DNA of 28,032 nt, taken from a virus. Position 1 is the stretch's first letter; every line of letters begins with the position of its first letter. The position numbers were made by a program, and so were the translations under genes. The DNA lies in IMG/VR virus record IMGVR_UViG_3300037585_005106, positions 1 to 28,032 of that record; one strand, 5' to 3'. The notes beneath the pieces are model-generated. The model had not been told where the DNA came from, ran no database searches, and saw only the letters and a list, made by a program, of their open reading frames with translations. Positions 1-28,032 of the stretch are shown here, piece after piece.

Positions 1-716
1 TCTTCTACAAATTCAAGATCTGGATCTTTATCATAGTCTACGTCGATGGGATTTAGTATCTCGTAGAATGGTTCTTTATTGCGTACTCCTCTATGAGTAT
101 ATGTCTCTCCTGATACTAAGAAATGAAACCATGCTTTCTGTATCTTGTCATACACTTCTTGCTCTTGCATAATGTAAGACATAGCATGCTGTCCCTTGAT
201 TGCTCTATTATCCACATAAGTATTATCAAATTGTGCGGCAATCTGCTCAGGCATTGGAACTTCTTCAGGAAGTTGGCCTGCTTCGACTAGCTCAGGGTTT
301 TGTGTAGCTAGTACTTTTAGGAATTGCATCTGCAGACCTTGATAGATTGCCTGCTGCTTAGCATTTTCCTTTTCAGAGATAGTATCTCCATTTTGTACGG
401 TAACAGTATAATTGAGAGGGCGTTTAGACTTTTCACCTAATAGAAGATCCACAATGGGTTTAATAATAGGATAGTTACGCATTTTAGAGGGGAAGTTCTT
501 ACGGGATTTACCATAAGGTTTTAAGACGTAATTATAGTCTGCCTCATCAATTATACCGTTATAATAATCATATAGAATCTTAAGATCATCCTTGTGATCA
601 TTGATTCCATTTTGTGATAAGTTGATAAAAGCTTCGACGCATTGCTCGCGCCATTTCTTTGTTTTTTTAGATAACGACAGCTTTTGCTGCGGTATTTTTT
701 CTCCCCCTAGATACAT
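1..716 (-). CDS. Portal protein, N-terminal part (runs off left edge)
   Basis: The minus strand is open from an ATG at 716 to the window edge, giving 238 residues without a stop. An in-frame TAA six bases upstream of the ATG fixes this as the first possible start. The product is hydrophilic and begins MYLGGEKIPQQKL. It includes a stretch reading PFYEILNPIDVDYDKDPD near residue 230, which matches my recollection of crAss-like portal proteins (the dodecameric ring at the capsid vertex through which DNA is packaged). It follows TerL on the same strand by 77 bases, the usual terminase-portal order. The C-terminal portion, with the clip and crown regions, lies outside the window. The portal call is inferred from position and remembered family similarity, not from a catalytic motif. 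There is no Shine-Dalgarno sequence upstream of the start. Confidence 0.72.
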   Translation of the reverse strand, partial: MYLGGEKIPQQKLSLSKKTKKWREQCVEAFINLSQNGINDHKDDLKILYDYYNGIIDEADYNYVLKPYGKSRKNFPSKMRNYPIIKPIVDLLLGEKSKRPLNYTVTVQNGDTISEKENAKQQAIYQGLQMQFLKVLATQNPELVEAGQLPEEVPMPEQIAAQFDNTYVDNRAIKGQHAMSYIMQEQEVYDKIQKAWFHFLVSGETYTHRGVRNKEPFYEILNPIDVDYDKDPDLEFVE

Positions 717-793
717 AGATTACAAAATTACTAAATTTTTCATTACGTTAGAACATCTATTCATTTTTATTGCCTATATTATAAATATAACAC

Positions 794-2773
794 CTAATTG
801 TAGTTATTATCAAACCAACTATCAACAGATCTATCCTCTAACACCTCTTTTACTTCAGCATTATACAATTCCCTTGTATGATACATTCCAATCATTAACG
901 CCATAACCCGGTCAAAGTTGCCTTTATAGTTAAACTTAATAAGCTCTTGAAGTAGTGCTAAATCATAGATCTTATGCATATTCAAAACCGTAGTGCCGTC
1001 TTCATTTGTAGAGCGCACAGCATTTAACCAATCACGGATATACAGTTCACCTTGTCTTTTTCTAGCTTCGGTAGTATGCATACCATACTGGCGCTTTACA
1101 TTTTTAGAACGCAGATCTTTTTTATCTAGCATTTCAAACTCTACCTGCAGCTTGTGCAACTTCCTATGTTGTTTAGCGTATTGGATCACAGCTCCGCGAT
1201 CATTCTCAAAACCAATCTTAGCATTGTAATAATCAGCAAGCATAAACAGATTCCTATTATATTCGTCTTGCGTGTGTGGTCGTCCGACATAGCTAGCTAC
1301 AATTAAATCATCAGGCTGACTGATATTATTTACTCTTTTAATTACATATGCAGCCCCTAACGAAGAAGAATCTGCAGATTGATTTTGTCCATACGGGTCA
1401 TGGCAAACTAAATATAAGTTATGTGGAGTCTGCCCAGAAGAATTTTTATAAGGTCCTTCATAGACAATAACTCCCCCGTGAAGATTGTCTTCCTTTCTAT
1501 GAGGAAATCTTAGTATAGGTTTAATATCCCCATCCACTGAGAACTGAATCTTATTGTCTTTTCCATAGTACAATTTTCCAGCTGTCCCAATAGTATGTAG
1601 ATCATTTACTTTAACTTTATTATACTGCTCTTGTAAAGATGCTATATCAAATAGGTTAGAGGATACTTGTAATGTCGCTTCCCTAGGATTGGAAGGATGC
1701 TCAGCTATATATTGATCGTACGCCTTGGGATCATTAGTGCCTTTCTTCTTGGTCCTGTTCTCTAGCTCAAACGCTTGTGCAGGTTCTACAAGCGAATTAC
1801 CATCATCATCTATAAACCCTTCTAGATTTTCGTGGATAGGAACAAAATGCCCACACACAGTGCCCATTGCTCCGTCGTCCCACTCGTTCTCAAAAGCTAA
1901 ACAGTCATATGAGTCAGGATTATAAAACAATTCTTCCATACCCTCAAAGTCTGCTCCTTCTGTACCGCCTGTACCAAAGGCTACCATCGTACCAAGAGTC
2001 TTAGAACCTTGTCTCATAGTTGGCATTGCTACCTCCCATGCTTTTAACAGACCTGGAAATGCACCAGCCTCCTCAAAGAAAATAAGCTCCCCCGCTTTAC
2101 CACGTACTTTATCTGGAGCATCCTTTAATGACACTCCCATAATCTGTGATTTCATCCCTAACTCGACATCTGCTCCGTTTACATTCTTTTTATATCCAGA
2201 CATCTTATTCATCTCCCTATCCCTAAGTCTAGGCTGCGTCCATGCAGTATTATCATCTACAAATGAGAGGATTTCCCAAGCCTTTGACAGAAGACCGTCT
2301 CCAATTAAGTATTCTTTCTGCCCTGCAAATACGTAATTCTTACTATTGCGAATATGGAAGTAATTCCTAGCAAGCATCGCAGCTGCTTTATACGAATAAC
2401 CTTTACGACGCGCCTTTAAAACCGTCATATGTTTATTCTCTCTTCTGCACTGGTCTATTGCAGTAAAATATTTAAAGTCTCCATCGTAAAATGCAGGAAA
2501 CGTACGTTCTCTTCTAGCTATAACTGTACCATCTGGCAATTCCTCATCAACAGATCTGTCAATGGGGCAGTAATTTAAATAAAAATAATGATTACCTGTA
2601 ATTACAATCTCATCCTCTTGGCCTTCCCCTACAGTATACCCGTAGACGCAACGATGACGTTCTCCATCCCAGTAATCGTAATATTCTTTGGTATTAGGAA
2701 GAGCATTTGTATAATATCCGTGCTCCATGTAATGTAAAGCAGCAGGTCTTAGTCTATCGGTACCTTTAAACAT
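794..2773 (-). CDS. terL: Terminase large subunit (TerL)
   Basis: This is a 659-residue DNA-packaging motor: an ATPase domain that pumps DNA through the portal, followed by an RNase H-fold nuclease that cuts concatemers. The ATPase region has a deviant Walker A at about residues 121-129 (ARRKGYSYK, lacking the classic GxxxxGKT). It has a Walker B with catalytic Glu at 229-236 (ELIFFEEA) and a coupling-type motif around 264-270 (VAFGTGG). Candidate nuclease acidic residues are D459 (CHDPYG), E523/D525 (GFENDRG) and D621 (FDRVMA). Length fits TerL proteins. Its start overlaps the upstream gene by 25 bases, and the portal follows 77 bases downstream. The ATG at 2773 is chosen because the preceding sequence is used by the upstream frame. 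Confident from motifs and neighbours. Confidence 0.93.
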   Translation of the reverse strand: MFKGTDRLRPAALHYMEHGYYTNALPNTKEYYDYWDGERHRCVYGYTVGEGQEDEIVITGNHYFYLNYCPIDRSVDEELPDGTVIARRERTFPAFYDGDFKYFTAIDQCRRENKHMTVLKARRKGYSYKAAAMLARNYFHIRNSKNYVFAGQKEYLIGDGLLSKAWEILSFVDDNTAWTQPRLRDREMNKMSGYKKNVNGADVELGMKSQIMGVSLKDAPDKVRGKAGELIFFEEAGAFPGLLKAWEVAMPTMRQGSKTLGTMVAFGTGGTEGADFEGMEELFYNPDSYDCLAFENEWDDGAMGTVCGHFVPIHENLEGFIDDDGNSLVEPAQAFELENRTKKKGTNDPKAYDQYIAEHPSNPREATLQVSSNLFDIASLQEQYNKVKVNDLHTIGTAGKLYYGKDNKIQFSVDGDIKPILRFPHRKEDNLHGGVIVYEGPYKNSSGQTPHNLYLVCHDPYGQNQSADSSSLGAAYVIKRVNNISQPDDLIVASYVGRPHTQDEYNRNLFMLADYYNAKIGFENDRGAVIQYAKQHRKLHKLQVEFEMLDKKDLRSKNVKRQYGMHTTEARKRQGELYIRDWLNAVRSTNEDGTTVLNMHKIYDLALLQELIKFNYKGNFDRVMALMIGMYHTRELYNAEVKEVLEDRSVDSWFDNNYN

Positions 2774-3027
2774 CTATTTCTAATCTTTAGCAACTTCGCG
2801 CACTTCTCATATTCTTCTATTGAAGACATATACTCTATAACTAAGTCGATAGTCCCAGGATCTCTTCCGTCACTCTCTAGCGGATCAAAAGGAAGGTAGA
2901 AATTCTCCAAATCCCCAGTATCTTCATATCTAAAGAAAACATCATCGAGAGTCAATTCTCTGGTAATTAAACCATAAGCATTTTGCATTGACTCTTCGTA
3001 TCTCTGTATATCTTCTAAAAAATCCAC
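2749..3027 (-). CDS. Small acidic protein directly upstream of TerL
   Basis: A 92-residue acidic protein of unknown function. It starts with GTG at 3027; the G of that GTG is the last base of the TAG stop of the preceding gene (TAGTG), so the two are probably translationally coupled. It ends 25 bases inside TerL. The sequence is mostly predicted helix with an N-terminal MDFLEDIQRYEESMQNA and no recognised motif. The tight coupling suggests a packaging or capsid-associated role, but nothing in the sequence proves it. Confidence 0.75.
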   Translation of the reverse strand: MDFLEDIQRYEESMQNAYGLITRELTLDDVFFRYEDTGDLENFYLPFDPLESDGRDPGTIDLVIEYMSSIEEYEKCAKLLKIRNRCLKVPID

Positions 3028-3566
3028 TATTGACTGTACTTATTAACCTCGACTCCTCCTCTATTGCTAGATTGAACCTGCTCTTCTTTCTTAACGAGAT
3101 CTTCTAGTTTGGTTATTCCATTAACCACATCCCCCATTTTTGAAAGATTAGCAACAAGGTCCTTAGCAGCAAATATAGGCTTTCCATTATCATCAGTCAA
3201 GGTCAAATCAACTTCTTTGAAATATTTCTCCAATTTTACTACAGACTCTCTAGCAGCTTTTAGTAATCTAACTGCAGAAGTCTCTTTCAATTTTTTATAT
3301 TTATCGCATGCAGCTAGTATGGTAGCATCCGGCGCCCACTTACTTTCCCCAAACACACTTAACTTAACTTCATCTGGCCGCCTGACTTCATCGTATATCG
3401 CAAACGGAGACTTGTGATCGCATAAAAAGTACACATACGCTAACTCTTTTGTAGACTTATCCTTACCCTTACTCTTATCCCTGCTAACTACCTTAGAGAA
3501 CTCCTCAATAGTTAGTACATACGGAGAAGGTATAGCTACATTATCACTTATCGTTAACAGATCCAT
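3027..3566 (-). CDS. Hypothetical protein; candidate small terminase or packaging factor
   Basis: A 179-residue protein of unknown family. Residues about 15-110 are compact with conserved-looking aromatic and charged positions. Residues about 95-165 are rich in Lys, Glu and Leu and could form helices or a coiled coil, followed by a polar tail (QSSNRGGVEVNKYSQ). It lies two genes upstream of TerL in the same transcript and shares a base (TAGTG) with the next gene. Small terminase subunits are often about this size, oligomerise through helices and sit just upstream of TerL, so TerS is a reasonable guess. No DNA-binding HTH is obvious by eye. It overlaps the HU/IHF-like gene upstream by 23 bases. 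Confidence 0.8.
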   Translation of the reverse strand: MDLLTISDNVAIPSPYVLTIEEFSKVVSRDKSKGKDKSTKELAYVYFLCDHKSPFAIYDEVRRPDEVKLSVFGESKWAPDATILAACDKYKKLKETSAVRLLKAARESVVKLEKYFKEVDLTLTDDNGKPIFAAKDLVANLSKMGDVVNGITKLEDLVKKEEQVQSSNRGGVEVNKYSQ

Positions 3567-3780
3567 CCTTTTTCTTTTTTCTTTTAGTTACACAATCCAC
3601 TCTTCCCTTCTTTACCCAGAAATTACCAAAATAGGGAAGACGTATAGCATCCATAGTTTCGTCTCGCATAATCTTAGCAACATATTTAAACTGCGAATTG
3701 ATAATATCCTCTACAATACTAAGAGGTAAATTATACTTACTCGCTAAGTTCTGAATCAGTGCTTTCTTCGATCTTGCCAT
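3544..3780 (-). CDS. HU/IHF-like DNA-binding protein
   Basis: A 78-residue basic protein resembling the HU/IHF family of DNA-bending proteins. The N-terminal half is a helical pair (KALIQNLASKYNLPLSIVEDIINSQFK in two turns of the family pattern). It is followed by LPYFGNFWVKKGRV at about residues 48-61, which corresponds to the family's glycine-rich turn entering the beta arm. The C-terminus is a lysine cluster (TKRKKKKDG). It is slightly shorter than cellular HU (about 90 residues), so the DNA-embracing arm may be reduced. crAss-like phages are known to carry IHF-like genes near their structural genes. It may shape DNA for packaging or regulation. It overlaps both neighbours, by 44 bases upstream and 23 downstream. 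Confidence 0.8.
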   Translation of the reverse strand: MARSKKALIQNLASKYNLPLSIVEDIINSQFKYVAKIMRDETMDAIRLPYFGNFWVKKGRVDCVTKRKKKKDGSVNDK

Positions 3781-4042
3781 ATGACATTAATTGTGGTGCC
3801 CACTTTTTCTTTGGACATGTTGTTGTTTTCCACTTTGCTTTATGCTCTAATAAACAGCCGCAAGCTCCGCATCTAGATTTTTCCTCTATAAAAAATTCGC
3901 ACCCTTCACAAATACTCAGTCTTCTAGAATATTCCTCCAAGGATACATTGGGAGCTCCTTCAGCTACATACTTAGTTAACTCTTTGGTAAAGTTCTTAGT
4001 CATTTGCCATACACTTGGCAATTTAGGTTTCTTCTTACTCAT
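3737..4042 (-). CDS. Zinc-ribbon-like small protein
   Basis: A 101-residue protein with a Cys cluster at about 45, 48, 58, 61, 63 and 76 (CEGCEF, then RCGACGCLLEHKAK, then a later TTCPKKKW). The spacing fits a treble-clef or zinc-ribbon fold seen in many small phage proteins of unknown role. The N-terminus is basic (MSKKKPKLPSVWQMTKNFTK) and the C-terminus acidic (EESTDSELSE). Its ATG at 4042 overlaps the stop of the 43-residue gene upstream as ATGA, implying coupled translation. Function is unknown; a nucleic-acid or protein-assembly adaptor is possible. Metal binding is inferred from Cys spacing only. Confidence 0.8.
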   Translation of the reverse strand: MSKKKPKLPSVWQMTKNFTKELTKYVAEGAPNVSLEEYSRRLSICEGCEFFIEEKSRCGACGCLLEHKAKWKTTTCPKKKWAPQLMSYGKIEESTDSELSE

Positions 4043-4170
4043 TGGATAAATAATTCATCGTGTGGCACTTTCTCAGTAAGGACACTTAGCACCTTGCCTT
4101 CCGCGTCCTGGCAGATTGCAATAAACCACGGCTCGTGATAAAATTGGGTCATGACTATTCCTGGTGGCAT
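4039..4170 (-). CDS. 43-residue hypothetical protein
   Basis: A short gene with an ATG at 4170, one base after the TGA (4172-4174) of the upstream HTH gene. Its TGA overlaps the next gene's ATG (ATGA at 4042-4039). The product begins MPPGIVMTQFYHEPWFIAIC and ends PHDELFIQ. This exact fit between two genes is the main evidence that it is translated; otherwise there would be a 130-base hole in a tightly packed operon. It looks like a small beta-rich domain with no recognised family. Function unknown. Confidence 0.7.
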   Translation of the reverse strand: MPPGIVMTQFYHEPWFIAICQDAEGKVLSVLTEKVPHDELFIQ

Positions 4171-4171
4171 A

Positions 4172-4504
4172 TCATTTTCCCCATTGGATATTAACTTGTA
4201 CACTCTCAGTATCTGTATTTAATAGCTGGTTTAAAACATAATTCCTTCCATCCTTATAAATCGCCCTTTTATCTTTAAACTTTTTAACATAATTGTTAAG
4301 CGTATTAAAATCACTAATACCCAAAGCTCTGGCTGCAGCTTTCTTATTTCTTGATGTACACAAATTCTTTTCTTGTGTAACCTGATTACAATCAACAAGT
4401 GCTGCTAGGACTCTCAACTCCATATCTGTTAAGTTAAAGATTCCATTCCATAACTGCAAATACTTAAACGTAGAATTTACCTTAATCGTTATTTTTTGGT
4501 TCAT
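4172..4504 (-). CDS. Helix-turn-helix protein, putative DNA-binding regulator
   Basis: A 110-residue protein with a probable winged or simple HTH. Residues about 23-40 (LTDMELRVLAALVDCN) look like the first helices of a winged-helix domain. Residues about 54-80 (KKAAARALGISDFNTLNNY, then a basic KKFKDKRAIY segment) look like the recognition helix region, followed by a possible wing (YKDGRNYVLN). It lies within the packaging operon, overlapping the upstream gene by 23 bases and followed after one base by the 43-residue gene. It could regulate the operon or recognise packaging DNA. The DNA-binding call is moderately sure; the target is unknown. Confidence 0.78.
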   Translation of the reverse strand: MNQKITIKVNSTFKYLQLWNGIFNLTDMELRVLAALVDCNQVTQEKNLCTSRNKKAAARALGISDFNTLNNYVKKFKDKRAIYKDGRNYVLNQLLNTDTESVQVNIQWGK

Positions 4505-4760
4505 CTTGTGTTGGATTTTTAATTTCTTCTTCTACCGCCTCAGCATGTGGAAGCTGCATACAATAGTTGTAGAGAACTTTCTCCTTATCCGTATGCTTCT
4601 TCTTAGAGTGGTAGATCTCTAGATAGTTATATAACGCCAGAGTATGATTCCCCAGCTGATTCTCAAGTTGAGCAATAACCTTATACACGTTATTATCTAT
4701 CTTATACTTAAGACCATCTACAGTGATCTTCTTTTTAGGTTTCTTTTTCGTCTGTATCAT
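4482..4760 (-). CDS. Hypothetical helical protein
   Basis: A 92-residue protein with a lysine-rich N-terminus (MIQTKKKPKKKITVDGL), a helical middle with leucine and tyrosine repeats (about residues 25-70) and an acidic tail (AVEEEIKNPTQDEPKNND). No family is recognised. It overlaps the gene before it by 26 bases and the HTH gene after it by 23 bases, so it belongs to the same polycistronic unit. Charge separation between the two ends suggests a nucleic-acid-contacting head and a protein-contacting tail, but this is only inference. Confidence 0.72.
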   Translation of the reverse strand: MIQTKKKPKKKITVDGLKYKIDNNVYKVIAQLENQLGNHTLALYNYLEIYHSKKKHTDKEKVLYNYCMQLPHAEAVEEEIKNPTQDEPKNND

Positions 4761-4953
4761 CTTCTACTATTACTTCTATTACATATTCATAATCACCAAT
4801 ATATACCTTTACATCCCAGGTAGCTGTTGTATTGTCATTTGACCACATAGTTAATTTCTCTTCAAAATCCATCATTAATTCGACTAGTTCATCTAAACAC
4901 TCTGTTACAAACCTAGTTTTTATCATCCGTAAATTGTATTCTCGCTCTTCCAT
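4735..4953 (-). CDS. Small acidic hypothetical protein
   Basis: A 72-residue acidic protein (if read from the ATG at 4953) with a helical first half (CLDELVELMMDFEEKL) and a beta-like second half (WDVKVYIGDYEYVIEVIVED). An internal ATG at 4926 would give 63 residues and cut the overlap with the upstream gene from 41 to 14 bases. The choice of start is therefore open. No family recognised. Its position in the packaging operon and overlaps on both sides support a real gene. Confidence 0.68.
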   Translation of the reverse strand: MEEREYNLRMIKTRFVTECLDELVELMMDFEEKLTMWSNDNTTATWDVKVYIGDYEYVIEVIVEDDTDEKET

Positions 4954-5164
4954 CCTCTAGTATAATCTTCGCGGACGTAGATTGCTTATTAAATTCTGCC
5001 ACATACGGTTCTATGTCAGAACGACTAGTCATGAAACTCAGAAAGACCGCCATTTCTTTAGCAGCCCTTTTGGTACTAGTTGTCAAAGCATCAGCTTTCT
5101 CCTGGTGCTCTATCAACTCATGATAGTCATCTAACGATATTGTTACAGTCCCTGCAGGCTTCAC
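4913..5164 (-). CDS. Hypothetical protein following GroES-like gene
   Basis: An 83-residue protein starting with GTG at 5164, which overlaps the TGA of the GroES-like gene as GTGA, a coupled start. The N-terminus (GTVTISLDDYHELIEHQEKA) resembles the short strand plus helix seen in many small phage proteins that precede a coiled coil. The middle is helical and the end is charged (RARIQFTDDKN). No family is named with confidence. It is one of four small genes between the co-chaperonin and the HTH gene. Confidence 0.72.
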   Translation of the reverse strand: MKPAGTVTISLDDYHELIEHQEKADALTTSTKRAAKEMAVFLSFMTSRSDIEPYVAEFNKQSTSAKIILEDGRARIQFTDDKN

Positions 5165-5445
5165 TTCTCAATCTTTCCAAGTATTTGAAACTCATTCACA
5201 AACAAATGAGGGACCTCATCGATATGTATAAGCATAGCTTCAGACGTAGGATCTACCATTACAGTATCACCTATCTTAGTCTGCCTACAATCCGGACCTA
5301 CGGCCAGAACCTCTAAGATGTTAGTTTGTAATTTTTTTGCTGTCTCGTCATCTAAGTAAATGCCGGACTTTGTCTTCTTTGCAGAAGGTTGAGGTAGTAC
5401 CACCCATCCACCAAAAGGTGTAAAATTGACTTTCTTCTTTGTCAT
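5161..5445 (-). CDS. GroES-like (Cpn10) co-chaperonin
   Basis: A 94-residue protein that fits the Cpn10 fold along its whole length. It has an N-terminal strand with GGWVVLPQP, the KTKSGIYLDDE segment matching the family's kt.gGi.lp start of the mobile loop, VLAVGPDCRQTKIGDTVMVDP matching V.avGpG...vkvGDkV, and a C-terminal EFQILGKIEK matching .dIla.i. Co-chaperonins cap GroEL and close its folding chamber; phage versions (T4 gp31 is the best known) retune host GroEL for the major capsid protein. It is the first gene of the minus-strand packaging operon, 23 bases downstream of a good promoter. Residues 16-34 hold the presumptive mobile loop, and its sequence is phage-specific. The family call is firm; the capsid client is inferred. 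Confidence 0.87.
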   Translation of the reverse strand: MTKKKVNFTPFGGWVVLPQPSAKKTKSGIYLDDETAKKLQTNILEVLAVGPDCRQTKIGDTVMVDPTSEAMLIHIDEVPHLFVNEFQILGKIEK

Positions 5446-5467
5446 CGTCTATAAAATTAGTTCGATA

Positions 5468-5499
5468 CAAAGTTATAATAAAAAAGTTTACAGTTGCAA
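5468..5499 (-). promoter_or_regulatory. Bacteroidetes-type promoter for packaging operon
   Basis: On the minus strand TAACTTTG (5475-5468) fits the -7 element TAnnTTTG. A TTG (5499-5497) lies 21 bases upstream, a match to the -33 element. The predicted start of transcription is about 15-17 bases before the ATG of the GroES-like gene at 5445. No Shine-Dalgarno lies in that short leader. Confidence 0.65.
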
Positions 5500-5520
5500 G
5501 AAAAGTTTAATTTTTTTTCT

Positions 5521-5870
5521 GAATTGGACACAGGTACCCCCTTGGGGATCCTAATTTCAATCGGAATTTTACCTTTAGCAGTGCTCTCCATCTTTGCAGA
5601 AGGACCAAGGGACACTAAGACTAGTGTTAATTCACCGCACCTACCTGTGTGCAATGTGTCCCAACCAAGGTTATATCCTTTCTTTTCAAGGCTATGGGAG
5701 AAAATTTCCTACTGGTGATTCGCTGTCTCAGCGTTTTCTCAGCGTATTCCTAGGGCCATATTACAATGACATTACTAGGTATAAATCCCACGTCTGACCC
5801 CCTACTGCTCTTTCGATCCTCAGGGGTGATACTCCTGGCAAGGAGTGCCTTTTCGTATGCAAAGTTAGAC
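5521..5870. ncRNA. Candidate structured non-coding RNA (strand uncertain)
   Basis: Between 5500 and 5907 there is no convincing protein gene. The block 5521-5880 is about 43-48% GC by 60-base steps, against about 20% in 5461-5520 and 32% in 5881-5940. It contains many complementary segments: ACACAGGTA (5528-5536) with TACCTGTGT (5642-5650); CCCTTGG (5539-5545) with CCAAGGG (5605-5611); ACACTA/TAGTGT around a four-base loop (5612-5627); GGGACAC (5609-5615) with GTGTCCC (5656-5662); CGCTG-TCT-CAGCG (5721-5733); ACCCC (5797-5801) with GGGGT (5823-5827); and ACTCC/GGAGT (5831-5846). Some pairs are mutually exclusive, which could mean alternative folds. A GC island with nested pairing in AT-rich DNA is typical of a functional RNA. 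No tRNA, tmRNA, RNase P or intron signature was recognised. It could instead be an origin or cis-acting packaging region. Confidence 0.45.
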
Positions 5871-5907
5871 AAATTATTTCTATCTACCTTGCTCTTAATG
5901 CTTTTTT

Positions 5908-6075
5908 TTAACTTCCGCAATTTAAACATTCATCTGGATCATCCATATTACATGAAATCTCTCCACTTTCAATTTTATCTTCTTGTTCTTGTAACCTCTT
6001 AGGATCTAAAAAACTCACTTCTTCATACTTGTTCTTATAATAATTTTTTTGAGGGGGAGTGGATTTTTTAGTCAT
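5908..6075 (-). CDS. 55-residue Cys-containing hypothetical protein
   Basis: The minus strand reads from ATG at 6075 to TAA at 5908. The product has a basic start (MTKKSTPPQKNYYKNKYEEV), a charged helix (PKRLQEQEDKIES) and a C-terminal Cys cluster (C42, then DECLNCGS with C50 and C53). The C-x2-C with an upstream Cys could bind metal but is incomplete for a zinc finger. Composition is protein-like and clearly better than the antisense frame. It follows the possible 24-residue gene by 15 bases. Function unknown. Confidence 0.62.
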   Translation of the reverse strand: MTKKSTPPQKNYYKNKYEEVSFLDPKRLQEQEDKIESGEISCNMDDPDECLNCGS

Positions 6076-6090
6076 AGGACGGCAAAGATA

Positions 6091-6165
6091 TTATATCCCT
6101 ATCAAAAAAACAAGCACCATTATCAAAATATATATGGCAGCACTTAAATCTAATTTCTTTTCCAT
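6091..6165 (-). CDS. 24-residue putative single-pass membrane peptide
   Basis: ATG at 6165 to TAA at 6091 gives MEKKLDLSAA followed by a hydrophobic stretch of about 14 residues (IYILIMVLVFLIGI). A charged N-terminus then one membrane-length segment fits a tiny membrane peptide. It lies just upstream of the 55-residue gene on the same strand. The ORF is short enough to be chance, so this is a weak call supported only by composition and position. Confidence 0.35.
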   Translation of the reverse strand: MEKKLDLSAAIYILIMVLVFLIGI

Positions 6166-6199
6166 ATATCAAACATACATCTTCTACTAGATCAGTATG

Positions 6200-6230
6200 T
6201 TAAGCTAACGTTAAATTTTCCCAGGGAAAA
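6200..6230. promoter_or_regulatory. Palindromes in the divergent control region
   Basis: The gap 6166-6336 lies between minus-strand and plus-strand genes. It holds GTTA-agc-TAAC just before 6210 and a near-perfect palindrome TTTTCCC-A-GGGAAAA at 6216-6230. Such symmetric sites often bind dimeric regulators, and the position between divergent units suits an operator. No protein partner can be named. Confidence 0.35.
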
Positions 6231-6265
6231 AATTTTTTGGTGGAGGATTTGTGAGCGTGTAGACC

Positions 6266-6297
6266 AACACCGACAAAGACCCCCACTAAGTTACGGA
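6266..6297 (+). repeat. 32-base early-region repeat, copy 1
   Basis: This 32-base element is repeated at 6605-6636 with 27 of 32 positions identical. Both copies start AACACC, carry ACAAA and CCC, and end with the best conserved part, CACTA(A/T)(G/A)TTACGGA. Copy 1 ends 39 bases before the ATG at 6337. A shorter core, ACTATGTTACGG, recurs at 18842-18853 in another upstream gap. Orientation is the same in all three, always facing a plus-strand gene start, so a promoter or operator role is likely. Confidence 0.5.
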
Positions 6298-6336
6298 GTT
6301 TGGGATACCCCCGGACATTAATCTAAAATCATTCAC

Positions 6337-6519
6337 ATGTTAGTAGCAATCACTAAAGTCCTAGACAAGACTGTAAACCGTCACGGAGTTCCATGTAGAG
6401 TAGGCTTCACAGGAGACTACATCGATGAGGCTGGCGTATACCACGACAGTAAGCTCGTGTATACTGAAAATGAATCTATCTTTGATAAGTTCGTTGTTGG
6501 TTTGCAGGTTAGTATGTAA
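6337..6519 (+). CDS. 60-residue hypothetical protein, first early gene
   Basis: The first plus-strand gene of the early block: ATG at 6337, TAA-terminated at 6519, followed at once by a UUCG-loop terminator. So it is probably its own short transcript. The protein (MLVAITKVLDKTVNRHGVPC start) looks like a compact beta-rich domain with RVGFTGDYIDEAG and a C-terminal hydrophobic strand. No family recognised. The sequence ATTAATCTAAAAT-CATTCA just before its start is copied almost exactly before the gene at 7106. Its strong control signals suggest high early expression. Confidence 0.72.
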   Translation: MLVAITKVLDKTVNRHGVPCRVGFTGDYIDEAGVYHDSKLVYTENESIFDKFVVGLQVSM

Positions 6520-6523
6520 AGTT

Positions 6524-6548
6524 AGCACCTTCGGGTGCTTTCTTTTTG
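6524..6548 (+). terminator. Intrinsic terminator with UUCG loop
   Basis: AGCACC (6524-6529), loop TTCG, GGTGCT (6534-6539), then TTTCTTTTT. A six-pair stem with the very stable UUCG tetraloop and a U-tract directly after the 6337-6519 gene. Confidence 0.85.
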
Positions 6549-6616
6549 TAGCAAGTAGCAGGCAAGTAGACTAGGTTAAGACTAGATTAACACCTACAAA
6601 GGCTAACACCTACAAA
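6548..6616 (+). repeat. Cluster of short tandem repeats
   Basis: Three different pairs of short direct repeats follow one another: GTAGCAA/GTAGCAG (6548-6561), GACTAGGTTAA/GACTAGATTAA (6569-6590) and TAACACCTACAAA twice, 16 bases apart (6588-6600 and 6604-6616). The last unit merges into copy 2 of the 32-base repeat. This iteron-like array lies in the 213-base gap between a terminator and the next gene, and could bind a replication or transcription protein. Confidence 0.55.
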
Positions 6617-6636
6617 AACCCTCACTATATTACGGA
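6605..6636 (+). repeat. 32-base early-region repeat, copy 2
   Basis: Second copy of the element at 6266-6297 (27 of 32 identical), ending in CACTATATTACGGA. It lies 96 bases before the ATG at 6733 and overlaps the end of the tandem repeat cluster. See copy 1 for the comparison. Confidence 0.5.
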
Positions 6637-6732
6637 AAGAGAGTGATTGTGGTAACTAACCATCATCTACCACTTTTTCCCACTTTTTAACCTCTTATCT
6701 ATCTATTAACATTGTATAATATATCACTCATC

Positions 6733-6897
6733 ATGAAAAACCTTAATTTTAACCTCAAAGATTTTGCACTTTTAATTGCACTTTTTACTTTAGTTTCTTT
6801 ATCACTTAGTAGTTGTTCTTCAACACACGGAATAAAAGATGGTACTGGAAGCAATGACGGCGCAAGTTGGGGAATGGAAAGAAGATGTGGAAAATGA
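6733..6897 (+). CDS. 54-residue lipoprotein
   Basis: A small predicted lipoprotein starting at ATG 6733. An upstream in-frame TTG at 6712 would place eight extra residues before a clean signal peptide and is rejected. The signal peptide has an early Lys, a hydrophobic core (FALLIALFTLVSLSL) and a lipobox L25-S-S-C28, so mature protein would begin at lipidated C28. The mature part is only about 27 residues (SSTHGIKDGTGSNDG, ending WGMERRCGK). Its TGA overlaps the next start as ATGA. It leads the membrane cassette of early genes. Role unknown; envelope modification or superinfection exclusion are possibilities. Confidence 0.78.
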   Translation: MKNLNFNLKDFALLIALFTLVSLSLSSCSSTHGIKDGTGSNDGASWGMERRCGK

Positions 6898-7105
6898 AGC
6901 TAGAAAGCTTTACAATCGTATTTAATGGTAATGAAGCCATTTAAACAGCAAGTGATAAATGTGGAAGTCAGTACTCTAAGACCGGCATCAGACGAACACG
7001 AAGGAACGCACCTCTGCTGTAATCATTAAGAAAGGACGTGATATTCGTCGTATTCCTAAGCATGAAGACAAACTGCTTTATTTTATTAATCTAAAATTCA
7101 TTCAA
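6894..7105 (+). pseudogene. Small gene in three frames (two apparent +1 shifts)
   Basis: An ATG at 6894 overlaps the lipoprotein stop as ATGA but its frame stops after 16 codons (MKLESFTIVFNGNEAI, TAA 6942-6944). The next frame carries a protein-like segment from about 6940 (FKQQVINVEVSTLRPASDEH) and stops at TAA 7027-7029. The third frame continues from about 7013 (SAVIIKKGRDIRRIPKHEDK, then LLYFIN). Joined by two single-base skips these make one coherent small polar domain of about 65 residues. This can be a decayed gene, two sequencing indels, or programmed +1 shifting: both stops are UAA preceded by a codon ending in U (AUU UAA and CAU UAA). The simpler alternative is a separate 32-residue gene at 6931-7029. 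The third frame runs without a stop into the gene at 7106. Confidence 0.45.
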
Positions 7106-7342
7106 ATGTTAAAATTTATCTTTCAAAAGATTAGCAGAAGTATAGTATTACTTACTGCAGCATGTATTTCTTTTGTGATTGTACATTGTATTTTCACAAC
7201 ATTAATATCATTATTTGGAGACCAATCTTGGTCTTGCATCTTCCAATCAGGAACAGTAGTATTATCATTGATAACTACAGCAGGAATACTTGCTCATTGT
7301 TATCAAGAGTATAACAAACGTTATAGGAAATTTACAAGATGA
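7106..7342 (+). CDS. 78-residue membrane protein, two TM segments
   Basis: ATG at 7106 preceded by a near-exact copy of the leader found before the 6337 gene, which supports this start. Predicted membrane segments are at about residues 12-37 and 47-66, separated by a short loop containing GDQSWSC. The C-terminus is strongly basic (YNKRYRKFTR), so it likely faces the cytoplasm and puts both termini inside. No family recognised. The TGA stop overlaps the next ATG (ATGA). Two-TM proteins of this size in phages include holins and superinfection-exclusion factors. Its location among early genes argues against a holin, but neither can be excluded. Confidence 0.72.
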   Translation: MLKFIFQKISRSIVLLTAACISFVIVHCIFTTLISLFGDQSWSCIFQSGTVVLSLITTAGILAHCYQEYNKRYRKFTR

Positions 7343-7452
7343 TGCGATATTTTATAAATTTCTTAAAAGTGAATGGAATAGCACTATCGTGCTTTCTGTT
7401 CACTCTATTTATTATAATCCTATTGGGTTATAACTTTTATTCACACTATTAG
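7339..7452 (+). CDS. 37-residue single-pass membrane protein
   Basis: ATG at 7339 overlaps the TGA of the preceding gene (ATGA). A second ATG follows immediately at 7342. The product (MMRYFINFLKVNGIALSC, then FLFTLFIIILLGYNFYSHY) is nearly all one transmembrane helix with a short basic N-terminus. Too short for family assignment. The coupled start between two membrane genes is the main evidence. It ends nine bases before the next lipoprotein gene. Confidence 0.6.
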   Translation: MMRYFINFLKVNGIALSCFLFTLFIIILLGYNFYSHY

Positions 7453-7461
7453 ACTTATATT

Positions 7462-7650
7462 ATGAAAATACTATCATTTCTATTACTTGCGATTGCTTTA
7501 AGTAGTTGTAGCATAATGCAAGACTCTTTAACTCATCAACAGAAGTTAGAGAGAGCTAAGATAGAGCATCAAATAAATACGCTCTACAACGATTACAGCT
7601 ATGTCTCTGATTCATTGATGACTGAATATTATAACATCGGAAAACAATGA
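7462..7650 (+). CDS. 62-residue lipoprotein with helical mature part
   Basis: A predicted lipoprotein with a very short signal peptide: MK, then a hydrophobic core (ILSFLLLAIA), then lipobox L13-S-S-C16, the same box as in the lipoprotein at 6733. The mature 46 residues are mostly helical and charged (QQKLERAKIEHQINTLYNDY), with a possible short coiled coil, ending YYNIGKQ. Its TGA overlaps the next ATG (ATGA). Small outer-membrane lipoproteins next to a single-TM, coiled-coil partner are typical of two-component spanins, so an o-spanin role is one possibility. The early position makes envelope remodelling or exclusion equally plausible. Confidence 0.76.
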   Translation: MKILSFLLLAIALSSCSIMQDSLTHQQKLERAKIEHQINTLYNDYSYVSDSLMTEYYNIGKQ

Positions 7651-7745
7651 TTACAGACCCAAGCTCTAGGCGTTACAAACACTTCACTATGTGGATATGG
7701 ATTATCAACATAGCATTTTTAACTTATATTCTTTGGAACGTATGA
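7647..7745 (+). CDS. 32-residue single-pass membrane protein
   Basis: ATG at 7647 overlaps the TGA of the lipoprotein (ATGA), and its own TGA at 7743-7745 overlaps the ATG of the coiled-coil gene (ATGA at 7742). The product has a polar basic N-terminus (MITDPSSRRYKHF) and one membrane segment (TMWIWIINIAFLTYILW). It is too small to classify, but being locked between two genes by four-base overlaps is good evidence that it is translated. Confidence 0.62.
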   Translation: MITDPSSRRYKHFTMWIWIINIAFLTYILWNV

Positions 7746-7900
7746 AACTATATGAACTCAACATTAAACTACTCAAGGCTCAACAACAGCAAATAGAAAC
7801 ATTGACGCATGACCTTGAGATTTTTAAAGATTTATGTAAGAAACTATCTGCACCAATTAAGAAAGAAAAGAAGAAAAAGAAAAAACCAGAAACCATTTAA
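7742..7900 (+). CDS. 52-residue coiled-coil protein with Lys-rich tail
   Basis: The start is taken as ATG 7742, which overlaps the preceding stop (ATGA). A longer in-frame reading from 7691 would duplicate the sequence of the TM gene in another frame and is not favoured. The product is a heptad-like helix (KLYELNIKLLKAQQQQIETL, then HDLEIFKDLCKKL) followed by a run of lysines (KKEKKKKKKPETI). There is no membrane segment of its own. It could partner the adjacent TM peptide; joined, the two would look like a TM plus coiled-coil inner-membrane protein. Function unknown. Confidence 0.65.
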   Translation: MKLYELNIKLLKAQQQQIETLTHDLEIFKDLCKKLSAPIKKEKKKKKKPETI

Positions 7901-7911
7901 AACCATTATTT

Positions 7912-8115
7912 ATGTCGCTATATAGCTACGATGAGGAACTTATGTTAACTCCTTGCGATAAATACATCGCTGAAGAACATTTTAACGACTGTCTAACAGA
8001 GGAAGAACATTATCCAAGCCATAAGTTTGGAGATGTTAGTACTTCTGATATAGATATTTGGATAATTTCGCAAATTGCAGAGTTAGACAAGGATAGCGAT
8101 ATAGCTACATTTTAA
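7912..8115 (+). CDS. 67-residue acidic hypothetical protein
   Basis: Starts at ATG 7912, 11 bases after the preceding stop, and ends TAA 8115. Strongly acidic throughout (YSYDEELMLTPCDKYIAEEH, LTEEEHY, ELDKDSDIATF) with no signal peptide or membrane segment. Such small acidic phage proteins often bind host basic or nucleic-acid-binding proteins or mimic DNA, but nothing specific is visible here. It closes the small-gene cassette before an 84-base AT-rich gap. Confidence 0.68.
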   Translation: MSLYSYDEELMLTPCDKYIAEEHFNDCLTEEEHYPSHKFGDVSTSDIDIWIISQIAELDKDSDIATF

Positions 8116-8199
8116 ACATTTTTACCACATTGTAGGAACTATGGAAAGGAACTGCAGTGTGTTTTTACATTTTTATTCATTTATTAATTTTTATTTATC

Positions 8200-8805
8200 A
8201 TGGAAGAGAAAAACACTCTTAACAGTGGCGATCTTAAATCGCTAAAGCTTGGTCAAACTTTATTGACTAGATTTCGTAGAGTAGCCAATGGATTTATTTC
8301 TATTGAGTTAGCAGAGGTTAAAGAAGGCAATAGCGGCGTGTCTGCCGCATATGTATTTAACAAGTCTGATAGCAGATTTACTCGAAACAGCGCTCGTCGT
8401 GCTTGGCAGAATGGTACAGCCTCAGATTTAGAGGTTGCACTTGGTGTATCATTATCAGATGATGCAGGTTGGACACTTGACGACAACGGAAATGAGGTAT
8501 TAGTAGTTAATATCTTAAATCCTACCGTAACTTTTGAGGGACAGCAGTTCCCAATGAGAGTTCAAATTGTAGAATCAATTGAGGCTGACGATTATAGAGC
8601 AGCAAGAGTTGAGACTATGGCTAAACGTAAAGGAAAGGACGGAGACTTCATTCTACACAATGGAGAGTACATCTTTACTTACTCTAGTATCGTATTCAAT
8701 GAGCCTAATGATGTGCTTTTGAATGCAGATACTCCAGTTGTATTGCCTAAGACTGAAAAGACAGAGGCAATGGTTGACACTACTACAGGTGAGATATTCT
8801 CATAA
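8200..8805 (+). CDS. Hypothetical 201-residue protein
   Basis: A well-composed 201-residue protein with ATG at 8200, in a single-gene transcript ended by a terminator at 8822-8853. The N-terminal 60 residues look beta-rich (TLLTRFRRVANGFISIELAE). A basic patch (FTRNSARRAWQNG) lies at about residues 59-71. The C-terminus is disordered and acidic (EAMVDTTTGEIFS), which recalls the protein-binding tails of single-strand DNA-binding proteins. I do not recognise the family. Its position between the early cassette and the replication module, plus its own terminator, suggests strong and separate expression. It could bind nucleic acid, but this is inference. Confidence 0.82.
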   Translation: MEEKNTLNSGDLKSLKLGQTLLTRFRRVANGFISIELAEVKEGNSGVSAAYVFNKSDSRFTRNSARRAWQNGTASDLEVALGVSLSDDAGWTLDDNGNEVLVVNILNPTVTFEGQQFPMRVQIVESIEADDYRAARVETMAKRKGKDGDFILHNGEYIFTYSSIVFNEPNDVLLNADTPVVLPKTEKTEAMVDTTTGEIFS

Positions 8806-8821
8806 TTAGTATAAAGAAAAT

Positions 8822-8853
8822 GGGTATATCATTTGTTTGGTATACCCGTTTTT
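8822..8853 (+). terminator. Intrinsic terminator overlapping a promoter
   Basis: GGGTATA (8822-8828) and TATACCC (8841-8847) form a seven-pair stem with a 12-base loop, followed by GTTTTT. It lies 16 bases after the stop of the 201-residue gene. The loop contains two TTTG sequences that can serve as the -33 element of the next promoter. Confidence 0.75.
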
Positions 8854-8863
8854 ATTATATTTG
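8832..8863 (+). promoter_or_regulatory. Bacteroidetes-type promoter for AT-hook gene
   Basis: TTTG (8832-8835), a 20-base spacer, then TATATTTG (8856-8863), a full match to TTTG-N19-21-TAnnTTTG. Predicted start is near 8870, about 43 bases before the ATG at 8913. The -33 element lies in the loop of the upstream terminator. Confidence 0.75.
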
Positions 8864-8912
8864 TAGTAAAGTTATAAAGGAATTTTTAACACTTTTATCT
8901 AATTATTTGATT

Positions 8913-9119
8913 ATGAAGAACATAATTATCAATAACGGGAAGACAACAGTAACCATTTCTGCTTGTCATAACGTTACAGTTTCAGAAAAGTCGATTACTA
9001 TTGACTTAATCACAACCTCGACTAAAACCTATGTACCTAAAAGTACAAAGACTGCGGGTAAGCGTAGAGGTCGTCCATTAGGGTCTAAGAATAGAAAAAA
9101 GACTTCGATGAAGAAATAA
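8913..9119 (+). CDS. 68-residue AT-hook protein
   Basis: Start taken as ATG 8913 (MKNIIINNGKTTVTISACHN). The same frame is open back to an ATG at 8821, but that would translate the terminator and lie before the predicted transcription start, so it is rejected. The first 45 residues look like a small beta-rich domain. The C-terminus (KTAGKRRGRPLGSKNRKK) is a classic AT-hook: the RGRP core flanked by basic residues, which inserts into the minor groove of AT-rich DNA. In an AT-rich phage genome it could act as a nucleoid or regulatory protein. It has its own promoter and a strong terminator, so it is a single-gene unit. AT-hook call good; role unknown. Confidence 0.78.
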   Translation: MKNIIINNGKTTVTISACHNVTVSEKSITIDLITTSTKTYVPKSTKTAGKRRGRPLGSKNRKKTSMKK

Positions 9120-9150
9120 ACATTGTGAATGATGTTTAGATAGCGGTATT

Positions 9151-9172
9151 AGGGGACTTCGGTCCCCTTTTA
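9151..9172 (+). terminator. Intrinsic terminator with UUCG loop
   Basis: AGGGGAC (9151-9157), loop TTCG, GTCCCCT (9162-9168), then TTTACTTCTTT. A seven-pair GC-rich stem after the AT-hook gene. Confidence 0.87.
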
Positions 9173-9200
9173 CTTCTTTAACCCTTTAATAATTAAGATT

Positions 9201-9449
9201 ATGGCTAAAATGAAAGATTTATATCACATGTTACAAACAGGTGAGTATTATAAATACAAAGAGGCGTATGAATTAGCAGAAGCTGAAGGAGTTACAGAGT
9301 ATTTATATAAAGGACAGAAAGTATCTACAGCTCTTGCTAAATACAAAGTAGATTTCGTAGAATTATTTTTAAAAAGTTTAACAGATGATAACATTCGTGA
9401 CAAAAGCACCATCCACCCATACTTCATTTCAGAGCGGGACTATAGATGA
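9201..9449 (+). CDS. Hypothetical 82-residue protein overlapping PolA start
   Basis: ATG at 9201 in the context AAGATTATG, like the 13489 gene. The product is helical and charged (KMKDLYHMLQTGEYYKYKEA, then YELAEAEGVTEYLYKGQKVS), with no recognised family. Its last 65 bases overlap the first codons of the DNA polymerase in another frame, an unusually long overlap that still leaves both sequences protein-like. It is probably co-transcribed with polymerase and could be an accessory factor, but there is no direct sign of that. Confidence 0.72.
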   Translation: MAKMKDLYHMLQTGEYYKYKEAYELAEAEGVTEYLYKGQKVSTALAKYKVDFVELFLKSLTDDNIRDKSTIHPYFISERDYR

Positions 9450-11274
9450 TGTTGTAGATTACTGTAGTAGTGTTAAAGTCCTTGGTGTCGATACAGAAAC
9501 TGAGGGCTTTGATTTTACATGTAAGAAGATGATTATGTTCCAGATTGGGGACGAACATCAGCAATTTGTAATAGATACAAGGTTTGTAAGCATTGAACCT
9601 TTAAGAGAGATACTTGAGAGCAAAGACATCATCAAGATATTTCACAATGCCAAGTTTGACTACAAGTTCATTAAGAAATGGGCTAATATAGATGTATACA
9701 ATGTATACGATACATACCTTGTAGAAAAGGTAATTACATGTGGAAAAGAGTTACGTTATGGTCTATTGCATTTATGTGATAGATACTTGAACGTAAAATT
9801 AAATAAAGAAGTACGAAATCAATTTGTAGGCTTAACTGGTCAACCATTTAGAGATGATCAGATAGTTTATGGCGCTAAAGATGTAGAATACCTTCTACAG
9901 ATTAGAGAAAAGCAACTACCTAGTATTACCAAATATAATCTTGAGAATGTTGTGGAGCTTGAAAACAGAGCAGTATTATCATTTGCTGATATTGAATACA
10001 ATGGTTTAGATATTGACAGAGATAGCTGGGAAGTTATTGCAAAACGTAGTGAAGAAGAGGCTCTTACAATGAGAGGAGCATTAGATATAATGATTGTAGA
10101 GAATTCTAAATTACAGAAATTTATATCTACAGTTGTACAAACAGATTTATTTACTGACTTTGATGACATTAGAAAGATTGATGTTAAATGGACATCACCT
10201 AAGCAGGTGCTTGAAGTATTTCAAACATTAGTCCCTAAACTAGAGAATGTTAATGGAAAACAAATGTATAAGTATAGATACAAGTTTCCTATTATAGATA
10301 TGTATGTAAAATACAAAGAGAAGATGAAGCTTGCTACTAGTTATGGTAAGGATTTCTTCAAATTTGTATCTAGTGATGGTAAAATACACACTAGTTTTAA
10401 TCAGATTTTAGATACAGGTAGAGTTGCTAGCAGAAAACCTAATATGCAACAGATACCTGCAAATAATAGTTTTAGAAACTGTTTTATTGCTCCTGAAGGA
10501 TGGTGCTTTGTTTCATCGGATTATAGTTCTCAAGAGTTGAACGTCATCGCTTTTGGTAGTAAAGATCCTGTATGGATAGACGCTCTTCAAAGAGGACAAG
10601 ACTTGCATAGTGTATGTGCAGATCTAGTTTATGGTAATGAATGGTTAGCTAGTGCTGAGGATGATTGTAACTACCTTGTAGCTAAAGGAAAGTGCAATTG
10701 TCCCCAGCATAAGATACTTCGTACTAATGTTAAGACAATTAACTTTGGCTTAGCATATGGTATGGGACCTCATAAGTTAGCAGATACACTTAATATTAGT
10801 ACAAAGGATGCGGAAGCATTGATTGTTAAATATTTTGAGGCATTCCCTGCAATTGGTGGATTCTTAGATAAGCTTGGCAACTTCGGTAAGAAGTTTGGGT
10901 ACATCAAGACATTTCCTCCATATAATAGACGACGTTGGTTTCCCAACTGGTATCCTAAAATATGGAATAGTGTGTCAGATAAGATGGAGCTTGGAAGTAT
11001 TGAGAGGGCTTCAAAGAATACACCAATTCAAGGGGCTTCTGCAGACATGACTAAGTTAGCTCTTATTCATATGAGAGACTACATAAAAGCAAATAATGCG
11101 CCAGTTAAATTAGTAATGACAGTGCACGACCAGATTGATACAGTATGCAAAATAGAGTATGCACCTATTTGGGTCGAAGCAATGACAGGATACATGGAGC
11201 ATGCTGCAAAACAAGTTGTTACAAATGGTTTGCTTAAGGCAGACACAAATATTTCAAAATCATGGGAAAAATAG
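9385..11274 (+). CDS. polA: Family A DNA polymerase with 3'-5' exonuclease domain
   Basis: A 629-residue replicative polymerase, shorter than bacterial Pol I because the 5' nuclease domain is absent (a separate FEN gene lies at 23571). The 3'-5' proofreading domain shows Exo I (VDTETEG, D36/E38), Exo II (FHNAKFD, N88/D92) and Exo III (YGAKDVEYL, D166). The polymerase domain shows motif A (SSDYSSQE, D379 and E384), motif B (R446, K450, F454, Y458 in RTNVKTINFGLAYG) and motif C (VMTVHDQID, H581-D582-Q583). The usual motif C is HDE, so the residue after the catalytic Asp is Gln here. Phe454 predicts normal discrimination against dideoxynucleotides. It overlaps its neighbours by 65 and 13 bases, as the core of the replication operon. 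Confidence 0.96.
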   Translation: MITFVTKAPSTHTSFQSGTIDDVVDYCSSVKVLGVDTETEGFDFTCKKMIMFQIGDEHQQFVIDTRFVSIEPLREILESKDIIKIFHNAKFDYKFIKKWANIDVYNVYDTYLVEKVITCGKELRYGLLHLCDRYLNVKLNKEVRNQFVGLTGQPFRDDQIVYGAKDVEYLLQIREKQLPSITKYNLENVVELENRAVLSFADIEYNGLDIDRDSWEVIAKRSEEEALTMRGALDIMIVENSKLQKFISTVVQTDLFTDFDDIRKIDVKWTSPKQVLEVFQTLVPKLENVNGKQMYKYRYKFPIIDMYVKYKEKMKLATSYGKDFFKFVSSDGKIHTSFNQILDTGRVASRKPNMQQIPANNSFRNCFIAPEGWCFVSSDYSSQELNVIAFGSKDPVWIDALQRGQDLHSVCADLVYGNEWLASAEDDCNYLVAKGKCNCPQHKILRTNVKTINFGLAYGMGPHKLADTLNISTKDAEALIVKYFEAFPAIGGFLDKLGNFGKKFGYIKTFPPYNRRRWFPNWYPKIWNSVSDKMELGSIERASKNTPIQGASADMTKLALIHMRDYIKANNAPVKLVMTVHDQIDTVCKIEYAPIWVEAMTGYMEHAAKQVVTNGLLKADTNISKSWEK

Positions 11275-11711
11275 ATATGCTGAAAGAGGCTAAAGTAATA
11301 GATACTGCTTGTGTTAAAATTTTAGCAACCGTCTCTCGTCTAACTGATGTGTCTATAAGAGAGATGAGAGGTAAAACGCGGGCTCACGATGCTGTTGAGG
11401 CTCGTAGAATTTGTATGGTATTGATAAATGATAAACTTAAATATACTTGTACAAGGATTGGTAGGGTTTTTAATAGAGACCATGCAACTGCTTTACATGC
11501 TTTTAAAGTACATGCAAACCTAATGGATGTTGACAAGAACTATCAAGAGTTTTATAGTGTTTGTGCAACCGCAGTTGGCATAGAAAAGATGTCAGATGCC
11601 AAGGATAGGCAAGATATTATTTTAAAGATGGGAGCAAGAATAGAATTTTTAGAGGCAGAAAACGAAGAATTATTAGAGCAGATTAAAGAAATTAAAACTG
11701 TATTAACGTAA
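11262..11711 (+). CDS. DnaA domain IV-like DNA-binding protein with C-terminal coiled coil
   Basis: A 149-residue protein. Residues about 20-88 match the DNA-binding domain IV of DnaA: a helix (ILATVSRLTDVSIREMRGKT), R40 and basic residues, the helix AVEARRICMVLI, then YTCTRIGRVFNRDHATALHA. The DHAT sequence at 73-76 corresponds to the DHST/DHAT signature that contacts the DnaA box. There is no AAA+ ATPase domain. Residues about 115-147 form a probable coiled coil (ARIEFLEAENEELLEQIKEI), likely a dimerisation module. It overlaps polymerase by 13 bases and precedes helicases, so an origin-binding or initiator role is plausible. The domain family is clear; the site it binds is unknown. Confidence 0.85.
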   Translation: MGKIDMLKEAKVIDTACVKILATVSRLTDVSIREMRGKTRAHDAVEARRICMVLINDKLKYTCTRIGRVFNRDHATALHAFKVHANLMDVDKNYQEFYSVCATAVGIEKMSDAKDRQDIILKMGARIEFLEAENEELLEQIKEIKTVLT

Positions 11712-11723
11712 ATATTATTTAAA

Positions 11724-12014
11724 ATGGCTGAAAAAGAAATTGAATTAGAAGGAGAATGGACGGTGACTGTACAGTATGATTTTGATCCAGGAGAACCTGA
11801 GATTCCTTATTATCCTGACGGCAGTGGACATCCAGGAAGTCCTGCTAGTGTTAGTGTGTATGCTGTTTGGGCTACACTTCCTGATACGAGTAAGAATTTA
11901 GTAAAAGTAAATGTTATGGATTTTCTATCAGATACTGGTGTGCTTCATATAGATGATATGGAGGCAAGTATTTTAGAAGACGAAAAAGAAAATTATTTTG
12001 ATCATGAAGACTAA
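11724..12014 (+). CDS. Hypothetical acidic protein (phage GEPEIPYYPDGSGHPGSPA type)
   Basis: A 96-residue acidic protein. It contains the stretch PGEPEIPYYPDGSGHPGSPA at about residues 26-45, a Pro/Gly-rich loop of a type I recall from small proteins in many unrelated phages. After it comes ASVSVYAVWATLPD and an acidic helix and tail (EASILEDEKENYFDHED). The beta-strand/loop pattern fits a small globular domain. It overlaps the wHTH gene after it by 11 bases. The role in replication is unknown. Confidence 0.75.
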   Translation: MAEKEIELEGEWTVTVQYDFDPGEPEIPYYPDGSGHPGSPASVSVYAVWATLPDTSKNLVKVNVMDFLSDTGVLHIDDMEASILEDEKENYFDHED

Positions 12015-12276
12015 TGTAAATAGTAAATCGATAGAGTCATATAAGACATTGTCCAAGGATAATACACTAACCAAAAGACAAGTTGAAGTACTTGTCTGTT
12101 TAAAGAATGAGTTAGGGCAAGCAACAAATCGTATGATTGCTAAAAAACTTGGCTGGGACATTAATAGAGTAACTGGACGTGTAACAGAACTTAGAGATAA
12201 AGGACTTGTTACACATGCAGGAGACTATTATGATACAGAAACAGAAAGAACAGTGAACTTATGGAAGTGCAGTTAA
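12004..12276 (+). CDS. Winged helix-turn-helix protein (MarR/Lrp-like fold)
   Basis: A 90-residue protein from ATG 12004; an in-frame TTG at 11998 is an alternative start two codons earlier. Residues about 22-75 read as a winged helix: LTKRQVEVLVCLKNELG, then RMIAKKLGWDINRVTGRVTE (HTH), LRDKGLVTHAGDYYDTETER (wing) and LWKCS. This pattern occurs in MarR-like regulators and in phage proteins that sense DNA. It overlaps the helicase gene start (12261) by 16 bases and the preceding gene by 11 bases. Probably DNA-binding; the target is not visible. Confidence 0.78.
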   Translation: MKTNVNSKSIESYKTLSKDNTLTKRQVEVLVCLKNELGQATNRMIAKKLGWDINRVTGRVTELRDKGLVTHAGDYYDTETERTVNLWKCS

Positions 12277-13445
12277 CAATGTCGGACGTAAATAAAATTA
12301 AAGATGCAGAACAAAGAAAAGCTCTTAATTTGTGGGCTAAAGCTGGGTTTACCGGTAGTATTATTGCTGGCACTGGCTTTGGTAAGTCCAGGTGTGGAGT
12401 TATTGCAATTGGGAAAGTTCTCGATAGTATTGATTCTGGCTTGGGTCTTGTCTTAGTCCCAACGGTACAATTACAAGAACAATTCAAGGAAGAATTTTCT
12501 AAATGGGGATATGAACATGTGCTTGATCGAGTAGATATTATCTGCTATCAAAGCGCTTATAAATATGTAGGAAAGCATTATAATATAGTCGTTTGTGATG
12601 AAGTTCACTTGGGATTATCCCCAGAGTACCGTAAATTCTTTGAAAATAATACATATGATAAGCTGCTGTGTATGACAGCAACTTTACCAGAAGAAAATGA
12701 GTATAAGTTACATTTATTTAAATTGGCTCCTACTATTTATAGGATCTCTTTAGATGAATGTGTAGACTTAGGTCTTGTATCTTCTTATGATATTATTTGT
12801 GTGCCTATTAAATTGACTCAAGATGAACAAGAAGAATACAAAAAGATAAACAATAAGTTTGTTTATTGGAAGTATAAACTTGGAGATTTTGATGCATTTG
12901 ATAATGCAAAGCAAATTCTTGCAAATAAGAATGCTTCTCCTCAGGATAAGCAAGCAGCTGCAAGATTTTATGCATGTATTAGAGATAGGAAAAGGATTGT
13001 AGATTTTGCAACCAATAAAGTCGCAGAGTTACAAAAGATTGTGCTAAAGAACTTGGATAGTAAAATGTTAGTATTTGGAGGAGCTAACGCTTTTACAGAT
13101 ACATTGACAGAGTCTATTCAACCCTTTGCTTTAGCCTACCATAGTGGTAAGACTAAAAAGCAGAGAAAGGACGCATTAGACAAGTTTAAAGACGGGTCTA
13201 TCCGCGCCTTATGTTCTACGAAAGCTCTTAATCAAGGGCTGGATGTACCTGATGCTAGCATTGGAATAGTATGTGGACTGACTAGTAAAGCTTTATCAAT
13301 GATACAGCGAATAGGCAGGCTTATAAGATTTCAAGAAGGCAAACAAGGTAAGGTCTACATTTTATATGTAGAGAATAGCCAGGAGGAAAAGTGGCTAAAA
13401 AATAGTGTTAGAGGATTGAAAAATATTACTTGGTTACAGAGCTAA
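12261..13445 (+). CDS. Superfamily 2 DNA/RNA helicase
   Basis: A 394-residue SF2 helicase. Motif I (Walker A) is GTGFGKS at 37-43, motif Ia is around LVPTVQL (65-71), motif II is DEVH at 113-116, and motif III is TAT at 139-141. Motif V is near RALCSTKALNQGLDVP, and motif VI is QRIGRLIRF. The two RecA-like domains are compact with no obvious extra domains, similar in size to phage repair helicases of the UvsW/RecG-like type. It likely remodels forks or recombination intermediates in the cytoplasm. It starts 16 bases inside the wHTH gene; the next gene has its own promoter at 13450-13480. Confidence 0.93.
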   Translation: MEVQLTMSDVNKIKDAEQRKALNLWAKAGFTGSIIAGTGFGKSRCGVIAIGKVLDSIDSGLGLVLVPTVQLQEQFKEEFSKWGYEHVLDRVDIICYQSAYKYVGKHYNIVVCDEVHLGLSPEYRKFFENNTYDKLLCMTATLPEENEYKLHLFKLAPTIYRISLDECVDLGLVSSYDIICVPIKLTQDEQEEYKKINNKFVYWKYKLGDFDAFDNAKQILANKNASPQDKQAAARFYACIRDRKRIVDFATNKVAELQKIVLKNLDSKMLVFGGANAFTDTLTESIQPFALAYHSGKTKKQRKDALDKFKDGSIRALCSTKALNQGLDVPDASIGIVCGLTSKALSMIQRIGRLIRFQEGKQGKVYILYVENSQEEKWLKNSVRGLKNITWLQS

Positions 13446-13449
13446 ATGC

Positions 13450-13480
13450 TTTGTAATCAGGTACTATTTTCGTAAATTTG
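13450..13480 (+). promoter_or_regulatory. Bacteroidetes-type promoter; near-leaderless transcript
   Basis: TTTG (13450-13453), a 19-base spacer and TAAATTTG (13473-13480) fully match TTTG-N19-21-TAnnTTTG. Transcription would begin around 13484-13488, and the next ATG is at 13489, so the message would have almost no leader. Confidence 0.75.
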
Positions 13481-13488
13481 TAAAGATT

Positions 13489-14040
13489 ATGCAAGTAGAG
13501 ATTGATATTGATTTATTACTAGATAGTGATATAAGTGCTGATGATTATTTGGCTTTATATGCATTATATAGAAAGGGGTATAAAATCCTAGGCCGTCTGA
13601 ACTTGTCCCCAAATTGGGAGCAGTTACAGAAAAAAGGATTTGTTAAATTAGGAGAAAAGATAGAAGACCATATAGTTAGACAAGAATTTATAGATTTATT
13701 CTCAAGTGATTTTGATCAGATGTTTGTAGAGCTTTTAGGCGCATATCCACTGAAAGTGAAAACTAAGCATGGTAGTGTAAGAGTATTACGTGCAGCTGAT
13801 CCCGATAGCAAAGCAAACAAGAAAGCAAAAGATAGATATAATAGAGTTGTAGGAAATAAAAGATTTATACATAATAAGATTTTAAAACTGTTAAAGAAGC
13901 AGTTAAAGGTTGAGCGGAGTAGTTTAGAATACATGCAAAGCTTGGAAGTTTGGATTAATAATCATACTTGGGAAAAGTATACCAATATAGACGACAATGG
14001 AGGAAGCGCCGAAGAAAGTAGAATTACAAGAAGATTATGA
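13489..14040 (+). CDS. Hypothetical replication-module protein before DnaB
   Basis: A 183-residue protein of unknown family. The first 60 residues are helical and may hold an HTH-like fold (DYLALYALYRKGYKILGRLN). The middle (residues about 85-145) is strongly basic (VKTKHGSVRVLRAADPDSKA, NKKAKDRYNRV, KILKLLKKQLKVER), consistent with nucleic-acid binding. The C-terminus is acidic and polar. It overlaps the DnaB-like helicase by 44 bases and is expressed with it from a dedicated promoter. Helicase loaders often sit in this place, but they are usually AAA+ proteins and no Walker motifs are seen here. A loader or primase-associated role is inference. Confidence 0.8.
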   Translation: MQVEIDIDLLLDSDISADDYLALYALYRKGYKILGRLNLSPNWEQLQKKGFVKLGEKIEDHIVRQEFIDLFSSDFDQMFVELLGAYPLKVKTKHGSVRVLRAADPDSKANKKAKDRYNRVVGNKRFIHNKILKLLKKQLKVERSSLEYMQSLEVWINNHTWEKYTNIDDNGGSAEESRITRRL

Positions 14041-14950
14041 TGTATTTAAAACCAGAGGATTTCAAAAAATAGACAAAGCAGTTAATCAGTCAATAGCAAT
14101 CGTTAAAGAAGCTAAGCTTGGAAAACGAGATGTATTACGGACTTCCTGGAAACGTTTAAATAGGAATTTACTTGGTGGATTACAAAAAGGTAAGCTTTAT
14201 GTAATAGCTGGACGCCCTGGAGTGGGTAAGTCAGCATTTAGTAATCAATTAGTATTTGATGTCTTAGATACTAATAAACACAAAAAAGTTAGAGTTCTTT
14301 ATTGGACTTTTGAGATGCCGGGCTACCAACAGGTAATGCGTAGTGCCTCAAAAGATGTAAAGAAACAAATGGGAGAACTGCTATCAGTAGACTCTCCATT
14401 ATCTGATGTAGATTTTAGACTATATGCAGGTAAAGTTCAGAAGTATGGCAAATATGCTATTTACTTTAATAATATACCGCGTTCAATGGAATTCATTATG
14501 AATACTAATGAGGAGGTATTTAATCAGCACCCAGAAGATACAGTCATAAACTTGTTTGACCATTCTCGTCTAGTTAGAGGGAATGAGGACACAGAACTTA
14601 AACGATTGAATACTATTTCAAAGGGTTGTATGTGGATGCAATCAAAACTTGGAGTAGTAAATATTCTTTTGTCTCAGCTTAATAGAAATATTGAGCAAGA
14701 ACATAGAGCTAAAAATCAATACCAACCACTATTAACAGATTTGTTTGGAGGTGATAGTATTGGTCAAGATGCGCATGTGGTTATGATACTTAACAGGCCA
14801 TTTGATTTATATGGTATTACAGATAAATATTGCGGCGAAGAGCCAAAAGGCTTATTAGCTTGTCATGTTGAGAAGAATCGTGATGGTTTACTTGGGATGA
14901 TAGGATACGAAGCAGATATGAGTACGTTCACTATTAAAGAGAGAAGTTGA
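13997..14950 (+). CDS. DnaB-type replicative helicase (C-terminal domain only)
   Basis: A 317-residue RecA-fold hexameric helicase resembling the DnaB C-terminal domain. The N-terminal primase-binding domain is missing or reduced to about 40 residues. Walker A is GRPGVGKS at 72-79. A catalytic Glu lies in YWTFEMP (E106), Walker B in INLFDHSRLV (D188), and a sensor Gln/Arg region in LLSQLNRN (Q227, R230). The DLFGGDSIGQDAHVVMIL region (about 248-265) and a final Arg-rich segment match the family. It unwinds the fork 5' to 3' ahead of the polymerase. It overlaps the gene before by 44 bases, and its TGA overlaps the next ATG (TGATG). Confidence 0.92.
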   Translation: MEEAPKKVELQEDYDVFKTRGFQKIDKAVNQSIAIVKEAKLGKRDVLRTSWKRLNRNLLGGLQKGKLYVIAGRPGVGKSAFSNQLVFDVLDTNKHKKVRVLYWTFEMPGYQQVMRSASKDVKKQMGELLSVDSPLSDVDFRLYAGKVQKYGKYAIYFNNIPRSMEFIMNTNEEVFNQHPEDTVINLFDHSRLVRGNEDTELKRLNTISKGCMWMQSKLGVVNILLSQLNRNIEQEHRAKNQYQPLLTDLFGGDSIGQDAHVVMILNRPFDLYGITDKYCGEEPKGLLACHVEKNRDGLLGMIGYEADMSTFTIKERS

Positions 14951-15150
14951 TGAATAAAGATAAAACTATAGCTAATCAAGCTAAGAGAAAAAAAGAAGTC
15001 CACGCTTTCGGTATGCTAAAAGCAAACGAAAAGACTATAGCTAATCAAGCTAAATTGATAAAAGAGCTATGGAGTAAGTATAGTAAGGTGCGTAAAACAC
15101 TTTCTGTTCATTATCCAGAAATTTATAAAAGAGTAATTAAAGATGATTAA
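14950..15150 (+). CDS. Small protein with an internal duplicated segment
   Basis: A 66-residue basic protein starting at ATG 14950 (TGATG overlap with the helicase stop). The first half contains KTIANQAK twice (about residues 5-12 and 28-35), and the DNA encoding them is nearly identical: 20 bases at 14964-14983 recur at 15034-15053. The rest is helical (LIKELWSKYSKVRKTL). Such a duplication inside a short gene suggests a recent tandem event or a repeated binding unit. Function unknown. Confidence 0.68.
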   Translation: MNKDKTIANQAKRKKEVHAFGMLKANEKTIANQAKLIKELWSKYSKVRKTLSVHYPEIYKRVIKDD

Positions 15151-15850
15151 GATGGAGTTACCAAAGAAGAAGGTTAAAGCGAGCCGTAAATCGCCTAAGA
15201 ATATGATAATCTATGGTCCACCAAAGATTGGTAAGACCTCAGTATTAGCACAATTAGATGATTGCCTAATTATTGACTTGGAAGAAGGTTCAGATATGGT
15301 TGATGCCCTTAAGGTTAAGGTCACTAATTTAAAAGAACTTTCTGAGGTTGGTAAGGCAATTATGAAAGATGGAAAACCATATAAATATGTAGCAATTGAC
15401 ACTATTTCTAAATTAGAGGAATGGTGTGAAGAAGATGCTAAGAAACTTTATATGGCTACACCTATGGGTAAAAACTTTGAACAGAAGAATCCGGGGATGT
15501 CAATACTATCACTGCCCAATGGCGGAGGCTATCTTTATTTAAGGATAGCATATAAGAAGTGGATAGAAAGATTGAATAAACTGGCTGACCATGTTATTTT
15601 AGTTGGACACTTGAAAGATAAGATGCTTGAAAAGAAAGGAAAAGAAGTTGCTGTAAAGGATCTTGATTTAACTGGAAAGATTAAGCAGATTACATGCGCA
15701 AATGCTGACGCTGTTGGATATATCTACAGAGAAGATGATGAGACTATGATTTCATTTAATTCTTTAGAAGACGTAACAGCTGGTAGTAGATGCGATCACT
15801 TAAAGGGCCAGACCATGCCTTTAGAATGGTCAAAGATTTTTATAGATTAA
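15143..15850 (+). CDS. Sak4-like / AAA_24 RecA-fold ATPase
   Basis: A 235-residue single-domain RecA-fold ATPase of the phage AAA_24/Sak4 type. Sak4 proteins act as minimal RecA-like recombinases or annealing factors with SSB. Walker A is GPPKIGKT at 25-32, a conserved acidic strand is CLIIDLEEGSDMVDAL (41-56), and Walker B is YVAIDTIS at 82-89. A later HVILVGHLKDK segment matches the motif region after Walker B. It lies two genes before SSB, the usual Sak4-SSB pairing. Start is ATG 15143 with an eight-base overlap; ATG 15152 is an equally possible start with no overlap. Confidence 0.87.
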   Translation: MIKMELPKKKVKASRKSPKNMIIYGPPKIGKTSVLAQLDDCLIIDLEEGSDMVDALKVKVTNLKELSEVGKAIMKDGKPYKYVAIDTISKLEEWCEEDAKKLYMATPMGKNFEQKNPGMSILSLPNGGGYLYLRIAYKKWIERLNKLADHVILVGHLKDKMLEKKGKEVAVKDLDLTGKIKQITCANADAVGYIYREDDETMISFNSLEDVTAGSRCDHLKGQTMPLEWSKIFID

Positions 15851-15873
15851 TTAACCGCTTTAAAAGTAAAAAA

Positions 15874-16224
15874 ATGATTGAAGCAAGAACTAATGGTGTG
15901 GACACGACACCTCAGGCAGAGACGCCTCAAACTATTACAGTGTCAATGATCCTAGAGGATCTAGATAGTGGAACGGATCGTTCTGGTATTCAAACAAAGT
16001 ACGGCCTAAAAAGCTGGGAAGTAACAGAAATGTTTAAGCACCCTAAACTTAAAGGTCGTAAAGCTAAGAAAGTAAGGAAACTTTCTTTTGACTTTGTAGA
16101 TGATACTGACACGCCAGAAACTAATCAGATGAGTATTCCTGTAGATAATTCTATAGCTGAAGGTTTTCATAACACGGCTGATCTAAGAACTCAGGATGCA
16201 GTAGAAGACGAATTAGAATTTTAA
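15874..16224 (+). CDS. Hypothetical protein between recombinase and SSB
   Basis: A 116-residue protein. The ATG at 15874 is preferred; in-frame extension back to 15790 would run through the end of the Sak4-like gene. The middle has an HTH-like segment (RSGIQTKYGLKSWEVTEMFK) followed by a basic patch (HPKLKGRKAKKVRKLSF). The C-terminus is acidic (DAVEDELEF), like SSB-tail mimics. It sits between the recombinase and SSB genes, so a recombination mediator is possible, but no family is recognised. Confidence 0.72.
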   Translation: MIEARTNGVDTTPQAETPQTITVSMILEDLDSGTDRSGIQTKYGLKSWEVTEMFKHPKLKGRKAKKVRKLSFDFVDDTDTPETNQMSIPVDNSIAEGFHNTADLRTQDAVEDELEF

Positions 16225-16242
16225 TTTTAAAAGTAGACAGAT

Positions 16243-16995
16243 ATGGCTATTAAAAGTAATGAATCAACCCAAGAGGTTGTAGGTGGAGGCATCAAATTGT
16301 ACTCCGGCCTTAGTAATTTTAATGTTATTGCAGTAAATCCTACTATGGATGAGTTGCATAAGTTAGGAATCATGGTTAAAGCTGAGCCTAACTATTATGT
16401 GGAATTTAGCGGAGAAGAGTACTTTAAAGTAACTTTTTGGGTAAAAAATGAAGATTTAACTACTCGATTAGAAGTTTTAGTGAATTCTAAGCCTCGTGTT
16501 TCACAAAGTGGAAAGAATCAATGGATCAATAATATTGGTCAATCAACCTGGTCTGAAGAAGCTCCTCAATATGAGTGGTGGAAGTCAGAAGGAGAGCGTC
16601 ACGCATTAACAGGAGAGGAAACTCTAATTAACTTTGTTAAGACATGGGCTAACGTTGCTAATGGAGATGAAGTATTCTTTGATTCTATTGTCAAAATTGT
16701 TAAAGGTGATATAACTGAAGTTAAAGCTTTGGTAGGATTGCTTGAGAACAATCAGGTAAGACTTTTAATTGGTGTTAAAGATGGTAAATATCAGTCTGTA
16801 TATATGAAAGTATTTGGACGTATTAAGCCACAAAGAGATGACATCTTTATTAAGAATCTTAATGATGATTATGGTGCCTTTAATGCAGAATTCAATTCAG
16901 ATCTAGTGTGGGGAACTTTTGTACCTGAACTAGCTGTTGTAACTCCTGATACTGAAGAAGGAGAAACAGTTTCTGAAGACGAAGACTGGGTATAA
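16243..16995 (+). CDS. Single-stranded DNA-binding protein
   Basis: A 250-residue protein called SSB on overall organisation: a beta-rich body with aromatic residues (TFWVKNEDL, QYEWWKSEGER, YMKVFGRIKP) and a long acidic tail ending GETVSEDEDWV, as in SSBs that recruit partners by the tail. It is encoded between a Sak4-like recombinase with its neighbour and the primase, and has its own terminator immediately after. I recognise the crAss-like phage SSB only in outline, and there is no canonical OB motif visible by eye. SSB would coat single strands at the fork and help the annealing recombinase. Confidence 0.68.
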   Translation: MAIKSNESTQEVVGGGIKLYSGLSNFNVIAVNPTMDELHKLGIMVKAEPNYYVEFSGEEYFKVTFWVKNEDLTTRLEVLVNSKPRVSQSGKNQWINNIGQSTWSEEAPQYEWWKSEGERHALTGEETLINFVKTWANVANGDEVFFDSIVKIVKGDITEVKALVGLLENNQVRLLIGVKDGKYQSVYMKVFGRIKPQRDDIFIKNLNDDYGAFNAEFNSDLVWGTFVPELAVVTPDTEEGETVSEDEDWV

Positions 16996-17014
16996 TTTAA
17001 CAAATCGTAAGAAG

Positions 17015-17047
17015 TGGGAGTTACAGTTTTGTAGCTCCCATTTTTTA
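17015..17047 (+). terminator. Intrinsic terminator after SSB
   Basis: TGGGAGTTAC (17015-17024) pairs with GTAGCTCCCA (17031-17040) with one U-G pair and a six-base loop, followed by TTTTTTATTT. A strong terminator 20 bases after the SSB stop. Confidence 0.83.
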
Positions 17048-17057
17048 TTTAAATTCG
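17028..17057 (+). promoter_or_regulatory. Possible promoter for primase, in terminator loop
   Basis: TTTG (17028-17031) at the loop edge of the terminator, an 18-base spacer, then TAAATTCG (17050-17057), one base off TAnnTTTG. Spacing is one base short of the usual range. It would start transcription close to the primase ATG at 17065. Confidence 0.5.
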
Positions 17058-17064
17058 CAAGCTC

Positions 17065-18129
17065 ATGATTAAAAATAGACATAGTGAAGACCATCTTTCC
17101 AAAGAGTTGATTTTAAATAAGATACGAGAGATTGATATTTTTAGTTACTATTGTAACTCATTCAAAGAGCTAGGTAAATATTTTTGTAGTGAGCTTCGTG
17201 AGGATAAGAGTCCAGGTGTAAACATTGTTCAGTGGAAAGGCAAGTTGCTTTATAAAGACTTTGCGCATCCTGATCACACTTTTGACTGCTTTGCTTATGT
17301 TATGGAAAAATATTCTTGCGGATTCTACGACGCTCTTAGGATAGTTGATAATGATTTTCAGTTAAACCTGGCTTCACATAAGGCAGAGATTCAATTTACT
17401 ATGGGGTATCTTGGATTAAGAACTAAACGAAAAGAAAGTCCTAAAAAACTTGTCATTATTAAAAAGAAATCTCGAAAGTGGATGAAAAAAGATGCAGAGT
17501 TTTGGTCAAAGTATTTGATCAGTAAAAAGACTTTGACTATCTTTGGCGTTTCCCCTATATCTCACTATTGGATCAATGAACGTAGGTTCAGCGGTGCGCT
17601 TAGTTATGCATATAGGATTGGAACTAAATATAAAATTTACTCCCCCTATGAAGAGATTAAATGGATTAGTAATACGACTAAAAAGCATATACAAGGATAT
17701 GATCAGCTTCCTGAAAAGGGAAACCTCTGCATCATCACCTCAAGCCTTAAAGACGTCATGTGTTTGTACGAAATGGGAATCCCAGCAGTTGCGCTCCAGT
17801 CGGAGATGCAAATGCCAGAAGAAAGCCTTATTCAAGAACTCAAAGGCAGATTTAAAGAGATAGCGCTTTTTTATGATAATGATTTTACTAATGTACATAA
17901 CCCAGGACAATCAATGGCTAAGAAGATTATCAATAAATATGCTCATAGTACGAATATATATTCGCCAACTATAAGTAATATTGTAATTCCTGATGATTAT
18001 CAAGTCAAAGATCTTTCTGATTATATAGCAAAATTTAACTCTTTTGGAGGATTAAGAACATTAATTGAACTACAGACATGGCAACAAGGCCCCCCGGTAA
18101 TTATAGATACGACACGAATCAAGCAGTGA
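17065..18129 (+). CDS. DnaG-like primase with altered TOPRIM
   Basis: A 354-residue primase. The N-terminal part (about 25-100) keeps the layout of the DnaG zinc-binding domain (REDKSPGVNIVQW, then KDFAHPDHTFDCFAYVM) but lacks the full Cys/His set. The TOPRIM core is at about 221-295, with LCIITSSLKDVMCL in place of the usual EGyxD and ALFYDNDFTN (D271, D273) as the DxD motif. In DnaG the first motif's Glu is catalytic; here it is Ser, with Asp230 retained. Similar replacement may be a trait of this phage family rather than loss of function. It makes RNA primers at the fork. It overlaps the next gene by 52 bases. Confidence 0.85.
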   Translation: MIKNRHSEDHLSKELILNKIREIDIFSYYCNSFKELGKYFCSELREDKSPGVNIVQWKGKLLYKDFAHPDHTFDCFAYVMEKYSCGFYDALRIVDNDFQLNLASHKAEIQFTMGYLGLRTKRKESPKKLVIIKKKSRKWMKKDAEFWSKYLISKKTLTIFGVSPISHYWINERRFSGALSYAYRIGTKYKIYSPYEEIKWISNTTKKHIQGYDQLPEKGNLCIITSSLKDVMCLYEMGIPAVALQSEMQMPEESLIQELKGRFKEIALFYDNDFTNVHNPGQSMAKKIINKYAHSTNIYSPTISNIVIPDDYQVKDLSDYIAKFNSFGGLRTLIELQTWQQGPPVIIDTTRIKQ

Positions 18130-18338
18130 GAAAAAAAATAGATAATATATTAAGAGAATGTGCATCTATTTTTGCTAACTTGCATATGAATAATAAGTAT
18201 GACCTTGGTACTCGCGAAGCTGCAAAAGCAGAAGAGCGACGATTAATAGACAAAATAAAGGATATTGACGAAGATTTTTACCACGATTGCTTATATATCC
18301 CGCGCAGTGAAAAGAAGACAGAGAAAGCCTCAGAATAA
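18078..18338 (+). CDS. Hypothetical small helical protein
   Basis: An 86-residue protein from ATG 18078, overlapping the primase by 52 bases and the nuclease gene by 32. It has a basic N-terminal arm (MATRPPGNYRYDTNQAVRKK) and a mainly helical, charged body (AAKAEERRLIDKIKDIDEDF), with a Lys/Glu tail (EKKTEKASE). No family is recognised. It is sandwiched between primase and nuclease in a dense cluster, which supports a nucleic-acid-linked role without proving one. Confidence 0.68.
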   Translation: MATRPPGNYRYDTNQAVRKKIDNILRECASIFANLHMNNKYDLGTREAAKAEERRLIDKIKDIDEDFYHDCLYIPRSEKKTEKASE

Positions 18339-18768
18339 GAAAGTTAGGAATGCAACTACTAAAGTCTACAAAGGCATTAAGTTTCGTTCTAAGCTAGAAC
18401 TGTTTACATACAGAAAACTTGAAGATGCAGGTATTAAAGCCTTGTATGAAAAGAAAAAGTATGTACTGCAGGAAGGGTTTCGCTATCCTGCTACTGTATA
18501 TGAGCCCCATAAAACAAAGGGCTATGTGTCAACTACAACTAAAATTAGGGATATTACTTATACTCCTGACTTTGTTGACCCTCAAGGAAGATGGATCATT
18601 GAAGTTAAGGGGTTTGCTAATGATGTTTTTCCACTTAAATGGAAAATGTTTAAAGATCACTTAATGCAACAGGAGAACCCTCCTGTATTGTTTTTGCCTA
18701 AGAATCAAGGGCAAGTATTAAAAACTATAGAGCTTATTCAAGACATAGAAGGAGCTACAGTTTTATAA
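18307..18768 (+). CDS. DUF1064-like PD-(D/E)XK nuclease
   Basis: A nuclease of about 153 residues. No ATG lies near its N-terminus. GTG 18307 (VKRRQRKPQNKKV) is chosen; a TTG at 18265 would add 14 residues. The core fits the DUF1064 family of phage endonucleases. KFRSKLELFTYRKLEDAG gives the first Glu (about E31), IRDITYTPDF gives the Asp (about D88), and WIIEVKGF gives E99-x-K101, the PD-(D/E)XK catalytic set. Such enzymes are thought to cut branched or damaged DNA, resolving recombination intermediates. It overlaps the preceding gene by 32 bases and is followed by a 136-base gap. Confidence 0.8.
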   Translation: MKRRQRKPQNKKVRNATTKVYKGIKFRSKLELFTYRKLEDAGIKALYEKKKYVLQEGFRYPATVYEPHKTKGYVSTTTKIRDITYTPDFVDPQGRWIIEVKGFANDVFPLKWKMFKDHLMQQENPPVLFLPKNQGQVLKTIELIQDIEGATVL

Positions 18769-18841
18769 GTGGGATAAAGTGAAAGTCGTCTGGCGCCTGC
18801 AAAGTACGGCTTTGTTAAATTAAACTTTTTAAAGGGATAAA

Positions 18842-18853
18842 ACTATGTTACGG
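18842..18853 (+). promoter_or_regulatory. Third copy of the TTACGG element core
   Basis: ACTATGTTACGG matches the core of the 32-base repeats at 6266 and 6605 (consensus ACTA(A/T)(A/G)TTACGG). It is in the 136-base gap 18769-18904, 51 bases before the ATG at 18905. The rest of that gap holds a weak hairpin (CAAAG/CTTTG around 18800-18815) and AT-rich sequence. Confidence 0.4.
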
Positions 18854-18904
18854 TTGTAAAGCCCTTCCCTCCTTCTTTTTATTAACTACTTAATTTAAAA
18901 TTTT

Positions 18905-19255
18905 ATGAATTATTCAGCTGGCCTCGTCCTACAATTGGACGTGCTAGGGATTGATATGTCTATTAGTCCTGACAATACAAGAATACAATTAGAAGATTAC
19001 TATGATACAACTAAAGACAATGTCTTTGGATACATAGAAGATCTTACAGAGTTTAACCAAATTATTATACCAGTTTATGGTGTAAAGTATTTTATACTAG
19101 TAAAAGAGGCGTATGGGAAGTTTATGGAGGAGTATAATAGATATTTAGATTGTGAACAATTAAAACAAGATTTAGATGAAATCAGAGAAACTTCAAGAAT
19201 GGCAAGACAACTTAAAGAGAGGTGCGCCAATACGGATATTATACAATCATTGTGA
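18905..19255 (+). CDS. Hypothetical 116-residue protein
   Basis: First gene after the 136-base gap, starting ATG 18905. The N-terminal half looks beta-rich (GLVLQLDVLGIDMSISPDNT) and the middle has hydrophobic strands (FNQIIIPVYGVKYFILVK). The C-terminus is a charged helix (QLKQDLDEIRETSRMARQLK). No family recognised. The last 80 bases overlap the next gene in another frame, the longest overlap in the window. It may open an operon with the rIIA-like gene. Confidence 0.72.
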   Translation: MNYSAGLVLQLDVLGIDMSISPDNTRIQLEDYYDTTKDNVFGYIEDLTEFNQIIIPVYGVKYFILVKEAYGKFMEEYNRYLDCEQLKQDLDEIRETSRMARQLKERCANTDIIQSL

Positions 19256-19496
19256 ACTAATAGGGGTATTTGTTACCTGGAAAGACTATTCGTATAACAA
19301 AGGCTGTGAATATATGTGCGTTCCTTATTGGGGAGATGATAGTTCAAAAGTAGCTAACTGTCAACGCCGAGGAAACTATTTAGATAGAATTCTAAATAAT
19401 AGCGAAGAGCGTATTAAGCCTCTCGATGAGCAATGGCTTAGTGAAACAGATAAAAAGTGTTTAGAAATATTAAAAAATAAGATTTATGAGTATTAA
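19176..19496 (+). CDS. Hypothetical 106-residue protein before rIIA
   Basis: ATG at 19176, inside the preceding gene. The body starts KLQEWQDNLKRGAPIRIL and includes CEYMCVPYWGDDSSKVANCQ with three Cys, then a charged helix (DRILNNSEERIKPLDEQWLS). The spread of Cys (CEYMC...NC) might bind a metal but is not a standard finger. Its stop overlaps the rIIA-like start by 11 bases. The frame is protein-like along its length, so the long overlap is believable. Function unknown. Confidence 0.72.
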   Translation: MKSEKLQEWQDNLKRGAPIRILYNHCELIGVFVTWKDYSYNKGCEYMCVPYWGDDSSKVANCQRRGNYLDRILNNSEERIKPLDEQWLSETDKKCLEILKNKIYEY

Positions 19497-22245
19497 AACA
19501 ATTGATAAACAGATCAAAGGATCTGAAGGCGTTGCTAAGAAAATTAATAAAGGCGCCGAGAAAATGGTCTTTGATATTTTGCAAGCTACTCAATATTCTA
19601 CTCCTATTCCTTCTACCGTAAGAGAACTTACAACTAATGGTTGTGACGCCCAGCGTGAGAAAGAAATGGCTATAGAAATATTGACTGGCCAAGCAAAAGA
19701 AGAAGATTACTATATTAAGCGTGATGGCGCTCAATATGCAGACAGTAATTTTGACATAGGATACTATGACATTAACCACCTGGATGCAATAAACAATTAT
19801 GTAACTGTTACATACAAAGAGAACGAAGGAACGGGTTTTTGTGACACAGTTACTATTCAGGACCACGGTGTGGGCATTGGCCAAAGAAGATTAGAAGGTG
19901 TGCTAGAGCTAGGGTATTCAACCAAGCGTAATACATCAGAGAATTTCGGGGCTTTTGGTTTAGGAGCTAAGGTAGCATTATCTACTGGCGTAGATTTCTA
20001 TACTATAGAGACTATACATAATGGAATGAGATTTAAATGTAATTGTTATAACTATAAAACTGATTTTATTATACCTGCATTTAATGTAGAAAAAGGGATA
20101 CAAAATCCTTTTATTACATTTAGTGATGGTACTAAAGTGTACTATGAAAAGACAGATGAACTAAATGGCACTAAGGTATCATTTGGGATAAAACGTCATC
20201 ATAGACATGACTATCGAGATGCGGTAGAAGAACAGCTTATGTATTTAGATAATGTTAGATTTATTAGAATTGCAGAAGATGGGTATGAAAGAGAAGAAAA
20301 GATTCAGCCTCATATTATGCATAATTCTGATAATCTGATTATCTCTGATACATATGTGTTTAGTAAGCCTCATATAGTACTAACTAAGGGAGACGGCGCT
20401 TTGACTGGTGTAAACTACGGATTTGTAGATTTTCGCGAGTTAGAAATGCAACAAATGTGGGGACCAATTGCGTTTAAATGTCCAGCTAGGCAGATTATTA
20501 ATGACCCAGAAACTGGAAAAGAAATAGTACTGCAAGACGGAGTTGATGTAACGCCATCTCGTGAAAAAGTAATTTGGAATGAAAATACTAAAAAGTATAT
20601 CTTATCTGTAATTGAAGCAGCAGCTATAGAAGCTACTGAGCTTGTACAAGAAGAGTTAGAACAGAAAGACTTTGTGTCTTGGTTGCTAGCTTGTAAAGAA
20701 GTCTTGAGCAAAGCTGATAATGGTAGTGTGCTAGGTAGAATTGCTAATATCATAGATAAAGAGGCGTTAAAACCTAAATTCAAACCTGATCCTAGGATTA
20801 AGAATGAATCTGTATCTAAACTATTTAATCTTTTAGAGGCTAAAACAGTTAAGATTGTACGCAATCATCGGGATGGAACAGATGGTATTGATAGAGATAA
20901 ATTAGAAAACTATGCCCCTCTCAGAGAGAATAATATATTCTTAAAAGGAGAGGAAAGTTATAGTAAGTATAAGGATCTTTATCTTAATAATATTTGTTCA
21001 GGTGATTTTATAGTTATAGCAAAGCCAGAAGTTACTATTCCTACAGCTATTGCAAAAATGGCACCTGGAGATGCTAGAGATACTGCTTTAAAGCTTCATA
21101 ATCGCGCTGTTGCTAAACGTAACAAAGTTTGGGAGTTATTGCAAAAGTCTGAACATGTACGTGATTATGATGAAATAGAAGTTTCTGAAGAGTGGTTAGC
21201 TGAATATAAAGATGAGGCAAATAAACTAGAAGAAATTGCTAAGTTTGAAAATATCAGTCCTGAAGAACGCCGTAAGATTGAAGAGCGAATGGTAGCTTAT
21301 AGCTTCCGTCATAATCATAATCATTGGCGTGGTGATGATCGTAAGAGATATATTCTTGATAAGATTGAGCCTAAGGTAAAAGATCTTATGAAAACTGATC
21401 GTATTACATATTATGGTACTAAGCAGGATGAAGATAAACTTCATGCAGCTTGCGGTATTTTACATGTGTATGCTCCTAAGTTTAGAGAGGTATACACAAA
21501 CTATGGCCAAACTTATAGCGATGAAGCAAGCCATCCTGTATTTTTCTTTGATACTCCACCTGTTCGTAACAGAAAAGGGTGGGGCAATGAGAAGGGTAAA
21601 TGGGAGGACTGGTCAGAGCCTGGACATGAGAGTATAAATCTTGACCAATGGACTACGCCGCAGCTTATTAGAGTTTCACAAAGCAATGTTAAACACATTA
21701 CTATGAATCCTAATGTAAAGCATATCGATGAATTCTTTTTACAATTAACACCTAATGGAGGATATACAATGGATGAACATGTTATTAAATGGTACACTGC
21801 AGATAAAATGCAAAGTATCAAAGCGAAAACTTATTTATTCTGTCTTAAGGATATTAATCCTGAACTCTTTAAAAAGTATGAAGCAGTTTATAATGCAGCA
21901 GATTACGAACTTCGTGAGAGTCAGTGGGTTAAAGGAGAAGAGATATTTCCTGCGATTGAAAAGATTGTAGAGATGCATAACTTTTGCAAAGACAATGATG
22001 ATGCTAATGCTATTAAGCAAAAGAGTCGTGATTTATTTGTAGTAGACATTCCCGAAGCTATTGGACAAGACCAGGAACTGTTAGATCAGTATACTGAACT
22101 TGAAGAGTGGGCGAAAGGTGTACATGTATTACTTGATTCAATTGATGATATTAAGTTTGAGCCTGCAGATAAGCAGGACTTAGGCGACGATCTTATCAAA
22201 GAGATTAAAGTATATCTAGACGCAAAAGGCCGACTAGACTGGTAA
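19486..22245 (+). CDS. rIIA-like GHKL-ATPase protein
   Basis: A 919-residue protein with an N-terminal GHKL ATPase domain. The N box is RELTTNGCDA (E47, N51, D54), the G1 box QDHGVGIG (D126, G128, G130) and the G2 box NFGAFGLGAK (153-162). A transducer-like region follows (GTKVSFGI and onward), then a long mainly helical C-terminal half. This matches the T4 rIIA family, large GHKL proteins that in T4 block the host's RexAB exclusion system and affect lysis timing. The rIIB-like gene is next, the same pairing as in T4. The family is secure; the function in this phage is inferred. It begins 11 bases inside the previous gene and ends seven bases before a large hairpin. Confidence 0.85.
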   Translation: MSIKTIDKQIKGSEGVAKKINKGAEKMVFDILQATQYSTPIPSTVRELTTNGCDAQREKEMAIEILTGQAKEEDYYIKRDGAQYADSNFDIGYYDINHLDAINNYVTVTYKENEGTGFCDTVTIQDHGVGIGQRRLEGVLELGYSTKRNTSENFGAFGLGAKVALSTGVDFYTIETIHNGMRFKCNCYNYKTDFIIPAFNVEKGIQNPFITFSDGTKVYYEKTDELNGTKVSFGIKRHHRHDYRDAVEEQLMYLDNVRFIRIAEDGYEREEKIQPHIMHNSDNLIISDTYVFSKPHIVLTKGDGALTGVNYGFVDFRELEMQQMWGPIAFKCPARQIINDPETGKEIVLQDGVDVTPSREKVIWNENTKKYILSVIEAAAIEATELVQEELEQKDFVSWLLACKEVLSKADNGSVLGRIANIIDKEALKPKFKPDPRIKNESVSKLFNLLEAKTVKIVRNHRDGTDGIDRDKLENYAPLRENNIFLKGEESYSKYKDLYLNNICSGDFIVIAKPEVTIPTAIAKMAPGDARDTALKLHNRAVAKRNKVWELLQKSEHVRDYDEIEVSEEWLAEYKDEANKLEEIAKFENISPEERRKIEERMVAYSFRHNHNHWRGDDRKRYILDKIEPKVKDLMKTDRITYYGTKQDEDKLHAACGILHVYAPKFREVYTNYGQTYSDEASHPVFFFDTPPVRNRKGWGNEKGKWEDWSEPGHESINLDQWTTPQLIRVSQSNVKHITMNPNVKHIDEFFLQLTPNGGYTMDEHVIKWYTADKMQSIKAKTYLFCLKDINPELFKKYEAVYNAADYELRESQWVKGEEIFPAIEKIVEMHNFCKDNDDANAIKQKSRDLFVVDIPEAIGQDQELLDQYTELEEWAKGVHVLLDSIDDIKFEPADKQDLGDDLIKEIKVYLDAKGRLDW

Positions 22246-22251
22246 TAGATG

Positions 22252-22287
22252 CAAGCAACCTGGGTGAAATATCCCAGGGTTTGCTTG
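22252..22287 (+). terminator. Large hairpin between rIIA-like and rIIB-like genes
   Basis: CAAGCAA (22252-22258) plus CCTGGG (22259-22264) pair with CCCAGG (22273-22278) and TTGCTTG (22281-22287), with an eight-base loop and a two-base bulge. No U-tract follows directly (ATAAATGAATTTTTT), so it may be a weak terminator, a stabiliser of mRNA ends or a processing site. A possible promoter follows: TTG 22285-22287, 20 bases, TAACTTTA 22308-22315, for the rIIB-like gene. Confidence 0.5.
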
Positions 22288-22337
22288 TATAAATGAATTT
22301 TTTATATTAACTTTAACTTATTAATTATTAAACAGTT

Positions 22338-23507
22338 ATGATTACAATTAATGTTATTGAGAACCAAATATCTGGTTCTTACGGCGACACGCCATTCTGC
22401 GTCAACTACAGCAAAGAGACGTATGATAAAATGATAGTTCTGTGTGATAAGCAGAATGATGTAGATGATATGGACGACTACAATGCGCTCATGGAAGAGT
22501 TCGCTAAGCTTACCGTTCAGGATTACAAAACTACTGTAGAAACAGAATGTCCGTGGATTCATGTTAACGAAGCTACAGGTCAATTCTTTTTAACTCATAG
22601 CGGAGTAGTTTCTAGTATTCCAATGCCACAAGCTTTGGTAGATCGTGTTTTAGCTTCTATAGACAAAGGAGTAGAGTATCTGCCTCTAGTAAAAATGTGG
22701 ATTAGATTTTTACGTAATCCTATTCTTGGAAAGAAGATGGATAATGGCAACGGTGAAGAGTTTGCAGACAGATTCTTTAACTTTGTTAACTTAGAGTATG
22801 TACATCCTAAACTTAGAGATGAGTTAATGGAAGAGCATGGCCTAAGCGAAGAAGTTGCTGAGCGTAGAGCTACTATGTACCAAATGAAGATTACTAAGGA
22901 AGGGCTTCTTAATGGATATAAAGTATCAGAAGAGGTTCTTACTAAGTATGACACTGAAACGGGAGAAGAAATAGATCGTTACAAGCGTACGTTTAATCCT
23001 GATACAGGCGAGATTGAAGAAGGCGGTTTGCCAGAGCACGTAGAAGATCGTTTATTTAGACCTGCTATTATGGGAACTAGTGGTGATGCATTTTACTGTG
23101 AGGGGCCTAATGGTTATGCTAATCCTGGGCACTTCATTAAAGTTGGATGTACGCATAGATTAGCATCTTGGAGTCAAGTTAATACAAATGACCGTCAGTC
23201 ATGTGTAAAAGGACTTCACTTTGGAGGACTTAAGTACATTGCTTATTACTCAGGTGAGATTCACAACATTTTTGTGGACCCAATGCATATTGGTGCTGTG
23301 CCTGATGACCGTGACGGCGCTATTAGATGTAAGCAGTATTTTGTTCATTCTTCTTTAGCAGGCGTAAATGGATCTATATATCATAGTTCTACATATGCAG
23401 CTAAAACTGATGAAGAGTGGGCTGAAATGCGTAAAGAAGCTGTAGAAGCTTATTCAGAGTGCAAAGTTTCCTGCGATCAAGAGATTGCAGAAATGAATGC
23501 TCTATAG
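22338..23507 (+). CDS. rIIB-like protein
   Basis: A 389-residue protein whose C-terminal third matches rIIB-like proteins. It reads QSCVKGLHFGGLKYIAYYSG, then IFVDPMHIGAVPDDRDGAIRCK and YFVHSSLAG, with the invariant GLH, Y and VP features around residues 290-350. The N-terminal 200 residues are specific to this phage. rIIA and rIIB of T4 act together at the membrane and influence lysis and exclusion; this pair lies in order with a hairpin and a possible promoter between them. It is followed by a strong terminator (23518-23550), so the rII pair closes the block. Confidence 0.82.
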   Translation: MITINVIENQISGSYGDTPFCVNYSKETYDKMIVLCDKQNDVDDMDDYNALMEEFAKLTVQDYKTTVETECPWIHVNEATGQFFLTHSGVVSSIPMPQALVDRVLASIDKGVEYLPLVKMWIRFLRNPILGKKMDNGNGEEFADRFFNFVNLEYVHPKLRDELMEEHGLSEEVAERRATMYQMKITKEGLLNGYKVSEEVLTKYDTETGEEIDRYKRTFNPDTGEIEEGGLPEHVEDRLFRPAIMGTSGDAFYCEGPNGYANPGHFIKVGCTHRLASWSQVNTNDRQSCVKGLHFGGLKYIAYYSGEIHNIFVDPMHIGAVPDDRDGAIRCKQYFVHSSLAGVNGSIYHSSTYAAKTDEEWAEMRKEAVEAYSECKVSCDQEIAEMNAL

Positions 23508-23517
23508 ATAGTATGGG

Positions 23518-23550
23518 TTAGGGGAGAGCAATTCTCCCCTAATTTTTTTT
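23518..23550 (+). terminator. Intrinsic terminator after rIIB-like gene
   Basis: TTAGGGGAGA (23518-23527) pairs with TCTCCCCTAA (23533-23542), a perfect ten-pair stem with a five-base loop, then eight T. The strongest terminator in the window. Confidence 0.9.
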
Positions 23551-23570
23551 AATTTTTAAATTTTAACAAG

Positions 23571-24344
23571 ATGAAGAAAATTGCATTAATAGATGCGGAT
23601 AGTCTCATGTATTATGAGATGGGCAAAGAGACCTTGGAAGAGGCAATGATGGGAATAGATTCAAGAATTAATACTATTTTAGATGAAACTGGAGCAGATG
23701 AATATATGGGGTTTTTAACTTTAGGAAAATGCTTTCGTTACAAGATAGCAAAAACTAAAAACTACAAGTATAACAGGTCTGGGGCTATGAAGCCGCCCAT
23801 CTTTTATGCATTGCGGGCCTATTTACAACAAGAACCATATAATTTCTATGCTGTAGAAGGCTTAGAAGCAGATGATTGTGTTTCTGTATACTCACAAGTA
23901 ATTGCAGAATTGCCAGATTTTTTACCTGTTGTTTGTAGTCCGGATAAGGACGTACTTAAACAAGTACCTGGTAAACATTTGAATTTTCAGAAAATGGAAT
24001 GGATCAATACAAGTAAAATAGCTGCAGAAGCATTTTTATGGAAGCAAACTTTGATGGGGGATTCGACTGATGGTATTCCAGGAATTCCAGGATTGGGCCC
24101 TAAAACAGCGGATAAGCTGATTGACACAATGCCTGATATACTAGAGTATTCTGGAGTAGTTTTAGAAAAATATATAGAAAAGTTTGGAAATAAAGATGGA
24201 ATTTGTAGATTTGCAGAGACGTTCAACCTTGTTTACCTGCTTCGTACACCTGAAGAAGTACTAACTTATACAGGATCTTCACTGCCAGAGCTTAAACTAA
24301 ATTTAAGTACTTTAAACATGGTAGAAAATGAAAGTGAAATCTAA
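23571..24344 (+). CDS. 5'-3' exonuclease / flap endonuclease (FEN family)
   Basis: A 257-residue PIN-fold nuclease. The catalytic acids are D8 and D10 (LIDADSLMYY), the EADD cluster at 99-102 and CSPDKD at 122-127. The helix-hairpin-helix DNA-binding region is GDSTDGIPGIPGLGPKTA at 163-180. It removes RNA primers and flaps during replication, supplying the 5' nuclease that the phage PolA lacks. Length and motif order fit phage FENs (T5 FEN, T4 RNase H). It starts 63 bases after the rIIB-like stop and overlaps the next gene by 17 bases. Confidence 0.92.
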   Translation: MKKIALIDADSLMYYEMGKETLEEAMMGIDSRINTILDETGADEYMGFLTLGKCFRYKIAKTKNYKYNRSGAMKPPIFYALRAYLQQEPYNFYAVEGLEADDCVSVYSQVIAELPDFLPVVCSPDKDVLKQVPGKHLNFQKMEWINTSKIAAEAFLWKQTLMGDSTDGIPGIPGLGPKTADKLIDTMPDILEYSGVVLEKYIEKFGNKDGICRFAETFNLVYLLRTPEEVLTYTGSSLPELKLNLSTLNMVENESEI

Positions 24345-25068
24345 AGAAGTAATCTACGTTCCAAAGAATGCTAGAACCTTCACTATAATGCCTGGTGCTC
24401 CAGGAGCTGTTCCAACAGTTATTGATAAAAAAATAATTGCTTTAGATCTAGGCACGTATACAATCTATTTAGGAGATACTGTTAAAGTTAAGGAGAAGCC
24501 TTATAAAGTTAATAGTATTGTTAAATCTATAGTAGGTAAACGTATCGTATATAATTTGTCGAGCTCAAATTTGACAAAGTCATCAATGTTTGTTCTTCCT
24601 ATGTTAGGAGGAACGCGTAGATTATTTATGTATGATAGTTTATTTGTTAACTGTTTTATAGGAACGGAGAAGCATAGAAACAAAATAGTATTGGTATATA
24701 GATTTTCAGGAGATACTTTATTTCTAAAGTTTGAAAAAGCTTTACGACAATTTAGAGGATTTGTTGATTGCTACGATCCTTCTCCATACTTTGTTTCATT
24801 CGTGTTTAAAGTCCCGGAACAACATAAAGAGAATTATGTTCACTTTTTAAATGGGAGGTATTCAGAGCTAGCCCCTGATTACAAGGACAAGCTTTTGGAT
24901 TTTCACGGATTTGATATAGATGGAGAACTTGCACAAATTTTGTACAAAGCGCCTAAAAGACGTACTAGATTAGAAGATACTTTAGATATTACTTTAGACG
25001 ATGATGCAGAATTGTATAGTATAATGAATGAGGAAAATGAAACGTTTAATCCAAAGATTTATATATGA
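24328..25068 (+). CDS. Hypothetical 246-residue protein
   Basis: A mixed alpha/beta protein of unknown family with ATG at 24328. The N-terminal region reads VIYVPKNARTFTIMPGAPGA, followed by several strands (KKIIALDLGTYTIYLGD, VKVKEKPYKVNSIV). The middle has aromatic-rich strands (YRFSGDTLFLKFEKAL). The end is acidic (DITLDDDAELYS). It is tied to FEN and UDG by overlaps of 17 bases and ATGA, so a DNA-metabolism role is likely from context. No motif confirms it. Confidence 0.8.
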   Translation: MKVKSKEVIYVPKNARTFTIMPGAPGAVPTVIDKKIIALDLGTYTIYLGDTVKVKEKPYKVNSIVKSIVGKRIVYNLSSSNLTKSSMFVLPMLGGTRRLFMYDSLFVNCFIGTEKHRNKIVLVYRFSGDTLFLKFEKALRQFRGFVDCYDPSPYFVSFVFKVPEQHKENYVHFLNGRYSELAPDYKDKLLDFHGFDIDGELAQILYKAPKRRTRLEDTLDITLDDDAELYSIMNEENETFNPKIYI

Positions 25069-25787
25069 AAGCAATAGAAAAACAAGTAGGCGATTGGTAT
25101 CCTCTGTTGAAGCCGTTATTGGAAACAGAGGATTTTAAGAAGATTACTTCTACTATTAAGCAATGTAAGTCTCATGGATTTAAGGTTCTACCAGATACTA
25201 AGTTAACATTTAAAGCATTTAACAAATGTCAATATAAAGATGTTAAAGTAGTTATTTTAGGTCAGGACCCTTATCACGACGGTAGTGCCACGGGACTTGC
25301 ATTTGCAAATGATCCAAATAGCTATGCTAGTACTAGTCCTAGTCTGCGTAATATTATTACAGCAGTAGAAAAGGATTTTGCGACCCTTAGCATGGACTTT
25401 GACATTAGTTTAGAGAATTGGGCCGAGCAAGGAGTATTATTGCTTAATACGGCTCTTACAGTGCTTAAAGGTAATGCAGGTTCTCACACTAAAGTATGGA
25501 GGCCCTTTACTGAAAAGTTTCTTGAGAGCTTGTCAAGTTCAAAAGATAACCTTATTTTTGTTCTTTGGGGCAAGAAAGCCCAAGAGTATGAAAAATTCAT
25601 TAAAGGAGATAACAAAGTGCTTAAAGCAGCACATCCTGCTGCCGAGTCTTATAGCGGTGGTCGTGCTGGTTTTTTTACTTGTGGCCATTTTAGCGAGGTT
25701 AATAGAATTCTGTCTAATCCTATTTATTGGTGTCCATCGTGTGATCCGGAGTATTTTCCAAAGACTTTAGATGAAGCACCTTTTTAA
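25065..25787 (+). CDS. Uracil-DNA glycosylase (family 1 UDG)
   Basis: A 240-residue UDG that removes uracil from DNA. Motif A is GQDPYH at 66-71 with the water-activating D68. The uracil-contacting region is TGLAFANDP, the SPSLRN segment follows, and the substrate strand is LLLNTALTV (126-134). The catalytic His lies in AAHPAAESYSGG (H190). The last motif is usually HPSPLS; here Ser-Pro is replaced by Ala-Ala, which may alter base recognition or minor-groove contacts. A C-terminal extension has WCPSCDPEYFP with C223 and C226, unusual for UDGs. Its ATG overlaps the previous stop (ATGA). UDG genes are common in crAss-like phages. Confidence 0.92.
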   Translation: MKAIEKQVGDWYPLLKPLLETEDFKKITSTIKQCKSHGFKVLPDTKLTFKAFNKCQYKDVKVVILGQDPYHDGSATGLAFANDPNSYASTSPSLRNIITAVEKDFATLSMDFDISLENWAEQGVLLLNTALTVLKGNAGSHTKVWRPFTEKFLESLSSSKDNLIFVLWGKKAQEYEKFIKGDNKVLKAAHPAAESYSGGRAGFFTCGHFSEVNRILSNPIYWCPSCDPEYFPKTLDEAPF

Positions 25788-25799
25788 ATATTTAGAATT

Positions 25800-26306
25800 A
25801 TGATGAAGTTTATAAGAATTCTTAAAGAAGGATGTGTAACTAATAAACGTGGCCAGGTAGGGCATGTTTATAAAGTTGCAGATGAAAAACGTGATGAATA
25901 CAGATGTTCTCATGAAAGCGGCGAACATTGCTTTTATGTACACAAAAGTTGTTGTGAAGAAGTAGAACCTGGAGCAGCTAGTATCCCTAGTTGGGCAGGA
26001 AAATGGGAAGAGGAATTCAATGTGGCAGAAGAGCGTAAAAGAACACCTGTATTTACAGGGGTACTTAGATACTTTCCTGACGCTATTAAAGAATTGTCTC
26101 GTGTTTCACTTGCTGGAAATGACCAACATCATCCAAATAAGCCTTTACATTGGGATCGAAGCAAATCAGGAGATGAGTTAGATGCTTTAGCTAGACATTT
26201 AATTGACGCGGGAACGTTAGATACTGACGGTATTAGGCATTCAGCAAAAGTTGCGTGGAGAGCATTAGCAAATTTACAGAAAGAGATAGAAAAAAAGGGG
26301 CAGTAG
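25800..26306 (+). CDS. dATP/dGTP diphosphohydrolase-domain protein (DUF5664-like)
   Basis: A 168-residue protein with two parts. Residues 1-55 form a small basic domain with Cys and His (RCSHESGEHCFYVHKSCC), perhaps metal-binding. Residues 82-163 match the phage domain annotated as dATP/dGTP diphosphohydrolase N-terminal (DUF5664). It reads TGVLRYFPDAIKELSRVSLA, then GNDQHHPNKPLHWDRSKSGD, DALARHLIDAGTLDTDG and RHSAKVAWRALANLQ. Proteins with this domain may hydrolyse purine dNTPs or act in nucleotide-pool control; the biochemistry of this one is not known. It is 12 bases after UDG, hinting at a nucleotide/base-quality pair. The stop lies inside the following terminator stem. Confidence 0.8.
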   Translation: MMKFIRILKEGCVTNKRGQVGHVYKVADEKRDEYRCSHESGEHCFYVHKSCCEEVEPGAASIPSWAGKWEEEFNVAEERKRTPVFTGVLRYFPDAIKELSRVSLAGNDQHHPNKPLHWDRSKSGDELDALARHLIDAGTLDTDGIRHSAKVAWRALANLQKEIEKKGQ

Positions 26307-26316
26307 CCCCCTTTTT
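26297..26316 (+). terminator. Intrinsic terminator containing the stop codon
   Basis: GGGGC (26297-26301), loop AGTA, GCCCC (26306-26310), then CTTTTTC. The TAG stop of the preceding gene (26304-26306) lies within the hairpin. Confidence 0.78.
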
Positions 26317-26351
26317 CTTGCTATCGCTCGTAATATATATTAAATTAAGAA

Positions 26352-26813
26352 ATGGAAATATTTAAAGTTCAACTTAAGAAAGTGTACGGAGTTTTTAGAG
26401 AGCCGAACTGGGTTAAAAATCAAATGAGAAAATCTGTGACATTTTGTAAAGATAAAAGCAAAGGGCGAAAAAAGGGTTTAGTATATTCTTATGATTTTGA
26501 GGCCTTAGAAAAAGATTTATTAGATGACACTATTCCAAATACACCTATTGAAGTATATGAAGCGCTTAGTGCTTCTGAAGTTCCTAAAGAAGGATCAGAA
26601 GAATATGCTAGGTGTTTAGGAAAGAAGATGAAATATACTAAATATTTTACTGAGTATGAGTATATACTTCAAGATGGTAATCATAGATGTCTTATACTAG
26701 AAAAGCTTTATGGAGGGGACTATATGATAGACTGCGTCTTGACAAAAAAACAAGTTACTGGCATTAATAGTCATATGATGAGAGGACTAGAAATGTCAGG
26801 GATAGGGGAATAG
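26352..26813 (+). CDS. ParB/sulfiredoxin-fold-like small protein
   Basis: A 153-residue protein with ATG at 26352. Near the C-terminus YILQDGNHRCLILEKLYGGD (about 104-123) contains DGNHR at 108-112, the phosphate-binding core of ParB/Srx-fold proteins (usually DGxHR). The following strand (YMIDCVLTKKQV) completes the fold. The N-terminal part is basic (KDKSKGRKKG) and may bind DNA. ParB-fold enzymes include nucleases, nucleotide hydrolases and CTPases. It is the last plus-strand gene before the converging virion gene and has its own gap with a terminator on both sides. Confidence 0.75.
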   Translation: MEIFKVQLKKVYGVFREPNWVKNQMRKSVTFCKDKSKGRKKGLVYSYDFEALEKDLLDDTIPNTPIEVYEALSASEVPKEGSEEYARCLGKKMKYTKYFTEYEYILQDGNHRCLILEKLYGGDYMIDCVLTKKQVTGINSHMMRGLEMSGIGE

Positions 26814-26823
26814 CCCCCTTTTT
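26804..26823 (+). terminator. Terminator between converging genes
   Basis: AGGGG (26804-26808) and CCCCT (26815-26819) with a six-base loop that includes the TAG stop of the preceding gene, then TTTTT. A U-tract follows only on the plus side, so it stops plus-strand transcription before the minus-strand gene. Confidence 0.7.
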
Positions 26824-26835
26824 ACCGTTTACGCT

Positions 26836-28032
26836 CTATTTAGTAAACCATTTTGTTGCCTCTTCAGGAGCTTTAGATTTTTCAAGTCCTCTTAACACTG
26901 GAACCAAATCTTGAAATTGCTTTTTTATCTTCCGGTCTCCCTTTTCAAACCTACCTGTTTTTCGTTGATAGTGGATACGCTTATCTTCAATAGGAAAACC
27001 TACAGCATGAGGTATTTCATATCTTAAGACTTGATTAAGAATTCCTAACCCGCCTTCTAAAGGTCGTATAGTTGCTGCAGGAGATTTAGCCATTCTAATT
27101 ATGTCTTCATACCCAAATAGAGGATTCCATTGCATCATCTCTGTTTGATAACGCTTAGCTTGATATAGCATAAAATTACTTGCCCAAGTCTCGTCATCGT
27201 CATCCAGATTTGATAGAGCCGCAACAATTGCAGCTGCTACAGCAATAGAAGATAGCTCAACTGCAGTACGTTTAACATTTTGCTTTTCCATATCGGTCAT
27301 AACATCATAGATAGATGCTAGATTAGGAGTTCCTTTACGCCAGGCTTCCATAATCATTCCTGCAGTAGTTCTATACATACCTTGAGTAAGAACTCCCATC
27401 TCTTCATCAGCATGTATTGTGTCCATATGACCAAAACGTCTTCTAATACCAGGCACAGCATAACGTCTGAATAGCATAAATAGTCTACCATACCAACGTC
27501 TTTCTAGCATAGAGCTATCAAAACTTCCTTTAGTTTGGTTGGTACGACGTGCAATACCTCGTAATTGATGTATAACATCTGACTGATTTGCATTTGCTAC
27601 TCGTGGATCCATAGACATGCGGCCCTTTTCATCAATGATTAGCATATCATAAAGATCTGCAGGCTTTCCTTGTTCGTTTAGAATTGGATTTCCATTAGCG
27701 TCTTTTGCTTTAGTTGCATGCAGTAAAGCTAACATTCTAGTAGCAGCCATTTCATGTTCAGCAGCTTGCTGTAGTACCATTAAGCTGCCTGTATCCATAG
27801 CTTTTCGGAATTTAGATCCTACTAATCTTTGCCCTTCTCTGTCTGTAACTTCAGTTAAAGCATCAAAGAATTCCATAGCCTTACCGAGCTTAGTTTCAGG
27901 TTGGAATTTACCGACATCTTTTAATGCGGCACCTTCTGACCAATACTGACTTTTAGCCCAGGCAATATCTCCTGCACTGTAGAATTCTCCAGCTATACCT
28001 TCTTGAAGATTAGTCATATTATCCAATACTGA
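26836..28032 (-). CDS. Large virion protein, C-terminal part (runs off right edge)
   Basis: The minus frame is open from the right edge (codons TCA GTA TTG GAT AAT ATG ACT) to TAA at 26836. The reading frame has no stop at the edge, so a longer protein upstream is likely. The visible ~400 residues are rich in helices and Gln/Arg/Met. They include an amphipathic basic region (MLFRRYAVPGIRRRFGHMDT), a hydrophobic segment of about 18 residues (ELSSIAVAAAIVAAL), an acidic stretch (LDDDDETWAS) and a positively charged C-terminus. In crAss-like phages very large proteins (RNA polymerase and ejected capsid-cargo proteins) end in such a position. This looks like the tail end of one of these, a structural or ejected cargo protein. 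The exact family cannot be named. Confidence 0.6.
   Translation of the reverse strand, partial: SVLDNMTNLQEGIAGEFYSAGDIAWAKSQYWSEGAALKDVGKFQPETKLGKAMEFFDALTEVTDREGQRLVGSKFRKAMDTGSLMVLQQAAEHEMAATRMLALLHATKAKDANGNPILNEQGKPADLYDMLIIDEKGRMSMDPRVANANQSDVIHQLRGIARRTNQTKGSFDSSMLERRWYGRLFMLFRRYAVPGIRRRFGHMDTIHADEEMGVLTQGMYRTTAGMIMEAWRKGTPNLASIYDVMTDMEKQNVKRTAVELSSIAVAAAIVAALSNLDDDDETWASNFMLYQAKRYQTEMMQWNPLFGYEDIIRMAKSPAATIRPLEGGLGILNQVLRYEIPHAVGFPIEDKRIHYQRKTGRFEKGDRKIKKQFQDLVPVLRGLEKSKAPEEATKWFTK

Follow-up and report, generated by a model that had tools for sequence, protein, structure and literature searches.

RNA leaders of the put and EAR kind, such as put of phage HK022, bring about processive antitermination by RNA alone, with no phage protein evidently required, and both elements are much smaller than 330 nt. 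The Crassvirales rank with the most abundant phages known from the human gut, and crAss-like relatives occur widely across marine metagenomes. The literature searched, which covered few subscription papers, holds no published description of the RNA treated here and no report of a noncoding RNA in Crassvirales; a review of Crassvirales mentions none, and no RNA is annotated at the site in the records examined. GOLLD and ROOL are large ornate RNAs of phages and bacteria (PMC12286853).

The window analyzed here, a 28,032-base IMG/VR virus record taken as a whole, carries a terminase gene (minus strand, 794-2773; PHROG 6681 match) whose best annotated relatives are those of gut crAss phages (~39% identity), and the phage is therefore regarded as crAss-like. 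Between two oppositely facing gene blocks of this marine phage, where no RNA has been annotated, a conserved structured RNA gene of ~330 nt almost certainly exists on the minus strand in the form described below. Like put and EAR, it folds, stands at the beginning of a long block of co-directional genes or close to it, and evidently requires no phage protein; one feature of that class is thus present, namely a position at the head of a co-directional operon and on the operon's strand. However, it is about three to five times larger, folds differently and is not matched by the Rfam model of EAR. It shares with GOLLD and ROOL the standing of a large, highly structured noncoding RNA of phage genomes, a candidate without an assigned function, but it is smaller (about 250-330 nt), belongs to other hosts, is not matched by the Rfam models of either and gives no sign here of oligomers. 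With the phi29 pRNA it has in common that it is a structured RNA encoded by a phage, here near packaging genes, although no phi29-type pRNA match was obtained in Rfam and the window RNA is kept beside a very different terminase in another phage (L122, below).

More broadly, a search of Rfam 15 gave no family at the gathering threshold and none even at E<=5 for the window block, nor was there a match at E<=1 for the loci of five short relatives; tRNA and tmRNA were likewise without an ARAGORN match. A nucleotide search of the INPHARED phages returned nothing for the window block and only chance-like matches for one relative. The RNA family is new in that it has no known relative in Rfam; should the mechanism prove to be put/EAR-like, the RNA would be a variant of the put/EAR kind, and the claim to newness would extend to the RNA family only. 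A large RNA that heads the late genes with its fold, strand and position all conserved would constitute a new regulatory or structural part of the Crassvirales life cycle. Its shape has been kept through evolution in more than 100 related viruses, and crAss001, a gut phage grown in the laboratory, probably has it too.

Architecture of the predicted RNA

The RNA start is predicted at ~5855 by placing the promoter box at -12 to -5, and the 3' end was set as the end of helix P5. The features are as follows.

5526-5855, minus strand: structured RNA (181-bit match to R1, the covariance model of the window family; covariation)
5860-5867, minus strand: predicted Bacteroidetes-type (host sigma-A type) -7 promoter box TAACTTTG at the RNA 5' end (sequence; relatives)
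5688-5851, minus strand: 5' domain with P1, P1a, P2 and P3 (covariation)
5851-5847 with 5692-5688, minus strand: helix P1 (partner found in 113 of the 116 sequences; 39 expected from shuffles)
5846-5842 with 5835-5831, minus strand: helix P1a (by-eye reading of the alignment)
5829-5823 with 5801-5793, minus strand: helix P2 (covariation test)
5791-5786 with 5699-5694, minus strand: helix P3 (covariation test)
5705-5783, minus strand: lineage-specific expansion of P3a, a short hairpin in most relatives
about 5723-5719 with 5713-5709, minus strand: helix P3a
5526-5676, minus strand: 3' domain with P5, P6 and P7 (covariation)
5676-5672 with 5532-5528, minus strand: helix P5
about 5671-5664 with 5579-5572, minus strand: helix P6
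5662-5656 with 5615-5609, minus strand: helix P7
5623-5652, minus strand: hairpins P8 (GCAC-ACAGGUAG-GUGC) and P9 (GGUG-AAUUAA-CACU)
5580-5607, minus strand: hairpin P10
5537-5547, minus strand: hairpin P11 CCCCAAGGGGG (weakly supported, by one-sided changes only)
5468-5475, minus strand: second predicted -7 box (TAACTTTG), before the groES-like gene (sequence)
5161-5445, minus strand: GroES-like co-chaperonin, first gene of the packaging operon (PHROG 3188 and Pfam Cpn10)

The fold has two domains: in the 5' domain, P1 encloses P1a, P2 and P3, with P3a inside P3; in the 3' domain, P5 encloses P6 and P11, P6 holds P7 and P10, and P7 holds P8 and P9. A suspected resemblance of P8-P9 to a conserved hairpin pair of 23S rRNA was dropped, since no LSU model matched.

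The preliminary description of this DNA had noted an island of about 45% GC in which no frame gave a believable protein, and both observations agree with the present data. At 45.7%, the GC content of 5521-5870 exceeds that of the flanks (21-32%), and equally GC-rich windows of 350 nt make up only 0.07% of the 28-kb record. Stops occur in every frame among 63 homologues (median 4-7), with at most 1.6% of the sequences being stop-free in any frame, and the homologue lengths (244-290 nt) are spread evenly over the three residues modulo 3. The direct repeat TCTCAGCGT is present at 5726 and 5737 as reported; it lies inside the expansion of P3a, which is absent from most relatives. The long-range pair of ACACAGGTA with TACCTGTGT can be read in the letters of the window, but only 67% of cells pair in the relatives, and the helix was rejected as unconserved. 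Because the same 3' segment forms P5, with 97% of cells paired, the alternative folds that had been built on the long-range pair are unsupported.

Relatives and covariation

More than 290 relatives came from a terminase search of viral contigs, and among 80 loci retrieved from them the minus-strand block matches homologues in most that extend far enough upstream. Further loci were added by two pattern scans. The contigs of the first-search loci with no match to the RNA stop before the site, and L010 and L022, also without a match, stop either within or ahead of an insertion that precedes groES. By profile search, the RNA is present in at least 189 IMG/VR loci (some of the same contig), always in one copy per locus, and at least 117 distinct full-length sequences from these loci form the alignment set. 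Every contig that includes groES and the packaging genes has them downstream of the RNA on the same strand, and the polymerase and helicase genes, on the other side of the RNA, point away. The only pattern match in GTDB genomes, in a Chloroflexi MAG, was set aside as chance because the covariance model does not recognize the sequence. A variant of the RNA in L067, L078, L080 and L081 lacks P8-P9 and has a rebuilt 3' domain, with the 5' domain and the 3' end kept.

The proof of a structured RNA is the covariation in these relatives, not folding energy. When both strands were folded and compared with shuffled sequences, as had been proposed, the single-sequence energies gave z = -1.45 for the minus strand and -0.76 for the plus strand, which is weak evidence and was dropped as a deciding criterion. 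Covariation was scored by an in-house G-test with APC against null alignments simulated along a FastTree tree (70 sequences, 20 nulls), and the top eight covarying pairs, all of them within helices, exceed every null pair. In a separate MAFFT alignment of 63 sequences, 95.3% of the cells of a 57-pair structure are paired, and sliding the structure by 1-3 columns lowers this to 37-47%; the percentage is favored by the derivation of the structure from overlapping sequences. Changes on both sides of a pair number 402 cells (117 in shuffles), and the covariation score is 0.374, compared with 0.203 in shuffles and at most 0.094 when slid. The closing helix P1, which the folding program missed, was checked by a separate rule: of 116 sequences, 113 contain the full 5-bp partner, in 17 different combinations of pairs, whereas 1000 shuffles averaged 39, with no more than 54 in any one. 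Thus, the test in relatives by which the preliminary description had proposed to refute its own candidate was passed at the level of sequence: compensatory covariation and conservation are both strong, and the candidate new structured RNA stands.

The RNA is placed on the minus strand because three lines of evidence agree, namely the numerous G-U pairs that the minus-strand reading gives (the plus strand would have A-C at these places), the promoter box and synteny; an RNA on the plus strand was rejected on the same three grounds.

Related elements in other phages

An outlier is L122, in which positions 4179-4510 hold an RNA of the window type (162 bits) beside a terminase 31% identical to that of the window; the gene set differs, and no match to the window's portal or groES was detectable. 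The terminase relatives of L122 (~70% identity) are without the window-type RNA, which likely reached L122 by horizontal exchange. In these relatives, a sister crAss-like clade, the divergent switch is occupied by a second conserved noncoding element, which suggests that the slot there can be filled by different RNAs. This element, seen in L243 (4248-4646) and 28 further loci of L232-L299, is about 150-190 nt long and has a TACGTTTG-type box at its 5' end, a terminator-like 3' hairpin (AGTGGC..GGCCACTTTT) and no match in Rfam.

Among the gut phages, crAss001 has a 320-nt stretch without annotation at its divergent switch, directly behind TATGTTTG, with the next ORF starting some 15 nt behind the element. 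The gut Steigviridae elements are located as follows.

L224, 659-982: element of crAss001
L375, 514-810: element of cr128_1
L383, 480-762: element of cr111_1

The elements of crAss001 and cr128_1 are 79% identical over 86 nt, and related sequences occur in L379-L382 and cr111_1; a match of L377 to the gut pattern was discarded as chance. Common to these elements and the window RNA are a 5' TAnnTTTG box, a location at the head of the late block, on the same strand, P3/P3a with GUAG..GAG, the nested P6-P7-P10 and the end AAGGGRAU..UAUA, but their sequence has drifted beyond the reach of BLAST. An nhmmer search of five characterized phages found nothing, and only the covariance model reached cr128_1. 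When model R1 was run over the whole records of 12 named phages, cr128_1 alone was significant (E=1.1e-4, 21.3 bits; the next match had 9.9 bits); this is the only R1 match in 95 kb and lies at the same site and on the same strand as the crAss001 element. Because the calibration was short and crAss001 is not reached by R1 directly, being linked through cr128_1 alone, it is probable, not proven, that the gut Steigviridae element and the window RNA are distant forms of one RNA. A genuine crAss001 copy would be testable at once in the cultured phage, for which stranded infection RNA-seq data exist (PMC8375218; BioSamples SAMN16810643-SAMN16810654).

Promoter boxes and possible functions

In 84 of 96 distinct relatives, a predicted -7 box (TAnnTTTG or TAnnTTAG) ends 4-10 nt, mostly 4 nt, before P1. 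The corresponding box of Flavobacterium lies at -12 to -5 (PMC9723704), and transcription would therefore start on or beside the first base of P1. A second predicted -7 box precedes groES in 85 of 86 loci. Three loci have no box in front of the RNA, and in these P1 begins at the stop codon of a small upstream gene, so that the RNA would lie within a longer transcript. Judging from these boxes and boundaries, the RNA would have a promoter of its own in most phages, and elsewhere it can lead a longer transcript or lie within one. In loci with genes inserted between the RNA and groES, the first ORF of the insertion usually reads in the same direction and has its start 6-49 nt behind the RNA, and most of these loci have no room for another promoter in between. 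Among the inserted genes are those for a PAS/histidine kinase and a DUF5675 protein, and some of the products resemble adhesins by eye. In L006, a gene for a PAS-domain sensor histidine kinase (409 aa) starts 11 nt after the RNA, ahead of groES.

Of the three functions that had been offered earlier, a regulatory RNA is now favored, a packaging RNA is weakened by L122 and a replication primer or origin is kept. The reading preferred here, tentatively and with less than even confidence, is that the RNA serves as a cis-acting leader at the head of the late transcription unit. Host RNA polymerase, which likely transcribes the middle and late genes of crAss001 according to an infection RNA-seq study (PMC8375218), would start at the box at 5860-5867 and make the RNA first; the folded nascent RNA would then act in cis on the polymerase or the transcript, allowing expression of the late block behind it, and no neighboring phage protein would be needed. 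It would be a large analogue of the put/EAR-type leaders of processive antitermination or have an equivalent leader function. This reading is favored because the place and strand upstream of the late block are constant with one copy per locus, because start codons lie directly behind the RNA and some copies are embedded in longer transcripts, and because the -7 box at the 5' end puts +1 on or next to P1. L122, where the RNA precedes a late block with different genes, indicates that no particular neighbor is needed. On the other hand, the groES promoter box behind the RNA means that a leader could be bypassed, the constant position may only reflect conserved gene order, and a length of 330 nt, much larger than the put/EAR elements, counts against a leader. 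Nearly as likely is a stand-alone trans-acting RNA with its own promoter, processed or ended at its 3' end, which would bind a host machine (RNA polymerase, ribosome or RNase) or a conserved phage protein and reprogram the cell around the late-gene switch. The box at the 5' end together with a further promoter that serves groES immediately after the RNA, the size and complexity of the fold with its conserved loops, the presence of the RNA among unrelated neighbors in L122, which marks it as exchangeable, and the other element with a terminator-like hairpin in that phage's terminase relatives would all suit such an RNA; however, it would not need a constant place at the head of the late block or the strand of that block, ORFs begin directly behind it in the insertion loci, and some copies have no promoter of their own. 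When these points are weighed, the cis-acting leader comes out slightly ahead. It is rather unlikely, though conceivable, that an RNA common to marine and gut Crassvirales at the start of the late genes alone converts host RNA polymerase to a read-through form, which would make it the largest RNA-only antitermination leader known, with unrelated RNAs filling the slot in other clades.

The position of the RNA upstream of the terminase and portal genes, on their strand, and its expected expression along with the late genes would accord with a packaging or assembly RNA that, like phi29 pRNA, binds the portal or terminase during DNA packaging, but the retention of a closely similar RNA in L122 beside a terminase of 31% identity, with no detectable match to the window's portal, weakens this role, which is improbable also in view of the missing pRNA match. 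A structured primer transcript or a part of a replication origin is at least as improbable: the RNA does lie at the divergent switch near the turning point of the cumulative GC skew, but the skew tracks the direction of transcription and so is no independent sign, the RNA reads toward the late genes and away from the replication genes, and covariation points to a transcript that folds and gives an origin no support. Least probable is a Y-RNA-like partner of a phage Ro/TROVE protein. TROVE (Ro-like) genes do exist in crAss001 and cr111_1, at about 97.4-97.9 kb and about 77.2-78.0 kb respectively, in each case a few kb away from the element and across the divergent switch from it, and a TROVE protein is reported among the early genes of crAss001 (PMC8375218); yet no TROVE match was found in the window, in the searched marine carriers (up to 93 kb) or in cr128_1, and Rfam gave no match to Y RNA or YrlA. 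With TROVE absent from most carriers, such a partnership was rejected as a general explanation.

Two further observations concern the rest of the window. At 19486-22245 a 919-aa protein is encoded with a weak RIIA/HATPase match. In the divergent region, a conserved motif, GGGGGTCTTTG.. TTGGTCTACRCGCTCA.., recurs at 6230-6310 and about 6600-6660, and many relatives also have it upstream of the RNA. It may serve as an origin element or as an early promoter for the polymerase that the phage encodes.
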